A stretch of DNA of 64,000 nucleotides from Desulfocicer vacuolatum DSM 3385 (GTDB lineage: Bacteria > Desulfobacterota > Desulfobacteria > Desulfobacterales > Desulfobacteraceae): positions 1 to 64,000 of the forward strand of contig NZ_FWXY01000009.1 of the NCBI RefSeq assembly GCF_900176365.1. The letters are read 5' to 3'. A program made the translations under genes and the position numbers. The notes beneath the pieces are model-generated. The model saw only the letters and a program-made list of their open reading frames with translations, did no database searches and was not told the origin of the DNA. Shown here piece by piece: positions 1-64,000 of this stretch (its first letter is position 1; each line of letters begins with the position of its first letter).

Positions 1-503
1 TAAAATCAATGGTGATAATCCCTGAATTGGCAAATAGTTATGAGTAGTCTACATAATTCTTTTGCCAAAACAACACGAAAATAAGAGATAAGAATCTAAG
101 AAAGCTTTTGAAAAATGGAAATTTCGGCATTTAAAAAATAGTAAATATTCGGCTCATCAATGTAACGGTTTGGCCGGTGCGCCATATTCGCTTAATTGGG
201 ACTGCGTGGCATATTATGTGAGCAAGCCAAAATAAATGATGATGGGGTGCCAGCGGAATATTTACAAAAAATGTGAGAAAAGAGAATAAATCAGCCATTG
301 TTTCATGTCAAAGGATTTGACGCAAAATTGTCTTTTTATGGGCAATTAAGGTGCTCATATTGCTTGAGCAATGGGCAAATGATGTGTAAATCATGATGAA
401 ATCACATTGATGAAACAGTCATCTTTTTGATTCCAACACATATGAGCCCATAATTAGAATTGCTGTGAAATGTTGTTAAAAAAATTCAGAAAAAGGAAGT
501 GTC
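1..503. other. AT-rich intergenic region
   Basis: No reading frame here looks like a gene in either direction. A Shine-Dalgarno-like AAAAGGAAG lies at about 491-499, just before the TTG start of the hemW-like gene. The rest shows nothing I can name. Confidence 0.6.
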
Positions 504-1646
504 TTGTCTGAACCCCACGGATTGTATGTCCATGTGCCCTTTTGTGTTAAAAAATGCGCCTATTGTGATTTCTATTCCACAAGTGATCTAACCCTGACAA
601 ACAGCTTTGTTGCTGCATTGTTGAAGGAGATGAAGCTGCGCTCTTTTAAGGATCGTTGCATTGACACCATCTATTTTGGTGGGGGAACTCCCTCGGTGCT
701 CACCGCCCGGCAGATGGAGCGCATTTTATCCGGTATCCATGATTTTGCCCCTGTTTCTCCGTTGCTGGAGGTGACAATGGAGGTGAACCCCGGCACTGTG
801 GGGGGCACATATCTTGCGGATGTGTATTCCCTGGGTGTCAATCGGCTTAACATCGGGGTGCAGTCCTTTGGGGATGAAAAACTTAAATTCCTCGGTCGAA
901 TTCATAATTCTGAAGACGCAGTCAAGGCCCTGGAAGATGCCCGCCGGGCAGGCTTTGAAAACATCGGCCTTGATCTTATGTTTGGGGTTCCCCATGAAAT
1001 GCCGGAGCAATGGCGCAAAGACATGGATACGGCCTTTTCCTTTTTGCCGGAGCATCTCTCTTGCTATATGCTCACATATGAGCCTGATACCCCCCTTGAT
1101 AATACCCGCAGGGCCGGTGGGGTGATACCCCTGGAAGATGAAAAAGTGGCCGATCTTTTTACGTTTACCTCCCGTTATGCAGGGCAACTTGGGTATGATC
1201 ATTATGAAGTGTCCAATTTTGCAAAAAAAAAGAGCTGCCAATCCCGTCATAATAAGAAATATTGGTCTGGTGTGCCCTACACAGGGTTTGGGCCGGCAGC
1301 CCACTCCTTTGATGGGACAACACGTTTCTGGAATCACCGGGATGTCATCAAATATATCCATCACCTTGAAAAGGCCGAGCTGCCTGTCCTGGAACAGGAA
1401 TTTCTCACCCGGGAACAGGTTCTCATGGAAAGGGTGATGCTGGGACTGAGAACCTTTGAAGGACTTGATATTTCGGCATTTGAACAAATTGCAGGACAAC
1501 CCTTTGAGCAACAGTTCCAGGCTGTGCCTGGCCGGGTGGAAGAACTGGGATGGGGCGGGATTTCCCAGGGAAGATTTTCCCTTAATCTTGGGGGGATGGT
1601 CTATCTGGATACGGTGGTGGAGTGGTTTGTGGAAAAAATTGTATGA
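504..1646 (+). CDS. hemW: HemW-like radical SAM haem chaperone / coproporphyrinogen III oxidase-like protein
   Basis: A 380-residue radical SAM protein. The cluster motif is Cys14-x3-Cys18-x2-Cys21 followed by DFY, and a GGGTPS glycine motif lies near residue 60, both standard for the HemN/HemW family. The length (about 380) and the short N-terminus before the motif fit HemW, a haem-binding chaperone, rather than the longer true HemN oxidase (about 450). The start is TTG at 504, preceded by AAAAGGAAG; the family N-terminus follows directly (LYVHVPFC). It stands alone, convergent with the carbonic anhydrase gene. HemN and HemW are often confused in annotation; family assignment is secure, exact role is inferred. 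Confidence 0.9.
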   Translation: MSEPHGLYVHVPFCVKKCAYCDFYSTSDLTLTNSFVAALLKEMKLRSFKDRCIDTIYFGGGTPSVLTARQMERILSGIHDFAPVSPLLEVTMEVNPGTVGGTYLADVYSLGVNRLNIGVQSFGDEKLKFLGRIHNSEDAVKALEDARRAGFENIGLDLMFGVPHEMPEQWRKDMDTAFSFLPEHLSCYMLTYEPDTPLDNTRRAGGVIPLEDEKVADLFTFTSRYAGQLGYDHYEVSNFAKKKSCQSRHNKKYWSGVPYTGFGPAAHSFDGTTRFWNHRDVIKYIHHLEKAELPVLEQEFLTREQVLMERVMLGLRTFEGLDISAFEQIAGQPFEQQFQAVPGRVEELGWGGISQGRFSLNLGGMVYLDTVVEWFVEKIV

Positions 1647-1664
1647 AACATCGGTGTGGTTAAA

Positions 1665-1710
1665 TGGGGTCAGGCCTGCTTTATTGTCTTTTGATACAGA
1701 CCTGACCCCA
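1665..1710. repeat. inverted repeat TGGGGTCAGG...CCTGACCCCA
   Basis: A perfect 10-bp inverted repeat (1665-1674 and 1701-1710) separated by 26 bases, between two convergent genes. It may act as a transcription end point, but no T-run follows. The GGGGTCAGG type of stem is also known next to REP-associated (Y1) transposases, so it may be an orphan REP hairpin. Confidence 0.5.
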
Positions 1711-1775
1711 TGAGTTAATCATACACCAGGGGGGCATTGTTTGTGAAAATGTTGCTTTGGTGTTGGACGATTAAG

Positions 1776-2825
1776 TTATTCAATGACGGCTTTATCTGGG
1801 TTTTCTTCCACTTTTTTCAGGATTTCCATGGATTTTTCCTGGGGCAGCCATTTAATGGTGCCTTCCCCCACATCATAGACAGCACCCACCACCGTGACCT
1901 TGCCTGCGGCAACCAGGTTCCGGGTGGCCGGGCTTTCCATGAACAACTCTTCAATGCCGGTCCAGATATTTTCTTCAATGGCCATGGGAATAATATCTTC
2001 CCCTTGGATCTCAGGATGATCAGCCATGGCTTTTTTAACCGCCGGGATAATATTGTCCACCAGGGCCGGGATATTGCGTTCCAGGGCATGACCATGACCC
2101 AGAACCGCCTGGGTAACAGCCGTCACCGCACCACATTGGGTGTGACCCAGCACCACCAGCACCGGGGTGTTCACATGGGCAAGACCATATTCAATGGAGC
2201 CCCTTTCATCCACATCACACACATTGCCTGCCACGCGGATAACAAAAATATCCATGATGCCAGCGTCAAAGATTGCCTCCACAGGCACCCGTGAGTCAGA
2301 GCAGGTAATCACCGTGGCATAGGCGTGGTCCCCCTGGTTTTCCGAGCCTGCCTGGAGGAGCCTTGCAAGGTTCATGTGGGGGTGGGCTGATTCACCATGG
2401 ACAAATCGCTGATTGCCTTTTTTCAGGAGAGAGATGGCTTCATCCGGTGACGGTTTGCCTTCAAAGGGATCTTTCCCTTCATGGGCCGTATCTGCCACGG
2501 CATGTGCCTCTTGTGTTTCTATTGCTGCTGTGTCCCCGGTGGTGGCCGCATGGGAAGCATCCTTTGCAACATCTTCCTGCTCCTGGGCCGGGAGCACTTC
2601 TGTTTCATTTGCCTGGACACCTGCTTTTGCATGGTGTTTCTCTTCTGCGGCAGCCTCCACAGTGCCTTTCGAAGCTGCATGGGTTTCCATGGCAACTTCA
2701 TTGTGTGTATCTGTTGCAGCAGGGGAATGTGGGGCATCATCACCGACAAAGGTGACCACAAGGATGAAGACAAACATCACGCCCAGGTAGGCCCATAGAA
2801 TGATTTTGTTTTTTTTCTCGTCCAT
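1776..2825 (-). CDS. membrane-anchored beta-class carbonic anhydrase
   Basis: 349 residues in three parts. Residues 8-28 form one hydrophobic segment after a charged MDEKKNK start, likely an uncleaved signal anchor. Residues 30-120 are a low-complexity linker rich in Ala, His, Glu and Thr. From about 125 comes a beta carbonic anhydrase domain with the zinc and catalytic set Cys175-x-Asp177-Ser-Arg179, His228 and Cys231 (GHTQCGA). It interconverts CO2 and bicarbonate. The anchor puts the enzyme at the membrane, probably on the periplasmic face, whereas most bacterial beta enzymes are cytoplasmic and about 200-220 residues. No operon partner is evident. Confidence 0.92.
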   Translation of the reverse strand: MDEKKNKIILWAYLGVMFVFILVVTFVGDDAPHSPAATDTHNEVAMETHAASKGTVEAAAEEKHHAKAGVQANETEVLPAQEQEDVAKDASHAATTGDTAAIETQEAHAVADTAHEGKDPFEGKPSPDEAISLLKKGNQRFVHGESAHPHMNLARLLQAGSENQGDHAYATVITCSDSRVPVEAIFDAGIMDIFVIRVAGNVCDVDERGSIEYGLAHVNTPVLVVLGHTQCGAVTAVTQAVLGHGHALERNIPALVDNIIPAVKKAMADHPEIQGEDIIPMAIEENIWTGIEELFMESPATRNLVAAGKVTVVGAVYDVGEGTIKWLPQEKSMEILKKVEENPDKAVIE

Positions 2826-2908
2826 TTTTTCTCCTTAAATAGATTTGAGCTGTTTTTACCTTGTGTTACAAAAGAGTCGCCCAGCCTTGTTGCGGCAACT
2901 TCTTTTAG

Positions 2909-4828
2909 TTAACTTTTTTTCCGAAGTTGTCGGGTATCCCCCACGCGGATGGTGAGATTGATGGTGTCAAAGTATTCAATCAGGGGGATGATGTACTTGC
3001 GGGAAACACCTGCCATATCCTTGAACTGGGGGGTGGTGATTTCACCGGATTTTTGCAGAAATGTCACAAGTTTTGTTTCAATATCTTTGATGGCCTTTGC
3101 ATCAAAGTAAAGATCATCCTTGGTTTTAACAATGCTTTTTTCATCAATGAGCATCTGAAGCACATCCCTTGCAACTTTTTGGTCCACCTCCAGATCCTGG
3201 CAGATGGTGCGGAAAAAGGGCGGGGTAAGTCCTGATTTTTGATAAATTTTCAGAATTTTTTCCCTGACCTCTTTTTCATCCACCTGCAAAGCCACCTCAT
3301 GTTGAGAAAGGCGGATGGTCCCCTTGTCCTGGATCACTTTGTTTTCCTTGGTAAGCCGTGCAATGACCAGGGGAAACAGTTTGGAATCTTTGTCATTGAA
3401 GGCCCGGAATTTGGATTTCAGTTCCTGGCTGGGCATTCCCTCCTTTAAAGGGTTGTCTTTATGATATGCACCAAGGCGGTCGATGACCTCCTGGGCAATG
3501 GTGTCAAACAGGGCACCATGGACGTAGATTCGCTGCTCTTTATCGGTCTGGATAAGGCGGCGGTTGGCCAGCATTTTTTGCAGAATATTTCCCAGTTTTT
3601 TATCCGGTATACTGGTCATGATCCTTAAATCTGCAAAGGAGACACCGGAAAATTTACCCTGTTCTGCAAAGTAGGAGAGGATGGCCTCATGATCTTCTTC
3701 CATGAGGCAGGCAAGGCCTTCTATGGCCTGGGTGTCGGAAAGTTTATGCTTTCTGGCAACGGGGTTGAGGATTTGGCCGCCGCCAATGGTTTTAATGGGG
3801 GAGTAACTTCTGATGACGAATCGGTCTCCTTTCATGAGACACACCGGGGTTTCCAGGCGAATCTGCACACAGGCAGTGTCACCGGGGGTGAGCTCTGCTC
3901 GATCCAGGAGCACCATGTACCCGAACACTTCGCTGGTACCGGAATGGAACCGCACCCGGGTCCGGGGTTTGGCCGGTTTGGCATTGCTGGAAAGAAAAAG
4001 GATTTCAGCATCCACCATGTAGCTGGGGTGCAGAGTGTCCGGGGTGGAGAGAATGTCTCCCCGGTCAATGGTTTCCCTGTCCAGTCCCTGGAAGTTTATG
4101 GCGGTGCGGGAGCCTGCCGTCACTGTATCCACGCTGTTGCCATGGACCTGGATGCCCCGAACCTTGGAGGTGATGCGGGAGGGAAAAATCATTATATTGT
4201 CCCCCACATTGGTTTTTCCCGATGCCAGGGTGCCGGTGATCACTGTGCCAAAGCCCTTCATGGAAAAAACCCGGTCCACGGGAAGTCGAAAAATGGGGGA
4301 CGGGGTCCGGGGGGGGATTTTGTGGCACAGCTCATTGAGGGTCTTCTTAAAATCCTCAAGTCCTTCCCCTGTGGTGGAAGACACCTGAATGATGGGGGCA
4401 TCCTCCAGAAAGGTGCCCTGGGTGAACTCCAAAATATCCTCCATGGCAAGTTCCATCAAGTCTTCATCCACCAGGTCAATTTTGGTCATGGCAATGAAGC
4501 CGTGCTTGATCCCCATGAGGGTGCATATTTCCATGTGCTCCCGGGTCTGGGGCATCACTCCTTCATCGGCGGCAATGGCCATGGATACAATGTCAATGCC
4601 ACTGGCCCCGGCCACCATATTTTTTACAAATTTTTCATGGCCGGGAACATCCACAATGCCCACCACTTCACCACTTTCCAGGGGAATGGAGGCAAATCCA
4701 AGCTCAATGGTGATGCCCCGTTTTTTTTCTTCCTTGAGTCGGTCGGTTTCAATGCCGGTTAACGCTCTGATGAGGCTGGTCTTGCCATGGTCAATGTGGC
4801 CTGCGGTTCCCAATATGATCTGGTCCAC
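2909..4828 (-). CDS. selB: selenocysteine-specific elongation factor SelB
   Basis: 639 residues. An N-terminal EF-Tu-like GTPase domain shows P-loop GHIDHGKT (about 10-17), switch region RGITIELGF, DVPGHE and TKID. Two beta-barrel domains follow, and the C-terminal half is the winged-helix array that binds the SECIS hairpin of selenoprotein mRNAs. It delivers Sec-tRNA to in-frame UGA on the ribosome. Length and layout are typical. The small membrane protein gene 13 bp upstream reads the same way. No selA, selC or selD is seen here, but SelB implies that the cell makes selenoproteins. Confidence 0.97.
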   Translation of the reverse strand: MDQIILGTAGHIDHGKTSLIRALTGIETDRLKEEKKRGITIELGFASIPLESGEVVGIVDVPGHEKFVKNMVAGASGIDIVSMAIAADEGVMPQTREHMEICTLMGIKHGFIAMTKIDLVDEDLMELAMEDILEFTQGTFLEDAPIIQVSSTTGEGLEDFKKTLNELCHKIPPRTPSPIFRLPVDRVFSMKGFGTVITGTLASGKTNVGDNIMIFPSRITSKVRGIQVHGNSVDTVTAGSRTAINFQGLDRETIDRGDILSTPDTLHPSYMVDAEILFLSSNAKPAKPRTRVRFHSGTSEVFGYMVLLDRAELTPGDTACVQIRLETPVCLMKGDRFVIRSYSPIKTIGGGQILNPVARKHKLSDTQAIEGLACLMEEDHEAILSYFAEQGKFSGVSFADLRIMTSIPDKKLGNILQKMLANRRLIQTDKEQRIYVHGALFDTIAQEVIDRLGAYHKDNPLKEGMPSQELKSKFRAFNDKDSKLFPLVIARLTKENKVIQDKGTIRLSQHEVALQVDEKEVREKILKIYQKSGLTPPFFRTICQDLEVDQKVARDVLQMLIDEKSIVKTKDDLYFDAKAIKDIETKLVTFLQKSGEITTPQFKDMAGVSRKYIIPLIEYFDTINLTIRVGDTRQLRKKS

Positions 4829-4841
4829 TGTATCATCCCCT

Positions 4842-5042
4842 CTATTTTTTTGAGTTTCGTTGTCGCATCAGCTGCATAAGGTATGCACCTGCCACAAGGC
4901 CCCCACCCAGGGCAATTCCCTGGAAGATGCTCCATTCCGGGCGGAAAATTCGTGTGAGTAAAATACCAAAGGCCATGCCAAGGATCAATCGTACTATAAA
5001 GATTGGGAAACCGCTCATGTCTGTTTTTTTATCCTTTATCAA
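4842..5042 (-). CDS. small membrane protein, unknown function
   Basis: 66 residues with a charged N-terminus, two probable membrane helices (about 14-30 and 40-58) and a basic tail ending RQRNSKK. It lies 13 bp upstream of selB on the same strand, so the two are probably co-transcribed. I do not recognise a family. Confidence 0.6.
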   Translation of the reverse strand: MIKDKKTDMSGFPIFIVRLILGMAFGILLTRIFRPEWSIFQGIALGGGLVAGAYLMQLMRQRNSKK

Positions 5043-5156
5043 GGTGAGCCGATGTTAAAAAAACATCGGAGTAGATAATATCCGAAAAATAATAAACAAA
5101 CTTGAAACAAGGGTCAATATGAATTTTGGGGAGTAATTTTGGTTTTGAGCAATTGC

Positions 5157-5180
5157 TGTCCCCTGGGGATGACGGGGACA
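5157..5180. repeat. hairpin TGTCCCC...GGGGACA
   Basis: Perfect 7-bp inverted repeat with a 10-base loop, 34 bp beyond the end of the EamA gene. It could be a transcription end for that minus-strand gene or a stray REP-like hairpin. Confidence 0.4.
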
Positions 5181-5213
5181 TTTTCTGAGCTTTTCTCTGG
5201 TCCTGGTAAAATT

Positions 5214-6086
5214 TCAGCCGATTTTGATGAGAATGGCCCCGGCCACGATGAGTATGGAGCTCAGGATTCGGTTCAGCCCCACCTGTTCTTTAAAAAATAA
5301 AAAGCCAATGCAGATACCAAACAGGGTGCTCACCTGGCGAAGGGCAGATGCGTAGCTTGCCTGGGCCTCCTGCAGACCCATACGAAAGCTGATGAAAGAC
5401 AGGAGCATGATGATGCCGCCCAGAAGAATGCTTTTGGGATTGTATTTCATCTCGGCAATCACCCGGGGTGTCTGGTGTTGCCATATCACCCGCACCACAT
5501 GGAATATCAACATATAAAAAGAGAGATGAAAGGTGTAAACGAAAATATCTCCGGTCATGACCCCCAATTTGTCCGCCACTGCCCCAAAGGAGTAGAAAAA
5601 TGAGGCTGCAAGCGCAGTTAAAACTGGGGCGTTGTTTTTTTGGGGGGGACGTTTAAATCGGGGTCGGATGATAAGAGTGCCCCTTTGTATGCTTATGGCA
5701 CCGTAAATTATCAGGGCAATGCCTGTGGCTCCGGCCAGGGAGATGGATTCGTTGAGGAGAAGGTAACTCCAGAAGATAATGTACACCGGCCCGGTCACTG
5801 TGAGGGGATAGACCAGGGTGAGATCCCCTTTTTCCAGGGAGAGCGCCACAAAGTATTGGTAAAGAAAAAAGAAAAATCCTGCGGCAAAGGCGGTGTACAT
5901 GGTGGATGAAATGAATAAAGATGCGGTGTCATGAAATTGGAAAATATAAATGCCCATTCCAGTAACTGTGACGCACATCATTAAAAAAACGGCACTGGTT
6001 TTATCTCTGCATGTTTTTAATACGCTGTTCCACAATACATGGAACAGGGCGCTGATGATGATGAATCCAAAACCTTTTAATGTCAT
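5214..6086 (-). CDS. EamA/DMT-family permease
   Basis: 290 residues, strongly hydrophobic, about ten predicted membrane helices in two EamA halves. Drug/metabolite transporter features are the first-helix FHVLWNSVLK segment and the GVALIIYG-like and ILSSILIVAGA segments closing each half. It probably exports or imports a small metabolite; the substrate cannot be told from sequence. The gene is monocistronic on the minus strand, between selB and the tRNA pair. Confidence 0.85.
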   Translation of the reverse strand: MTLKGFGFIIISALFHVLWNSVLKTCRDKTSAVFLMMCVTVTGMGIYIFQFHDTASLFISSTMYTAFAAGFFFFLYQYFVALSLEKGDLTLVYPLTVTGPVYIIFWSYLLLNESISLAGATGIALIIYGAISIQRGTLIIRPRFKRPPQKNNAPVLTALAASFFYSFGAVADKLGVMTGDIFVYTFHLSFYMLIFHVVRVIWQHQTPRVIAEMKYNPKSILLGGIIMLLSFISFRMGLQEAQASYASALRQVSTLFGICIGFLFFKEQVGLNRILSSILIVAGAILIKIG

Positions 6087-6276
6087 TGGGTGCCGTTTTG
6101 CTTAGAGGGGTTATGGGTGAATGAACTTGCCTGTTTCTTTTTTCGGTTGGCCCTGGAGGCTGTTGTTTTTACCTATTCCTTTTGGCGGCGTTTGGCAATG
6201 GAAAAAAATGGGGTGGATGTTAAAAAAAAGATTGCAATTTGTGTGATGGGCTGATATAAAGTCCTGGTTTGATTGT

Positions 6277-6353
6277 GGTGGGTGTAGCTCAGTTGGCAGA
6301 GCGCTAGGTTGTGGTCCTGGATGTCGAGGGTTCGAGCCCCTTCACTCACCCCA
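6277..6353 (+). tRNA. tRNA-His (GTG)
   Basis: Full cloverleaf: acceptor GTGGGTG (6278-6284) pairs with CACTCAC (6343-6349), D-arm GCTC..GAGC, loop TTGTGGT with anticodon GTG, T-loop TTCGAGC, encoded CCA. An extra 5' G (6277) faces the C at 6350, the hallmark of tRNA-His. Confidence 0.97.
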
Positions 6354-6386
6354 TTAAAAAAATATGCAATTTTGAATTGCTATTAT

Positions 6387-6463
6387 GCGCCTGTAGCTCA
6401 GCTGGATAGAGCGTCGGACTTCGAATCCGCAGGTCGGGAGTTCGAATCTCTCCAGGCGTGCCA
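6387..6463 (+). tRNA. tRNA-Arg (TCG), attachment site of the integrated element
   Basis: Acceptor GCGCCTG pairs with CAGGCGT. The anticodon loop CTTCGAA carries TCG, the T-loop is TTCGAAT and CCA is encoded. The 3' 50 bases are repeated perfectly at 21377-21428, showing that the gene is the attB site of the element to its right. The gene is left intact. Confidence 0.96.
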
Positions 6464-6465
6464 TA
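6414..6465 (+). repeat. attL, 52-bp core in tRNA-Arg 3' half
   Basis: Starts TCGGACTTCG in the anticodon arm and ends GTGCCATA just past the CCA. It is identical base for base to 21377-21428, in the same orientation. Confidence 0.95.
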
Positions 6466-6473
6466 AAAATCAA

Positions 6474-6507
6474 GGGGTTACAGCAAATCAGCTGTGACCC
6501 CTTTTTT
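6474..6507 (+). terminator. terminator for tRNA-Arg, supplied by the element
   Basis: GGGGTTACAGC (6474-6484) pairs with GCTGTGACCCC (6491-6501), then six T. It lies inside the element just past attL, so it replaces the original tRNA terminator displaced to the far side of attR. Confidence 0.85.
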
Positions 6508-6524
6508 GATTTGGGGCAAAAATT

Positions 6525-6575
6525 CCCATTTTATTCCCAGTTTTAAAAATGATGGTGAGTGAATTATTGTGAACA
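6525..6575. promoter_or_regulatory. left-end integrase arm-type sites (putative)
   Basis: Contains TTCCCAGTTTT, AAATGAT and GTGAATTATTGTGAA in the same order as the right end (TTCCCAGTTTT, GAATGAT, GTGAATCATAGTGAA, about 21248-21296). Matching short repeats just inside both att cores are what arm-binding sites of a tyrosine integrase look like. Confidence 0.5.
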
Positions 6576-7177
6576 AAAACACCCATTATCCCCCACCTGA
6601 CCGATTATATTTTTTTAGCATGGCCCTTGGTTGCCTCTCCTCCACCCCCCACGATTCCGAATCACAACCTTTCAGTCATTGGCCAACAATCCATACCCGT
6701 TTCCATAGACATCATTCTATCAAAGGATTCTTTGCACCTGGCGGTGATGGTTTACCAGGGAAGATAAAAGGGGTGGAAAACTATTCCGGACCTTGGATGA
6801 TCCACCATCAGTGTCCAAAGTTTAACCAGGCTATGGATAAATATTTATCTGACAACAGACCGGTTAAAGGAATCATGCCCGTGTTTGAGAATGTGGGGTT
6901 TTCGTAGGTTTTTTACAGGAAGGGTTTACCGGCTCCAGGGTGGCAATGATCCAAGGTCCGTTGGCGGGCAGCTGTCCAGGGTAGGCACCCGGCAGGAGAA
7001 AGAAGACTTTAACTTGGCTGCTATCTATCCCATGGCTTACTGGGTCCGGTGTCCGGTGATGAGAGATCCATGTTCCAGGTAAAGGGGTGTCCATTTCAGA
7101 TCCCCCTTGATGTGCTCCTTTGTCTGGGGGATAAGACGAACAAGTCTTTTCAGCCTGCCCGGTGCCCCACCCAATTC

Positions 7178-8063
7178 AAGGGGTGCGCTTTTAATGCGTA
7201 CCCCTTAGTGATACCTTTGTAGGACTCAGCCATTTTGGCTGACTGCCCCGTGCCCCGTTTTGGGGCAGTCCTACATAGGTAACTGTATCCAAAGGGAATG
7301 GAGTCTTGCTCCGAACCCTTAGCCTGGCACTGGGAAAACCCGTATCAGGTATTGCTCGATGCCTGGGAAAATACGGCTATCTTTGAGTATGTGCTTTTTT
7401 TGCACAATGCTGGTAATAGCCGTTACTGGATGGAAGGTCGGCTTTAATATCGGCAAGTTAAAAAGGGGGTGCTGCCATAGCATACCCTTTGCCCAGGATT
7501 CCTTTTTTGGCCAACGGCTTTTAACCGTCCTCTCCACTGCACAAATGTAGATAGTGCTTTTGACTGCTCAACTTTGAGCGGTGGCCACGACCTAAGATTT
7601 ACTGAGGTCATCACGGGGAAACCTGACACCCCGTTTTGGTGCATCAGACCTTTAGGGCCCAAAGGTCAACCAAGGTTTAAGACTCCCCGGCATTCAAATA
7701 AGATCTGCTCAAATTTGAGCAGGTGTCTACCACATCTCCCCAAATTTGGGGAGTGATTCCGGGATAAGATGCCCCGATTTTTCGTGTTATCTTTTTGACG
7801 GCTCAAAACTGAGCCACCAGTTGACCGGCTGAATTTTCAGCCCGTTGATTCAAGGGAGTAGCCACAGACGACTCCCTTTCCTTTCTTTTTTGGATTTAAA
7901 ATCTGAATATTCCAGAGGTAGCCATAAGCGACACCCTTTCCCCTGGCAGGTACAAAACATCTTCGTAGGGAAAACCCCCAGGGGTTTGACTTATTGCAAC
8001 GGGGATGCAAAAAATCCCCCCCAGGGAATGAAGGAATCCAGGGCGGTTAAAATATTCTTAACC
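7178..8063. repeat. array of about twenty dissimilar short palindromes
   Basis: No convincing gene lies between 6.6 and 8.05 kb. Instead there is a dense run of inverted repeats with unrelated stems. Examples: 7220-7273 (TAGGACT outer stem enclosing two hairpins, one with stem GACTGCCCC), 7373-7423 (ACGGCTAT), 7566-7579 (GCTCAA), 7613-7634 (ACGGGG), 7647-7667 (GACCTTT), 7705-7722 and 7736-7753 (perfect 18-bp palindromes around CAAATTTG), 7800-7815 (GGCTCA), 7827-7842 (GGCTGAA), 7853-7877 (AGGGAGT), 7972-7987 (AAACCCC), 8001-8019 (GGGGAT), 8045-8063 (GGTTAA). Most stems are 6-9 bp and perfect, many with AT-rich centres. The last one overlaps the stop of the adjoining gene. Confidence 0.85.
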
Positions 8064-8579
8064 CGGCTGGTGTGTGAGCCCACGGGTAATGCCCCGGGCA
8101 AGATCCCCCAGTGGTAACCGGGAAGGAAAACACCCCTCCACGGTCCCGGCAACCTGTGCCTTATAAGCCCGGACAAAGTCCCGGGTCCACCATTTCAATT
8201 CCGATTCCTGCACCCGTGATGCCCAGGCGTACCACTTCCACCTGGTACTCATCAAATGTCTGGTGACAGGATCATTAAAAGATGGATTGACCCGGGCTCC
8301 ATACCGGTGAAGATGCTCCAGGACTTTCCCGGCCTCGATCTCTGCCTTATCCCCCTGGCCACCACCCATGGCGTTGATAATATCAGCAGTGGTGGGCATG
8401 GTGTTGAATCTGTGAGTCTGGATAAGCTTGACCGCTGCTCCTTCCACCTGGTCAATGGAATATTCTTTCAATGCAGTAAACCGGAGTTTCAAACCGTTGC
8501 TGGTGAAGGACGTACCGGGGTAATTATCTGCAATGGCCATCATAATTTCCGTGAATTGTTTGAGATCTTGTTTTTTCAT
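8058..8579 (-). CDS. phage-type replication protein, helicase-loader-like (putative)
   Basis: 173 residues, last gene of the leftward operon. Its ATG overlaps the TGA of the replisome-organiser gene by 4 bp, implying translational coupling. Residues 1-70 are an all-helical region ending MPTTADIINAM, resembling N-terminal domains of phage DnaB-helicase loaders/inhibitors; the C-terminal part (DPVTRHLMSTRW, FVRAYKAQVAG) is not assigned. A truncated relative lies at 24959-25255, again directly after an organiser homologue. The family call is tentative. Confidence 0.6.
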   Translation of the reverse strand: MKKQDLKQFTEIMMAIADNYPGTSFTSNGLKLRFTALKEYSIDQVEGAAVKLIQTHRFNTMPTTADIINAMGGGQGDKAEIEAGKVLEHLHRYGARVNPSFNDPVTRHLMSTRWKWYAWASRVQESELKWWTRDFVRAYKAQVAGTVEGCFPSRLPLGDLARGITRGLTHQPG

Positions 8580-9667
8580 GCCTCCACCCCCATCTCGGTC
8601 AAGAATTGTGCTGCGGCCATGTAATTTGAATCCATCCGTTTACAGCCCGTGACAGTCCCATTGGGATATCTCCCGGCAGGAATAGCACCTGCAAAGCCCC
8701 CAGGTGATAACATGGCAGTGGTGGTGGGTTGACTTTTCATGGTTTCCAGGTACCCGGCGGCCCACTGGTTTTTCAAAGTCTTATCCAGGTATGCCTTGTA
8801 CTGCATCCACCCGCCTTTCACGTTGGCGGTGGCATAAGCAATGGCCTCCCGCACCTCCAGGGGGCTGTATTCCTTTGCGGATTTGTTGACAAGGGCCTTC
8901 ACCATGGGTTGCTGGTGCTGTTCAGGGATGAGGTCCCAAAGAGAATTTATATCTTCTGTGGCTGGATACGACGACGGCGGCTCCACAACTTCCACCTTTG
9001 GCTCTGGATCCGGGGCAGTAGTCGTTTCTCCCTTTGGATTGTTAATACCCTTATTAGTTATTACGTCCTCGGATTCCCGTATGTGGGTTTTCCGCATGCG
9101 GTCATCATTATTGGCGTGGGTATCCCTGGTCTGGGTTTTAGCCTGGCTGCTTTTCTCCATCGGTGCCCCCAGTTTTGGGGTGGCATCCCCTTCCTGTATA
9201 ATAAGTTGCCTTGAATTTGAGGCAACCTTTGATACTTCCCCGCTGCTCACATCTGAGCAGCCCCCGGAGAGGATGTCTTTGGATTTGAGATCACAGATTG
9301 TGACACCAGAATTTTTCGTGCCTTTTGTGACATCGCATTTTGCGATATCTAAAACACTCTCAGTGGCGGCAGGGTCCACCCGATGATCAAAGACAACATA
9401 CCGGGTCCCGGTGATCCTGCCACATTCCCCCCTGGTCACCTCTTTGTGAAGATACCCGGCCTCCACCAGCTCGGTTAAAGAGGATCTTAAAGCGGTGTGG
9501 CCATCCTTGCCGGTCTTTACCAGATGATTGACATTGACGTTCCAGGTGTCCGGCCTCGATAACAGCCGGGCAAGTGTCCCCCGGGCTTTATCTGAGATGG
9601 TTTCATCTTGCAAAAATTCATTTGGAATCCGGGTATAATTGCCTTTCAATTCTTTTCTGATAATCAT
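8576..9667 (-). CDS. replisome-organiser-like protein with N-terminal winged helix
   Basis: 363 residues. Residues 1-95 (IPNEFLQDETISDKARGTLA, then TALRSSLTELVEAGYL) match the winged-helix domain of phage replication initiators/replisome organisers. Residues 110-225 are a low-complexity, hydrophilic linker; residues 230-330 form a conserved block (SYPATEDIN, YATANVKGGWMQYKAYLDK). Such proteins bind the origin and recruit the helicase loader, which fits the coupled gene downstream. A frameshifted homologue lies at 25252-26036. The role is inferred from domain type and position. Confidence 0.7.
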   Translation of the reverse strand: MIIRKELKGNYTRIPNEFLQDETISDKARGTLARLLSRPDTWNVNVNHLVKTGKDGHTALRSSLTELVEAGYLHKEVTRGECGRITGTRYVVFDHRVDPAATESVLDIAKCDVTKGTKNSGVTICDLKSKDILSGGCSDVSSGEVSKVASNSRQLIIQEGDATPKLGAPMEKSSQAKTQTRDTHANNDDRMRKTHIRESEDVITNKGINNPKGETTTAPDPEPKVEVVEPPSSYPATEDINSLWDLIPEQHQQPMVKALVNKSAKEYSPLEVREAIAYATANVKGGWMQYKAYLDKTLKNQWAAGYLETMKSQPTTTAMLSPGGFAGAIPAGRYPNGTVTGCKRMDSNYMAAAQFLTEMGVEA

Positions 9668-9668
9668 T

Positions 9669-9926
9669 TTAAAGCCCCCTCAATATTTTGGGCATGACTT
9701 CCTGTGGATCAAGAGCCACAAGGCCCGGCCATACTTGTTGGCGTTTTTTTGCCAGAAACATCAAATGTTCATAATCATCCTTGGCCTTGGTCAACATTTC
9801 AACCATACCCTGGTAAACCTCTGGTGACATCGCCAATTCTTTATTCAAGTCGGTTTCCTGTTTCTTCATGAAGTTGATGAGGATCTGTAATCGTAGTTGT
9901 GAGCGTTCAGGGGTTTTTATTGACAT
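9669..9926 (-). CDS. small conserved protein of the element family
   Basis: 85 residues, highly charged and helical, ending LAKKRQQVWPGLVALDPQEV and MPKILRGL. One base separates its stop from the organiser gene, and its start overlaps the upstream gene by 10 bp, so it belongs to the operon. A truncated relative at 26033-26280 keeps the AKKRQQ-WPG block, showing a conserved part of this element type. Function unknown. Confidence 0.7.
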   Translation of the reverse strand: MSIKTPERSQLRLQILINFMKKQETDLNKELAMSPEVYQGMVEMLTKAKDDYEHLMFLAKKRQQVWPGLVALDPQEVMPKILRGL

Positions 9927-10330
9927 GCTTCCCCCTTATTCACGACAAGCTTGGCGTTCACCACTGCACCAGCTTTATATGGGAACTGGTGGCGTTCAAT
10001 GACAGATACCTGAATTTCACCAACGCTTTTCTCAATGCAATGAATGGCTTCATCTATGGTGGAGCTGCTGTCCCGAATCATGGCCATAAATGGAGCCCCA
10101 AACTTTTCGTATTCATCATCTGACAAGATATCCAGCATAACCTTGAACCTCTCAATGGATGCCTTCATCATGAATGACAGGGATTGAGTTTTAACATTGA
10201 CCTTGTGGTGTGCCCAGGGGTGACGGTATTCTGTGGTCCCATCGGGTAATATGTGTTTTTCCAGGTCAAAGCACTGTGGGGTTTTGTTCGGTACGGATAA
10301 TGTGGTGGGATTTGTGGCGTGATTTTTCAT
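9917..10330 (-). CDS. hypothetical protein of the replication operon
   Basis: 137 residues, soluble, no family recognised. It has an N-terminal segment with paired His and Trp (EYRHPWAHHKVNV) and a helical middle. It is the first gene of the leftward replication operon, downstream of the structured leader at 10.34-10.56 kb, and overlaps the next start by 10 bp. Confidence 0.65.
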   Translation of the reverse strand: MKNHATNPTTLSVPNKTPQCFDLEKHILPDGTTEYRHPWAHHKVNVKTQSLSFMMKASIERFKVMLDILSDDEYEKFGAPFMAMIRDSSSTIDEAIHCIEKSVGEIQVSVIERHQFPYKAGAVVNAKLVVNKGEACQ

Positions 10331-10475
10331 GATAAGGCTCCTTTGGTAGAATTAAGCCCTTTCGGTCCTTCCAAAAACAAAAAGGGCAACATGAAGGTTG
10401 GAAGACCGGCCCAAAGAAACCGGCAGGCCCTAAGGCCTCCCCCATGCTGCCCTATAAGGACGCATGAAATAAAAA

Positions 10476-10512
10476 AAGCGTTCACATAAAAATGTAGACG
10501 CTTTCCGCGTCT
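10476..10512 (-). promoter_or_regulatory. attenuator-like pair of competing hairpins in the operon leader
   Basis: On the minus strand, AGACGC..GCGTCT (10512-10496, 5-base loop) is followed by AAGCGT..ACGCTT (10503-10476) running into seven T: an intrinsic terminator. The two stems share 10496-10503, so only one can form. The next 110 bases before the operon start hold more paired segments (GGGCA/TGCCC, GCCGG/CCGG). This is the layout of a transcription attenuator or of a phage immunity-type RNA. Confidence 0.55.
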
Positions 10513-10687
10513 TTGGGTTTCCGGCTTCCAAACCGTCCCCCCTGATTTTGCAGAGGGTGAATTATTCATAGCTTGGTGGTGGGTTTGTGTCAAGGGGAAT
10601 TTGAATCAACTTGCCCCAATTTACAAAAATGTATGTTGAAATTTGAGGTTGTTTTTTAAGTACTTTCTAAGTACAGATACCAACTAT

Positions 10688-11158
10688 TTAGAATTTAAAT
10701 ATAGGACGGGGGATATCAAGTTCATTAAAAAGCTTTTCAGCTGAATGTAAATCACCACCCATTCGATAAAAATCCATCTTTAGAGTCTCAATACCAATTT
10801 CATGAATAATTCTAACCCCTTTTGGAGTCGCTTGATACTCGGTTTGATAATTTTGCCCACATTCTTCTGCAAATTCGAATTCACATAGAGAACCTAAACA
10901 AGCGGACACTTTGTCGATCTCAATATTTATGCTTTTCGATATTCCTTCAACTTTAGACAATCCGTGACAACATAAAGAAGCAAGTACCCGCACAGCATTT
11001 ATAGGTGTATGTTTATCATCTAAATTGTCTATATCATTGTAACCTTCTTTAGGAGCAACACATATTATAGCATCAATGAGGCAACCCTTCATACTCCAGT
11101 ATCCATCTCTTGTCATAACTTTGCGGGCTAATTTTTTTTCTGGTGTCTCCATAATCAA
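10688..11158 (-). CDS. hypothetical winged-helix-like protein
   Basis: 156 residues. Residues 55-115 (AVRVLASLCCHGLSKVEGIS, LGSLCEFEFAE, ATPKGVRIIHEI) have the spacing of a winged-helix fold, so a regulator is plausible. It stands alone on the minus strand between the leader region and the toxin-antitoxin pair. Base composition is more AT-rich than the replication genes, as for moron-type cargo. ATG at 11152 is an alternative start. No firm family. Confidence 0.55.
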   Translation of the reverse strand: MIMETPEKKLARKVMTRDGYWSMKGCLIDAIICVAPKEGYNDIDNLDDKHTPINAVRVLASLCCHGLSKVEGISKSINIEIDKVSACLGSLCEFEFAEECGQNYQTEYQATPKGVRIIHEIGIETLKMDFYRMGGDLHSAEKLFNELDIPRPIFKF

Positions 11159-11317
11159 TCAATCCTTTTTTTGTAAAAAATTAATAACATTTTTAATAAT
11201 CTCATACGCCCACCCCAAAAACATGTCAACGAATTTATCAAAATGTAACACCCCATGGAATTTACTGGGAACAGTGCCAACATGAAGCTATGTGAAGTTA
11301 AGTGAAAAAAGAAATTA

Positions 11318-11385
11318 TTGACAATTTGGTGGGCCTCGGTCATATAATAGCTTGAATGTGCCATTGCCAAAAGTTGGCTTTGGCA
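11318..11385 (+). promoter_or_regulatory. promoter and operator of the GNAT toxin-antitoxin operon
   Basis: TTGACA (11318-11323) and TATAAT (11343-11348) with a 19-base spacer. Just downstream, 11359-11385 is a palindrome: TGCCA..TGGCA outside and GCCAA..TTGGC inside, with matched TT gaps. The position fits autorepression by the antitoxin-toxin complex. Confidence 0.7.
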
Positions 11386-11427
11386 TTATTATTATGAACA
11401 ATACAAACTTATCAAAGGAGGTTGACC

Positions 11428-11604
11428 ATGGCACGACCAATTGCACCAACCCCTCGTTTGGATGCAAGATCATCTGATAGGTTTTTAGAAAGCGTTACCA
11501 AAAATCTTGGGAAAAAATCACGGCCTATAAGCACACCGAACATTGACGCTACAATAAAATCTATCATGGCACATGCAATCAAAAAAAAGAAACGAGCTTC
11601 ATAA
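11428..11604 (+). CDS. antitoxin of a GNAT-type toxin-antitoxin pair (putative)
   Basis: 58 residues starting MARPIAPTPRL at ATG 11428, 7 bases after AAAGGAGG. Very basic C-terminus. Small proteins beginning MARPIAPTP are commonly paired with GNAT acetyltransferases in bacteria. The toxin start overlaps its end by 32 bp. No ribbon-helix-helix motif of the DUF1778 antitoxins is obvious, so this would be a different antitoxin type. Confidence 0.7.
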   Translation: MARPIAPTPRLDARSSDRFLESVTKNLGKKSRPISTPNIDATIKSIMAHAIKKKKRAS

Positions 11605-12184
11605 CGACAAATTTTCGCTGATACCAGCAATGACTAAAGACGATTTCAGAAGTTGGGAAATCGTTTGTTTTGATTGTGGGAATGATGACCTTAACGAATT
11701 TTTTCAAATAGATGCATACCCGCATCATGAACAGCTATTAGCGACCACATATTATTTTCAACCCAAAGAAGCCACAGATAGTGATATTTTCTATCCTGTG
11801 GCTTTGGTGTCTTTGCTAAATGACCGAGTTGAAATAACAAGAGAAGAGCGCAAAGGCAGTAAAAAGGATTTTGGCAAATCTTTGAAAAAAGGGATTCCAT
11901 ACCCCAAAAGAAATTATTCTTCATTCCCTGCGGTTAAAATAGGGCGGTTAGGGGTTTCCACCAAGTTCCAAGGGCAGGAAATAGGCACATCTCTTTTAAA
12001 CATGATCAAAGCCTTGTTTTTAACCAGTAATAGGACCGGTTGCAGATACATTACTGTGGATGCATATCAAGAGGCCTTGCCATTTTACTATAAAAATGAA
12101 TTTGCACCTTTGTGGGATGAAGACGAAAACGAGCCCCAGAGAATTCTTTACTACGACCTGAAAAGATTTATTCCTCTCCTTTGA
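11573..12184 (+). CDS. GNAT acetyltransferase, probable toxin
   Basis: 203 residues with a GNAT fold: the acetyl-CoA loop region reads KIGRLGVSTKFQGQEIGTSLL (about 123-143), then CRYITVDAYQEALPFYYKNE, the late GNAT motif with substrate and CoA contacts. Toxins of this class acetylate charged aminoacyl-tRNA and halt translation. The overlap with the small upstream antitoxin gene and the operator palindrome support a toxin-antitoxin unit that stabilises the element. It reads against the surrounding leftward genes, as an inserted cargo would. Toxicity is inferred. Confidence 0.75.
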   Translation: MQSKKRNELHNDKFSLIPAMTKDDFRSWEIVCFDCGNDDLNEFFQIDAYPHHEQLLATTYYFQPKEATDSDIFYPVALVSLLNDRVEITREERKGSKKDFGKSLKKGIPYPKRNYSSFPAVKIGRLGVSTKFQGQEIGTSLLNMIKALFLTSNRTGCRYITVDAYQEALPFYYKNEFAPLWDEDENEPQRILYYDLKRFIPLL

Positions 12185-12217
12185 CCCCACCCAAAGACCT
12201 TAACATTTCTTAGCACT

Positions 12218-12415
12218 TCATGGGGTCCGTATCTTTTTGAATCCATTCAATGCAGACTTGGCCTTTCCTTCCGGCGTTATCGGCCCGGTACTCCACCCAC
12301 CATGTAGACGGCACCGGCCATTTTGATAAAGATCTTTTCTCTTGCAGGACGTCCCGGCCCTGGTCTTTGCCCCTCAGTAATCTTTTTGTTGGATCTCTTC
12401 ACGGGTCTGCTTCAT
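12218..12415 (-). pseudogene. HGG-motif small zinc-type phage protein with in-frame TGA
   Basis: A 66-codon frame starting ATG at 12415 behind AAGGAG, 15 bp after the previous gene. Codon 14 is TGA (12376-12374). Beyond it the frame runs on with GAKTRAGTSCKRKDLY, NGRCRLHGG and STGPITPEGKA, a familiar phage/element protein with CGAKTR...C...C..HGG. The TGA stands where relatives have the first Cys. It is either a nonsense-inactivated gene or, less likely, a Sec codon; selB is in this window. Confidence 0.6.
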
Positions 12416-12430
12416 TTATCTGGCTCCTTT

Positions 12431-12670
12431 TCAAATATGGGTTTTTCTAAGGCTCTCAAGGGGTTTGTGTCCGGCAGCACCAACAATGCCCTTTTCTTCG
12501 TTTCGTTCCTTCTCTGCAATAATGCTTTCCGTCTCGGGGTCTACCTGCTCTATGGTTTTAAAGACCCGACCACAGTTACAGCAAACCCTCACCCTAAAAA
12601 CTTCATTCTCCAACCATGACGCGGTGTGTACTACTTTGGATTTTGAGTTATTGCAATATGGGCAGTTCAT
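12431..12670 (-). CDS. NrdR/Ogr-like zinc-ribbon protein
   Basis: 79 residues. A four-cysteine ribbon (MNCPYCNNSKS .. RVCCNCGRVFKTIEQ, Cys3/6 and Cys30/33 approximately) strongly resembles the N-terminal zinc ribbon of NrdR. The ATP-cone that follows in NrdR is missing. Such free ribbons occur in phages and satellites as transcription factors. It is transcribed with the HGG-motif gene downstream. Target unknown. Confidence 0.65.
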   Translation of the reverse strand: MNCPYCNNSKSKVVHTASWLENEVFRVRVCCNCGRVFKTIEQVDPETESIIAEKERNEEKGIVGAAGHKPLESLRKTHI

Positions 12671-12694
12671 TTGTTCCTTGATATATTAATTCGT

Positions 12695-13065
12695 TCAAAA
12701 CAAAATCCGAGTCCGAACCCGTGACAAGAAAACCCGTGCCTCCTTTGGGTTTTTCTTAATGGCAAGGCCTAAGAAATCCCCGCAAAGGTCCCCGTGCCCC
12801 TGCCCAGATAGAGTTATATGAATAAAATGGTGACACGTTTTAAAGGAAACCCTTGACGGCCTGGAACCACTCAGCCAAGCATGGCAACCCACTGGGTCAT
12901 TTCTTTTGATCAAGTCAACACAACACTGATCCAGTATCCCGATCGCTAATAAGCAAAAGGGGAGAATATGAGCCATACGGCCATGATTGTTTGCGCTCGG
13001 CATATCAGACATTAAATGAATCCCTCAAAAAGAAGCGCCCAGGATAACCCAGGCGCTCATAACCC
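12695..13065. other. non-coding spacer inside the element
   Basis: The open frame on the minus strand here has no family resemblance and poor codon character. A weak plus-strand terminator-like hairpin (AAACCC..GGGTTT then TTCTT) lies near 12730-12755. Nothing else is supported. Confidence 0.5.
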
Positions 13066-13386
13066 CTATTCGGTGTCAACAACTGCCAGCTTCCCGCCTT
13101 GATTCTCCAGGACGATACCATCTACAAGTTCAAGGAGGTCCACGTCAAATCCTGATAGCGCCCCTAACGCCTTCTCCGCGAGTCTTTTCTTACGGGCTGT
13201 TTCTTCTGCTTCAATCCGGCGTTTTTCTTCTTCAATCTGCCAATCGGTTTTGAGACTTCCAGCGCAATTGGTGATTTTAATGCCGTTGATTATAACACTC
13301 TTAAAATTTTGACCAAGGCGAAAAAATATTGTTTTTGCCTGGCTTTTTGCTGCATTCTCTTCCGGTGTGTGTTTTCGATTACTCAT
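13066..13386 (-). CDS. hypothetical coiled-coil protein
   Basis: 106 residues, with a charged coiled-coil segment at about 48-75 (EEEKRRIEAEETARKKRLAE). No family recognised. It is last in a four-gene leftward run (helicase, 13682, 13446, 13066). Confidence 0.6.
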   Translation of the reverse strand: MSNRKHTPEENAAKSQAKTIFFRLGQNFKSVIINGIKITNCAGSLKTDWQIEEEKRRIEAEETARKKRLAEKALGALSGFDVDLLELVDGIVLENQGGKLAVVDTE

Positions 13387-13445
13387 TTTGCTTTCCTTAT
13401 TTATTATGAATTTTACGGGGATACATCCCCCGCGACTGTTTGCTG

Positions 13446-13685
13446 TTACCCATCCAAATCGGTCCTTGCCTTTGGTAGCCCCCTAGTGGCTCCATCCACC
13501 TCATTCAGCAACCACTCAACAAACTGTTTCTGACTGCGAAAGCCCTCCCTCCTTAATTGCCGTTCCAACCCTTCCCATTGCTCTTCGGGAACGCCAAAGG
13601 TTTTAAAAATCTCGTCAAACGGCTCCTGTTCCTCGGCAGCTCCGGCCCTTGCTTCTAATTTCTTTACTCTCGTTTCCGCCTTCAT
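13446..13685 (-). CDS. hypothetical small protein
   Basis: 79 residues, acidic, helical, with an N-terminal coiled coil (MKAETRVKKLEARAGAAEE). The start overlaps the stop of the preceding gene by 4 bp (ATGA), so translation is probably coupled. No family recognised. Confidence 0.65.
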   Translation of the reverse strand: MKAETRVKKLEARAGAAEEQEPFDEIFKTFGVPEEQWEGLERQLRREGFRSQKQFVEWLLNEVDGATRGLPKARTDLDG

Positions 13686-14077
13686 CGCCCATCCTCCCCG
13701 ATAATTTTTTCAAGTTGCCCAATCCTAAGTTCCAAATCTTCAATCTCAATAGCCTTTAAGCTGGATGACAAGATTTCCTTTGCGGCCGCAACCCGGGCAG
13801 AGGGTGGGGCATCCTTGTCTCGGCAAATCTCCGCCAATGCCCTTGCTGCATCACCCGTAACTTGTTGAAGCCTAAGCATGGCCCGGCCCACCATCCGTCG
13901 CTTTGCTTTGCGTAATTCATCCTCAAATACCGGCTCATTGAGGTAACGGTTCATGGTAGTTCGTCCGATACCTGCTTGTTCACAAGCATTTCCCAAAGTG
14001 TCACAAGAGATAAGTGCCTCCAGGGCTTTCAGTTTTTTACCCCTCAAAGACGTTGATTTTTCACTGTTTTTACTCAT
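13682..14077 (-). CDS. helix-turn-helix protein resembling phage small terminase / phBC6A51-type proteins
   Basis: 131 residues. Residues 12-50 (KKLKALEALI, ACEQAGIGRTTMNRYLNEP) form a helix-turn-helix of the kind seen in small terminase-like phage proteins and insertion-element regulators. A conserved block follows (RAMLRLQQVTGDAARALAEI, PPSARVAAAKEILS) and a C-terminal coiled coil. No large terminase is present, so a DNA-binding regulator is as likely as packaging. Confidence 0.6.
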   Translation of the reverse strand: MSKNSEKSTSLRGKKLKALEALISCDTLGNACEQAGIGRTTMNRYLNEPVFEDELRKAKRRMVGRAMLRLQQVTGDAARALAEICRDKDAPPSARVAAAKEILSSSLKAIEIEDLELRIGQLEKIIGEDGR

Positions 14078-14098
14078 TTTTCCATTCCCTTGCCGCTA

Positions 14099-15466
14099 CT
14101 ATGCGGCTTTGATTCCCTCGTTCCGGTAAACCCCAGCCCTAATCCTGGCGGAGTTCCCCAGGACACCAACGGCAGGATCAATAAAATCATAAATCAGGGC
14201 GGTATCCTTTCCAGGTGCCGGCCTTAATATCCGGCCTATCATCTGGATGACTGAACCCTTCCATTTCACTGGATAAGCAAGATAAAGGTTCTGTAATACC
14301 GGCAGATCAAACCCTTCCTTTAAAAGGGCGGTGGTGCTTATGATGTGGGTGATATTTCCCCTGGCAATCCGATCGAATATTTGTTTACGCTCCTTTTTCG
14401 GAGTCTTGCCGGTGAGTACAACCGCTTCAATGCCGTGGTCTTCAAGCATATCCTTTAATGCCTGGCAGTGATCTACCCGTCCGCTCAATATTAAGGAAAG
14501 GCCATCAATGGCGGTGTCTGCTATGGTCTGGCAGATAAGGCGGTTTCGGGGGGTATCCGCTACCAGCTGCCCCATGACCTTGGTGTATTGCGCACTGGCA
14601 TCCATCATGGTAAAAAAGTCTGTGGAAATCTGCTGATACTTCGCTTCACACAAATATCCATGATCCAACAATTCATCCTTTCCAATGGAGTACCGCACCT
14701 GGCCCAGATAAAAGGATATTGCAGCGGTCAACCCGTCATCCCGGAAAGGTGTTGCAGTGCACCCGGCAATGTATCGGGCAGGAAGCTTGCCGATGGTCTC
14801 CCGGAATGACTGAGCCCCAGCCTTGTGACATTCATCCACAACAATGAATCCGAAGAGCTCTTTGATATCATCAAGCCGTTTGGTAATCGTCTGGATGGTT
14901 CCGATGGTTAACCGGTTTTTTATTTGAAAGATCCCCCCACCAATGATTCCTATTTCTTCCGGATCCATGCCCAGGAATTGAACGGCCCGGTCCCGCCATT
15001 GGTAAACCAGCTCTTTTTTATCCACAATCACAAGGGTGGGTTGCCTGCGTCTGGTAATGAGTGACAACATGGCAACGGTCTTACCGCCCCCGGTGGGGAA
15101 GACCATAATTCCATCACTTCGGGTCAACATGGTTTGAATACCTGTCTCCTGAAATGGTCTCAATTTTCCGGTGAAATCAAATTCCACAGGTTCCAGCTCA
15201 AGGCGGTTATCAGTGATTTGGATATCCTCCCCATGTTCCTGGCAGACCCGGTAAGCTGGTTCCGCAAATCCCCGGGGGATCATCAGGCCCCCACCTGGCA
15301 TTTTGGTAAAAAATCTAATTATCCGGTCAAGGTTTCCCGTCCACTTGCCCAGCTTCTCGGCTTGGTGATATGTTGGGTTCGGCAGGGTAAGCAGAGATAT
15401 CAGCTTTCGTTCAGTTTCAACCTTTGCGCCCTTCAAAAATAAATTGCTTTTGAGTTTGAATTCCAT
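14099..15466 (-). CDS. superfamily 2 DEAD/H-type helicase (XPB/RadD-like)
   Basis: 455 residues. SF2 motifs in order: Walker A FPTGGGKT, Walker B VVDECHK (DECH), motif III CTATPFR, and motif VI QMIGRILRP. The layout is that of the RAD25/XPB and RadD type (short N-terminal domain, two RecA lobes, no large C-terminal extension). It is an ATP-dependent DNA or DNA/RNA translocase. In phages and satellites such helicases often remodel replication or recombination intermediates. It is followed by the HTH gene 21 bp downstream. Confidence 0.88.
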   Translation of the reverse strand: MEFKLKSNLFLKGAKVETERKLISLLTLPNPTYHQAEKLGKWTGNLDRIIRFFTKMPGGGLMIPRGFAEPAYRVCQEHGEDIQITDNRLELEPVEFDFTGKLRPFQETGIQTMLTRSDGIMVFPTGGGKTVAMLSLITRRRQPTLVIVDKKELVYQWRDRAVQFLGMDPEEIGIIGGGIFQIKNRLTIGTIQTITKRLDDIKELFGFIVVDECHKAGAQSFRETIGKLPARYIAGCTATPFRDDGLTAAISFYLGQVRYSIGKDELLDHGYLCEAKYQQISTDFFTMMDASAQYTKVMGQLVADTPRNRLICQTIADTAIDGLSLILSGRVDHCQALKDMLEDHGIEAVVLTGKTPKKERKQIFDRIARGNITHIISTTALLKEGFDLPVLQNLYLAYPVKWKGSVIQMIGRILRPAPGKDTALIYDFIDPAVGVLGNSARIRAGVYRNEGIKAA

Positions 15467-15537
15467 TATTTTCCCCTCTGAACTTCCATGTCTTGGCCCC
15501 GGTCGAGAGTTCGCAGTTCCTGACCGGGAATATGGGT

Positions 15538-16560
15538 TTAATCCTCTGGATAATAATCCTTACTATTCAAAATGACTTTGGCATTTTTGGATACAAGGTC
15601 GGTGACAAAATCAATTTTCCTTTTATTCCATCCCAAGGCAAGTTTCATCCAGGGGGCAAGACCCTTTTTCCCGGTGATCTGCTTTACTTTCAAAACGTCC
15701 TTCCCAATGTCAAGTAGTGCCAACATTCCAAGACACCTAATGCCGCCGCCGGTAAAATTTAACCTCATAACCTCCCTGTCACTCAATCCTATCTTTGAAT
15801 AATTGCATGGTTCAGGGCTTTCTATATCGCCAAGGGGAAAATCAAACTCAGGAAAAGATTTGATATATTTACTGTGAAGTTGATCAATACTCATACCCTT
15901 TAAATCCTCATCCCCCGCATCTTTGAATGTGGAGTAAGCATTCATGCTGCTAGTTGCGGTGGGTCCATCCAAACATGCAGCAATCGCCGCCCATTCAATA
16001 AAAACAGATTCATCATAGCTTTCATAAATATCAATAACGTCTCTGCCTGCTTCAACGATGAGTTTGCAAACCCTAAGCTCAATGGATTCTTTCAAGCAGT
16101 TGAGGTCTTTTTCATTCTGGGCCTTCACCATTTCCTTAATGGTGGTGGAAGTCACAACTTCCCCGGCCTGAATTTTTTCAATAGCTTCCTGCACAACGTC
16201 ATCAGGGGTCAAATCTTTGGAAAGAGCAAAAAGGGTTTTTTGTGGGACATCCCCCAGGGCTTCTAAGTGTCCTACCGGTGGGACACTTGAAAGCTGATCA
16301 TTCGATTTCTCATAGAACTTGATCAATTTATAGGCCTTGGATTTTGAACCATTAAGCTCAATCCTCAGCCATTCCCTGAACCCTCCACCCTGATGCCGGT
16401 AAATATCCCGTGCCCTGGCCATTATTTGCCCGGCTCGATATGTGATCTCGGCAGTTTTGCGGCTCAGATATCTAATTTCATCAGCGATCTGTTCAAGTTC
16501 GGTAATAGTTGAAGGTTGAAGACCTTCATAGATTGCCATTTCTTTTGTTGCGGTTGCCAT
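15538..16560 (-). CDS. DUF3102-like protein
   Basis: 340 residues. The N-terminal third (ITELEQIADEIRYLSRKTAE, GQIMARARDIYRHQGGGF, FREWLRIELNGSKSKAYKLI) matches DUF3102, a helical family common on plasmids and prophages, often near replication or partition genes. The remaining 200 residues are unassigned. It lies between the iteron region genes and the SF2 helicase, same strand. Confidence 0.65.
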   Translation of the reverse strand: MATATKEMAIYEGLQPSTITELEQIADEIRYLSRKTAEITYRAGQIMARARDIYRHQGGGFREWLRIELNGSKSKAYKLIKFYEKSNDQLSSVPPVGHLEALGDVPQKTLFALSKDLTPDDVVQEAIEKIQAGEVVTSTTIKEMVKAQNEKDLNCLKESIELRVCKLIVEAGRDVIDIYESYDESVFIEWAAIAACLDGPTATSSMNAYSTFKDAGDEDLKGMSIDQLHSKYIKSFPEFDFPLGDIESPEPCNYSKIGLSDREVMRLNFTGGGIRCLGMLALLDIGKDVLKVKQITGKKGLAPWMKLALGWNKRKIDFVTDLVSKNAKVILNSKDYYPED

Positions 16561-16580
16561 TTTTCAAATTCCTTGTTACT

Positions 16581-17066
16581 TTAAATAAAATTGTTTTCTT
16601 GATCTACCCGGGCAGGCCCCACACCTGACCGGGTTTTCTTTATCCCAAATGCCGGATAAGCCAGTCTCCTATCCACCAAATCAAGCTTGTTCCCACCAAT
16701 GCTGCTAAAAAAACAATTGTTCCCATCTTCTTTATCCTCTTTATCCTCTATATCCATCAATGCGCCATGGCCAATAAATCCCCGGGAATCCTCATATTGA
16801 GTCAGTGCGATATCTGCCAATTGGTCAACGGTGGCCTTCACCTTCAATTCATCAATGCAGGGTGGCAATGACCGAAATGTGTAAAATGCGCAATCACATC
16901 CAGAGTCATAAAAGATTGAATCCAGGAATTGACTTAAATCAAAAAGATCCAGGAGCGCGATAAAGTTTTTGAGCTCCACCTGCTCCTTGTGGACATCTTT
17001 CCGGCTGCTAACATTAAGATCCGGATTTTTGATTGATTCGATATCCATTATTCTTTTTTCGGCCAT
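16581..17066 (-). CDS. hypothetical protein downstream of the iterons
   Basis: 161 residues, acidic, with several scattered Cys, and a short tandem repeat (EDKEDKED) encoded by repeated TCCTCTTTA-type units at about 16735-16760. No family recognised. It begins just after the iteron cluster and runs into the DUF3102 gene 20 bp later, so it may be controlled from the origin region. Confidence 0.55.
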   Translation of the reverse strand: MAEKRIMDIESIKNPDLNVSSRKDVHKEQVELKNFIALLDLFDLSQFLDSIFYDSGCDCAFYTFRSLPPCIDELKVKATVDQLADIALTQYEDSRGFIGHGALMDIEDKEDKEDGNNCFFSSIGGNKLDLVDRRLAYPAFGIKKTRSGVGPARVDQENNFI

Positions 17067-17132
17067 TTTATATATTCCTTTGATTGATTGATTTTCTATC
17101 CATACTCAATGAGTGAAGGCACCACCTAAAGG

Positions 17133-17331
17133 GTGGGTCACTCACTCTATATATAGTAATGACCCACTGACCCACCCCGTAAACACTGGCTCTAAAGGTG
17201 GGTCATTGCATACTGTGGATGACCCACCTCGCGGTTTTTATAAGCCATTGTTTTAATGTTTCTTTTTGGTGGGTCATCATAGCAGTGACCCACCCATGAC
17301 CCACTTGACCCACTAAAAGGCCGTGACTCAC
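17133..17331. promoter_or_regulatory. iteron cluster, putative replication origin
   Basis: Nine exact copies of TGACCCAC or its complement GTGGGTCA in 200 bp: 17133, 17160, 17168, 17198, 17220, 17269, 17286, 17297 and 17306, plus a variant TGACTCAC at 17324. Pairs face each other (17133/17160, 17198/17220, 17269/17286). This gene-free stretch lies just past the end of the primase-helicase gene, typical of an iteron origin bound by an initiator. Confidence 0.8.
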
Positions 17332-17350
17332 CCTATTTAATACAATATAG

Positions 17351-19360
17351 TTAATTGCATATTGCGTATTCATAAGCCTGTTTCCCGTTTTTAATGGTGG
17401 ATGTCATGGATATAAATGTGCTATCTGTGGCGGTCTTGATATGTCTCCTGGCGGTAGCCTTTGACACTCCTGACAGATTTATATAGGTATTGATCAAATC
17501 AATTCTGGATACAACATCATCACCCAGGTCGGTAATGGCTTGCTGGATCAATCGGCCCTGTTCCATCTGCTCCGGTGAAATAGCCTCTTCTACTGTTTGA
17601 AAATTAAGAGCCTGATCCATACGAAGGAGAAAAGGGTTGAACTTTTTCATGTTATTGGCTTTTTCATGGGTAACTCTAATACATGGGACTGATGCGGTGC
17701 GGTGGGTGACTTCACTCCCTTGGATATCGGTAATGCGATCTGAGCCTATGAACTCAGCTTTAAGGCCAATCATTGACCGGCACCAATCGAATATGGCACT
17801 TGACCCTCGGTAATCTCCATTTCTATTGTCATGATGGATAACTACAGGAGTAACACCACACTTCCGGCAAATATCATTTAAACAGTCAAGTTCATGCCGC
17901 ATTTTTGCGGAGTCGTTCTCATCACCTGCTGCAAAGGATATTAAGGGATCAATCCAGACGATATCAATGGGTTGCCCCATGGCCTTGCCAGCATGTTTAA
18001 TTACTGCCATAAGCCATTGTTGAAAATCTCCATCTGAAAATGGGCATCCAATAGAGAGTATGTCTTTGTGAAGGACGGGCATGGAAATATATTTCAGAGC
18101 TTCAATCATATCTGAATCATTGCCCACCATCTTTCTAATCCTGGCGTTAATGGTGGCCCCGCTGTTCTCCGTCTGGATAAACATAGACGTGATACGCCTC
18201 TTCGGTGGGAATGATCCGAACAACGGTTCGGGGCTGGCCATGGCTGCGCAAATTGCAATCCATAAGGCAAGCATGGATTTACCCAGGCCACCTTTGGCAT
18301 GGAGTAGAAGCCCCTCACTCTTATTGATTAATCCATAAATCAAGGAGATAACTTGCGGGTTAAGAGCCATCAACTCATGGAGTGTCATGCTTTCCACTTT
18401 GATCTTCTCTTTTTCACCCACAACACATTGTAAAATATTCCTGACGGCTTTTGGCCCATGTAGGCAGGACAAGTCATTGAAATCAGAGTTAACGGTACAA
18501 TGAGCAACACCGATACCCAATTTTTCAGAGACGGCTTGTGCTGCTAATCTGCCCGGGTTTTTCCCGGTTTTTTGTTCTGTTTCAATGTCATTATCTGCGG
18601 CGATGACAAACTTTTTATCAGGGAATTGTTCTTGAAAGTATGCAGCCACATCCATAAGGTTACTGGCGGTAAAACACACCACAACTGCTTTGTCAGTACA
18701 CTCATGCACGGTGGCACCAGTGGCAAAGCCTTCCACCAGATAAGTGATATCAGAGTTCTGGACATTGCCCAGGACGTTAAAAACCTCTTTGGCCTTCCCG
18801 TCGGTGTAATATCTCTTTTGCATTACGCCATCTGCATCAAGGAATATTTTTTGAAGGGTTGCGAAATTGCCGTTGATATCCCATGCAGGGATTAAGAGGA
18901 CGGTTCCGTCATCGCTAATATTGGCGTTATGGGATTGGATTTGTTTTTTATCCAGATATGGATGTGTTGTTGCAGGTAGGGTTTTGTCATACCACTCTTT
19001 GGCATCCATGGCGGCTTGGCGTTGTGCCTCTGCCCGTTCAAGGTCGGCTTGCTGGCGTACCTGCTCAAGGTGTAGCTGAATTTTTGCCTGATCTTCTGGG
19101 GACATCCCAGAGCCATTGGAGCCACCACCACTAAACCATGTTGATTTAAATCCGGTGCTCCAATCCCCGAATGATGCCCCGGCGGTGCCATTTTGATTTT
19201 GATGAAATACACACCAGTGTTTTTTCTTTGGGCCAAACCTTGTTATTTTGCCAGGGATAAGATCGCCAGGAATGTTAATACCATGGCGTTGCCCTTCTGC
19301 TTGCAAATCGCGTATAATGTCTTGAATATTTAAACAAAAGTTGCTGTTTTGATCGTACAT
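17351..19360 (-). CDS. TOPRIM primase / RepA-type AAA ATPase fusion
   Basis: 669 residues. The N-terminal third has a primase/TOPRIM module: a preceding zinc-poor domain, then YLVEGFATGATVHE (TOPRIM Glu) and VIAADND (TOPRIM DxD-like). The C-terminal half is a RepA/AAA_25 hexameric helicase: Walker A LLLHAKGGLGKSMLA, Walker B DIVWIDPLISF and VVIHHDNRNGDYRGSSA. Primase-helicase fusions of this kind drive phage-satellite and plasmid replication (P4 alpha is a functional parallel). Iterons lie right beyond its 3' end. Its presence argues that the element can replicate after excision. Confidence 0.88.
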   Translation of the reverse strand: MYDQNSNFCLNIQDIIRDLQAEGQRHGINIPGDLIPGKITRFGPKKKHWCVFHQNQNGTAGASFGDWSTGFKSTWFSGGGSNGSGMSPEDQAKIQLHLEQVRQQADLERAEAQRQAAMDAKEWYDKTLPATTHPYLDKKQIQSHNANISDDGTVLLIPAWDINGNFATLQKIFLDADGVMQKRYYTDGKAKEVFNVLGNVQNSDITYLVEGFATGATVHECTDKAVVVCFTASNLMDVAAYFQEQFPDKKFVIAADNDIETEQKTGKNPGRLAAQAVSEKLGIGVAHCTVNSDFNDLSCLHGPKAVRNILQCVVGEKEKIKVESMTLHELMALNPQVISLIYGLINKSEGLLLHAKGGLGKSMLALWIAICAAMASPEPLFGSFPPKRRITSMFIQTENSGATINARIRKMVGNDSDMIEALKYISMPVLHKDILSIGCPFSDGDFQQWLMAVIKHAGKAMGQPIDIVWIDPLISFAAGDENDSAKMRHELDCLNDICRKCGVTPVVIHHDNRNGDYRGSSAIFDWCRSMIGLKAEFIGSDRITDIQGSEVTHRTASVPCIRVTHEKANNMKKFNPFLLRMDQALNFQTVEEAISPEQMEQGRLIQQAITDLGDDVVSRIDLINTYINLSGVSKATARRHIKTATDSTFISMTSTIKNGKQAYEYAICN

Positions 19361-19416
19361 CAGTTTCAGCCCACTCCTTGCCCGTTTGCCATACCTCGGC
19401 TTTCGGGCACCTCTTT

Positions 19417-19713
19417 TTATGCCACAGTCAATATTGTTCTCAGGTACTCCACCGTCCCGTCAACGGGGTAGGCAATCTGGCGACCAATTTTGAATCGCCC
19501 AGGAATCCCACGCCCTTCACAGTCTCTATTTGCCATTGTTCGACCATTAAGAAATCCATCAGTGGCATAACGGAGCTTGTTTCTAGGGATTCCGAGCTTG
19601 AATTCCTTTTCCATTTTTTCTCTAAAGTTTTCAAGAATTTCGTCAGTGGTTTTTGCTTTAAAGTTTTCAGGAATTTCGTCAGTGGTTTTTGCTTTTTCAA
19701 AGGGCTTTTTCAT
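19417..19713 (-). CDS. AlpA-like excisionase/regulator with duplicated N-terminus
   Basis: 98 residues. The C-terminal 50 (RTMANRDCEGRGIPGRFKIG, RQIAYPVDGTVEYL) fit the AlpA/MerR-like helix-turn-helix of excisionases. The N-terminus repeats KAKTTDEI-ENF twice in tandem, a recent 36-bp DNA duplication visible at about 19628-19702. Position beside the integrase supports a role in excision or in switching on the leftward genes. Confidence 0.65.
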   Translation of the reverse strand: MKKPFEKAKTTDEIPENFKAKTTDEILENFREKMEKEFKLGIPRNKLRYATDGFLNGRTMANRDCEGRGIPGRFKIGRQIAYPVDGTVEYLRTILTVA

Positions 19714-19944
19714 CGAAAGAACCTCCTGCTATATGTGTGTTTTTGCGTGAAACCTCTTAGTGCTTCCAAACATATCACTTGGGTTCATCCGTGCAATTCA
19801 ATGATGGGTAAATAGCGGTATATATAAAAAAGAGATTGAGAAAGCATAAAAAAAGGCTTGACAAAAGATTTTGCCAAGCCCCGTTAAGATTGTAACCAAT
19901 TGTATTTATAAAGTATTTACACCATCACTACTGCAATGTTCGTT
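19714..19944. other. intergenic between integrase and AlpA-like gene
   Basis: 231 bases without a gene; a GCTTGAC..CAAGCC hairpin (about 19854-19880) may end integrase transcription. Confidence 0.4.
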
Positions 19945-21186
19945 TTATGCTTTTTTCTTAAATGGAATTACATTCTTTTCTCGGTGTTCAGTAACGGCCC
20001 GGTCAATGGCATTGGCGGCAAGTTGCAACTGGTCAGGTGCAAGGTGTGAATATCTTTCTGTGACTTGGATAGTGGAGTGTCCCAGTACCTTTTGAACCAG
20101 ATACAGAGAAACACCCTGCATGACCATCCAACTTGCACACGTATGTCGGCAGGTGTGGAACACAACCCTTTGCCGTGGGTCTGTCACACCATCGTTAAAG
20201 AGTTCATTGGCAACCCGTTTAAATGTGGATGAAGTGGATGTGGACACGACTCCCCCTCTCCCCGGGTAAATAAGATCATTCGGTCTATCTTGTTTTTTTG
20301 AGTTTATAATTTCCTTAACCTTGCTGGTCATTATCACCGCCCGGCCCTTGCCGCTTTTGGTATTTTTGAGATTAAATACCCCGTGCGCCTGGTCCACCTG
20401 ATCCCAGGTCAACCCTAATATCTCCCCAGACCGTAACCCACAATGAATAGAAATCAGAGTTTGCTCATATAAGGTGATACTTTTTTGTTTTAAGGCGTCA
20501 AGAAGTTGTTCAGCCTCATCATGTGAAAGATATCTGACCCTGGCATTATCGTTTTTGCTGATCCTTTTTTTCATGGTCCTGGCAACTGTCGGCATGGGGG
20601 GTGCACATCCATCCTCCTTTGCATCACGCCATATCTGTTTTAAGGTGGTCACCGCATATTCTGCTGTTCTAATAGTCTTTCCCGCATCCACAATGAAATA
20701 GAATAAATCCTCAACGTCTGCCTTGCTGACGTCTTTGAATGGCTTTTCACCAAAAGCGGGGTTAATCCAGATCCGGAATAAAGCCTCTTCTCTCTGATGG
20801 GTTTTGGCTTTTTTTTGACGTTGGATTCTCGGATAATAGGTTTCTCTAAAATATTCTTCTATGGTTACGTTCTCAAGCCGGTGGGCATCTTCTACAGCGT
20901 GCTTTTGTTTTTCCGCATCTTCCACAGCCTCTTTTTTTTCAAGAATCCTCTGGCGGTATGTCTTGGCCCCTCTGCCAGTCTTTGCATCATCAATGAGAGT
21001 CTGACGTTCTGCAATGGCTTTTTGCTGTGTCCATCTCTCCGGGTCTGTGGACCATCCCAGGCCGGATTCAATTATTTTTCCATCAAACTGATACCGTACT
21101 GAAAAATACAGGTCTGGTTTAATCCCGTTTTTTCTCGTTGGGTGCTCTTTACATCTGACTCCTGTTGAGAGGTTTTTCCATGCCAT
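19945..21186 (-). CDS. int: tyrosine recombinase (integrase)
   Basis: 413 residues. The catalytic set is visible: Arg in HCGLRSGEILGL, Lys in NTKSGKGR, H-x-x-R in HTCRHTCASW, His in LGHSTIQVTERY and the nucleophile Tyr in the same segment. The N-terminal 100 residues form an arm-binding/Arm-DNA domain plus coiled coil, residues 105-215 the SAM-like core-binding domain. It lies 190 bp from attR and points inward, the normal place for an integrase using a tRNA site. It integrates and, with the AlpA-like partner, excises the element. Confidence 0.95.
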   Translation of the reverse strand: MAWKNLSTGVRCKEHPTRKNGIKPDLYFSVRYQFDGKIIESGLGWSTDPERWTQQKAIAERQTLIDDAKTGRGAKTYRQRILEKKEAVEDAEKQKHAVEDAHRLENVTIEEYFRETYYPRIQRQKKAKTHQREEALFRIWINPAFGEKPFKDVSKADVEDLFYFIVDAGKTIRTAEYAVTTLKQIWRDAKEDGCAPPMPTVARTMKKRISKNDNARVRYLSHDEAEQLLDALKQKSITLYEQTLISIHCGLRSGEILGLTWDQVDQAHGVFNLKNTKSGKGRAVIMTSKVKEIINSKKQDRPNDLIYPGRGGVVSTSTSSTFKRVANELFNDGVTDPRQRVVFHTCRHTCASWMVMQGVSLYLVQKVLGHSTIQVTERYSHLAPDQLQLAANAIDRAVTEHREKNVIPFKKKA

Positions 21187-21231
21187 TTTGTTAAAACCTT
21201 TTTTGTGCGGATAAGTGTCCGGTTGTCTGGC

Positions 21232-21300
21232 TATCCCAGTTTTTTCCCAGTTTTGAGAATGATAAAGGGTGTTTTTTAGTGAATCATAGTGAAAGTATGT
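21232..21300. promoter_or_regulatory. right-end integrase arm-type sites (putative)
   Basis: TTCCCAGTTTT, GAATGAT and GTGAATCATAGTGAA occur in the order seen at the left end (6525-6575). The region also precedes the integrase start, so binding here could repress it. Confidence 0.5.
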
Positions 21301-21376
21301 TATGACCCAAAGAGAATAAAGTCAAGGTTTATTAAAGGGTTAGTGATAGAGCGTGAGTGTGTGTGAAGGGTGTGTT

Positions 21377-21428
21377 ATCGGACTTCGAATCCGCAGGTCG
21401 GGAGTTCGAATCTCTCCAGGCGTGCCAT
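21377..21428 (+). repeat. attR, 52-bp copy of the tRNA-Arg 3' end
   Basis: Perfect copy of 6414-6465 but without the 5' half of a tRNA; not a functional tRNA gene. Confidence 0.95.
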
Positions 21429-21434
21429 ATTTTA

Positions 21435-21480
21435 AAAGGGTCTCAGAAAATTTTTCTGTGGCCCTTTTTTTGTTTTCCGG
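21435..21480 (+). terminator. ancestral tRNA-Arg terminator, displaced by integration
   Basis: GGGTC-CAGAAAA pairs imperfectly with TTTTCTG-GGCCC, followed by seven T. It lies where the tRNA terminator would stand in an empty site. Confidence 0.7.
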
Positions 21481-21683
21481 TCCGGTTCCGGTCATTTTGA
21501 TTTTTTTCCTTATTTCAATTGGGTTTCTGCTTCATCTACAAACTTGTTGTAGTTGGACACCTTATCGGAGAATTCTGGACAGGTTATCTGATAATTTTGT
21601 TTTTTGAATTTTTCTGGTGAATAAAAAAATATTTTGCCTTGGGCACCTTCATTGCTGATCCACAAATTAAAATTTGAGTAAAA

Positions 21684-21718
21684 AATGGCCAGGTGGAGTG
21701 GAAACTCCCCTGGCCATT
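21684..21718. terminator. strong hairpin, terminator-like on the minus strand
   Basis: AATGGCCAGG..GGAGT pairs with ACTCC..CCTGGCCATT around a GGAA loop, one bulge. On the minus strand it is followed by TTTTTT. Confidence 0.6.
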
Positions 21719-21832
21719 GCTGTTTATGGGATAGGGCTTAATATATTATTAAGTTGATTTTCGGTGTCGGTTTACATAATTTGCAAATCTTGGTATATCG
21801 CTTTAATATAAAACAGGTATGTGGATCTGGAT

Positions 21833-21991
21833 AATCGCGGTGCTGACCGGCACCGTGCGCAGATCAAGCAGACGGAGTCTGGTTGATCTGTGTGCGGTGT
21901 CCGGTCCAGTACCTTGTTCAGGCGCGGAGCGCCGGAACAAGGTGCTGGACGTAGTCAGCACCGCGATTCACGGCGGCGGAGCCGCCGTGAA
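21833..21991. repeat. multi-branched cruciform with three GGA-capped arms
   Basis: An outer 15-bp perfect stem (21833-21847 with 21954-21968) encloses two long arms. Arm 1 (21848-21903) ends in CAGAC-GGA-GTCTG. Arm 2 (21904-21950, 16-bp stem with one mismatch) ends in GGCGC-GGA-GCGCC. Directly after lies a third 11-bp perfect stem (21967-21991) closed by GGA. No gene fits here. The stems are GC-rich in an AT-rich setting. Confidence 0.85.
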
Positions 21992-22031
21992 TAAGTGTAA
22001 TATACAGTTTGTATAATAAATTATGAATGAT

Positions 22032-22078
22032 ATCCAACACAACAACTTGTTCACGGCGGCTGCACCACCGTGTTAAGT
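22032..22078 (+). other. attC-like site, upstream boundary of the DUF4238 cassette (putative)
   Basis: ATCCAAC (fits the integron consensus RYYYAAC) and, 47 bp on, GTTAAGT (fits GTTRRRY) flank an imperfect hairpin AACTT-GTTCACGG / CCGTG-TT-AAGTT. Gene start follows in 20 bp. Confidence 0.4.
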
Positions 22079-22097
22079 TATTTAAAAGGAGGAGTTA

Positions 22098-22799
22098 TTG
22101 AGCATTCCTGAAATCCTTACAGAAAACATACTAACTACTTTGAGCGGTGCTGGTGTACTGGTCACTGGGCTGTCTGCCTTTTTGGGTAGGGTATGGTCAA
22201 AACGTATTCTTATGAGGGAAAAGGGGGTGATTGAGGGAGAACTGCAGGAAATGCGTTCTAATCATGAAAAGTCACTTAAGCTGATTGAAGCTAATGTTCG
22301 GCTACAAATCCTGAAAAAAGATCAGTTCCACCAAATTTCCAAATCAACTTTTGAGTCTATCTTTAATAGGAAGATTGAACTCTACTCGGATCTCTTGAAA
22401 ATCTCGGTACAGTTTAGAAGGTTCGCTATAGAAAGTATATATTCAGAAATTGATGATCCTACGGACGAATTCTGGAATTTTCAACGGAAGACGAGGGAGC
22501 TCATTGAAAATAATCGACTGTATGTTAGTGAAGATCTATTTGAGAAATACGTGATTTGGTATGAGAAGGCCGTCGCCTATTTCAAGGCAGCAGATATAGC
22601 TGGATATGAGGCTCATGGGCAATCATATACAGAAGAAGAAAATTTAATGAATGTGTGGGACGCTCAACATCCAGAATATGCGAAACTTGTGAAAAATACT
22701 AATGATGAGTTTGTAGCTATTCTGGATCAAATTGAAAAAGATATCGACAGACTGAGAAAGAGTATTGAGATACCACTTAACAAAGCATTGCCGTTATGA
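22098..22799 (+). CDS. membrane-anchored coiled-coil protein, partner of DUF4238 gene
   Basis: 233 residues from a TTG start behind AAAGGAGGAG. One N-terminal hydrophobic segment (about 12-32) is followed by a basic stretch, then long helical coiled-coil regions (EKGVIEGELQEMRSNHEKS; IEKDIDRLRKSIE). No enzyme motif is seen. The stop overlaps the next ATG by 4 bp, so the two proteins are made together. A membrane anchor with a cytoplasmic coiled coil beside a soluble effector-like protein recalls two-gene defence modules. Function unknown. Confidence 0.65.
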   Translation: MSIPEILTENILTTLSGAGVLVTGLSAFLGRVWSKRILMREKGVIEGELQEMRSNHEKSLKLIEANVRLQILKKDQFHQISKSTFESIFNRKIELYSDLLKISVQFRRFAIESIYSEIDDPTDEFWNFQRKTRELIENNRLYVSEDLFEKYVIWYEKAVAYFKAADIAGYEAHGQSYTEEENLMNVWDAQHPEYAKLVKNTNDEFVAILDQIEKDIDRLRKSIEIPLNKALPL

Positions 22800-23650
22800 G
22801 CTATCCCAAGAATCATCATTATGTTCCAAAGTCTTATCAGCTGCTCTTCTCATTAGATGGGCAAAACCTATATTACCTTGATAAAAAAGAGTCAAAGATT
22901 TTAGGACCTGCTGGCCCGAGGAACTTCTGTTCAGAAAATTTTCTTTACTCTCTGACAGGTGAGGCAGCAAAAATGGCAGACTCTCCTACTTTGATTGAAA
23001 ATCCCATGTTATCAACCATCGATGGATCCTTCGCCAAGGAAATGGAGAAGTTGATATCTGATAACTCAGATAAAACGAATGTTTGTTTGTATAATTTATC
23101 AATTTTTTTGGGTTTTTTATCTGCGAGACATCCGATTTTTATTAAAGAATTTCAGAGTGGCTTTGAAAAAAGACTGATCACAGAAATATTGAAGCATGCA
23201 AGAACTGATGAAAATGCAAAAAAAAAAGCACAAGAAATGGGTATAGACCTATATGACGAAAGTGAATTTGAGGAAATCTCATTTTCAGAATCTCGTAATG
23301 TAACGCTTGTAAAGATGATTGAAAATGCCCAAAAAAATGCCAAATTTATCCATTATTCGATGGGGTGGCTATTTCTCCATTCTTTGGAAGTAAATTTTTT
23401 GCTTTGCGATGATCCGTTTATTGTCAAAGATCGCCCTATTGAAGTTAGAGAGTTGATCAGCCATAGTGATGAGTATATCGCGTTGATTCCGTTATCCCGG
23501 CAATTATGCTTGGCTTTATCTTCAGTAAAAAAGGATATTAAACATGAATTCATCAAAGAGGATCAAGCGCGGGTAATCAATAATTTGGTAATAGGGAACG
23601 CAAAAAAATGGGTAATCGGCGCTACCAAAGAGTCGCTTGAAAATGTATGA
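22796..23650 (+). CDS. DUF4238 family protein
   Basis: 284 residues. It starts with the DUF4238 signature (KNHHYVPKSYQLLFS), has the mid-protein LYNLSIFLGFLSARHP block, and the late HSLEVNFLLCDDPFI and YIALIPLSRQLCLAL segments that define the family. DUF4238 proteins are usually found alone on mobile DNA or in variable chromosomal spots; their activity has not been established to my knowledge. Translationally coupled to the membrane protein, with the stop codon touching the attC-like site. AT-rich compared with its surroundings, so acquired. Confidence 0.8.
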   Translation: MSYPKNHHYVPKSYQLLFSLDGQNLYYLDKKESKILGPAGPRNFCSENFLYSLTGEAAKMADSPTLIENPMLSTIDGSFAKEMEKLISDNSDKTNVCLYNLSIFLGFLSARHPIFIKEFQSGFEKRLITEILKHARTDENAKKKAQEMGIDLYDESEFEEISFSESRNVTLVKMIENAQKNAKFIHYSMGWLFLHSLEVNFLLCDDPFIVKDRPIEVRELISHSDEYIALIPLSRQLCLALSSVKKDIKHEFIKEDQARVINNLVIGNAKKWVIGATKESLENV

Positions 23651-23747
23651 ATCTAACAAAGTGCTAATAGGGAAAAACCTACGCTGCGCTTCGATTTTCC
23701 TCAGAGCACGACGTTAATCCAAGATCAAACTTAATGCATTGTTAAGT
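23651..23747 (+). other. attC-like site, downstream boundary of the DUF4238 cassette (putative)
   Basis: ATCTAAC begins directly after the stop codon. GTGCT..AGCAC and GGGAAAA..TTTTCC pair around a GCGC-rich tip, followed by GTTAAT. A second hairpin AACTTAA..TTAAGTT ends in GTTAAGTTG. The shape (imperfect hairpin with RYYYAAC and GTTRRRY-like ends) is that of integron attC sites; no integrase is nearby. Confidence 0.4.
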
Positions 23748-23832
23748 TGAATGCGTGTGGGGGTGGAAATCAAAGCCTATTGGAGATAAAGCCTCCAGAC
23801 CTTAAATCCGTACCCCCACCAAAAAAACATGT

Positions 23833-23964
23833 GGGCTTGGTCATAAGCTGGTGGGCCACTATAGGTGAAATAAAATTTTATTATCCGCAAAGCACTGTAA
23901 TTATAGATATTAACTTTTGCAGCTAAAATTTTATCACAAGATGGCCCACGTTATGATCAACCCC
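23833..23964. mobile_element. MITE family C, copy 1
   Basis: 132 bp. Ends GGGCTTGGTCATAAG and TTATGATCAACCCC are inverted repeats; inside, ATAAAATTTTATTA and TAAAATTTTATCAC are also inverted. Flanked by the perfect 8-bp duplication AAACATGT (23825-23832 and 23965-23972). It has no coding capacity. Confidence 0.9.
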
Positions 23965-24216
23965 AAACATGTCAATAGCTTTATCATCCTGAAATAAAAC
24001 ATAACAAACCAGCCCTGGAAAAAGAAGCTGGTCCATTGTCTACTTATTGTGCGACAACTAACTTGTCCGGTGCCGACAATTATTTTGGCCGGTTAATATG
24101 TGATAAAAAATGGGTGCCCTGACTCTTATCCTATGCCCAGGCAATGAAGTTCGGGTTTTGAACATGCCATTTTTTAGTGTCAAGGGATTTCTAAAAATAT
24201 GCCTCCAATGGTCGGT

Positions 24217-24312
24217 TTAATTTTTCCATGTATGAACTATGGCATATATGGCAGATGCAACAATACTGCCCACCACGGCAATGATAACCACTGCAATTAT
24301 GAGATTATTCAT
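24217..24312 (-). CDS. possible 31-residue membrane peptide
   Basis: ATG at 24312 behind GGAACAGG. The product is one hydrophobic helix (MNNLIIAVVIIAVVGSIVA), ending HTWKN. A lone tiny frame between two MITEs; small single-helix proteins of this kind occur, but there is no supporting context. Confidence 0.3.
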   Translation of the reverse strand: MNNLIIAVVIIAVVGSIVASAIYAIVHTWKN

Positions 24313-24354
24313 TCTTTGCCTGTTCCTTTTTTCTTACTCACCCTTACTCATTTG

Positions 24355-24483
24355 GGCGTTGATCATAAGCTGGGCCATTATACGCGATATAAAATTTTAT
24401 TAACCGCAAAATTCTGTAATTACAGGCATTAATTTTTATCATTAAAATTTTATTACAAAATGGCCGACGTTATGACCAAGCCC
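24355..24483. mobile_element. MITE family C, copy 2
   Basis: 129 bp, ends GGCGTTGATCATAAG and TTATGACCAAGCCC. Perfect 8-bp target duplication CTCATTTG (24347-24354 and 24484-24491). Same inner AAAATTTTATTA inverted repeats as the other copies. Confidence 0.9.
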
Positions 24484-24603
24484 CTCATTTGAGTCCGAGC
24501 AATGAAAAATTCCTGTTTCGTCGAGTGTGCCCGATTTAACTGCTTAGGTCTCATTTCCTCTTCACAGGCTTAAAATTCCGTTGAACCAACGGTATGATAT
24601 TAG

Positions 24604-24786
24604 TTATGCCGCCATTAATTCAGGATACATTTCCAAATTTCTGGCGGCATTGAGATTTCTATCAATTTTGAATGAACATGCCGGGCAAATAAAAGTCCGA
24701 TCCGAAAGTTTAAGTTCCGAATGTTTCTCACCACAGCAAGAACATCTTTGTATGGCTACCAGCACTCCCTTAATAATCCCCAACAC
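24604..24786 (-). pseudogene. TnpB (IS200/IS605 OrfB) C-terminal fragment
   Basis: 60 codons holding the TnpB zinc ribbon (RCSCCGEKHSELKLSDRTF, then CPACSF) and the last RuvC Asp in DRNLNAARNL. The roughly 300 residues of an intact TnpB upstream are absent; the fragment abuts a gene of the decayed element. Not active as a nuclease. Confidence 0.9.
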
Positions 24787-24792
24787 CTGATC

Positions 24793-25026
24793 TTACCTGC
24801 CCTGATTTACATCAACCTCAACAAATCGAGAGACAAACCCCTGGCACCTGCTGCACTGCCCATCGAAAATTATTCCATTCTCAACTTGCCTTGCTGAATA
24901 GTTCTCCATGCCGGTGGGCTTCACACAGGTGGTGCACCAAACCGACTGAATTATTTTTTCAAGGTCTTCCGGTGGAATGTTTATAACCCTGCTGCAGTCC
25001 TTCGCCCCGGGTAATTTTCTGTGCAA
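24793..25026 (-). CDS. small zinc-binding protein of the second element
   Basis: 77 residues with paired cysteines CTTC and CSRC spaced about 30 apart, so a zinc ribbon is likely. The start overlaps the previous frame by 68 bp, and the TnpB scrap follows directly. No counterpart is seen in the intact element at this position. May no longer be expressed. Confidence 0.5.
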   Translation of the reverse strand: MHRKLPGAKDCSRVINIPPEDLEKIIQSVWCTTCVKPTGMENYSARQVENGIIFDGQCSRCQGFVSRFVEVDVNQGR

Positions 25027-25255
25027 GGTCCTCCAGGGGCAACCGAGCAGGGAAACACCCCGCCATGCCCCCGGCCACCTGTGCCTTGTAAGCCCGGATA
25101 AAATCCCGGTACAACCATTTCAAATCATCTTCCTTCACATGGGCAGCCCAGGCGTAATATCTCCACCGATGATTCATCAGATGCCGGGTGATGGGATCAT
25201 CAAAAAATGGTGATCTACTTTTCCCATGGTACCGCAAATCTATCAAGATCTTCAC
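24959..25255 (-). pseudogene. truncated relative of the helicase-loader-like gene
   Basis: 98 codons that align with the last 95 residues of the 8058-8579 product (DPITRHLMNHRWRYYAWAAH; FIRAYKAQVAGGMAGCFPAR). The N-terminal half is deleted. The overlap of 4 bp with the preceding organiser relic copies the arrangement of the intact element. Confidence 0.8.
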
Positions 25256-26036
25256 TGGTCATGACGTCCCCTCCTTTTGGCCAGAAATTCAGCTGCAGCT
25301 TGATAATTACTGTCCATCCTGGCAGAGCCCGTAACAGTGCCATTGGGATATCTCCCGGCAGGAATACCCCCGGCAAAGCGCCCAGGAGACAAAACGGCAG
25401 GGGCAGTGGTGCTTATGGTTTCCAGGTACCCGGTGGCCCACTGGTTTTTCAAAGTCTTGTCCAGATATGCCTTGTACTGCATCCACCCGCCTTTGACATT
25501 GGCAGTGGCATATGTGAAGGCCTCCCGCACCTCCAGGGCGGTGTATTCCTTCACAGCTTTGTTGACAAGGGAAAGTACCATGGGTTGTCGGTGCTGCTCC
25601 GGTACAAGATCCAAGAGAGAATTTAGATCCTCTGTGGCGGGGTACGACTGCGGCGAATGTTCTTCCACCTTTGGCTCTGGTTCTGGGGCTGGGGTAGTAG
25701 TCGTTTCCCTTAGTGTTTGTTGTATATTAGTATTTATTACTGGGGCTGTTCCGGTGCCTTATCTTCCATGGAAGGGGTGTCCGATTTGTCCACTCCTTTT
25801 GTCAGTGCAGGGGATTCATAAACATGATATTCCGTCCCGGTGATCTGCCCGGCTTTATTCCTGACCACCTTCCGGTGGATGTACCCGGCTTTTTTGAATT
25901 CGGCAATGGAAGATCTTATGGCGGTCCTGCCCGGTATGCTTCAAGCCTATATCCGGTAAGTTCGGCCAGCTCCTCAATCACCTTGATGGCGTCTTTTGCT
26001 ACACTGGAAAGGGCGGCGATGCTGTGGGTATCTTAA
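25252..26036 (-). pseudogene. frameshifted replisome-organiser gene of the second element
   Basis: The C-terminal 138 codons (SYPATEDLN, YATANVKGGWMQYKAYLDK, IPAGRYPNGTVTG) match the 8576-9667 product closely. Upstream, the winged-helix part (TAIRSSIAEFKKAGYIHRKV, GQITGTEYHVYES) is present but in another frame; stops and at least two frameshifts (near 25745 and near 25930) separate the pieces. The front is also shortened. Confidence 0.85.
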
Positions 26037-26280
26037 AATTCAAAAGGCTCATGATCGGTTACGCATGACTCAACATGAAGGATATCGGCCACCAGCTTGA
26101 GCTTGCCCAGGGAAAGGGTGCAAAGCCCCAATAGGTTTAGTTCTTGCTCCAGCTCTTCTTGTGTGAAATCCCCCCTCAATACTTTGGGCATGACTTCCTG
26201 TGGCTCAAGTGCCACCTCTCCTGGCCATATTTGCTGGCGTTTTTTTGCCAGTACCATGAAATATTCATAATCATCCTTGG
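26033..26280 (-). pseudogene. truncated relative of the 85-residue element protein
   Basis: Keeps AKKRQQIWPGEVALEPQEVM and MPKVLRG as at 9669-9926, with a different C-terminal tail (through VTDHEPFEF). Similarity stops abruptly near 26280, marking the broken end of the second element. Confidence 0.75.
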
Positions 26281-26536
26281 TGCCCTTGTAACCCGTCTAT
26301 CAATTTTATTTAATTCAGACGGCCCCTCCGCCGATTTTGCCAAACTTGATTCCAAAAAAAGTTGGATTGGTAGGCTGAAGGATTGGTGGAAGAATGGATG
26401 GGGGGAAACCGGGACTTGAACTCATGAGCCCAGCAAAAAAAACATGAAACCGCCAATTACAGATTTTCACAGGATCTGTGATTTCGTGGAGTTTGGATGA
26501 ACCGAGCTGGGGGTATGTGCAAGGTTTTTTTTCTTG
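26281..26536. other. spacer between element relic and higBA
   Basis: No gene supported. An ATCCTGTG / CACAGGAT inverted repeat is at about 26462-26490. Confidence 0.4.
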
Positions 26537-26561
26537 ATTTGTATGTCAATTTGACATACAA
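26537..26561. promoter_or_regulatory. higBA operator palindrome
   Basis: TTTGTATGTCAA and TTGACATACAAA form a perfect 12-bp inverted repeat around a single T, ending 7 bp before the higB start. This is the expected binding site of the HigA antitoxin for autorepression. Confidence 0.8.
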
Positions 26562-26568
26562 ATAAACC

Positions 26569-26841
26569 ATGAACCAGGTGATAACAAATAAAAAAGCCCA
26601 AAAGCAAATCAAAAGACTCCCCATCCATGTTGCAAGAAAATTGCAAAGATGGTCTGAACAGGTAGAAACCCTGGGAATTGAAGCAATCCGGAAACAACCC
26701 GGGTACCACGACGAGCCATTGAAAGGGGACAGGACCGGACAACGGTCGATCCGGCTATCAAAGGCGTACAGGGCTTTTTATGTTGAACACAATGACATGA
26801 TTATCATTGAAGTTATTGAGGTGAACAAACATGACTACTGA
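26569..26841 (+). CDS. higB: HigB/RelE-family toxin
   Basis: 90 residues with the RelE/HigB fold: KKAQKQIKRLPIHVARKLQR at the front, GDRTGQRSIRLSKAYRAFY in the core and IIIEVIEVNKHDY at the end, the usual C-terminal KHxY. These toxins cleave mRNA on the ribosome. Toxin first, antitoxin second with 11-bp overlap is the HigBA order. Confidence 0.9.
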   Translation: MNQVITNKKAQKQIKRLPIHVARKLQRWSEQVETLGIEAIRKQPGYHDEPLKGDRTGQRSIRLSKAYRAFYVEHNDMIIIEVIEVNKHDY

Positions 26842-27130
26842 AAATTACGGAACAAAAGAGATGGAAAGAGACTTTGGCCCGGTTACCTTTGGAAACGCCC
26901 TGGAATCTCACAGAAAGTGTGAAGAGTTGACCATGAAGGCCTTTGCCGGACAACTGGGGATCTCCCCGCAAAGCCTATGTGATATTGAAAAAGGTCGTAG
27001 GATACCGTCTCCCAGACGGGCAGCCAAGATTGCCAGGTTAATTGGTGAACCTGAAAGCTATTGGATCAAGCTTTCTTTTCAAGACATGTTGAGACAGGAG
27101 GATCTTGATTACACCGTCTCTGTTGCTTGA
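26831..27130 (+). CDS. higA: HigA-family antitoxin
   Basis: 99 residues, XRE helix-turn-helix at about 30-72 (MKAFAGQLGISPQSLCDIEK, GRRIPSPRRAAKIA). It neutralises HigB and represses the operon through the palindrome upstream. It occupies the same relative position in the second element as the GNAT pair in the first. Confidence 0.9.
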   Translation: MTTENYGTKEMERDFGPVTFGNALESHRKCEELTMKAFAGQLGISPQSLCDIEKGRRIPSPRRAAKIARLIGEPESYWIKLSFQDMLRQEDLDYTVSVA

Positions 27131-27495
27131 ACAGCTCATCCGCATCCACATGGTGCCGAGTGGATGCGCTTTCAAGCATCCCCGAACGTTAACATTTGTT
27201 AACACCTCATGGGCTCCGTGTCCATAACCTCAAGGAGCACCCTTTGTGGTCATTTGATGCAGGACCACCACCTCATCCACCCCGGGGAATCTTGTCCACA
27301 GTGCGGACTAAATTATTGTTTGGATAGGTTTGTACTGCGAACCAGTTCCAAAAAACAAGGTGTCTCCGCCGATCGTCAGCATAACCCGCGCAACCTGCGA
27401 ACCTTTATTGGCGGGCTTTCTATGGGTTCGCAACCTTGCGCAAATAAGACCATGGCCTATCTATCCCCCAGCCCGAATAAGCCTCCAGGCTCGGC
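27131..27495. repeat. palindrome-rich non-coding stretch of the second element
   Basis: Inverted repeats GCATCCAC..GTGGATGC, GTTAACATTTGTTAAC, and GCGCAA..TGCGAACC pairing with GGTTCGCA..TTGCGC around about 21 bases. TTAACATTTGTTAACAC and CATGGGCTCCGTG match the sequence after the GNAT gene at 12200-12235, showing shared ancestry of the two elements here. Confidence 0.65.
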
Positions 27496-28014
27496 TTAAA
27501 CATCCATACCCATCATGCGGCCCATTTCCACCCATCCTTGGTGCTCCAGTTCTTGAATCTCCCACCTGATCCTGTCCCAGGTCTTTTGGTGCATCCCTTT
27601 GGGTTTAAAAATAGGCAATCGGTTCAATGATCCCTGCTTGGCCCCTATTTTGCGGCGGACTTCTCCCGCCTTCCTGAACTTTCGGTCCCTGGATGTCTCA
27701 CAGGTAGAAGCATAAACCTGACCTTGGCAAACCCGGCAAAAAAAGTATTTCCCGGCACTGTAGACCATGGCACACCGACAGCCACAATGAGGACACCGCC
27801 ACCACACCCGTTTTCCACCATAGTTGCATGGAGTCCAGTCAAAGGGGATCTTCTGCTCCACTGGCTCCTTCCGGTGGGTGTAATTCAGAACCACATGCTG
27901 TTCATGAACTCTTATCCCAATACTGGAATGGACGTCACCGCTTGTTACCCACTCCCAGAAAAAATTTTTCCCAGGGACGAGACAATCCTTGCGTTTAATT
28001 TTTCTGATATCCAA
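27496..28014 (-). CDS. conserved phage/element zinc-ribbon protein
   Basis: 172 residues. A central ribbon has two CxxC-type pairs: WWRCPHCGCRCAMVY and FFCRVCQGQVYAS, about 20 residues apart. A basic region (SRDRKFRKAGEVRRKIGA) and IFKPKGMHQKTWDRIRWEI follow. The family is common next to phage and element genes with no known job. Starts with TTG at 28014; the front could be a little longer or shorter. It is the right-most gene of the relic element. Confidence 0.65.
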   Translation of the reverse strand: MDIRKIKRKDCLVPGKNFFWEWVTSGDVHSSIGIRVHEQHVVLNYTHRKEPVEQKIPFDWTPCNYGGKRVWWRCPHCGCRCAMVYSAGKYFFCRVCQGQVYASTCETSRDRKFRKAGEVRRKIGAKQGSLNRLPIFKPKGMHQKTWDRIRWEIQELEHQGWVEMGRMMGMDV

Positions 28015-28072
28015 GGGAAGAGATGATTAACATTTCCTCTTCCCGGATTTCCAACTTGATCCTGATCCCTCC

Positions 28073-28192
28073 GGTGCCCTTGGAGTGGCTGCTGTATTAA
28101 GTAGAAAAATAACTCCTGGAAAGAAAACGGGGATTATTTTAAGCGGTGGAAATATTGACGCAAAGATAATGAAGTTAATTCTTGATTCTTAG
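28073..28192 (+). pseudogene. C-terminal fragment of a PLP-dependent threonine dehydratase-like gene
   Basis: 40 codons reading GALGVAAVLSRKITPGKK, TGIILSGGNIDAKIMK and a stop. The GIILSGGNID segment is the glycine-rich PLP phosphate-binding end of IlvA-type dehydratases. The remaining 270 or so codons are missing; element relics begin directly upstream, so the insertion or a deletion removed them. Confidence 0.75.
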
Positions 28193-28399
28193 GCAGGTAA
28201 AAGTCAATGAAATGATAGTTTTCAAATCAGTATGAGGCTTTATCTCCAGTTTGATTTCGAGCCGAGCCCATTTTCATTTTCATAATAATGCTTAAATTCT
28301 AAAAAGGGCTCAAAAACAATGTCAAGCTCGGGTTTGTTCCATTGCGGGTTTCATGTTTTTGCCTCATATCTTTTCGGAATAAAAAGGGAGGTGTTCCCT

Positions 28400-28837
28400 A
28401 TGAGCTATCGAATTGGAACCGTCAAGGAAACTGGACCTGGTGGATATGCCCAGGTGGTGACAGATCGAAAAACTGTTTGCGGAGAGTGTTATCATAATAA
28501 AATTGTGTGTTATGGCTGCCTGTTAAGCCCAAAAGTAGTAGGCAGGGTGGCCAATCCTATTGGAGCCCAAGTCGGTGATATTGTTAAAGTTCACATATCT
28601 GCTGGGAAATTGTATACAGCGGCAGGGATGTTTTATCTGCTGCCAGTTTTTACTTTATTATTGGGTGCATTTACAGGAATATATGTCTCAGAAACATTCG
28701 GAGTACCTGAAAATATCTCGACTATAGGATGTACTTTTGTTGGACTATTTGTCGGGATAGCTTTTGTGACTGTTTTGGGCCGGATGAATAGAATCAGCAA
28801 AATATTTGAGCCGGTCATTACTTCAATTGTCAGGTAG
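28400..28837 (+). CDS. rseC: RseC/SoxR-reducing-type membrane protein
   Basis: 145 residues from ATG 28400 behind AGGGAGG (a longer frame from 28319 lacks a better site). N-terminal Cys motif CGECYHNKIVCYGC, then two membrane helices (about 74-92 and 100-120), the RseC layout. RseC proteins aid sigma-E control in enterobacteria and Rnf-linked redox functions elsewhere. It stands alone here; no rnf genes follow. Confidence 0.8.
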   Translation: MSYRIGTVKETGPGGYAQVVTDRKTVCGECYHNKIVCYGCLLSPKVVGRVANPIGAQVGDIVKVHISAGKLYTAAGMFYLLPVFTLLLGAFTGIYVSETFGVPENISTIGCTFVGLFVGIAFVTVLGRMNRISKIFEPVITSIVR

Positions 28838-29340
28838 ATAGGGGCCGGTTGAGGTTGTAGTGTGTTTGTGACACCTGGCTTTTTTGTCCGCAAGGTGCTA
28901 TCTCATTGTTCAGGTTGGCTGGACAGCGATATTCCCATAAGCTTAAGCCAGGGATGCTTTTACCTCAACCTGTTTCCTCATTTTTTCCAGCATGGCAACG
29001 GTACGCGATGAGTCAATGGGCAAGGATTGTGAAAATATTTTCCCCGAATTCAAATATCATTTTATAAAAACTGACTTCAAAATATTTATGATTTTTTTTG
29101 TCAAAAGGATAATTTTCAATATTTGGCTCCAAATCGTTCATAATCAGTTCGATGTTTTTCCGTTAAAATGAAACAAATAGAACTTCATGCAATTCGCTTG
29201 GGTAAATGGGAGTTTTCAATATTGAGAATTTTTGTTATTTGAACTTCTTTGCTGTAAATTTATTCTAAAGGAGTTAAATAATGATTGAGTCTGGTAGTTC
29301 GCTGTTGTAAGAGCTTGCAAAGAGAAATGGCCCTTGACTG
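28838..29340. other. AT-rich intergenic region
   Basis: No gene supported. GGTTGAGGT (28848) and ACCTCAACC (28961) form a 9-bp inverted repeat. The remainder has stop codons in all frames. Confidence 0.5.
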
Positions 29341-29505
29341 GAGAGACAGAAACGACACCTGTTGATAGACATATTTGAAATTACACTATGCGTTGTTATT
29401 TGCGGGGCAAATAAATGGAATGAAATTGCACAATATGGCGAATCCAAATATGACTGGTTAAAAACATTTTTGAAGCTACCCAATGGAATACCATCGCTTT
29501 GCTAA
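29341..29505 (+). pseudogene. ISAs1-family transposase N-terminal fragment
   Basis: Codons reading HLLIDIFEITLCVVICGANK, WNEIAQYGESKYDWLK and TFLKLPNGIPS match the N-terminal domain of ISAs1-type transposases (ICGA..W.EI). The frame then stops; the DDE catalytic part is absent. Confidence 0.85.
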
Positions 29506-29594
29506 AAGGATACGAGACCACTGGGGTATGTCCCCCCACAATAATTTTGTTTTTTAAATTTTCCAGGTTAATAAACAATTGAAAAGAGGTTCTG

Positions 29595-30347
29595 ATGTTT
29601 GAATTAATTACATTGATTACGATTGGTGCAACGTTTTTAATAGCTGGTAGTGTGAAAGGTGTGATTGGGCTCGGACTTCCAACAGTAAGTTTGGGCTTGC
29701 TAACCGCTACCTTAGATTTGACCACCGCAATGGCGCTATTGTTGATCCCCTCTTTTGTTACTAATGTTTGGCAAGCAGTTATTGGTGGAAATGGCAAATT
29801 TATACTTAAACGAATTTGGCCTTTTCTGTGCATAGCAACAGTAACAATTGGTATTGGTGCAACCGCCTTGAATACAATCAATCCGCTATACCTTTCAATT
29901 TTACTCGGCGTATTGCTGATTGCCTATTCTTCCCTCAATGTTTTTGGGTTTCGTCTTACAATATCGCCACAACATGAGAAATGGAGTGGCCCAATTCTGG
30001 GAACAATAAACGGAATTCTCACCGGTATGACCGGATCTTTCGTCGTGCCAGGTGTATTGTTCTTACAGGCAATTGGTCTCCCGCGTGACATGCTTGTTCA
30101 AGCAATGGGTATGTTGTTTTCCCTGTCAACAATCGGGCTTGCGTTTGCGCTTCAAAAAAGCAGTCTATTAAATCCAGAGCTTGCGACTATTTCATCATTT
30201 GCAGTTGTGCCTGCAATTATTGGAATGATACTTGGACAGAAGATAAGGAAATCCCTTTCAGAAACAAAATTTAGAAAAATTTTTTTTATTTCAATATTTG
30301 TTTTGGGAATATTCATTATTATCAAAGCAGGATTATCTCTAACATAG
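29595..30347 (+). CDS. TauE/SafE-family sulfite/organosulfonate exporter-like permease
   Basis: 250 residues, about seven to eight membrane helices. TauE/SafE signatures: AGSVKGVIGLGLPTVSLGLL at the front and the repeated GTINGILTGMTGSFVVPGVL in the second half. Family members export sulfite, sulfoacetate or similar anions. The gene lies alone upstream of the lyase gene; in a sulfate reducer a sulfur-anion role is plausible but not shown. Confidence 0.85.
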   Translation: MFELITLITIGATFLIAGSVKGVIGLGLPTVSLGLLTATLDLTTAMALLLIPSFVTNVWQAVIGGNGKFILKRIWPFLCIATVTIGIGATALNTINPLYLSILLGVLLIAYSSLNVFGFRLTISPQHEKWSGPILGTINGILTGMTGSFVVPGVLFLQAIGLPRDMLVQAMGMLFSLSTIGLAFALQKSSLLNPELATISSFAVVPAIIGMILGQKIRKSLSETKFRKIFFISIFVLGIFIIIKAGLSLT

Positions 30348-30557
30348 CAAGGAAAAAAATTCATACACACTAATCAACCGAACGAAAAATACGTTTGCGA
30401 TAAGTTGAATAGAGACTCGTTATTCGCTATAATAAAAGGATTTAGAACTCTAAATTCAGGATTCCGATTAAGTTATATTATCCAGAAACCGGATGAATCT
30501 AAAATAGACGGTCTGTCACATATCTAAAACGATTATGGTAGTTTATGGGGAAAAACA

Positions 30558-31472
30558 ATGAAACCGTTCAGATCAATGCTTTCCGTTCCAGGACATATTG
30601 AGGCAATGCATGGCAAGGCTGCCCATAGCGATGCAGATGTTGTGATGCTCGATCTCGAAGACAGCGTTCCACCGGACAAAAAAGTCAAAGCCCGTACAAC
30701 GGTGATCAAATCCCTTGCCGATATGGACTGGGGCAGAAAGACGGTGGCGGTCCGGGTAAACGCATGCGATACCCGGTTTGCCTACAAGGATGTGATTCAT
30801 GTGGTTGAAGCAGCCGGACAGCGCATAGATGTCCTTGTGATTCCAAAAGTCAACTGTCTGAAAGAGATCCACTTTTTTTCCTGTCTGCTGGACGGTATCC
30901 AAATGGAAAAAAACATGACTCAAGATATCCGCATCCAAGCTTCCATTGAAACGGCCCAGGGCCTTGAGGCCGTATCATCCATAGCTGGTGGAGGCCGACG
31001 ACTTCACAGTCTTGTTTTTGGTATTGCCGATTATTCAGCTTCAATCGGCGTAGGGCTGACGTCTGTTTCAGGACACGGCGAAAGCGACGATGAACACTAT
31101 CCCGGGCACCGGTGGCATTATCCCATCAGCAAAATGGTTGCTGCGGCAAAGGCCAACAACCTTCTGGCAATTGACGCCACCTATGGGGATTTTAAAAATC
31201 TGGAAGGTCTCCGGCAGTCCGCTGCCATGGCCCATGCCATGGGGTGTGACGGCAAGTGGGTTATCCATCCGGCCCAGATTGATACGGTAAACCAGGTATT
31301 TACCCCTTCAGAACAGGAAATCGCCAGGGCAAGGGCAATCATTGAGGCGGTGGACATCGCAGAAATTTCTGGAAGGGGAGCCATTGCCATTGAGGGTAAA
31401 ATGGTTGACCAGGCAACCGTGAGGCTGGCAAGGCTGCTATGGGAGCAGGCATCCCATCTTGGGCTCGTCTAA
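30558..31472 (+). CDS. HpcH/HpaI/CitE-family lyase (CoA-ester lyase-like)
   Basis: 304 residues. CitE/malyl-CoA lyase features: RSMLSVPGH at the N-terminus, DVVMLDLEDSVPP (metal-binding Glu/Asp), VRVNACDTRFAYKD, RIQASIETAQGLEAV and FGIADYSASIG, then GKWVIHPAQID. These enzymes cleave or form malyl-, citramalyl- or citryl-CoA. The substrate cannot be assigned: no CoA-transferase or dehydrogenase partner lies next to it. Confidence 0.88.
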   Translation: MKPFRSMLSVPGHIEAMHGKAAHSDADVVMLDLEDSVPPDKKVKARTTVIKSLADMDWGRKTVAVRVNACDTRFAYKDVIHVVEAAGQRIDVLVIPKVNCLKEIHFFSCLLDGIQMEKNMTQDIRIQASIETAQGLEAVSSIAGGGRRLHSLVFGIADYSASIGVGLTSVSGHGESDDEHYPGHRWHYPISKMVAAAKANNLLAIDATYGDFKNLEGLRQSAAMAHAMGCDGKWVIHPAQIDTVNQVFTPSEQEIARARAIIEAVDIAEISGRGAIAIEGKMVDQATVRLARLLWEQASHLGLV

Positions 31473-31593
31473 AGCGTTTTTCATTTAACACCTCCATGTG
31501 GGTTATTAACGTTCGTAGCCCTCTCTTAGGAAAGTGTTCACAAATACCCTATTACTTCAGTTATACTGCCATGGGGCTTTCCAGACAGCAGGG

Positions 31594-32397
31594 TCATGAA
31601 TTAAAAAATTGTCCCGGGGTACAGCCTAACGATTTTCGGAACATATAAATAAAGGCGCTTACACTTTCATACCCCACATCAAAAGCCACTTCCTTAACCG
31701 CCATCCCCTGGGCCAGCAGACTCAAAGCTTCAATGAGTTTTGCCTGCTGGCGCCATTGCCGAAAAGTCATTCCTGTTTCTTTTACGAAAAGCCGGGCCAG
31801 CGTTCTTTCCGATGCTCCCACCACCTTTCCCCAGCTTGCGAGAGTACGGTTATCAGAAGGATTTTCAGCAAAACTATTTGTAATTTTCAGCAAGCGGTTA
31901 TCCCAGGGAGCGGGAAGTAATAATGGCGTCGTATCCAATGTTTTAAGGTTATCCACAATGACGTCCATTACCCGGGCTTCAGGGCTGTTTTCAACATAAT
32001 CGGGAGTTATTTCCGTGGCATGCTTAATAAGTTCCTTTAGCAGGGGGGTGACGGTGACAACGCAACATTGATCAGGAAATTTAGAAAAATGATTGGGTTT
32101 AAAATATATATTGCGCATTGCCAGAACGCCGGTTGCTTCAATTTTATGGAAGATGTTGGACGGAATCCAAACGGCTCGATTGTTCGGAACCACCCAGATG
32201 CCAGCCTCTGTGGTAACTTTCACCACACCCTGTGAAGCGTATAAAAACTGTATGGGAATGTGGTGATGAAATGGATAATTTAAGCCATTGGGATAATAAA
32301 ATGCTTTGGCGAGCATTTTTTGCGGCTTTTCCATAAATCGTTCAAGAAAATCATCTGGCTCAAAAATTGTCTTTTCCTCGATATCATTGGTCTTCAT
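31594..32397 (-). CDS. AraC-family transcriptional regulator (cupin type)
   Basis: 267 residues from ATG 32397 (MKTNDIEEK); a longer frame to 32484 would run into the divergent MFS promoter. Residues about 45-120 form an AraC cupin sensor (FHHHIPIQFLYASQGVVKV), and residues 165-265 the double helix-turn-helix (WGKVVGASERTLARLFVKET, VKEVAFDVGYESVSAFIYMF). Divergent from the MFS gene with a 73-bp gap; such pairs usually mean that the regulator controls the transporter. Confidence 0.9.
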   Translation of the reverse strand: MKTNDIEEKTIFEPDDFLERFMEKPQKMLAKAFYYPNGLNYPFHHHIPIQFLYASQGVVKVTTEAGIWVVPNNRAVWIPSNIFHKIEATGVLAMRNIYFKPNHFSKFPDQCCVVTVTPLLKELIKHATEITPDYVENSPEARVMDVIVDNLKTLDTTPLLLPAPWDNRLLKITNSFAENPSDNRTLASWGKVVGASERTLARLFVKETGMTFRQWRQQAKLIEALSLLAQGMAVKEVAFDVGYESVSAFIYMFRKSLGCTPGQFFNS

Positions 32398-32470
32398 TGC
32401 GATAACAAGATATACAAAAAAACTGCTATAGTAAATGTGTTTTACTAATAATTGATGAGAGGTATCACAC

Positions 32471-33625
32471 ATGAACCATCGCATGCTGAGTTTGTTATCA
32501 TTGGGTCACCTGGCCAACGATATGAACCAGGGAGCCCTTCCCGCACTTTTACCGTTTTTGATTGCCAAACACAATTTGACGTATAGTGCCGCTGCGGGAA
32601 TCATGTTTGCCTTCACCATCTCTTCAACTATTATTCAACCCCTGATGGGGCACCTGGCAGATCGTTTTAATAAAAGCTGGTTAATTCCCGCCGGGATGCT
32701 CATGGCCGGTGGCGGCTTGGCATTTACCGGGCTTGCTCCAGGATATATCATGATTGTTTTTGCCGTTATCATGAGTGGTATGGGCAGTGCCGCGTTTCAT
32801 CCGGAAGCCGCTCGGCATGTTGACTTATACTGCGGTAATAAAAAGGCAACAGCCATGAGTGTTTTTGGTGTGGGCGGAAATATGGGTTTTTCTCTGGGGC
32901 CTTTGCTAATGACCGCCGCTGTTCTTTATTGGGGTTTGAAAGGAACAATGATAATGATCGTTCCGGTTGTTATTGTCGCGTTTGTTTCCCTTACGCAACT
33001 CAGGCAATCAATAACTCCTGAAACATCACCAAAAACGGTACAAACCATGGCAGAGCATGAAGACGATTGGGGGGCCTTCAGCAGGCTGACATTAACCATC
33101 GTCGGCAAATCAATTATTTTTTATGCTTTACTTACCTTTGTTCCTCTTTACTGGACAACGGTTCTACAACAAACCAAACTTGCCGGGGGGATGGCACTGA
33201 CCTTGTTTTCTGTGGCCGGGATTTTTGGAAATCTTCTTGGAGGGAGATTGGCAGACCGTTTTGGGTATAAAACTATTGTTATTGTGGGCTGTACACTATT
33301 GGTCCCCACGCTTCCGGCGTTCGTTCTGACAGATAATGTGTATTTTGCCACCGTATTGTTGGCGTTGGCCGGAGCATTACTTTTACTCACCTATGGGCCA
33401 ACCGTCGTCATGGGACAAAAATATATCCCCAACCATGTCGGGTTATCATCAGGGATGACCCTTGGGGTCGCCTTTTCTGTGGGAGGCGTTGTAACACCTC
33501 TGCTCGGCTCCCTGGCTGATGCCCATGGCGTGGGGATGGCATTGTCCGCCATTACCATTATCCCGGTCTTTATAACGCTTCTGTCATTCACCCTAAAGCC
33601 TCTTAAATTGCACGCCATTGTATAA
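32471..33625 (+). CDS. MFS transporter, fosmidomycin-resistance (Fsr)-like
   Basis: 384 residues, 12 membrane helices. The MFS loop 2-3 motif is present as GHLADRFNKSW and repeated as GGRLADRFGYK in the second half. The N-terminus (LLSLGHLANDMNQGALPALL) and the AAFHPEAARHVD segment fit the Fsr subgroup of drug exporters. Divergent AraC regulator suggests inducible efflux. Confidence 0.88.
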   Translation: MNHRMLSLLSLGHLANDMNQGALPALLPFLIAKHNLTYSAAAGIMFAFTISSTIIQPLMGHLADRFNKSWLIPAGMLMAGGGLAFTGLAPGYIMIVFAVIMSGMGSAAFHPEAARHVDLYCGNKKATAMSVFGVGGNMGFSLGPLLMTAAVLYWGLKGTMIMIVPVVIVAFVSLTQLRQSITPETSPKTVQTMAEHEDDWGAFSRLTLTIVGKSIIFYALLTFVPLYWTTVLQQTKLAGGMALTLFSVAGIFGNLLGGRLADRFGYKTIVIVGCTLLVPTLPAFVLTDNVYFATVLLALAGALLLLTYGPTVVMGQKYIPNHVGLSSGMTLGVAFSVGGVVTPLLGSLADAHGVGMALSAITIIPVFITLLSFTLKPLKLHAIV

Positions 33626-33837
33626 AACCAGATCCCCGGTGTTTATGCTTCTATGACGTTTGTGAATTTTTTTGTTTTTCATGGGTGCTGAATGCCACAA
33701 TAGGTGACAGATTCCATCTGTCCTACTGCATCGTCAAATCTTAATTTTAGGATTGCCGGTTTTCAAATATCCTATGGTTGCAATTTACCGGCGCATGGTC
33801 ATCGGTGTCTCACTTACATTGGCACAGAGGGGCATAA

Positions 33838-33873
33838 AAAAAGCCGACTCCAGAAAAAAGGAGCCGGCCTGAT
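33838..33873. terminator. bidirectional terminator between convergent genes
   Basis: AGCCGACTCC and GGAGCCGGCCT pair around AGAAAAAA, with A-runs upstream. It ends the MFS gene on one side and the 33901 gene on the other. Confidence 0.75.
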
Positions 33874-33900
33874 TCTTTAACTATCCTGTGGCGGGAATTT

Positions 33901-34248
33901 TTATTTGTCTATAACGTTCATTTCCTGCCATAAAATCAAGTCCAATAAGTAAAGTTCATATTGTCCAAAGGTGTTCTCAATCCAATCCTTCAGTACTTTT
34001 AAATCTCCGTCATGCAAGGCATTGCCAAACATATCAATTCTGGTGTCATCATCAATGGTATAACCCAGTTTCTCAATGCTTTTGTCAATGACATTGGCAG
34101 CAAGTTCCCCTGGCTCAAATTTTTTAATCCATATATTTTTTGCCAGCAATTTTAAATCATCCAAAAGTCTGGAATCTATTTTTGTTATGTCCACCAGGTG
34201 TTTTTCAGTGCTTTGCGTTGTCTGTGAAATGAGTTCAGTTGTTTTCAT
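33901..34248 (-). CDS. hypothetical acidic helical protein
   Basis: 115 residues, acidic, no Cys, no membrane segment. Begins MKTTELISQTTQSTEKHLVD behind AGGAGAG. The middle (KFEPGELAANVIDKSIEKLG) looks helical. No family recognised, though a good ribosome site and flanking terminator support a real gene. Confidence 0.65.
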   Translation of the reverse strand: MKTTELISQTTQSTEKHLVDITKIDSRLLDDLKLLAKNIWIKKFEPGELAANVIDKSIEKLGYTIDDDTRIDMFGNALHDGDLKVLKDWIENTFGQYELYLLDLILWQEMNVIDK

Positions 34249-34603
34249 TTTCTCTCCTTGGTGTTTTAGTTGTTTATTCGTTTTGGTCGATTTTACAGGA
34301 ACGGGCCTGCTTATGTTTTCGGAGATATCCGAAAATAGTCGCTACGATATATAAACTCCATGGATAATGCACATACAGCTCTGATTTTTCTTTGGTTTTC
34401 TAACAGCATAAACTAATGAGCATAGGGTATTAACAGTATGACCTGTCAGTCAGTAGCAAAAGAAGGAGAGGGGGTCAATGATTTTTAGCGTATTTTTACT
34501 ATTATATAATCTCCATCAAACGCTTAATATTATTCATAAAATCATTATGCTTTTGCCGGTGGGTCCATTGTGTTTTTATGAATGCCTTTTGTTGTTGTTT
34601 TTT

Positions 34604-35262
34604 TTATATGAAATACTCCGAAAATTTAAGGCGTATTTCAAGCTTCGTTGTGGGCAGAACGAGATCAAAATAAGATCTGCCCGTGGCAGTTTATATGAAA
34701 TACTCCGCAAACCGGGGATGCATTTCAAGTTTTGTTGTGGGCAGAGCCGGATCAGAATACGGTCCGCCCGTGGCGGTTATATAGTTTTTTACCGGTATTT
34801 TAAAATTGAAGTTATTAAGACACTTGAAATCATCGGTCTTATGCTTTAGTTTTCTGTGGTTCATTGAAAGTCTCCTTTTCTGTGATCTTTGAGCGATTCA
34901 CGGTTGGGGAGGCTTTTTTATATTTTGTAAATGTCAAATTGGGGAGGCTTTCCGGCAAAACCCGGGACTGCCTCTTTGTTTTTTTATTAGAAAATAAAAC
35001 TTCCGGGTAACCTCAGAAGAGCCCCCCCCCGAGGGGTAATAGGAACCGGCCAATCGAGCTGTCTACAGTTCCGGGCCGGGACCATTACCCCTCGGGGGGG
35101 CGGCATGACACCATTTTCAATGGCGGCATGACACCATTTTCAATATTTGTTGTGTCCGTGAGGACATGCTCGTTATATGAAGTATTCCGCAAATCAGGGG
35201 CGTATTTCAAGCTTTGTTGTGGGCAGAACCGGATTAGAATACGATCTGCCCATGGCAGTTAA
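34604..35262 (+). repeat. palindromic repeat cluster 1 (A1, A2, B1, A3)
   Basis: Family A copies at 34604-34690, 34690-34783 and 35173-35262. Each has a GAAATAC..GTATTTC hairpin, then TTTGTTGTG, then a GGGCAGA..TCTGCCC-type hairpin and GTGGCAGTTATAT. Family B at 35021-35104: a long hairpin whose arms end in a run of C and G, with GAGCTGTCTACAGTTCC at its tip. A duplicated GGCGGCATGACACCATTTTC follows, then TGTCCGTGAGGACA, a short hairpin between the usual TTTGTTG and GTTATAT. Confidence 0.9.
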
Positions 35263-35293
35263 TTAAAAATATAAAAGCAGGAGAGTTTATATC

Positions 35294-36277
35294 ATGTCTA
35301 AACCCGTAGTACTCATCACCTCTGCAACAGGGCGCATCGGCAGAGAACTGGTGGCCCGCCTGGCCAAGAGCAATAAATTTACCATACGTGTCTGCTATTT
35401 CACCGAAGGAAAAGCTGAATCTCTTGGGAAACTCGGTGCTGATGAGTTTGTGCAATTTGATTTAAATAACCCCGATACATGGCAGGCAGCTCTTGAGGGT
35501 GTCACAGCTGTCTATTCCGCATCCCTTGATCCCATGCTGGAAGGTCACCTTGCCTTTTGTAAAGAACTTGGTAAGCATAAGGATCATATCACCCATGTTG
35601 TTAGAATCAGTTGCATGGGGGCGGACACAAATACGGCATCTTATGATCCTGAAAAACATGCATCACGCAAAGGCGCTTCCATTCCGCTCATGCTGCAGCA
35701 TTATTGGTGGGGGGAAAAGGCGCTGATAGATGAAGGGCTCAACGTTACGGTATTGCGAAATAATTTTTTCATGAACCATTTGCTCAAGACAGATTGTGAA
35801 AATATCGAAAAAGAGGGTTGGTTTACAAATCCCTTGGGTGATGCCCGAAATTCATTTGTATCCACAAGGGATATTGCAGAAGCTGCTGCCGTAGTATTAA
35901 TTGAAGGACCTGAAAAACACGCAGATAAATTTTATGATATTACTGGACCGGAACCCCAGTCCATGGCGGAAATTGCAGCGGATCTGGGTCGTGCCATGGA
36001 AAAGGACATTGAATACCGTGCCCAATCCATGTCCGATTTTGAACGTGATTTTGGCAGTACGCGGGCTGAATTTTTCGAATACCTTTCAAATGGATTTTAT
36101 TGCCGCTGCAGTCCTGATTTTTATAATATCACCGGTCACAAACCCACTTCTTATTACGATTATCTCATGACAAAGGGTATGTGTGACGAAACAGGCCTTG
36201 AAGAGTTATGGCAGGGAAACCTTTGGAAAAAAGGCGAAGATGCCATGAAAAATGCCGCGGCATTACAAGATAAATAA
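35294..36277 (+). CDS. NmrA/SDR-like NAD(P)-binding reductase
   Basis: 327 residues. The N-terminal Rossmann loop is SATGRIGRELVARLAKS (about 9-26); the atypical SDR/NmrA layout follows, with LRNNFFMNHLLK near the middle as in NmrA-like azoreductases. The C-terminal 70 residues contain Cys and Tyr-rich stretches (NGFYCRCSPDFYNITG). Likely a cytoplasmic NAD(P)H-dependent reductase or sensor; substrate unknown. Starts 31 bp after a palindromic repeat, which must lie in its leader. Confidence 0.8.
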   Translation: MSKPVVLITSATGRIGRELVARLAKSNKFTIRVCYFTEGKAESLGKLGADEFVQFDLNNPDTWQAALEGVTAVYSASLDPMLEGHLAFCKELGKHKDHITHVVRISCMGADTNTASYDPEKHASRKGASIPLMLQHYWWGEKALIDEGLNVTVLRNNFFMNHLLKTDCENIEKEGWFTNPLGDARNSFVSTRDIAEAAAVVLIEGPEKHADKFYDITGPEPQSMAEIAADLGRAMEKDIEYRAQSMSDFERDFGSTRAEFFEYLSNGFYCRCSPDFYNITGHKPTSYYDYLMTKGMCDETGLEELWQGNLWKKGEDAMKNAAALQDK

Positions 36278-36343
36278 TAATCGCACAGAATTTTTTGTGT
36301 GGCATAAGGTTGAGTCCTTTTAAGTTGTATTACCAATGAGCAC

Positions 36344-36643
36344 GCCGCCCCTGAGGGGCAATGGTCCCGGCCCGGAACTGTAGACAGCTCAATTGTCCGG
36401 TTCCTATTGCCCGTCGGGGGGGCGGCTTTGCTGAGGTTGCCTTGGAAGCTGCCTTTTCATATAACTGCCATGGGCAGATCATATTGGGATTTGACCTGCC
36501 CACAACGAAATTTGAAACTCTAATCATTGCAATGCTTTGGGTGGAGTTTCATATAAACTGCCATGGGCAGACCTTGTTTTGATCCGGCCCTGCCCACAAC
36601 AAAGCTTGAAACACACCCTTGATTTTGGGAGTATTTCATATAA
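36344..36643 (-). repeat. palindromic repeat cluster 2 (B2, A4, A5)
   Basis: B2 at 36344-36426, then two family A copies in reverse orientation (36459-36553, 36551-36643) sharing the ATAT junction. The linker CTGAGGTTGCCTTGGAAG also appears in clusters 3 to 5. No gene in this gap. Confidence 0.9.
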
Positions 36644-36706
36644 AAAACAGCATATAATGATCATATCCTGTTGACTCGTGTTTTGAAATGGTATGTAATC
36701 ATCCAG

Positions 36707-37612
36707 ATGATTATTAAAGAAATTGGAGAAATTGGTAATGGATTTTACGCGGTGGGGTCTGCAGGGGTACCGGTTTACCTTTTAGACGGGCCTGTGCCTG
36801 TTCTGTTTGATGCTGGATTGACTGCCGGGGCGTTCTTATATGAAGCTGGGATAAAACAGATCTTGGGAGAACGCGTGCCTGAATATCTGTTTTTAACCCA
36901 TTCCCACTTTGATCATGTGGGGGCGGCGAGTCATTTTAAGGATGTCTGGCAGGATCTTAAAATCAGTGGGGCTGTGCATTGTTCTGAAATTTTGCAAAAG
37001 ACCAAAGCGGTTCAATTGATGCGAAATTTGAACTTTGAAGGCGCAAGGCTTATTAAAGAATCAGGTTTGGAGCCCATTAACGATAATGGCTTTGAATCGT
37101 TTAATCTGGATATCCTGCTTCAACCGGACCAGACCATTGAGCTTGGACCGGGACTAAGTGTGGTGGCCCTGAATACGCCTGGGCATACATGGGATTTTAT
37201 GAGTTACTGGATTCCTGAAAAAAAGATCCTGGTTGCCTCGGAAGCCGTTGCCATGTATGAGGCCAATGGAGATCTTCAGTCTGAATTTCTTGTTGATTTT
37301 GATGCGTATATTGACTCTTTGAAGGTGCTTAAAAAACTGGGTGCTGAAATTTTGTGCCTGGGCCATCATGTGGTGTGCACCGGTGAAGATGCCGTGGCGC
37401 ACATCGAAAATTCTTTTCAGGCGTCAATGGATTATCTGATCATGACGGAAAAATTTCTTGCCCAGGAAAAAGGGGCGGTTGACAAAGTTGTTGAATTGGT
37501 GAAAAAAGCGGAATGGGATACTCGGCCATGGCCTAAACAACCAGAGTCTGCGTATTTGTTAAATACATGGCAGCGGGTGAATACCATCTGGAATCGGATG
37601 AATCGAAATTAG
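36707..37612 (+). CDS. metallo-beta-lactamase-fold hydrolase
   Basis: About 301 residues from ATG 36707 (a TTG start at 36671 is possible; neither has a strong ribosome site). Metal ligands: THSHFDHVG (HxHxDH), NTPGHTWDF and, later, CLGHHVV, the order of the glyoxalase II/lactonase-type hydrolases. A di-metal hydrolase acting on an ester or thioester is likely. Flanked on both sides by palindromic repeats, no operon partner. Confidence 0.85.
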   Translation: MIIKEIGEIGNGFYAVGSAGVPVYLLDGPVPVLFDAGLTAGAFLYEAGIKQILGERVPEYLFLTHSHFDHVGAASHFKDVWQDLKISGAVHCSEILQKTKAVQLMRNLNFEGARLIKESGLEPINDNGFESFNLDILLQPDQTIELGPGLSVVALNTPGHTWDFMSYWIPEKKILVASEAVAMYEANGDLQSEFLVDFDAYIDSLKVLKKLGAEILCLGHHVVCTGEDAVAHIENSFQASMDYLIMTEKFLAQEKGAVDKVVELVKKAEWDTRPWPKQPESAYLLNTWQRVNTIWNRMNRN

Positions 37613-37747
37613 GTAAATATTGGGTCAATACCCCATTTCTATCTGTTTTGGCCTGCTTTTTTTATAAGAAAGTAATTTTAAATATCATAATTTCAGATAT
37701 ATACAGAACGGTAGAACCATTCGGATATTTTTATAATAGACTTTCAT

Positions 37748-37995
37748 TATTTGTTGTGATGCAGCGCATCATGGCCGTTATATGAAAAAGCAGGTACTGG
37801 GTATTAGGTGCTGGGTGTTCGCAGCAACTACTTTTTCATTGTTCGTTGTGGCTGGTGGTTACAGCCATGTCTGTTATATGAAAAGGCAGCTTCCAAGGCA
37901 ACCTCAGCAGAGCCGCCCCCCCGACGGGCAATAGGAACCGGACAATTGAGCTGTCTACAGTTCCGGTCCGGGACCATTGCCCGTCGGGGGGCGGC
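37748..37995 (+). repeat. palindromic repeat cluster 3 with variable hairpins and B3
   Basis: Two short modules with the constant frame TTGTTGTG..GTTATATGAAA but different hairpins: GATGCAGCGCATC (37758) and GGCTGGTGGTTACAGCC (37850). Then comes GCAGCTTCCAAGGCAACCTC and a B copy (37911-37995). It sits between convergent genes and abuts the GMC gene end. Confidence 0.85.
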
Positions 37996-38002
37996 GGTAT
38001 AA

Positions 38003-39658
38003 TTATTTTTTTTCGTGTTTATAAAAATCAGATGTCCCGGGGGCAGCCAGGGCATTACCCAGAATAAGATCCGCTGCCTTTTCTGCGATCATCACCACCG
38101 GGGCATAGATATTGCCGTTTGTCACATAGGGCATCACCGATGCATCCACCACCCGAAGGCCTTCCACGCCATGTACTTTTAAGCTGTCCGGGGCCACAAC
38201 CGCCATGTTATCAGTGCCCATTTTACAGGTGCAGGAGGGATGCAGGGCCGTTTCACTGTCTTTTTTAACCCAGTCCAGAATTTCCTGATCTGTCTCCACT
38301 CCGGGACCTGGAGATGTTTCTCCGGCGTTGAATTCAGCCATGGCAGGCTGGTTCAATATATTACGGGCGCATCTGATGGCTTCCACCCATTCCCGACGAT
38401 CCTGTTCCGTGGAAAGATAATTAAACTGAAGTTTTGGATGAACTCCGGGATCGGTGGACTGGATTTTTACAGAGCCCCTTGCATCGGAGTTCATGGGACC
38501 CACATGAACCTGATATCCATGTTCCTGGCTGGGCTGACTGCCATCATACCGAATGGCCAGGGGAAGAAAATGAAACTGCAGGTTGGGGTACTCAACCTCA
38601 TCATTGCTCCTTATAAATCCACCGGCTTCAAAATGATTGGTGGCCGCAGCTCCCTTTCTCTGGAACAGCCACTGGAATCCGATAAACGGCTTTTTCCACA
38701 GGGCCAGGGCAGGGTTCATGCTCACCGGTTTTTTGCATGCATATTGAACATAGACCTCCAGGTGATCCTGGAGATTTTCTCCCACGCCGGGTAGATCATG
38801 TACCACATCAAGTCCAAGTGCTTGTAATTCAGCGGCATTTCCAACCCCGGATAACTGAAGAGTCTGGGGGGAATTAATGGCGCCGCCGCAACAGATCACC
38901 TCCCCTGCAAAGGCTTTTTTCACGGTGTTGGATTTTCCTTTTGTGTATTCAACCCCCCCCGCTCTTTTTCCCTGGAAAATAATTTTTGTGGTAAAGGCCC
39001 GGCAGATTACGTCAAGGTTTGGACGCTTTTTTAACACCGGATGGAGATAGGCCCTGGCAGCACTCAAACGCCTGGCCCGGAAAATGTTGCGGTCAAATCT
39101 GCCAAATCCTTCCTGTTGATATCCGTTGACATCATCGGTGAGGGGGTATCCTGCTTCCTTGGCTGCGGCCATGAATCCCCCAAAAAGGGGATTGGTACAG
39201 GGACCGGTTTCCAAAAGAAGGGGACCGTTCACCCCATGGTACTCATCAGCCCCCATGAGACGATTTTCAGCCCGTTTAAAATAGGGAAGACAATTGGCAT
39301 AATCCCAGTTTTCCATGCCGGGATCTTTGCTCCACTTTTCATAGTCCATGGCATTGCCCCGGATGTAGATCATGCCGTTGATGCTGGAAGACCCCCCCAG
39401 AACCTTGCCCCGGCCGTGGAAGACACGACGGTTTTCCATGTTGGGTTCGGGTTCTGATTCGTAGCACCAGTCATAAAATTTATTACCCAGGGGAAACGTA
39501 AGGCCGGCGGGCATGTGAATAAAAACATCCCATATATAGTCCGGTCGACCTGCCTCAAGAACCAGAACCCTGTTTGACGGATTGGCGCTGAGCCTGTTTG
39601 CAAGTACACACCCGGCTGATCCACCCCCGATGATAATAAAATCATAATTTTTTTTCAT
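38003..39658 (-). CDS. betA: GMC-family dehydrogenase, choline dehydrogenase-like
   Basis: 551 residues from ATG 39658 behind AAGGAGTG; an upstream extension lacks a site. FAD-binding [13 protein letters not shown] at residues 9-21, E-A-G at the end of the beta strand, GMC signature 1 [18 protein letters not shown], and the C-terminal [10 protein letters not shown] and [20 protein letters not shown] with the catalytic His/Asn. It oxidises a primary alcohol such as choline to the aldehyde using FAD. Two BCCT carriers in the window fit choline use; other alcohols are possible. Confidence 0.88.
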
Positions 39659-39816
39659 CACACCCACTCCTTGAGTCACTGCCACGGACAGATCTGTTTT
39701 GTAGAATCCGGCCATAACAAAAGTAGAAAATTCCTGGTTTATAAATATGTTGGAAGGAGTTGCTGCGATTTCCTTCCAACCAAAAGTTGCAACAGGCACG
39801 TTTTGCATGCTGATAA

Positions 39817-39916
39817 GGGAGTCAGCAGTTTTCAATTTACCGTTTATCTAATATGCTACCCATAAAATATGGCGGTCTGAGTTTTGTAAATGGTAAATCA
39901 ATAAGATCTGACTCCC
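39817..39916. mobile_element. MITE family D, copy 1
   Basis: Exactly 100 bp, ends GGGAGTCAGCAG and CTGACTCCC inverted; AATTTACCGTT / GGTAAAT repeat inside. Flanked by TAA on both sides (39814-39816, 39917-39919). Confidence 0.8.
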
Positions 39917-40078
39917 TAAACTTCCGGTTAATCTAAAGCTTTTTAATCTTGCAATAATACCTATTTTCCGGTGCACCATATATTGTATTTGAATGAAGCA
40001 CCGGCCCACAATAGGTGGCGCTGATTTTGACAAGTGATCTTGTGGGGTTAAGATGTTTAAACATGTTTTTAATGGGCA

Positions 40079-40678
40079 TTATTCTCCGGGTTTTGCCAGG
40101 GCATTCATGCTGAGAAATCCCTGTACCAGCTCTTCAATACTCATCTCTCCTTCCCGCAGCAACGCCTGCACTGCCACACCCTGGAGTCCGGCGATGAATC
40201 CAATGGCAATGGCCCGGTTTATTTTTTCCTGGGAAAATTTGTTTAATGCCGCTTCAAAGGCGTCCACAAACCGATCATAAACCGCCTGAACCTTTAGAAT
40301 TACCGGTCCTCTGATGCTGCTGAACTCAGCTGCCAGGGAGGTCATGCTGATGATGATATCAGGATCTGTATGAAATCGTTTGACAAATATATCAGCCATT
40401 CCTGTGATCATGGTCCGGCGATCCCGGTGATCCCGGGCCAGAAATTCAATATATTCTTCAAAATTGTGATCCAGGTTTTCCACCACCGCATCCAGAATAT
40501 CTTTTTTAGATCCAAAGTGATGAAATACGGCTCCGGTGGTCATGCCGATGTGCTGGGCAATATCTTGTATGGTGGTCTTATGAAAACCCAATGTGGCAAA
40601 AAGATGGGTTGCCGCATCTATTATTTTTCCCCGGGTGGCAATTCTTCTGGCTTCTTTTTTATTCAATATATGGTTCAT
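40079..40678 (-). CDS. TetR-family transcriptional regulator
   Basis: 199 residues. The N-terminal helix-turn-helix reads IIDAATHLFATLGFHKTTIQ and DIAQHIGMTTGAVFHHFGSK, a textbook TetR domain; the rest is a helical ligand domain. Its start lies inside the last codons of the AOR gene (20-bp overlap), so the two are one operon. It likely represses the AOR/Liv divergent promoters through the near-palindromes at 43246-43355, and responds to a substrate or CoA ester of the pathway. Confidence 0.9.
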   Translation of the reverse strand: MNHILNKKEARRIATRGKIIDAATHLFATLGFHKTTIQDIAQHIGMTTGAVFHHFGSKKDILDAVVENLDHNFEEYIEFLARDHRDRRTMITGMADIFVKRFHTDPDIIISMTSLAAEFSSIRGPVILKVQAVYDRFVDAFEAALNKFSQEKINRAIAIGFIAGLQGVAVQALLREGEMSIEELVQGFLSMNALAKPGE

Positions 40679-43076
40679 TGTGCTCTACTCCCAAACGTTT
40701 TAAGGTTGATTCCATTGGAATCCCCTTTTTACTCCATCCACGTTGTGAATAATAGTCCTGCTTCATATAATCCATATCTTCCCGGGAAATCCGATGGCCT
40801 TTGTGGGGACCGTCGGGTAACGCTTCTGCCACAAATCTTCTGGGTAACCGGTCCTGGCCGGGGTCAAGCCCCTCCCTTAAATTAAAAAGCCGGGTGAGGT
40901 TCCAGATTTTTTCTCCGGTTTCGTCAAACAAGGTCTTTTTCACCCGTTGACCTGTTGCTGCTTCAAGGAGTAACCCATAGGTCTCTTTTGAGATACCAAA
41001 GCTGCCAAAATCGCATTTTACAAGGGTGTCCAGCCCTGCTGAATAATTTTGCAGGGAATAAACCAATTCTGCTTTTCCCACAATGTCCAGGGGACCCATC
41101 TGTTTTTTCTTCCATTCCACTCCCCCCACCTCATAGGCGATGGGAAAGGCCCGCTGGTGGCATGCCCCCCGATCGGCGGTCATGATGGCAAGCCCCATTC
41201 CGGAAGCCCCCCTGGGACCCCATGCCGGCGCTTCCATGCCCTTGACGTGAACGGCGATGTCTTTGGAATCCTTGCCAATGATTGCAGCCGCTTTTTTAAC
41301 ACCCAGCGACAGGGTCTTTCCCAGATCGCTGTCTTGATTTGCAATGGTTTTAATGAGATATTCTGCAGCCTGGATATTGCCAAATTTAAGTTCCACTCCC
41401 TCTGGGGAATTTAACACGCCTTTTTCGCCAAGTTCCATGGCAAAGCCAATGACAGCCCCTGTGGACATGCTGTCAATGCCCAGAAGATCACACAATTTCA
41501 CCAGATGGGCCACGGCCCTTACATCACTGATATCCAGATTGGCCCCCATGAGGGCTGCAGATTCATATTCCAGCATATCCGTGATAATGCCCTTGTATTT
41601 TCCGGTTCTCACAGCCCCCATTTTACTGCACCGGATGGGGCACCCCATGCAGGCGGAACTGCCCAGCCACAGATGCCGGGCCTGGCCGATGTCAGACAGC
41701 TTATTGCTTTTTTCAAAGGTTCCCCCCATGTAATTTTTATGGGGAAGTAAACCGGTTTCATTGGCATAGTCAACGGCACCGGCGGTGCCTCCGGCTTTCA
41801 TGGCATCAATGTCAGCACTGGCATCCAGTTCTGTTTGGGCCTTAGCACACGCTTTAATAAAGGCGGCAGGGTTGTTAAGGCCCACAATTTGCGACCCCCG
41901 CACCGCAATGGCCTTAAGATTTTTAGACCCCATCACCGCCCCGGCACCGCCCCTTCCGGCCTGGCGATTATATTCGCAACCGATGAGGGCGTAGTTCACA
42001 AGATTTTCACCGGCCGGACCAATGGATGCCACCCGCACGGAAGTGTCTCCCAGCTCTTTTTTGATGGAATGGTTAACCGTCAGGGTATCTTTGCCCCGGA
42101 GATGAAGGGCATCCCGTATTTCAACGGTGTCATCATCAATCCAGAGATAAACCGGTTTGTCTGATTTTCCTTGAATGATAATACCGTCATAACCGGCATA
42201 TTTAATTTCCGGGGCAAAATGTCCCCCAAAGTAACTGTCCAGAAAGGTGTGGGTCAACGGTGATTTTGTTACAATGCACCCCCGCATGGCAGGGGCCATG
42301 GTACCGGTGAGGGGGCCGGTCATGACCATGAGTACATTGTCTGGACCCAATGGATCGGTCCCCGGTGCAAGGAGATCATAAAGAAGTCTGGCTCCAAATC
42401 CCTTTCCTCCGATATATTGTTGTTTCATTTTGGGGGATAAAGGAATTTGCCGGGATGTTAATGTTGTCAGATCCACAAGGAGAAACTTATTCATATAACT
42501 GCCACGGGCAGGGCCTGTATCGCACCCGGATTTATCAGCCGTAAAGCTTGAAAATTTTTCAGTTTTACCGGGATTTTCACATAAAGCTTTATTCTTGTTT
42601 TTGTCTTTATTGATCCATTCAAGGGCACCGGTGGGACAGGCAGATACGCACAGAGGGTCCCCCATGCAGGTGTCGCATTTCACCGCTTTTTTTGTTTCCG
42701 GGTCCAGTTTTACCATGCCTTCGGGGCAAAACTGCACACACAATCCACACCCCACACAGCGATTTTCATCAATGAGAACCACCCCTTCATCGTTCCTTGA
42801 ATAGGCGTTGGCCGGACAGACATTCATGCAATACGCATTGGCGCACTGGTTGCATATCACAGGCTTGTGGTAAAGATTTTCCTTTTTATTTTCAATCCGC
42901 AACCGGGATCGTCGGGTATTGTACCCCCCATGCCACCGCATGGAACAAGCCAGCTGACAGATATTGCAACCTGTGCAGAGATCAAAATTGGTTCTAATAA
43001 ATGAATTAATGGGCCGCCTCCTTTGACTGCAATGGGTTAAAGCGGTGCTGTCTTTTAAGGGGTCTGGTCGCAACAT
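40659..43076 (-). CDS. aldehyde:ferredoxin oxidoreductase fused to an N-terminal multi-cluster ferredoxin
   Basis: 805 residues from ATG 43076. Residues 30-185 hold ferredoxin motifs (CTGCNICQLACSM, CNQCANAYCMNVCP, CVGCGLCVQFCPE, CDTCMGDPLCVSACP) for up to four [4Fe-4S] clusters, as in AorB partners. From ATG codon at 42494 comes a normal 611-residue AOR (KFLLVDLTTL, GKGFGARLLY, cluster Cys in SSACMGCPIRCSK), a tungstopterin enzyme oxidising aldehydes to acids. The two parts are joined by about 30 codons from a decayed family A repeat (42495-42585) with no stop. AOR may also start independently at 42494. The ORF extends to 43250, but the upstream part looks non-coding. Confidence 0.85.
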   Translation of the reverse strand: MLRPDPLKDSTALTHCSQRRRPINSFIRTNFDLCTGCNICQLACSMRWHGGYNTRRSRLRIENKKENLYHKPVICNQCANAYCMNVCPANAYSRNDEGVVLIDENRCVGCGLCVQFCPEGMVKLDPETKKAVKCDTCMGDPLCVSACPTGALEWINKDKNKNKALCENPGKTEKFSSFTADKSGCDTGPARGSYMNKFLLVDLTTLTSRQIPLSPKMKQQYIGGKGFGARLLYDLLAPGTDPLGPDNVLMVMTGPLTGTMAPAMRGCIVTKSPLTHTFLDSYFGGHFAPEIKYAGYDGIIIQGKSDKPVYLWIDDDTVEIRDALHLRGKDTLTVNHSIKKELGDTSVRVASIGPAGENLVNYALIGCEYNRQAGRGGAGAVMGSKNLKAIAVRGSQIVGLNNPAAFIKACAKAQTELDASADIDAMKAGGTAGAVDYANETGLLPHKNYMGGTFEKSNKLSDIGQARHLWLGSSACMGCPIRCSKMGAVRTGKYKGIITDMLEYESAALMGANLDISDVRAVAHLVKLCDLLGIDSMSTGAVIGFAMELGEKGVLNSPEGVELKFGNIQAAEYLIKTIANQDSDLGKTLSLGVKKAAAIIGKDSKDIAVHVKGMEAPAWGPRGASGMGLAIMTADRGACHQRAFPIAYEVGGVEWKKKQMGPLDIVGKAELVYSLQNYSAGLDTLVKCDFGSFGISKETYGLLLEAATGQRVKKTLFDETGEKIWNLTRLFNLREGLDPGQDRLPRRFVAEALPDGPHKGHRISREDMDYMKQDYYSQRGWSKKGIPMESTLKRLGVEHNEPYIE
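42495..42585 (-). repeat. family A palindromic repeat inside the ferredoxin-AOR gene
   Basis: ATAACTGCCACGGGCAG, CCGG and AAAGCTTGAAA, then TTTTCACATAA align with a family A copy in reverse. It is more diverged than the intergenic copies but has the same open frame (..ARGSYM at its end). Confidence 0.7.
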
Positions 43077-43245
43077 CGTCCATCCATGGTCATCTGTGGA
43101 CCGGCAGATGTTATGGCTTCTTATGGTAACAGCTTGAAATAGTAAAAATTGTTGGGGAAGTTGACTGCAAAGCAACGTCTGTACCGGGCCACAATGTTCT
43201 GATGTTGGGATCAAGCTCTTTTTCAGCGTCGAATGAATTTTGTAT

Positions 43246-43355
43246 ATCACATACTATGTAATATGCAAGTCTTTTCTCCACAATTTTATCTTGCTTTTCA
43301 AAAACCACTGTGATAGGGCTTTGGGCTATAAATCGCATATTACATACTACGTGAT
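43246..43355. promoter_or_regulatory. two near-palindromic operators in the AOR/Liv divergent region
   Basis: ATCACATACTATGTAAT (43246-43262) and ATTACATACTACGTGAT (43339-43355). They are inverted copies of each other, extended by GCATATT / AATATGC on one side, and each is itself close to palindromic. Placement between divergent operons with a TetR gene in one of them makes them the best TetR operator candidates. Confidence 0.7.
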
Positions 43356-43399
43356 AGAAAACTGTATTCAACTTCAACACGAAGGAAGGAACAGTCATC

Positions 43400-44107
43400 A
43401 TGCTTAAACTGACGAACGTCACCAAAAAATTTGGTGAACTGACCGCCGTCAATTCGCTGAGCTTTACCGTTTCCAAGGGGCAAGTGTTCGGGATTGCCGG
43501 TCCCAATGGGGCTGGAAAATCCACCCTGTATAACCTCATTTCCGGTCTCTATCCCTTTGAGGGGGCTATCTCCTTTAATGGAAAAGAAATTGCTGGATTG
43601 TCTCCCCATCAAATCGCGAAACTGGGCATTTCGCGAACGTTCCAGATTCCCCAGATATTTCCCAGCCTGAGCGTGGAAAAAAGCATTGGTGTGGGAAATC
43701 ATTTTGGCAGCCGAGAGGGCTTTGAACAAGATTATGTGGACAAGGTTCTGGAATTCGTCAACCTCCATGACAAGCGACATGCCATGGTGGGGCAGCTGAA
43801 TCTTCTGGATAAAAAAATGATTATGATCGGCGCGGCCCTGGCCACCAAACCGGAAGTGTTGATGCTGGATGAACCCATGGCTGGCTCCAATGCCAAGGAG
43901 ATCATTCAACTGATGGAACTGATTCAACGCATCAACCGGGATCTTGGTGTCACCATTATCATTATTGAACATTTCATGAAGGTTTTGACGGAGCTGACAG
44001 AAAAGCTTTTGATCATTGAAACAGGTACGGAAATATGCTGCGGAGACCCGGTGGAGGTCACCGGTGATCCACGGGTCATTGAATGTTATCTGGGGGATGG
44101 GACATGA
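43400..44107 (+). CDS. livG: branched-chain amino acid-type ABC transporter ATPase LivG
   Basis: 235 residues, Walker A GPNGAGKSTL, Walker B VLMLDEPMAG, and the LivG-type insertion around the Q-loop region (RTFQIPQIFPSLSVEKSIGV). The signature helix reads LNLLDKKMIMIGAAL; the canonical LSGGQ is degraded. First gene of the five-gene importer; its TGA overlaps the livF ATG. Confidence 0.88.
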   Translation: MLKLTNVTKKFGELTAVNSLSFTVSKGQVFGIAGPNGAGKSTLYNLISGLYPFEGAISFNGKEIAGLSPHQIAKLGISRTFQIPQIFPSLSVEKSIGVGNHFGSREGFEQDYVDKVLEFVNLHDKRHAMVGQLNLLDKKMIMIGAALATKPEVLMLDEPMAGSNAKEIIQLMELIQRINRDLGVTIIIIEHFMKVLTELTEKLLIIETGTEICCGDPVEVTGDPRVIECYLGDGT

Positions 44108-44808
44108 TTAAAATTCATGATTTAAATGCATATTATGACGATTTTCATGTGCTGAAAAATGTTTCGCTGGAAGTGGGGAAGGGCGAGGTGGCGGTGATGC
44201 TTGGCCCCAACGGTCATGGTAAAAGCACTGTTTTAAAATCCATCTGCGGTCTGGTGGAAAAAGTGACAGGAAACATTACCTGGAGCGGCGAAGAGATCAT
44301 CGGTCTGGGTGCAGAAAAACTCGTAAACAAAGGCATCACCTATATTGCAGAAAATCGTGAACTTTTTCCCGAGATGACGGTGATGGAAAATCTTAAACTG
44401 GGAGCCTATTCCCAGTCTGCCAGACCCCATGAAAAAGAGAATCTGGAAAAGGTGTTCTCACTGTTTCCACGCCTGGCAGATCGCCGGAAACAGCTGGCCT
44501 CCACCATGAGCGGCGGTGAAGCAAGGATGCTGGCCATTGCCAGGGGACTGATGTCCAATGCCGATTTTCTGGCCATTGACGAGCCCTCCCTGGGACTTCA
44601 ACCCAACCTCAGGGATGAGGTGGCACGCATCATTAAGGAGATCAACACCCAGGGCATGACCGTCCTGGTGGTGGAGCAGAATATTCCCCAGATCACAGAG
44701 CTTGCCGATAAGCTTTACGTGCTGGAAGAGGGTAAAATTTCCTTTGAGGGCAGCAGGGAAGAGGCCCTTGGCGATGATCATTTAAAAGAAATTTTTCTTG
44801 GCATGTAA
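44104..44808 (+). CDS. livF: branched-chain amino acid-type ABC transporter ATPase LivF
   Basis: 234 residues from ATG 44104 (ATGA overlap with livG). Walker A GPNGHGKSTV, signature TMSGGEARMLAIARGLM, Walker B DFLAIDEPSLG. Pairs with LivG to power uptake by LivHM. Confidence 0.92.
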   Translation: MIKIHDLNAYYDDFHVLKNVSLEVGKGEVAVMLGPNGHGKSTVLKSICGLVEKVTGNITWSGEEIIGLGAEKLVNKGITYIAENRELFPEMTVMENLKLGAYSQSARPHEKENLEKVFSLFPRLADRRKQLASTMSGGEARMLAIARGLMSNADFLAIDEPSLGLQPNLRDEVARIIKEINTQGMTVLVVEQNIPQITELADKLYVLEEGKISFEGSREEALGDDHLKEIFLGM

Positions 44809-44822
44809 CAGGAGTGACAAAG

Positions 44823-45695
44823 ATGTTCATTGAAATAATAGACGTCATCATCAGCGGCCTGATCAACGGGTCTGTGTATGCCCTCATGGCCGTGGGCCTC
44901 ACCTTGATTTACGGGGTGTCCAAGGCGTTTAATTTTGCCTATGGCTCTTTTTACAGCATGGGCGGCTATATTGCCTTTTTGCTTTTTGGCATCTCCTTTT
45001 TTAACAATTATCTCATTGTGTTCTGCCTGGCAGCTCCGGTGCTCCTGATATTTGGTTTTTTCATTGAAAAACTTTTGGTGGCTCCGCTGAGAAAAAGGGA
45101 TGATTGGGAAGTAAAGGTGATGATGATCACATTGGGCTTGGCTTTGTTTCTGGATAACTCCTACCAGGTGGTTTTTGGTGCCCGGATGAAATCATTGCCT
45201 TCCATACTGGAAGGAAGCTTTGAGATGGGGGAATTTATCCTCTCCTACCAGGATGTGGTGATTTTTATCTTCTCCCTTGGCGGTATCCTTATTTTCAGAT
45301 GGTTTCTTAACAATACCCGCACCGGCATGTCCGTCAGGGCCGTGGCCCAGAATCCTGCCGGTGCCCAGATTGTGGGAATCCCCAAGGAATTTGTATTTGC
45401 CGCCACCTTTGCCATCTCCACGGTGATGGTGGGCATGGGGGGTATTTTGCTGGCCCAGAAATATTTTATTACCCCCGCAGGGGGATGGGATATTTTGGTC
45501 AAAGCGTGGGTAATTACAGCTTTTGGCGGCATGGGCAGCATAAAAGGGGGGCTTTACGCCGCCTTTATCGTGGGCATGCTCGAAGCCTTTGTGGGGTGGT
45601 ATTTTGGAATGACATGGACGCTCATTGCACTGTTTGCAGTCCTGTTGACAACCCTGGCCGTAAGGCCCCAGGGACTTATGGGGAAATGGGGATAA
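44823..45695 (+). CDS. livH: LivH-type permease
   Basis: 290 residues from ATG 44823 (CAGGAG upstream), about eight membrane helices, LivH motifs INGSVYALMAVGLTLIYGVS and the late AAFIVGMLEAFVGWYFG. Inner-membrane channel subunit. Confidence 0.92.
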   Translation: MFIEIIDVIISGLINGSVYALMAVGLTLIYGVSKAFNFAYGSFYSMGGYIAFLLFGISFFNNYLIVFCLAAPVLLIFGFFIEKLLVAPLRKRDDWEVKVMMITLGLALFLDNSYQVVFGARMKSLPSILEGSFEMGEFILSYQDVVIFIFSLGGILIFRWFLNNTRTGMSVRAVAQNPAGAQIVGIPKEFVFAATFAISTVMVGMGGILLAQKYFITPAGGWDILVKAWVITAFGGMGSIKGGLYAAFIVGMLEAFVGWYFGMTWTLIALFAVLLTTLAVRPQGLMGKWG

Positions 45696-45702
45696 AATTA
45701 TA

Positions 45703-46674
45703 ATGGAACATAAACGTATCACCGTATTTTTGGCAATTATCTGGGGAGTGGTGGCAATCCTTCCATTGTTTTTCGGGTCCACCAATTTTATTATGCATAT
45801 TCTGATCATGTGTCTCATATGGTCTGTGGTGGCCTCGTGCTGGGATCTTATCATGGGATTTGCCGGTATTTTTTCCTTTGGCCAGGTGGCTTTTTTTGTC
45901 ATCGGTTCCTATTCTTCAGCCATTATTTCGGCCCGGCTGGGTGTGCCGCCTGTTTTTTCTGTGTTCATCGCAGGTATTTTCACCGCAGGTCTGGGGGTTC
46001 TGGTGGGACTTCCCTGCCTCAAGCTAAAAGGGGCATACATTGCCCTTGTCACCTTTGCCGTGCATATGATTTTAGAGCCGGTTTTGAAAGGGGATATCGG
46101 ACGGGCACTTGGAACCGGGGGGGCCCGGGGGATCTTGACCATTGCCCCCATGAATATATTTGGATATACATTTACAAGCTCTGATCCCATTCCCTATTTC
46201 TATTTGTTATTTCTGGTGGCGGTTGTCTGTTCTGTTATTATACTCATGGTCATTAAATCCCATTGGGGAACCGCTTTTCTGGCATTGAAAGATGCCGAGG
46301 AATTTGCATCCTGCCTGGGGGTCAGCGCTTTTAAATATAAGCTCATGGTCTTTGCGTTGACCTCATTCTTAACAGGCATGATCGGTGGATTTTACGCCCA
46401 TTATGTGGGAATGCTATCCACAAGGATGCTGGGCATTGATCTGTTTGTCACCCTCATGATTATCCTGGTCATCGGCGGTGTGGGAAAATTTCCCGGCGCA
46501 GTGATCGGGGCCTTTATCACCATTGCCGTCAACGAAATGCTCTCACCCCTGGGATCCTATCGCCCCATTATACTTGGCGGGCTGGTGGTGGTTCTGGTTC
46601 TTGCTTTGCCTGACGGTATCACTGGATTGTTTGAAAAAATGTTTTCTGAAAAAAAGCAGGGATTAAGTCATTAG
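45703..46674 (+). CDS. livM: LivM-type permease
   Basis: 323 residues, about nine membrane helices, with LivM blocks WDLIMGFAGIFSFGQVAFF and IGGVGKFPGAVIGAFITI. Second channel subunit. The last base of its TAG stop is the first base of MITE D copy 2; the duplication TTA preserves the stop. Confidence 0.92.
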   Translation: MEHKRITVFLAIIWGVVAILPLFFGSTNFIMHILIMCLIWSVVASCWDLIMGFAGIFSFGQVAFFVIGSYSSAIISARLGVPPVFSVFIAGIFTAGLGVLVGLPCLKLKGAYIALVTFAVHMILEPVLKGDIGRALGTGGARGILTIAPMNIFGYTFTSSDPIPYFYLLFLVAVVCSVIILMVIKSHWGTAFLALKDAEEFASCLGVSAFKYKLMVFALTSFLTGMIGGFYAHYVGMLSTRMLGIDLFVTLMIILVIGGVGKFPGAVIGAFITIAVNEMLSPLGSYRPIILGGLVVVLVLALPDGITGLFEKMFSEKKQGLSH

Positions 46675-46773
46675 GGACTCAGAGCTTATTAATTTACCAT
46701 TTAATAAGCTCTGGTTATTATTTTTCGCAAATGAGACTTCGAATCAACGGTAAATTGAAAATTACTGACTCCC
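46674..46773. mobile_element. MITE family D, copy 2
   Basis: 100 bp, ends GGGACTCAGAG and ACTGACTCCC inverted; inner AATTTACCATT / AACGGTAAATT. Flanked by TTA (46671-46673, 46774-46776). Same length and target size as copy 1. Confidence 0.8.
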
Positions 46774-46842
46774 TTAGATTCGCTGCCTTAAAAAATATCA
46801 GTACGCTCCAGTCAACTTTTAACAATTACTTAAGGAGGTAAG

Positions 46843-48066
46843 ATGAAAAAAACGTTAGCAGCCATGTTGATTATCATGTGCGCATTTCTTATAAATGGAA
46901 ATGCCTTTGGCAGTGACACCATTAAGGTTGGCGTTCCCCTTTCCATGACAGGCCCCTACACTGACACCGGGGACAACTATTGGAAGGGTATTAAAATGGC
47001 CATTGATGAAATTAATGAAGGCGGTGGGCTCCTGGGTAAAAAAATAGAACCGGTGCGGTTTGATGCCCAGGAATTTGCCCCGGAAAGGGTGATGCAGGGC
47101 GCAGATTACCTATGCGGTAAACTCAAGGTGGACTCTGTCCATGCCGGGTGGGCCGGATGGGGACAGGATGTCCGGGCCTATGGTAAATATACGGCTCCCT
47201 TTTTTGCGGATGACGGTTCCCAGACAGCTGTGGATGTCTACAAACAAGATAAAAAACAATACAATAATATCTTTCAGCTCACAGATACCGGTATTAATCA
47301 GGGGCAGAGCATGTTTAATGTGTTGATGGCGCTGCCCTATGAGTACCCCAACAAAAAAGCCGTTATTATTACAGCGGATGATGCCTGGGGAACCGAAGTG
47401 GGGGATACCCTTAAAAAGAATTTTAAAGAAAAAGGGTGGAAGGTTGCCATGCATGAGCTGGTTCCCTATGGCACCAATCAATGGGGACCTTTACTCACAA
47501 AAATTCGTAAAATAAAACCGGCCATCATCCATGTGGAGATTGTGTCTGCCCAGGAAGTGATCACTTTTTTCCGTCAGTTCATGAAAAAACCCACCAATTC
47601 TATTCTCAGTTATGGGTATTCTCTGGTTCCAAGGGAAGTTGTGGACACCATGGGTAAAGAGGCTGACGGTCTCATTGGTGAAGTTCCCACTGCCATGCCC
47701 ACCCCGGAGGCCCCCACCCCGGAAGCCCAGGCGTGGCTGGATAAATTTAAAGGCATCTGGACCCATCTGCCCCAGGCTGGATCCTGGGCCGCTTACAGCG
47801 GGGTTAAAGCTTGGGTCACTGCGGTTGAGGCGGTGGGTGATGAGAAAAAACATGAAGAGGTCTGTAATTACATTGCCACCAAGGGCTATAAAGGAGAAAC
47901 CGGATGGTGGAAATGGGATGAAGACCATGTCATGAGAGCCGGCGGAGATGTCCCCATCGCCCATTACCAGGTTCAAAACGGTGAAATGATTGCCATCTTC
48001 ACCGATCCACCGGCAAAGCCCTATAAGAATTATAAGTTCCAGGTTCCCAGGTGGATAAAAAAATAG
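46843..48066 (+). CDS. livK: periplasmic substrate-binding protein LivJ/LivK-type
   Basis: 407 residues with a signal peptide (MKKTLAAMLIIMCAFLING, cut near FGS). The mature part is a type I binding fold: IKVGVPLSMTGPYTDTGDNY at the start, KVDSVHAGWAGWGQDVRAY and KKAVIITADDAWGTEVGD. Captures the substrate for LivFGHM. Ligand unknown; this family also carries aromatic acids, amides and urea. Separated from livM by the MITE. Confidence 0.92.
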   Translation: MKKTLAAMLIIMCAFLINGNAFGSDTIKVGVPLSMTGPYTDTGDNYWKGIKMAIDEINEGGGLLGKKIEPVRFDAQEFAPERVMQGADYLCGKLKVDSVHAGWAGWGQDVRAYGKYTAPFFADDGSQTAVDVYKQDKKQYNNIFQLTDTGINQGQSMFNVLMALPYEYPNKKAVIITADDAWGTEVGDTLKKNFKEKGWKVAMHELVPYGTNQWGPLLTKIRKIKPAIIHVEIVSAQEVITFFRQFMKKPTNSILSYGYSLVPREVVDTMGKEADGLIGEVPTAMPTPEAPTPEAQAWLDKFKGIWTHLPQAGSWAAYSGVKAWVTAVEAVGDEKKHEEVCNYIATKGYKGETGWWKWDEDHVMRAGGDVPIAHYQVQNGEMIAIFTDPPAKPYKNYKFQVPRWIKK

Positions 48067-48127
48067 CGGCCGGCCCAGAGCTCAACCTGGTTGATTTAGA
48101 TTCTAATTTTTGATCTTTGTATTTTTT

Positions 48128-48400
48128 TTATATGAAATACTCCGCAACCCCGGGGAGTATTTCTAACTTTGTTGTGGGCGGAACCGAATCAAAATACGGT
48201 CCGCCCGTGGCGGTTATATACAATGCAGCCTCCAAGGCAACCTCAGCCGCCCCCCCGATGGGTAATAGGAACCGGCCAATTGAGCTGTCTACAGTTCCGA
48301 CCGGGACCATTGCCCATCGGGGGGGGCAAATGATACCATTTGGCTCGGCGTCTACGACCCTATATTTGTTGTGTCCGCCGGGAGATGCCCGTTATGGAAA
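48128..48400 (+). repeat. palindromic repeat cluster 4 (A7, B4 and short module)
   Basis: A7 at 48128-48220, linker CAGCCTCCAAGGCAACCTC, B4 at 48246-48327, then TTTGTTGTGTCCG..GATGCCCGTTATG. A7 carries a TAA in the otherwise conserved frame. Fills the gap between convergent genes. Confidence 0.9.
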
Positions 48401-48423
48401 ACCGGCAAGAAGGCACCTGGGCT

Positions 48424-49968
48424 TTAGCCCAGGGGTTGTTGACCATACTCTTCTCTTAATCCTTTTTTCAGACTGAAAAGCATTGCAAGCAGTATGACGG
48501 TGAGGGGCAGGCCGGCAACCAGTGTGGCGGACTGAAGGCATTCCAGGCCTCCGTGCAGCATCAGAGCGATGGCCACCAATCCCTGGATGGATGCCCAGAA
48601 AATACGCTGAGCATTGGGTGGATTGGTTTTGCCCCCTGCCGTCATGATACTCAGGACCAGGGTTGCCGAGTTGGACGAAGTTATGAAAAATAGAGCTGCC
48701 AGGATAATTCCGGTAATGGAAGTGATGCCGGAAAGGCGAAGATTTTGAAAAAATGTAAAAATAACGGTGGAGATTTCCTTGTCCATCACCCGGGACAGTC
48801 CTGCATCCAGGAACATTTCCATGTAGAGTGCAGATGTGCCGAAAACCGTAAACCACAAAAATGCCAGTAGCGTGGGGGCGAGGAGCACACCAAAAATGAA
48901 TTCTTTGATGGTTCTTCCTTTGGAGATCCTTGCAATGAACATTCCGGCAAAGGGCGCCCAGGTGATCCACCAGGCCCAGTAGAAGATGGTCCAGGAATTT
49001 TGCCAATGGCTCCCGGCAAAGGTCTCGGTAAATAGAGATATTTCCCAGAATCGGTTGAAATAGTTGCCCAGATTCTGGGGGATGGCGTTGAGAATGAATG
49101 CAGTGGGTCCTGTAATAAAGACGAATGCCATTAGAAAAAATGCCAGGACAATGGTGATGATGCTCAGTCGTTTTATCCCGGAATATACGCCTCCGATGAC
49201 AGAGATGATGACACAGGCGGTGATGATGATGACCAGTGCGATCTGCACGGTGGGGGTGATGGGGGTTCCCAGAATATAATTTACCCCCCCATTGATCTGG
49301 GATACAGCCATGGCAAGGGAGGTTGCCAGGCCGAATAAAGTGGCCACGCATGCAAAAATATCAATGGCTTTTCCCATGGGACCGTAAATTTTTTTACCGA
49401 TAATGGGATAAAAAACACTGCTGACGGTCAGGGGCAGTTTTTTGCTGAATGCAAAAAAACCCAGTCCCAGTCCCACAAGGCAATACAGGGCCCATCCATG
49501 TAAACCCCAGTGAAAAAAGGTAAGTGCCATGGCAAGGTTTGCCGCTTCAACTGACTTGGCGGTGACGCCCATGGGTGGTGGGTTGATGTAATGAAAAAGG
49601 GGTTCTGCCGTGCCGAAAAATACAAGACCAATACCAATACCGGCACAGAAAATCATGGAAAACCATTCAAAAAAGTTGAACTCCGGCTTACTTTCTCTGC
49701 CGCCGAGTTTTAATTTGCCGTATCTGGAAAAAAAGAGATAAATTATATAAAAGAGAATCACATTGACCACAAGGACAAAAAACCAGCCGGTGTATTCACA
49801 TACCCATAATCGAAGGTATGAAAATACATGGGCGATTGTTTGATCGCAGACTATTTCAATGATCATAGATCCTATGATAATAATTGAAGATATCCAGAAA
49901 ATCGGTGGATTTATTTTAAGACCTAATGGATGTTTTTTTGTTAGCTTGCCAGATCCGTTTTTGACCAT
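48424..49968 (-). CDS. BCCT-family choline/glycine betaine/carnitine transporter
   Basis: 514 residues, 12 membrane helices. BCCT hallmarks: FCAGIGIGLVFFGTAEPLFH, LTFFHWGLHGWALYCLVGLG, and the Trp-rich helix 8 stretch WTIFYWAWWITWAPFAGMFI with IARISKGRTIKEFI. Sodium- or proton-coupled uptake of quaternary amines for osmoprotection or as carbon source. Confidence 0.94.
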   Translation of the reverse strand: MVKNGSGKLTKKHPLGLKINPPIFWISSIIIIGSMIIEIVCDQTIAHVFSYLRLWVCEYTGWFFVLVVNVILFYIIYLFFSRYGKLKLGGRESKPEFNFFEWFSMIFCAGIGIGLVFFGTAEPLFHYINPPPMGVTAKSVEAANLAMALTFFHWGLHGWALYCLVGLGLGFFAFSKKLPLTVSSVFYPIIGKKIYGPMGKAIDIFACVATLFGLATSLAMAVSQINGGVNYILGTPITPTVQIALVIIITACVIISVIGGVYSGIKRLSIITIVLAFFLMAFVFITGPTAFILNAIPQNLGNYFNRFWEISLFTETFAGSHWQNSWTIFYWAWWITWAPFAGMFIARISKGRTIKEFIFGVLLAPTLLAFLWFTVFGTSALYMEMFLDAGLSRVMDKEISTVIFTFFQNLRLSGITSITGIILAALFFITSSNSATLVLSIMTAGGKTNPPNAQRIFWASIQGLVAIALMLHGGLECLQSATLVAGLPLTVILLAMLFSLKKGLREEYGQQPLG

Positions 49969-50009
49969 ATCATCCTCTTTGGGTAATTAATTAATGACCC
50001 TGTTTTTAC

Positions 50010-50410
50010 TATAACTGCTACGGGCAGATCTTGTTCTGCTCACAACGAAGCTTGAAATACGCCCCTGATTCACGGAGTATTTCGGGGTTGATCATAAGCT
50101 GGGCTACTATACATGAGATAATATTTTATTAGCTACAAGGGATTGTAATTACAAATATTAATTTTTACCGCCAAAATTTTATCACAAAATGGCCGACGTT
50201 ATGACCAAGCCCAGTATTTCATATAAATGGGCATCTCCTGGCGGACACAACAAATATAGAGTCGTAGACGCGGAGCCAAATAGTATTATACCGCCGCCCC
50301 CCGACGGGCAATGGTCCCGGACCGGAACTGTAGACAGCTCAATTGTCCGGTTCCTATTGCCCGTCGGGGGGGGGCTCTGCCTTAGCTTGCCTTGGAGGCT
50401 GCCTTTTTAT
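50010..50410. repeat. palindromic repeat cluster 5 (A8 split by a MITE, B5)
   Basis: A8 (reverse) starts at 50010 and is interrupted after AGTATTTC at 50083 by MITE C copy 3; it resumes with the duplicated AGTATTTCATATAA at 50213. B5 spans 50291-50376, followed by the linker GCCTTGGAGGCTGCC. Confidence 0.9.
50084..50212. mobile_element. MITE family C, copy 3, nested in a family A repeat
   Basis: 129 bp, ends GGGGTTGATCATAAG and TTATGACCAAGCCC. Perfect 8-bp duplication AGTATTTC (50076-50083 and 50213-50220), which is part of the interrupted A repeat. Confidence 0.95.
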
Positions 50411-50455
50411 ATAAAAAAAATTGCGCATCCCGGTATATTCTTACACGCCAATAAC

Positions 50456-51145
50456 CTAATATTTTTCACAATACCTGTTTCTATAAGGCTCTTGAACAAT
50501 TGTGCGTTGCAGTTGGTTTTCCCATTCTGCATGCTGGTGAATTTTCAGGATATCTTCCAGCCGGTTTTGCTTTTTAAGGCGTTCATAGATATCACACCAT
50601 GCACAGGTAATATCGTAGGGAGCGTAGCTGTCAAGTTCACACTTACCGTTGCTCACGCCGCCGCAGGGTCCGTTAAAAAGACTTTTGGCGCATCGGGTCA
50701 CGGGACAGATCCCACCGGTATAACCGAGAACGCAATTTCCACAGGCCCGGCATTTCTCTTCATACACGCCGATATCCCTGTCTATTCCGATGGCTATGGT
50801 GTTCACCGCCGGGAAAATGGGGATGTTAGAAAATTTTTCCGCAAGGAGCTGTATTCCGGCTCCGCATGCCATGGAGATGATACAGTCATAGTCGGCTGCA
50901 GTCTCTTCAAGTTCAACAAGATATCTTAAGTTGCATGCCCTTTCAACGGTATAGCCGTCCATACGGGTCCGCAATCCCTCGGCCTTAAAGGTTTCATTGA
51001 GCTCAATGTTCAGGGCGTTGACCTCTTTTTGACCGCCTCCCAGGCAGACGGAGGCGCACCCTCCGCATCCGATGTTCAAAACCTTGTTATAATTTTTTAT
51101 AAAGGATTTGATTTCTTCAAAGGGTTTTCTTTCTATCTTAACCAA
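50456..51145 (-). CDS. metV: MetV-like methylenetetrahydrofolate reductase C-terminal-type zinc protein
   Basis: 229 residues, cysteine-rich. N-terminal GCGGCASVCLGGG, middle EEKCRACGNCVLG, GGICPVTRCAKSLFNGPCGG and late CAWCDIYERL match the MTHFR C-terminal/MetV family. MetV joins MetF in the carbonyl branch of the Wood-Ljungdahl pathway of acetogens and sulfate reducers. Here no metF is adjacent. Confidence 0.88.
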   Translation of the reverse strand: MVKIERKPFEEIKSFIKNYNKVLNIGCGGCASVCLGGGQKEVNALNIELNETFKAEGLRTRMDGYTVERACNLRYLVELEETAADYDCIISMACGAGIQLLAEKFSNIPIFPAVNTIAIGIDRDIGVYEEKCRACGNCVLGYTGGICPVTRCAKSLFNGPCGGVSNGKCELDSYAPYDITCAWCDIYERLKKQNRLEDILKIHQHAEWENQLQRTIVQEPYRNRYCEKY

Positions 51146-51177
51146 CTATACCTCCTGAACAATCATTTATTTTTTTT

Positions 51178-51500
51178 TATATGAAATACTCCTCAAATCA
51201 GGAGCGTATTTCAAGCTTTGTTGTGGGCGGAACGGGATCAAAATACGGTCCGCCCGTGGTGGTTATATGAAATACTCCGCATAGTTATGGAGCATTTCTA
51301 TTTTTGTTGTGGGCAGAACGAGATCAGAACAAGGTCTGCCCGTGGCAGTTTTATATATAATGCAGCCCCCAGGTCTACCTCAGCAGAGCCGCCCCCCCGA
51401 TGGGCAATAGGAACCGGACAATTGAGCTGTCTACAGTTCCGGTCCGGGCCCATTGCCCATCGGGGGGGCGGCGGTATAATACCTGTCCCACAGGACATGC
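51178..51500 (+). repeat. palindromic repeat cluster 6 (A9, A10, B6, short module)
   Basis: A9 51178-51266 and A10 51262-51357 in tandem, linker with ACCTCAGCAGAGCC, B6 51388-51473, then TGTCCCACAGGACA followed by TGCCCGTTTTATATGAAA. Lies upstream of metV and downstream of the cytochrome gene. Confidence 0.9.
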
Positions 51501-51581
51501 CCGTTTTATATGAAATGGAACAGTGCCCATTTTTTGTTTTTGCATGATATGGAACCGGAAAGCCGTGTTTTGATGTGTGGA

Positions 51582-52175
51582 TCATTCCGGGGAAGTCGAT
51601 TTCGGCAGTATGTGGCACTCGCCACAGAGGGTGGGGAGCAGCTGATCACTGGGCGTTAAAAAGGCTTTCCATTGAATTCCCTTACGGGGAATCCAGAATT
51701 TTTTACTGTTCTCATTGTGACACGGGATGCATGAATTGTGAAATGCATCTTCAAGGTTGATTTTTGTGGTAGAATTGTGGCAGGAGCAACAGTTTGTGTT
51801 GGGATCACCCTCTTCCAGGTCTGATTCATCTAAAACATTTTCCCCATTTTCATAGAGATGATGGCAATCCAGACACTCCAGTACATCCATGTGGGCCTCA
51901 TGGGGAAATATCACCGGTGAGCGCTCTTTTGTGCCGCCGGTCTTACCTTGAAAACAGGAAAAATCATGATTGAGCAATATGTTTTCCATTTGGGCAAAGG
52001 CCGGTGGGGAATATACAAACGCACAAACTATGGTCAAAGCCGTCCAGAAATTTATTTTATAACTGCCACAGGCAGACCTTGTTTTGATCCGGTCTTGCCC
52101 ACAACAAAGTTTGAAATACGCCTCTGATTTGCGGAGTATTTCATATAAGTTTTGAAAATGTTTTTTCATCTGCAT
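51582..52175 (-). CDS. tetrahaem c-type cytochrome (TmcA-like) with a repeat inserted in the signal peptide
   Basis: 197 residues from ATG 52175 (GAGGGGAG upstream). Four haem sites: CLDCHH, CCSCHN, CIPCHN, CGECHI, as in type II cytochrome c3. The signal peptide is split: basic start MQMKKHFQN, then about 30 residues encoded by a family A repeat (LYEILRK.., ..RSACGSYK), then the hydrophobic FWTALTIVCAFVYSPPAFA with an AFAQ cut site. Downstream partner of the Fe-S and membrane subunits; likely the periplasmic electron donor of a Tmc/Hmc-like complex. Whether it is still exported is open. Confidence 0.82.
   Translation of the reverse strand: MQMKKHFQNLYEILRKSEAYFKLCCGQDRIKTRSACGSYKINFWTALTIVCAFVYSPPAFAQMENILLNHDFSCFQGKTGGTKERSPVIFPHEAHMDVLECLDCHHLYENGENVLDESDLEEGDPNTNCCSCHNSTTKINLEDAFHNSCIPCHNENSKKFWIPRKGIQWKAFLTPSDQLLPTLCGECHILPKSTSPE
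52055..52148 (-). repeat. family A repeat inside the cytochrome c gene
   Basis: A full, little-diverged copy: ATAACTGCCACAGGCAG .. CTTGCCCACAACAAAG .. GAAATACGCC .. GGAGTATTTCATATAA in reverse. In the gene direction it is open in the frame shared with most other copies. Confidence 0.92.
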
Positions 52176-52223
52176 TTTCTCCCCTCTCTGTTCCAAGGTT
52201 ACGCACAATGGAAAAGAGGCAGC

Positions 52224-52604
52224 TTATTCTTCATCAAATTGAGGCAGCACACCCTGATCACGGCATATGCCCCTGGTAAGCGCTATCATCCCGGGAATAT
52301 CAATGCCCATGGGGCAGTAACAACGTGTGCAGAGTACGCACCTGTCCCAGACGACCTCCCTTATTTCTTCCAGTCCTTTTCTGTCGATGTTCCCTTTTTT
52401 TTTATACAGCCTGCCCAGGGAATTTATAAATTTATGGGAAGGCATATAAACGGGATCTTTTTCCCGGTGCATATAAAGGAAGCAGCTTTCTGCACACAGA
52501 GTACAATGAACGCATAGTTTAAGGGATAAACTGATTTGCGCTTTGTTTTTATTGAGGGTTGTTCGGATTTTTCCGGTATCAACCGTGTCTGTTGTTTCTT
52601 TCAC
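52224..52604 (-). CDS. HdrC/TmcB-like iron-sulfur protein
   Basis: 126 residues with two clusters: LCVHCTLCAESC (then a distant Cys role taken by following residues) and DRCVLCTRCYCPMGID. Layout like HdrC and the N-terminal part of TmcB/HmcF; the CCG domains of TmcB are absent, so this is a short form. Passes electrons between the membrane cytochrome b and a cytoplasmic partner. Between cytochrome c (15-bp gap after stop) and cytochrome b genes (20 bp), same strand. Confidence 0.75.
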   Translation of the reverse strand: MKETTDTVDTGKIRTTLNKNKAQISLSLKLCVHCTLCAESCFLYMHREKDPVYMPSHKFINSLGRLYKKKGNIDRKGLEEIREVVWDRCVLCTRCYCPMGIDIPGMIALTRGICRDQGVLPQFDEE

Positions 52605-52624
52605 TATTCAGACCTCTTAAAATA

Positions 52625-53395
52625 TCACCAATTATCAATGTCAAATTTCTTTTTTCCAAAATACCATCTTTTAAAACTGAATTTGGGACCCCCGAAATAC
52701 CATGTTCTGGTTCCGCGGCCGAAACTGTTTTCATGGGGGATGAGAAATCTGTTAATAAAAAAGAATAGCATGTGGACCAGTTTTGTGAAAGGCAGCAGAA
52801 TAAGCATTATTTCACCGGAAAGCATGTGCAGAATAATCATCGGTTTATAGGCAGTGGTCTGGTGAAAGGCAAGAAAACCGGTGATAAAAGGCATGGCCGT
52901 CAACAGGAGAATAAGGTAATCGGAAAGGGTTGTGATGGATCTCACCCTTGGACTAAATATGCGCCGGAAGAGAAAAAACAGGGAGCATCCAATAACCATT
53001 ACTGTCATGATATCCGTGATGCCTTCGGGTAAACTGAAAAAACTTATTCCCCATGATTCATCAATGAGATTGTTATGCCCAAGAAGAAAGAGGGGGGCAG
53101 CAATAAGACAGGTATGAAATAGGGAGGTTATCACGGTCATTACCGGATGAACGCCGGCAATGGTGCCCTTGAAAAAAGATATGCGCCGGGCCGTGGATTT
53201 CACGGGTGGTGCGCACACAGCTGTTGTGGGGGAGAGGCGAAAGGGATTGTGTGTCGTTTTTTTTATTTTTTGACTGAGATAAAAAAAACGTAATACCTGG
53301 TATGCCGTTCCTGTAAAAAAGATAAGAAAGGCTGATAGGGCCAGGGGGCCCCGAACAAAATCATGAAACAGATCTAAGGAAATCATTTTTCTCAC
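52625..53395 (-). CDS. membrane cytochrome b subunit, TmcC/HmcE/NarI-like
   Basis: 256 residues, about five membrane helices with paired His (VHPVMTVITSLFHTCLIAAP, FHQTTAYKPMIILHMLSGEI) as in NarI-type di-haem cytochrome b subunits. First gene of the three-gene unit; connects the periplasmic cytochrome with the cytoplasmic Fe-S protein across the membrane. Confidence 0.8.
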   Translation of the reverse strand: MRKMISLDLFHDFVRGPLALSAFLIFFTGTAYQVLRFFYLSQKIKKTTHNPFRLSPTTAVCAPPVKSTARRISFFKGTIAGVHPVMTVITSLFHTCLIAAPLFLLGHNNLIDESWGISFFSLPEGITDIMTVMVIGCSLFFLFRRIFSPRVRSITTLSDYLILLLTAMPFITGFLAFHQTTAYKPMIILHMLSGEIMLILLPFTKLVHMLFFFINRFLIPHENSFGRGTRTWYFGGPKFSFKRWYFGKKKFDIDNW

Positions 53396-53935
53396 TTACC
53401 AATGTTTGCTGCGGCAAACTTGAATTTTTGATCATATATTCAAAACGGTTGATGTTAGTAACAGCTTTCCTGCTGTATGTCAAAATTTTTTTCCCACAAA
53501 AAGGCCGTGATAAATATTCATAACTCCATCCCAGTGAAAAAGTATTCAGAGGAAATCATGGGGTTTGTTCCTGGAGAACCCAAATAAAAGGTTGACAACT
53601 ACCATTCTTTCGAATATACTTGTGAAATTGAATCATTGAAAAGGGTGTCTGGCTTTTTTCCAGATGCCCATTTTTTTTGCTTTTGACCGTCTGCCTTGAA
53701 GGTTAAAAATTATTCTTATAATTTATTTGATCAGGCAGTTGGCTCATAATATAATATATTCGGGTTTTTTTATCTCCCCTATTTATTATTTTTTTAAAAT
53801 TAGGCAGGCTTTAATGTTAAAATCTGCCTGTTTCGTACTTAGGGGAAAGAAGCATTTGTCAAATACGCACATCCGTGTGGCAACTACCTCAAAGTTTGAA
53901 ACACTTAAACTTTATTTTTTTAGGAGATTGTCACA
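53396..53935. other. AT-rich intergenic region and csp leader
   Basis: No gene supported. The last 110 bases (from about TTCGTACTTAGGGGAAAG) are a long csp-type 5' leader, repeated almost intact before the second csp gene. Confidence 0.6.
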
Positions 53936-54136
53936 ATGGCTACAGGTACAGTGAAATGGTTTAACGATTCTAAGGGTTTTGGTTTCATCGAGCAGGAAAA
54001 CGGAGAGGATCTTTTCGTTCATCACTCAAGCATCAATGCAACCGGTTTTAAATCCCTTAATGAAGGGGACCGCGTGTCCTTTGATATTGAGCAGGGCCAG
54101 AAAGGTCCTGCAGCAGGAAATGTAACTGTAATTTAG
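53936..54136 (+). CDS. cold-shock (CspA-family) protein, copy 1
   Basis: 66 residues. Cold-shock domain with RNP1 KGFGFI and RNP2 LFVHHSSI. Binds single-stranded RNA/DNA as an RNA chaperone. GGAGATTGTCACA precedes the ATG. The product is identical in all residues to copy 2. Confidence 0.96.
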
Positions 54137-54380
54137 TTACAGCATATATTGTTTTGAATTTGTTAAGTGCCCCCTTTGGAGGGATATGAATTTAAGGCGG
54201 TATATATAAGCAAGACTTTCTTGGATTTTATCCAGGGAAGGTTTCAGATCAGAGCAGTCTTATGTCAAGGCTTGTTCAGTTTCGCACTTAGAGGAAAAAT
54301 AATTTGTCGGAAAAGCACATGTGTGTGACATCTACCTCAGGTTTGGAACATTTAAACTTTATTTTTCAGGAGATTGTCAC

Positions 54381-54581
54381 ATGGCTACAGGTACAGTAAA
54401 ATGGTTTAACGATTCTAAGGGTTTTGGTTTCATCGAGCAGGAAAACGGAGAGGATCTTTTCGTTCATCACTCAAGCATCAATGCAACCGGTTTTAAATCC
54501 CTTAATGAAGGGGACCGCGTGTCCTTTGATATTGAGCAGGGCCAGAAAGGTCCCGCAGCAGGAAATGTAACTGTAATTTAG
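54381..54581 (+). CDS. cold-shock (CspA-family) protein, copy 2
   Basis: 66 residues, same protein as copy 1, nucleotide sequence nearly identical. Its leader (TTCGCACTTAGAGGAAAA .. ACCTCAGGTTTGGAACA .. AACTTTATTTTTCAGGAG) parallels that of copy 1, so the whole gene with leader was duplicated in tandem. A frame from 54321 only extends into the leader. Confidence 0.96.
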
Positions 54582-54654
54582 TTATATCTGCATATACCGC
54601 TTTGATCTGTTTTGATCTTTATGATTGATTCATATTCAGGCTGGATATAGTTTT

Positions 54655-54694
54655 AAAAAAGCCCCTTTGACTTATGTCATTGGGGCTTTTTTTG
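54655..54694 (+). terminator. terminator after tandem csp genes
   Basis: AAAAGCCCC and GGGGCTTTTTTT pair around 16 bases; T-rich tail. Confidence 0.85.
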
Positions 54695-54982
54695 TTTGTT
54701 AAGGCTTTTTTTTGATGTTCCCTCCTGTCTGGGCAGGATCCATCATCTTTTGCTTTTTGTGCACCGGGATTGGTGCACGTTCATACCGTAATAAAAATGT
54801 TGATTCACGCCTTGAAATATAAGATAGTACCTTGCAAATTATCTTCAGGATCGCAGATGAAATAAAAAAGGTGCTGCCCGGCCCCATTTTTCCTTTGATG
54901 CAATGCAGTGGATGGGGCAAATGTAAGTTATTTTGCTCAAGTTATTTTTATCTTCTCTTCTTAACACACAGGAATTATTTAC

Positions 54983-56044
54983 ATGTCAGATTACGCCATT
55001 GAAAAATATCAATTTGAGACCGGTGTTTATCGTCCCCCCAGTGAAGGTGGAAGTGCTTCTTTACTCCTTCGATTCACCCGTAACTGCCCGTGGAACCACT
55101 GTGCGTTTTGCAGCATGTATAAAGGTGAAAAATTTCAACTCAGATCCCTTGACGAACTCAAAGGGGATATGGATGCCATGGCCGCCCTGGCCGATGATTT
55201 AAGAAAAATTTCCATGGATTTGGGACAAGGGGGGGAGATCACCCGGGATGCGGCCATGGGTCTCATGGACAAGGTACCGGAACTGAACCGCCACAATGGG
55301 TTTGCCATGTTTTTTCACTGGTTGTGTGCCGGGGGCAGGACTGCCTTTATCCAGGATGGCAACAGCATCATCATGAAACCCGAAAACCTCATGGCAGCCT
55401 TAAAGTATTTGAGGAATCGATTCCCCTCCATTGAGCGGGTAACCACCTATGCCCGGTCCAGAACCCTTGCCCAAAGATCCCTGGAAGATTTGACTGCCAT
55501 TCGCAGGGCCGGTCTGGATCGGCTGCACCTGGGCCTTGAAACCGGAGATGACGAGCTGTTAGCAAAAATCAAAAAAGGGGTAACAGCCCAGGGGCATATA
55601 GACGGGGGTAAGAAAGCCATGGCAGCCGGGTTCCAGGTTTCGGAATATTGGATGCCCGGACTTGGCGGCAGGGAATTGACCACAGGCCATGCCTTGAATA
55701 CGGCCCGGGTGCTTTCTGCCATTAATCCCGATTACATTCGATCCCGTCCTTTCCGGGCCATTCCGGGAACGGCCATGCACACCTGGATCAAAAAAGGGCA
55801 GATGCATATCTTAACGCCCCATGAGCAGCTCCGGGAACTCAAAGAGATGATCACGGCTTTGGATGTGACATCCCGGGTCTGTTTTGACCATGCCGGAAAT
55901 AATTGGCTCAATGCTTCGGGGCGCCTTCTGTTGTCCCATGGATACGAAGGATATCAATTCCCCGATGAAAAAGCAAAACTGCTGGGGTTGATTGATGAGG
56001 GGTTGAAGAGCCATCATGTGGCCCCGGACATCACGTATTTATAG
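54983..56044 (+). CDS. radical SAM protein of unknown substrate
   Basis: 353 residues. Cluster motif near residue 36: RNCPWNHCAFCSMY (Cys-x4-Cys-x2-Cys), followed by EKFQLRSLDELKGD. Later GLDRLHLGLETGDDELLAKI is the family's beta-strand 5 motif and ARTLAQRSLEDL precedes it. It belongs to the Elp3/MiaB-like radical SAM fold group without a TRAM or B12 domain. The reaction is unknown. The GIY-YIG gene begins 25 bp after its stop. Confidence 0.85.
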   Translation: MSDYAIEKYQFETGVYRPPSEGGSASLLLRFTRNCPWNHCAFCSMYKGEKFQLRSLDELKGDMDAMAALADDLRKISMDLGQGGEITRDAAMGLMDKVPELNRHNGFAMFFHWLCAGGRTAFIQDGNSIIMKPENLMAALKYLRNRFPSIERVTTYARSRTLAQRSLEDLTAIRRAGLDRLHLGLETGDDELLAKIKKGVTAQGHIDGGKKAMAAGFQVSEYWMPGLGGRELTTGHALNTARVLSAINPDYIRSRPFRAIPGTAMHTWIKKGQMHILTPHEQLRELKEMITALDVTSRVCFDHAGNNWLNASGRLLLSHGYEGYQFPDEKAKLLGLIDEGLKSHHVAPDITYL

Positions 56045-56069
56045 GTTGCCGGAAAAATGGAGAGAACCG

Positions 56070-56339
56070 TTGAAAAACTGGCAGGTTTACCTGGTAAGAT
56101 GTTCCGATCACTCCCTGTATTGCGGTATCACCAATGATGTTGATGCACGAATTAATGTGCACAATGCCGGAAAAGGGGCAAAATACACCCGGGGAAGACG
56201 GCCCGTTGAACTGCTGGGGACCACAGAAAAAATGACAAAAAGTGATGCCCTTAAATTTGAAATCCGCATTAAAAAATGCCCTGCCGGAAAAAAGCTATCC
56301 ACACTGAAAAAAGGAATTAAAACAGATGGCAGCCGTTAA
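56070..56339 (+). CDS. GIY-YIG domain protein (UPF0213-like)
   Basis: 89 residues from TTG 56070 (GGAGAG at 56059-56064); the start at 56016 lies inside the previous gene. WQVYLVRCSDHSLYCGITND is the GIY-YIG first motif with VYL and CGI in place of GIY and YIG, followed by ARINVHNAGKGAKYT. Single-domain members of this family are of uncertain nuclease function. It overlaps the next gene by 14 bp. Confidence 0.85.
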   Translation: MKNWQVYLVRCSDHSLYCGITNDVDARINVHNAGKGAKYTRGRRPVELLGTTEKMTKSDALKFEIRIKKCPAGKKLSTLKKGIKTDGSR

Positions 56340-56589
56340 AGTGCCCCATGATCAATTAAGCCCCCGGGCCTTAAGGGGGGTTGTTGAGGAGTTTCTCACC
56401 CGGGACGGGACCGATTACGGAGAGGTTGAAGTGCCCCTGGAAACAAGGGTTGCCCAGGTGTTTGCCCACCTGAAATCGGGAAAAGTGGTGATTGTATTTG
56501 ATCCGGACTCCCAGACCTGTACCCTTTTTGACAGGGATGATCCCCGATTAAAACAGCTTGACAGTGATGCGCCGTCGGTGTGGGATTGA
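56326..56589 (+). CDS. YheU-family (UPF0270-like) protein
   Basis: 87 residues: VPHDQLSPRALRGVVEEFLT, RDGTDYGEVEVPLETRVAQV and VIVFDPDSQTC follow the YheU pattern closely. Conserved, uncharacterised cytoplasmic protein. Co-transcribed with the two genes upstream. Confidence 0.85.
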   Translation: MAAVKVPHDQLSPRALRGVVEEFLTRDGTDYGEVEVPLETRVAQVFAHLKSGKVVIVFDPDSQTCTLFDRDDPRLKQLDSDAPSVWD

Positions 56590-56761
56590 TAAAAAACATG
56601 CACGTCGGTGGAGGGTGGCGCAGGATTGTGATATACCTTCGGTGACACAGATATTTTAATCTGTGGGAAAAATAAAATATTGCCCGTAAATATTCGGGTT
56701 GGTTCTGTAAATATATCAACTTTCGGGCTTCATTTCAAAGCTGGCATTTTTAAATGTACCG

Positions 56762-58233
56762 ATGGGCTCAGTGTGCCGACGGGGTCAGGCTTTTGTTATT
56801 GATGTTATCGACCAAGGCCTTTGCCAACGAAAAAAGCCTCGAGATAATTTTGTGGTGAGCCACATGAACCTTGATCCGCGCCAGGTGCCGTTTCATAGCT
56901 TCCAGGCGGTTTACAGGGCTGTGATGGCGGGCATGGCATTTCCTGGAGGGGAAAAATCCATTGCAACGGTGTGGAAAAAACGTGTGGAACAATGGCTTTC
57001 TTTGCCGGAAAACAGCCATAACACCTGCCTGGATCTCATACCCCGGCAGATGCCCCATCGCTTTAAAGCCATCCTTGCGGCCCTGTCATCTCCCAATGTG
57101 GCCCTTTCTGCCCGGGAGAGAAAGTTTAAAAAGCATGCCCGCCTTAAACCCCGGGAATTTCCCTGGATATTGAAAAATGCGCTTTTGGGCAAAGATATCC
57201 CTGCCTGGCGATTGTCTGCCATGTTCCAGTATCGTCAGGTTTCCTTTTATAAGGAACACTCCCTGGTGTGCAAAGAATCTTTTCAGTACCTTGACACGGT
57301 AAAGGCCCTGGCAGCCCTGTTTCGCAATCTGGGATTCAAGGGATGGGTGATTCTGTTTGATGAGGGGGAATCCATCTGCCAGACCCGGATCACCAGCCGC
57401 AGCAAAAGCTATGAACTGCTCCACAACATCTTTTGCCCGGAAAACGCCCTGGGTGGATTTTATCCGGTGTTTGCCTTTACCCATGAACTCAACGGGGAGT
57501 CAGGGCTTTTCACCCGGACAAAAAAATTGTTCCAGGATCAGATCAAACAAGGTGAAAAGCGGGTACTGCTGAAAAACGGTGTGGATGTGATACCGGGTAA
57601 AAAGCTCGATATCATTATCGCACTTTTCTGGGATCTGCCGGAAATCTGGTGCTGGAATGGACCATCCGGGAGCAGATGTCCCAAAAGGATCTGCAGATCA
57701 CCTCCCACGAGACCGGGGTGGAATGTTCCCAGCAGTCTGATATGGAAGCAAATCTCATGGTGGATCTGGCCCATAGATTAATGCATATTTACGGGGTGTC
57801 TCCCCATGACATGGCCTTGATTTCACCCCACCGGGCCCAGAACAATGCCATTTTAAAACAACTGGGTGCAAGGGTGACCGCCCACCGGGAAGGCAGCGGT
57901 GCCATGCCCGGAAATGCCGTCCCTTGCCTTCCCTTGGTGGATACCGTGGAGCGGGTCCAGGGGGCAGAGCGGGATGTTATTCTTTTTGGTATGACCGCAT
58001 CTGATCCCGACCATCTGGCCGGTGAATTTTTAAACAGCCCCCATCGACTCAACGTGGCCATGACCCGGGCCAGAACCAAATTGATTGTCATGGGCAGCCA
58101 TGCCTTTTTTTCCATGATCCCTGATTCGGAAAGCCTGCTGATAAAAAACAGTTGTTTTAAAAATCTGAAGGCCCATTGTGAAGCCCGGGGGTGTGTTTTT
58201 CATTTTACCCGACAAATGGATGTGAATAATTGA
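56762..58233 (+). pseudogene. fused remnant of a DUF2791 (BrxD-type) ATPase gene and a Dna2/UPF1-like helicase gene
   Basis: Frame 2 up to about 57640 encodes a DUF2791-type ATPase body: NFVVSHMNLDPRQVPFHSFQ, then Walker B GWVILFDEGESI; the Walker A part is missing at the front. Frame 1 from 57649 encodes the C-terminal end of an SF1B helicase: VDTVERVQGAERDVILFG and SPHRLNVAMTRARTKLIVMG. The join at about 57620-57650 is a deletion plus frame change. Such ATPase and helicase genes occur together in BREX-type defence islands. No other island gene is left nearby. Confidence 0.75.
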
Positions 58234-58401
58234 GTTTTTTGAAATTTTATTACATGAAACATGGTGTATATCGCAATGACAGAGGGTGTTGAATGTTGCC
58301 TTTAAAGCCGTTGTAATTGTAAAAAGAAGTGGTAAGATTTCAGCATACATATGGGGCTGATGTTCATATCACAAAACATTTGAAAAAAGAGCGATCAGGA
58401 C

Positions 58402-58561
58402 TTGACTTTTATTTTACTTTCTTTATAATAAATAAAATTGCGCTATTACATGGATGCGCATAGGTTTTCACAAAAAGTTATAATATATGACATAAAGTGT
58501 GTCATGACTGATACGTTGGAAACCGGTATTACTTTATATTTTTTTTCAGGAGATTGCCAAT
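58402..58561 (+). promoter_or_regulatory. promoter and long leader of csp copy 3
   Basis: TTGACT (58402-58407), 16 bases, TATAAT (58424-58429), then about 125 bases of leader with ATGACA..TGTCAT hairpin. The end TTTTTTTCAGGAGATTGCCA resembles the other csp leaders. Long structured leaders of this type sense temperature in cspA. Confidence 0.7.
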
Positions 58562-58762
58562 ATGGCTAATGGTATTGTAAAATGGTTTAACGACTCTAAG
58601 GGTTTTGGTTTTATTGAACAAGAAAACGGAAAAGATGTATTTGTACATCACACCGGAATTAATGCAACGGGCTTCAAGTCTCTGAATGAAGGAGATCGAG
58701 TTTCCTTTGACATTGAAGAGGGACAGAAAGGTCCTGCTGCAACTAACGTAACAGTGTTGTAG
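58562..58762 (+). CDS. cold-shock (CspA-family) protein, copy 3
   Basis: 66 residues, RNP1 KGFGFI, RNP2 VFVHHTGI. About 85 per cent identical to the tandem pair by eye, an older duplicate. Own promoter and terminator. Confidence 0.96.
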
Positions 58763-58812
58763 TCAGCCGTTTTACTCAGTCTTTAAGTCATCTTGGTGGC
58801 TTGCTGAAATAA

Positions 58813-58846
58813 AATCCCCGGGTAGATTTCTGCCCGGGGATTTTTT
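58813..58846 (+). terminator. terminator after csp copy 3
   Basis: AATCCCCGGG and CCCGGGGATT pair perfectly around TAGATTTCTG, then TTTTT. Confidence 0.9.
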
Positions 58847-58974
58847 GTTTTCAGAAAGATTCAAACATTAAATTCCATGGCCTGGGCGCTTATTTTACAC
58901 ATGCCCACGGCTTTGTTAGACTCTAACCGCTCCCATGATGTGACGGCTGGTGGAACATTCCTGGTTCAAGGGCA

Positions 58975-59700
58975 TCACTTAAACTCCCGGGTCAGTTCTT
59001 CGGACAACATAATGGCTTCTGCCACAAATCGCATGGATTTTCGTGTGTCCATACTGCGTTTTCGTATCCATTTGTAAGCCTCTTCCCCGGTTTTTTTCTG
59101 TCGCATCATCAACACTTCCTTGGCGCGTTCCACCATTTTTCTGGTTTCAAGTTCTTCCTGGATCACCTGGGTCTTCACCATCAGTTCGGTATTTAAAATG
59201 GCAATGGCCGCCTGGTTGGCAACGGTGCGGATTAGATTGACCTCTGTGTCAGAAAACAGATGGGGGGTGGAGGTAAAGCAGTTCAAAGCCCCTATGATGC
59301 GATCATCCAGAACCTGCAGGGGAACCCCCACCATGGAAATCAGTCCCAGTTTGTCGGCCATCTCTTTTTCTTTAAACCGGGGGTCTTGAAGCACATTTTC
59401 AATGATAATGGGTGCCTTTCCGGTGAGTACAGCTCCCACCACCCCTTCATCCATGTCCAAAGAACGATCTTTAATGTAATCCCGGTCAAAGGCCTGGGTG
59501 GCCTTGAGGCGAATTTGCGGAGGGTGGCAGGTGTCATCCACCAGCCACAGGGAACAGATTTCAACACCGGTGACTTTGGCTGTGACCATTACAGTGAGTT
59601 TCAGGATATCTTCAAGATAAAGATCAGAGGTAATGGCACCGCTGATATCCATCAATGCTTTAATGTATTTGTCATAGGGTTGCGGTATGTCTTTTTCCAT
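58975..59700 (-). CDS. GAF-ANTAR antiterminator regulator
   Basis: 241 residues. GAF sensor at about 25-165 (EICSLWLVDD, EGVVGAVLTGKAPIIIENVL, LISMVGVPLQV) and a C-terminal ANTAR three-helix domain (TRKMVERAKEVLMMRQKKTG, EEAYKWIRKRSMDTRKSMRF, VAEAIM). ANTAR domains bind paired hexaloop hairpins in mRNA leaders and block termination. The signal and target are not apparent; no tandem hairpin leader was recognised beside it. Confidence 0.88.
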   Translation of the reverse strand: MEKDIPQPYDKYIKALMDISGAITSDLYLEDILKLTVMVTAKVTGVEICSLWLVDDTCHPPQIRLKATQAFDRDYIKDRSLDMDEGVVGAVLTGKAPIIIENVLQDPRFKEKEMADKLGLISMVGVPLQVLDDRIIGALNCFTSTPHLFSDTEVNLIRTVANQAAIAILNTELMVKTQVIQEELETRKMVERAKEVLMMRQKKTGEEAYKWIRKRSMDTRKSMRFVAEAIMLSEELTREFK

Positions 59701-59878
59701 ATGAAATCACCTGTGAAAATTAAGTTTAAACTCTGATTCCAATTGGTTGGAGTCAAATTCAGCTGGAAAGGGCAACCGGCATCCTTGATTCAACTTCAAT
59801 GGTGGAATCACGGCCTGTCTGCCCATAACCCGACATTATGGCATTGTTTGGCATAAAAGTCAGTATTGATTTTTATGA

Positions 59879-60316
59879 TCAACGCAATGTCATCCATAAC
59901 CCCACCAGCATCACCACAATGCCGGAGCCCCGGATAAGCGTCAATGGGCGGATATCAGCCCCCAGCATGCCAAAATGGTCAATAAGGGCCGCTGCTGCAA
60001 ACTGGGCCAATACAAGAATGGTCATGGCAGGAACCAGTCCCAGCCGTGGGGCGGTGTAGCCGATGCTTCCCACAATAATGAGTCCCATGAGGCCTGATAA
60101 CATGCTGTACCATGGCACCGATGCACAGGCCGCAAGGTTGCCGCCACGGTAAAACAGCATGGCAGCACCAATGATAAGGCCTCCCAGTCCATAGGTGATA
60201 AAAACACTTTCCAATGTGCCCATTTGCCTGTCCATGATTCCCATGAGCTGGGCCTGCAGTGATACCATGATGCCGCCCAGGGCAGCGATGAGTAACAATG
60301 GAACATGATTTAACAT
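59879..60316 (-). CDS. DMT-family YdcZ-type (DUF606) transporter
   Basis: 145 residues, five membrane helices: ALGGIMVSLQAQLMGIMDRQ and GLGGLIIGAAMLFYRGG, then SIGYTAPRLGLVPAMTILVL. Half-size DMT proteins usually act as homo- or heterodimers. Substrate unknown. Confidence 0.85.
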   Translation of the reverse strand: MLNHVPLLLIAALGGIMVSLQAQLMGIMDRQMGTLESVFITYGLGGLIIGAAMLFYRGGNLAACASVPWYSMLSGLMGLIIVGSIGYTAPRLGLVPAMTILVLAQFAAAALIDHFGMLGADIRPLTLIRGSGIVVMLVGLWMTLR

Positions 60317-60873
60317 CAGAGACTCCTGTGGATTTTAAAAAGACGATTCTATTTTTATTTTTTCATTGTGCTTCATGTGATTATTTTATTTCCCCGCAAT
60401 AATCAAGACATTAAGGTAAAATTAGTTAGTGTTTTGAATCCTTTTACACTTTTTAGAACAATGTTGCCATTGGGCAGTGTGTTTTCAAATGGGGGTAAAG
60501 CAGTGTGCGGTCCAAGCTTAATTTCACCATTTTCGATTTTCAAAGATGCCGTACTGTAATTTATCAATGTGGATTTCAATTTTGACCATGCGCTGCCTGT
60601 AAGGTCATGGAATGGATGTGGAATATTTCAAGAGAAAATATTTTTTCCTTGACTTGGTGAATTGGAATTATTAAAGAAAAAAATAATTTGTTTTTATGAA
60701 CTATGTTTATTGTGAATTTTTTTGTTTTTTATGCTGTCAGGGGGGATGCGCAATTTAAGATTGGCAGGCCACGGCATGGTCAAGGTATATGGTGGGAAAC
60801 CGGGTAACCCGCATTTCGGTGTCCGCAGGGTTCCCGTTCTATTTTAAATGTCATATCAGTCGCAGGAGGTGTT
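60317..60873. other. intergenic region upstream of acyl-CoA synthetase
   Basis: No gene supported. CGCAGGAGG at 60861-60869 is a strong ribosome site for the synthetase. Confidence 0.5.
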
Positions 60874-62667
60874 ATGCAGTTCAGGGATTATCAGGGGGTC
60901 CATCAGATGCTTTTAGAAACAGTGAATGAGCACGCTAACAAGGAGGCATATCGCTGGTTTGATGACAATGCGGTTCCTGACTCTGTCACCTGGAGCGAAT
61001 TTTACCGACAGGTCAAGCAGGTGGCTAAAAGTCTCATGGCCCTGGGGGTAAAAAAGGACGACAAGGTTAATATTCTCAGTTACACAAGCTATCGCTGGGT
61101 ATTGACCGATATGGCCAATATGAGTATCGGTGGTGTCACCGTGGGTATTTATCAATCCAACCTTCCCAAGGATTGTCAGTATATCATTGATCATAGTGAT
61201 GCGGTTGTGGTGTTTGCAGAAGATGAGAAACAGGTGGCAAAACTTCTGGAAATCAAGGCAGAAATTCCAGAGATTCGGCAGGTGATCATGCTCAAGGGCG
61301 ATATGCCCGGACACGACTGGATTATTTCCTATGAGACCTTTCTCGGGCTTGGGAAGAATATTTCCGATGAGGATTTTAATGATCGTACAGCCCGGGTGGA
61401 TTCCGGTGATCTTGCAGGGATTGTTTATACTTCGGGAACCACCGGCCTTCCCAAGGGTGTGATGCTCACCCATGATAACATTACTTCAACGGCCCAGTCA
61501 GTATTTCACAGTGGCAATTTCCGTGGAGCGAGAGATAACTTTCTTTTTCTTCCCCTGGCCCATGTGTTTGCCAGGACCTGTAGTTATGGGGCTGTATTGG
61601 TTGGAAATCGCACCACATTTGCCCGGAGTATCAATACCTTGCTTGATGATTTTCAACTGGCATCTCCCCATTGGTTTGTCAGTGTTCCCCGGATATTTGA
61701 GAAAATTCACACCCGGGTGGTTTCGGATGTGGAAGCCAAGGGCGGCATCACGGAAAAAATATTCAACTGGTCCCTGGCCGTGGGAGAGGCGGTGGGTAAG
61801 TACAAACTGGCGCAACAGCCCATTCCCTCCATGCTTCAGTTTAAATATCGCATTGCCACAAAGCTTGTTTTTTCCAAAATTCATAACGCTCTGGGGGGGG
61901 AAATTCAATGGTGCATCAGCGGGGGGGCTCCCCTGAGTCCGGACATTGCACGTTTTTTCCATGCCACCGGGCTTTTGATCCTGGAGGGGCTTGGCATGAC
62001 AGAAAACACAAGTTTTAGTAATTTGAATCGGTTTGATAAATATGATTTTGGTGTGGTGGGCCCTCCGGGTGAAGGGTTGTTTCATAAAATTGCCGATGAC
62101 GGTGAAGTCCTTTTCAAGGGGAGAAATGTGATGAAGGGCTATTATAAAATGCCCGATGAGACCCGGGCAAACTTCACCGAAGACGGATGGCTCAGAAGTG
62201 GAGACATTGGAAAAATCCTGGAAGGCAATGTTCTGAAAATCACCGGCAGAAAAAAAGAGATTATCATCACCTCCGGTGGAAAGAATGTGGCGCCTTCTGC
62301 CATCGAAGGTCTCATGAGCACCTCTAAATACATTAATCAGGTTTGTGTTGTGGGGGATCAGCGCAAATTTCTCAGCGCCATTGTTACCCTGGATGAGGAG
62401 AATGTCACCGCCTATGCCCGGGAAAAGGGATTTTTCAATGAGTGCGCCACCACCAAAGACCTGCTTGCCCATGATGCAGTGATTCAACTCATTGATGGGG
62501 AAGTCGCCCGCAAAAACAAGGAACTCCCCTCCTTTGAAACATTAAAGAAAGTCACCATTGTGCCGGAATTCACCATTGAGAACAAGATGATGACCCCCAC
62601 ATTTAAGGTGAAAAAAAATGTGATCATGGATAATTATCAGGATCACATTGAAAATATGTATCACTAA
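60874..62667 (+). CDS. long-chain acyl-CoA synthetase (AMP-forming)
   Basis: 597 residues. AMP-binding motif YTSGTTGLPKGVMLTH (about 189-204), A5-type GLGMTENTSFSN, GDIGKI and the hinge ITGRKKEIIITSGGKNVAPS with the catalytic Lys. Length and layout match FadD15-type ligases that activate long-chain fatty acids for beta-oxidation or lipid making. Monocistronic with its own terminator. Confidence 0.92.
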   Translation: MQFRDYQGVHQMLLETVNEHANKEAYRWFDDNAVPDSVTWSEFYRQVKQVAKSLMALGVKKDDKVNILSYTSYRWVLTDMANMSIGGVTVGIYQSNLPKDCQYIIDHSDAVVVFAEDEKQVAKLLEIKAEIPEIRQVIMLKGDMPGHDWIISYETFLGLGKNISDEDFNDRTARVDSGDLAGIVYTSGTTGLPKGVMLTHDNITSTAQSVFHSGNFRGARDNFLFLPLAHVFARTCSYGAVLVGNRTTFARSINTLLDDFQLASPHWFVSVPRIFEKIHTRVVSDVEAKGGITEKIFNWSLAVGEAVGKYKLAQQPIPSMLQFKYRIATKLVFSKIHNALGGEIQWCISGGAPLSPDIARFFHATGLLILEGLGMTENTSFSNLNRFDKYDFGVVGPPGEGLFHKIADDGEVLFKGRNVMKGYYKMPDETRANFTEDGWLRSGDIGKILEGNVLKITGRKKEIIITSGGKNVAPSAIEGLMSTSKYINQVCVVGDQRKFLSAIVTLDEENVTAYAREKGFFNECATTKDLLAHDAVIQLIDGEVARKNKELPSFETLKKVTIVPEFTIENKMMTPTFKVKKNVIMDNYQDHIENMYH

Positions 62668-62705
62668 TTCCTGATTTTCGCCTTGCTCTCCATATTTCCT
62701 CACAT

Positions 62706-62730
62706 CGCCAGGGATGAATATTCCCTGGCG
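62706..62730 (+). terminator. terminator-like hairpin after acyl-CoA synthetase
   Basis: CGCCAGGGA and TCCCTGGCG pair perfectly around 7 bases; a T-rich stretch follows after a short gap. Confidence 0.7.
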
Positions 62731-63183
62731 CGTTATTATTTTTTCGGTCATAAATTTTCCAATTTGTCGCCACATAATGCTTTTTTTGGGGATTGAAATC
62801 TTCACATGCGGTATGTGAAATGAGAAGTTCGGCCCCATGGTCTATTACGTTTTATGAAAAGAATTCTTGATTTCTCCTGTTCATTGTTTTTTTGATTAAA
62901 ACAACCGGTTTTCTGTTTTATTTTTCGTGAATGAAAATATATTTTCTTAAAAATTGAGGTATGCATAACTATTTCTAAATAATACCTTATCCATATATCC
63001 AGGGAGTCATTGCTGCTGCAGGTGTTAGATATCCCTTTAAAAAGAAGGTTGACAAACATAGATCATTGCATTAATCAGTTATGGCCATAATGAGTTCCGA
63101 ACTGTTGCGCTTCTAACCACATGGAAGGGCAGAACCGTTCTCTTTTTGCTTTCCAAGGTTTCGATCAAATTGATCGTTGGAGG
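62731..63183. other. AT-rich intergenic region
   Basis: No gene supported on either strand. Confidence 0.5.
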
Positions 63184-63240
63184 CGTTGTTGTGGGTAGAA
63201 CCGGATTAAAATAAGGGCTGCCCATGACAGTTTTATGATA
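63184..63240 (+). repeat. half copy of the family A repeat
   Basis: GTTGTTGTGGGTAGAACCGG .. GGGCTGCCCATGACAG matches only the second hairpin half. It lies in the leader of the BCCT gene. Confidence 0.75.
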
Positions 63241-63264
63241 TAATTCAGATTACAGGAGTATTTA

Positions 63265-64000
63265 ATGACGACACAATCCAACACCATTGACAAGGGCATC
63301 ACCATCACATCGGTGCTCTGTTGTGCTGCGTTTATCGTGGCCACCATGATTTCGCCGGAAGGCGTAAAAGGACTGTTTGACACCCTGTTTAAATTTTTCA
63401 TTAATAACTTTGGATGGACCTACCTGTTATGCGTGGCAGCTTTTGTGCTGTTTTGTTTTGTCATGGCATTCAGTCGGTATGGTAATATTAAACTTGGAAA
63501 GGACGATGAAACACCAGAGTTTACCCTTATGGCCTGGTTTTCCATGCTGTTTGCCGCCGGCATGGGCATCGGCCTTGTGTTCTGGGGCGTTGCCGAACCC
63601 ATTTATCATTTTGCAGGCCCTCCCTTTGCGGAACCTAAAACCCCCCAGGCCGCTGCCGATGCCATGAGAACGGTGTTTTTCCATTGGGGGCTTCATCCCT
63701 GGGCCTGTTATGCGGTGGTTGCCATGCTGCTGGCTTATTCCCATTTTCGTAAAGGAAACCCGGCATTGCTGAGTTACATTTTAAAACCCCTCATAGGCAT
63801 TGACGGGGTTAAGGGAATTATTGGTAAATCCATTGATACCCTGGCCGTGGTGGTGACGCTTTTTGGTGTGGCCACCTCCCTTGGTCTGGGTGCCATGCAG
63901 GTGTCCACCGGTCTTAATAAACTTTACGGGATTCCCAACAGCACAACGGTTTCCATCATTATTATTGTGGTTGTGACGGTGCTTTATATTATTTCCGCTG
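63265..64000 (+). CDS. BCCT-family transporter, cut by the window end
   Basis: 245 residues visible from ATG 63265 behind CAGGAG; the frame is open at the last base. MLFAAGMGIGLVFWGVAEPI and RTVFFHWGLHPWACYAVVAM are BCCT signatures; five to six membrane helices so far. Imports choline, betaine or a similar amine. Clearly different from the 48424-49968 carrier, so the cell has two. Confidence 0.93.
   Translation, partial: MTTQSNTIDKGITITSVLCCAAFIVATMISPEGVKGLFDTLFKFFINNFGWTYLLCVAAFVLFCFVMAFSRYGNIKLGKDDETPEFTLMAWFSMLFAAGMGIGLVFWGVAEPIYHFAGPPFAEPKTPQAAADAMRTVFFHWGLHPWACYAVVAMLLAYSHFRKGNPALLSYILKPLIGIDGVKGIIGKSIDTLAVVVTLFGVATSLGLGAMQVSTGLNKLYGIPNSTTVSIIIIVVVTVLYIISA

Follow-up and report, generated by a model that had tools for sequence, protein, structure and literature searches.

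The cytochrome gene described here lies on the minus strand of a 64,000-nucleotide stretch of the Desulfocicer vacuolatum DSM 3385 genome (contig NZ_FWXY01000009.1, positions 1 to 64,000), which is referred to below as the window. Its reading frame opens with the ATG at 52175, ends with a stop at 51582 and encodes 197 amino acids, with a match to Pfam Cytochrom_CIII (E 1.7e-8) that places the product among the class III cytochromes c. The gene for a 4Fe-4S protein directly upstream (52224-52604) is probably in one operon with the cytochrome gene. The Cys-rich protein encoded downstream may be MetV-like. The features of the locus are given below, with L149 denoting the nearest orthologous locus found.

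51582-52175, minus strand: tetrahaem class III cytochrome c precursor of 197 aa, or 167 aa without the insert (Pfam, CXXCH motifs, open reading frame)
52179-52184, minus strand: GGGGAG, three bases ahead of the ATG (52175-52173) and its likely ribosome-binding site (sequence reading)
52149-52175, minus strand: MQMKKHFQN, the signal peptide's original 5' codons (DNA homologous to L149 up to 52150)
52059-52148, minus strand: family A repeat, 90 nt or 30 in-frame codons (profile search)
51993-52058, minus strand: remaining signal peptide, consisting of KIN, the hydrophobic core and the AFA cleavage motif (sequence; hydropathy maximum INFWTALTIVCAFVY)
51861-51875, minus strand: haem motif 1, CLDCH (CXXCH in alignment)
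51777-51791, minus strand: haem motif 2, CCSCH (CXXCH in alignment)
51717-51731, minus strand: haem motif 3, CIPCH (CXXCH in alignment)
51612-51626, minus strand: haem motif 4, CGECH (CXXCH in alignment)
52224-52604, minus strand: 4Fe-4S protein, next gene upstream (Pfam Fer4_8; DNA homology to L149)
52625-53395, minus strand: cytochrome b-like membrane protein (Nitrate_red_gam), further upstream (Pfam; homology to L149)
50456-51145, minus strand: gene for the Cys-rich protein, downstream (same placement relative to the cytochrome gene in L149 and in several relatives)
51162-51467, plus strand: gap behind the cytochrome gene, with two further copies of family A and one of family B (repeat search)

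Family A recurs many times within the window. With nhmmer and a model of the family, the cytochrome copy was delimited on the minus strand to 52148-52059, with a score of 96.6 bits. A preliminary description of this DNA had placed this copy at 52055-52148; the end at 52148 is right, and the other edge lies at 52059/52058 rather than at 52055. The same description rightly called the copy well preserved and all four CXXCH motifs downstream intact. Measured by profile score in a sample of 1,632,897 bases, the copy ranks 9 of 209 near-full-length copies in conservation, the profile having been built from 30 copies with that of the cytochrome included. The insertion had been put at about 30 codons in frame and comprises exactly 30 (codons 10-39), with the frame open throughout. 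Its peptide, LYEILRKSEAYFKLCCGQDRIKTRSACGSY, sits between MQMKKHFQN and KINFWTALTIVCAFVYSPPAFA, and 42 residues precede FWTALTIVCAF when the insert is present. The best other copies in the genome match the cytochrome copy with an E value of 8.2e-31, which is far beyond chance. Given its high rank in conservation, the insertion looks like a young, recent event.

The nearest orthologue was found among the best 80 of 164 related loci at L149, in the metagenome-assembled genome of Desulfobacteraceae bacterium 4572_123 (NBLJ01000092.1). The two cytochromes share 58% amino acid identity in the best segment, and the gene order is identical (cytochrome b-like protein, 4Fe-4S protein, cytochrome, Cys-rich protein). 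An uninterrupted signal peptide in relatives had been named as support for an insertion, and L149 has one, MYFQKKNFYISLVFILFFAVAGIPTALA, with the insert absent. DNA homology covers the upstream gene and the first codons of the cytochrome and stops at 52150, with the repeat starting at 52148, and then resumes at 52007 in the cleavage region. Because the homology comes within two bases of the repeat edge, L149 is, as judged from the aligned DNA, the empty site of the insertion, and the repeat is a true in-frame insertion. The target is A/T-rich and the empty site is diverged. The family A consensus gave no matches in 3.2 Mb of the 4572_123 genome (4/4 candidates scored, without a positive control), and the gap behind the cytochrome gene is shorter in L149 and shows none of the three repeat copies, two of family A and one of family B, that it has in D. 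vacuolatum. Closer relatives, insert-bearing or insert-free, may exist beyond those found, since the scan of named genomes possibly omitted records very close to the D. vacuolatum genome.

The same 30 residues in orthologues that lack the repeat family had been named as the observation that would speak against an insertion. They occur in none of the 16 other orthologues in alignment A1. This alignment comprises our sequence and the 17 best loci L032-L048 except L041, in which no start ahead of the haem domain gives a signal peptide. Among the 23 columns that are invariant in the other 16, the D. vacuolatum cytochrome departs from none. The length of the n-region varies without repeats too, as three of the 16 relatives (L042, L044 and L045) carry some 17 unrelated extra residues. 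A second candidate insert, between haems 3 and 4 (SKKFWIPRKGIQWKAF), was rejected on the grounds that L149 has the same stretch. A scan of the 80 named loci with the profile of family A yielded a single marginal match (L171:4377-4487, 14.7 bits, E 0.009), which is located directly behind the orthologous cytochrome gene in another Deltaproteobacteria metagenome-assembled genome.

The genome is a repeat-rich draft of 80 contigs, and a copy of the repeat could in principle have been misplaced in the contig during assembly. An error of this kind is scarcely credible, as the two flanks are parts of one and the same orthologous gene, an outcome that a chimera joined at the repeat would not yield. 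In addition, 90 bases are shorter than the common read length, and the copy has sequence differences of its own, with the closest other copy in the genome being 92% identical.

In-frame start codons precede the repeat at 52208 (TTG), 52196 (TTG), 52175 (ATG) and 52169 (ATG). A start-codon scan of the cytochrome frame revealed none between the repeat and the hydrophobic core, and those after the repeat are a TTG at 52037 within the core and an ATG at 51989, followed by later ones, behind the cleavage motif. Since c-type cytochromes require export, initiation behind the repeat would be of no use, as the signal peptide would be lost. In the frame as read, all in-frame starts that keep the signal peptide are upstream of the repeat, and translation must pass through it. 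The earlier suggestion that the gene might be exported from a changed start is not supported by these positions. An untranslated repeat with the true start behind it is very improbable for further reasons, with a good ribosome-binding site upstream of the repeat and homologous L149 DNA on both sides of it, even though many N-terminal REP insertions may be wrong start calls, as is warned in the sections of PMC3733652 cited here.

The insert peptide is basic and non-hydrophobic (6 K/R against 3 D/E) and would therefore lengthen the n-region of the signal peptide. The 15-residue hydropathy maximum of the core equals 1.72, compared with 2.60 and 2.61 in two relatives, and is unchanged by the insert. 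Export of the cytochrome may be weaker than in these relatives given its lower maximum. The weaker core, together with a copy so well preserved that the event may be recent, could also point to a pseudogene in the making, with export impaired or blocked by the insertion and the remainder still undecayed. We consider this unlikely, because the gene shows no stop, frameshift or missing haem ligand, has lost none of the invariant columns and retains its start, ribosome-binding site and gene order. If the insertion is young, however, decay has perhaps had no time to show, and its absence is weak evidence of function.

The likely explanation, in our assessment, is that a selfish family A copy is tolerated here as a longer and more basic cytosolic n-region, which signal peptidase should remove. 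One copy entered about nine codons behind the start of the cytochrome gene. The reading frame stayed open because 90 bases, a number divisible by three, were gained on balance and because this frame of the element contains no stop. The repeat peptide is predicted to extend the cytosolic n-region of a Sec signal peptide, leaving the hydrophobic core and the AFA motif untouched. The precursor would still be exported, signal peptidase I would remove the entire repeat peptide, and the mature cytochrome would be the same as in relatives. Under these assumptions the insertion would be near-neutral, a survivor of purifying selection rather than an adaptation. We infer expression, export, cleavage and near neutrality from the sequence. 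That the cytochrome tolerates a long n-region, the other option of the preliminary description, is plausible, and the finished protein is probably unharmed because the insert is located in the part of the export tag that is to be cut off.

The sample, window included, represents 32% of the 5,035,799-base genome and contains 281 family A matches, with 209 near-full copies. Six of these 209 copies lie wholly in called genes, compared with 154.8 ± 6.3 by random placement, 8 partly overlap called genes and 195 are intergenic, in a sample that is 80% coding. Genes were called by a simple codon-score caller; the cytochrome, DUF3450 and FtsX-like cases are absent from its list and were judged by hand, and two of the six inside copies share one 77-codon open reading frame that is probably spurious. 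Family A is a short, high-copy, intergenic palindromic element and is probably selfish. Coding selection on its open frame was rejected: among the 160 copies scoring 60 bits or more, read in the long open frame (frame 0), divergence equals 0.121, 0.138 and 0.092 at the successive codon positions, with the third diverging least. Based on this pattern, the frame seems not to be kept as protein. The frame is open in 122 of the 160 copies versus 111.5 ± 5.6 in simulation, an excess of 1.9 standard deviations that was not counted as evidence.

Altogether, 14 frames through copies have coding-like flanks, including six in or joined to a gene, five leaders (read as ahead of the gene start) and three weak or unclear cases; the cytochrome itself falls below the coding-flank threshold. 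For instance, about 29 mid-protein residues of lpxB (C37:11928-13139, minus strand, locus L107) derive from a degenerate copy in reverse orientation (33.1 bits), and matches in all seven genomes searched align on both sides and skip about 29 residues. By these alignments, lpxB is a second in-frame family A insertion. In a DUF3450 protein (C47:368216-369148, plus strand, locus L087), a repeat supplies the n-region preceding the signal core, with one ATG at the repeat edge behind a GGAGGAG just outside the repeat and an alternative ATG four codons before it. The start codon itself perhaps came from a family A copy, and the protein is probably exported; its orthologue in genome G061 aligns from residue 64 onward and may have its own start. 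Residues 3-29 of an FtsX-like permease (contig C41), before a conserved KLAWRN stretch, are likewise repeat-derived, and a GTG within the repeat is a possible start; the matches of most relatives begin at residue 26-32, with one beginning at 20 and another, which runs through a stop, at 9. An FtsW-like protein (contig C47) has a 29-residue repeat near its C-terminus, followed by ten residues. In the window, a 21.5-bit relic of family A (42495-42584, minus strand, within the open reading frame 40659-43250) bridges a 4Fe-4S frame and that of an aldehyde ferredoxin oxidoreductase, whose ATG is directly behind the relic, and a 1,932-codon open reading frame on C41 without a Pfam match contains a 29.1-bit relic. 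Coding flanks were also sought for the 13 of the 30 best copies that lie outside the sampled stretches, and no convincing in-gene case emerged. We tentatively raise the possibility, itself doubtful, that signal-peptide n-regions and cytosolic N-termini are a safe harbour for mobile palindromes because signal peptidase removes the added peptide, with family A repeatedly supplying or extending n-regions (the cytochrome, DUF3450 and perhaps the FtsX-like permease) as disposable pre-sequences.

The insert had been termed a palindromic repeat; it is a family A copy, but the family consensus folds into two adjacent hairpins (columns 7-38 and 43-87, 32 and 45 nt, -35.2 kcal/mol) and not into a single long palindrome. 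Two-sided pair changes, counted on this single-consensus fold, are slightly above those of shuffles in hairpin 1 (15 versus 8.8) and in hairpin 2 (55 versus 37.0, mainly one pair), and the covariation support for the hairpins is slight. Hairpins at mRNA codons 10-39 could have been recruited to tune how the mRNA is translated or how stable it is, or the lengthened basic n-region to alter targeting, and the consensus fold, its pair changes and the repeat-derived n-region of DUF3450, a second probably exported protein, would be in line with such a role. Recruitment is nonetheless improbable. The fold is ordinary in the real cytochrome mRNA context (z -1.57, with 17 of 200 shuffles equally good), the strong depletion of so common a family from genes fits harm or neutrality better, and the insert is present in no relative found.

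Family A matches were found in 9 of 291 genomes of the order, D. vacuolatum included. The nearest relative, in genome G056 (locus L061), is full length with 78% identity (3 scored of 167 first-look candidates), and the remaining seven genomes gave weak or partial matches. In genomes G128 (locus L062), G180 and G215 the match covers solely the query stretch 33-88, so that the second hairpin may represent an older module. As candidate terminal inverted repeats, the ends TTTTTATA and TATAAAAA are frequent and not fixed among 30 copies. The single transposase family searched, Y1_Tnp, is represented by four RAYT-like genes (C63:44528-60468 and C32:118929-119255). No family A match was detected within C63:40000-66000, home of three of them, and the four loci together gave one weak partial match (14.0 bits) and two below the inclusion threshold. 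A RAYT as mobiliser of family A was rejected, as these loci have no full copies nearby. Two of the C63 genes are flanked by GGGGTCAG/TGACCCC-type sequence, which is not family A. In the window, families A and B (CCCCCCGATGGG...) and a third module ending in GCCCGTTAT often abut (34589-35269, 36348-36647, 48113-48395, 50027-50424 and 51162-51467), suggesting mosaic elements assembled from hairpin modules.

An Rfam scan of the window at gathering scores revealed three tRNA matches and one C4 RNA, and nothing else. At 6387-6465 and 21357-21429, about 15 kb apart, the 3' end of tRNA-Arg is present as an exact direct repeat of 52 bp, and the interval contains an integrase-like and a primase-like open reading frame (by eye) as well as the C4 antisense RNA match (10381-10457). 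These direct repeats are likely att sites, with an integrated element between them. One gene segment, which looks replication-related by eye, occurs twice in diverged form (74-87% in pieces), at 8587-9784 and at 25269-26280, with one copy inside the putative element and the other outside it. Cold-shock-like genes (by eye) are present at 53936-54139, 54381-54584 and 58562-58765; the first two represent a 99% identical tandem duplication with similar leaders, and the third stretch is 78% identical.

In-frame repeat peptides had been described as known mainly from the Rickettsia palindromic elements (RPE), a view that proved too narrow. Published in-frame or intragenic repeats include, in the portions of the literature cited here, ERIC/RU-1, the Yersinia RU-2 that is part of the predicted signal peptide of YPO1552 (Delihas 2007), the 107-bp Neisseria Correia element, GTAG/CGTC REPs inside genes in several species (PMC3733652) and the Coxiella QMITEs, with in-frame insertions and extensions such as 33 C-terminal residues of EnhC (PMC5896051); in-gene repeat insertions are reviewed in PMC10969869. 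For sulfate reducers, the preliminary description knew of no case, and no report of an in-frame palindromic repeat or MITE in this group was found in the open-licence literature among the matches listed.

According to excerpts of these sources, RPEs and the Wolbachia palindromes are, like family A, short palindromes in frame in conserved genes and translated through. The cytochrome and lpxB copies share with RPEs the pattern of an in-frame repeat in a conserved gene that is absent from orthologues. In contrast to the two hairpins of family A, an RPE forms one long end-to-end stem-loop, and nearly half of RPEs are in open reading frames (PMC10969869, as excerpted), compared with the 6 of 209 family A copies wholly in called genes. 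The Yersinia RU-2/YPAL repeat in YPO1552 is said, in the text cited, to help form a new exported open reading frame, whereas the cytochrome repeat interrupts the n-region of a conserved gene with an empty-site relative. Intragenic GTAG/CGTC REPs resemble family A in being high-copy and mostly intergenic, with some genic copies and an N-terminal share (PMC3733652, sections cited); however, they are 20-40 bp long with a GTAG or CGTC tag, while family A is 90 bp long with neither tag in the consensus of 160 copies, inspected by eye. GTAG REPs also often lie near a RAYT gene, in contrast to family A, which has no full copy near the RAYT-like genes. The EnhC extension by a Coxiella QMITE resembles the FtsW-like tail found here (PMC5896051, in part). 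QMITEs are MITEs, whereas for family A a transposase relationship or target duplication is not demonstrable with Y1_Tnp as the family searched and from the flanks and a diverged empty site. Overall, this kind of insertion is already known outside Rickettsia, and the repeat family, the host group and the clean empty site are new as far as we have seen.

In-frame repeat peptides are now extended to the Desulfobacteraceae. The cytochrome locus represents a clean natural experiment, with an empty site in a relative and a recent-looking insert in a part of the precursor that would be discarded, and it allows direct testing of the amount of unrelated sequence that a signal peptide can take up in its n-region. 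A surviving in-gene copy need not imply selection for the peptide that it encodes.
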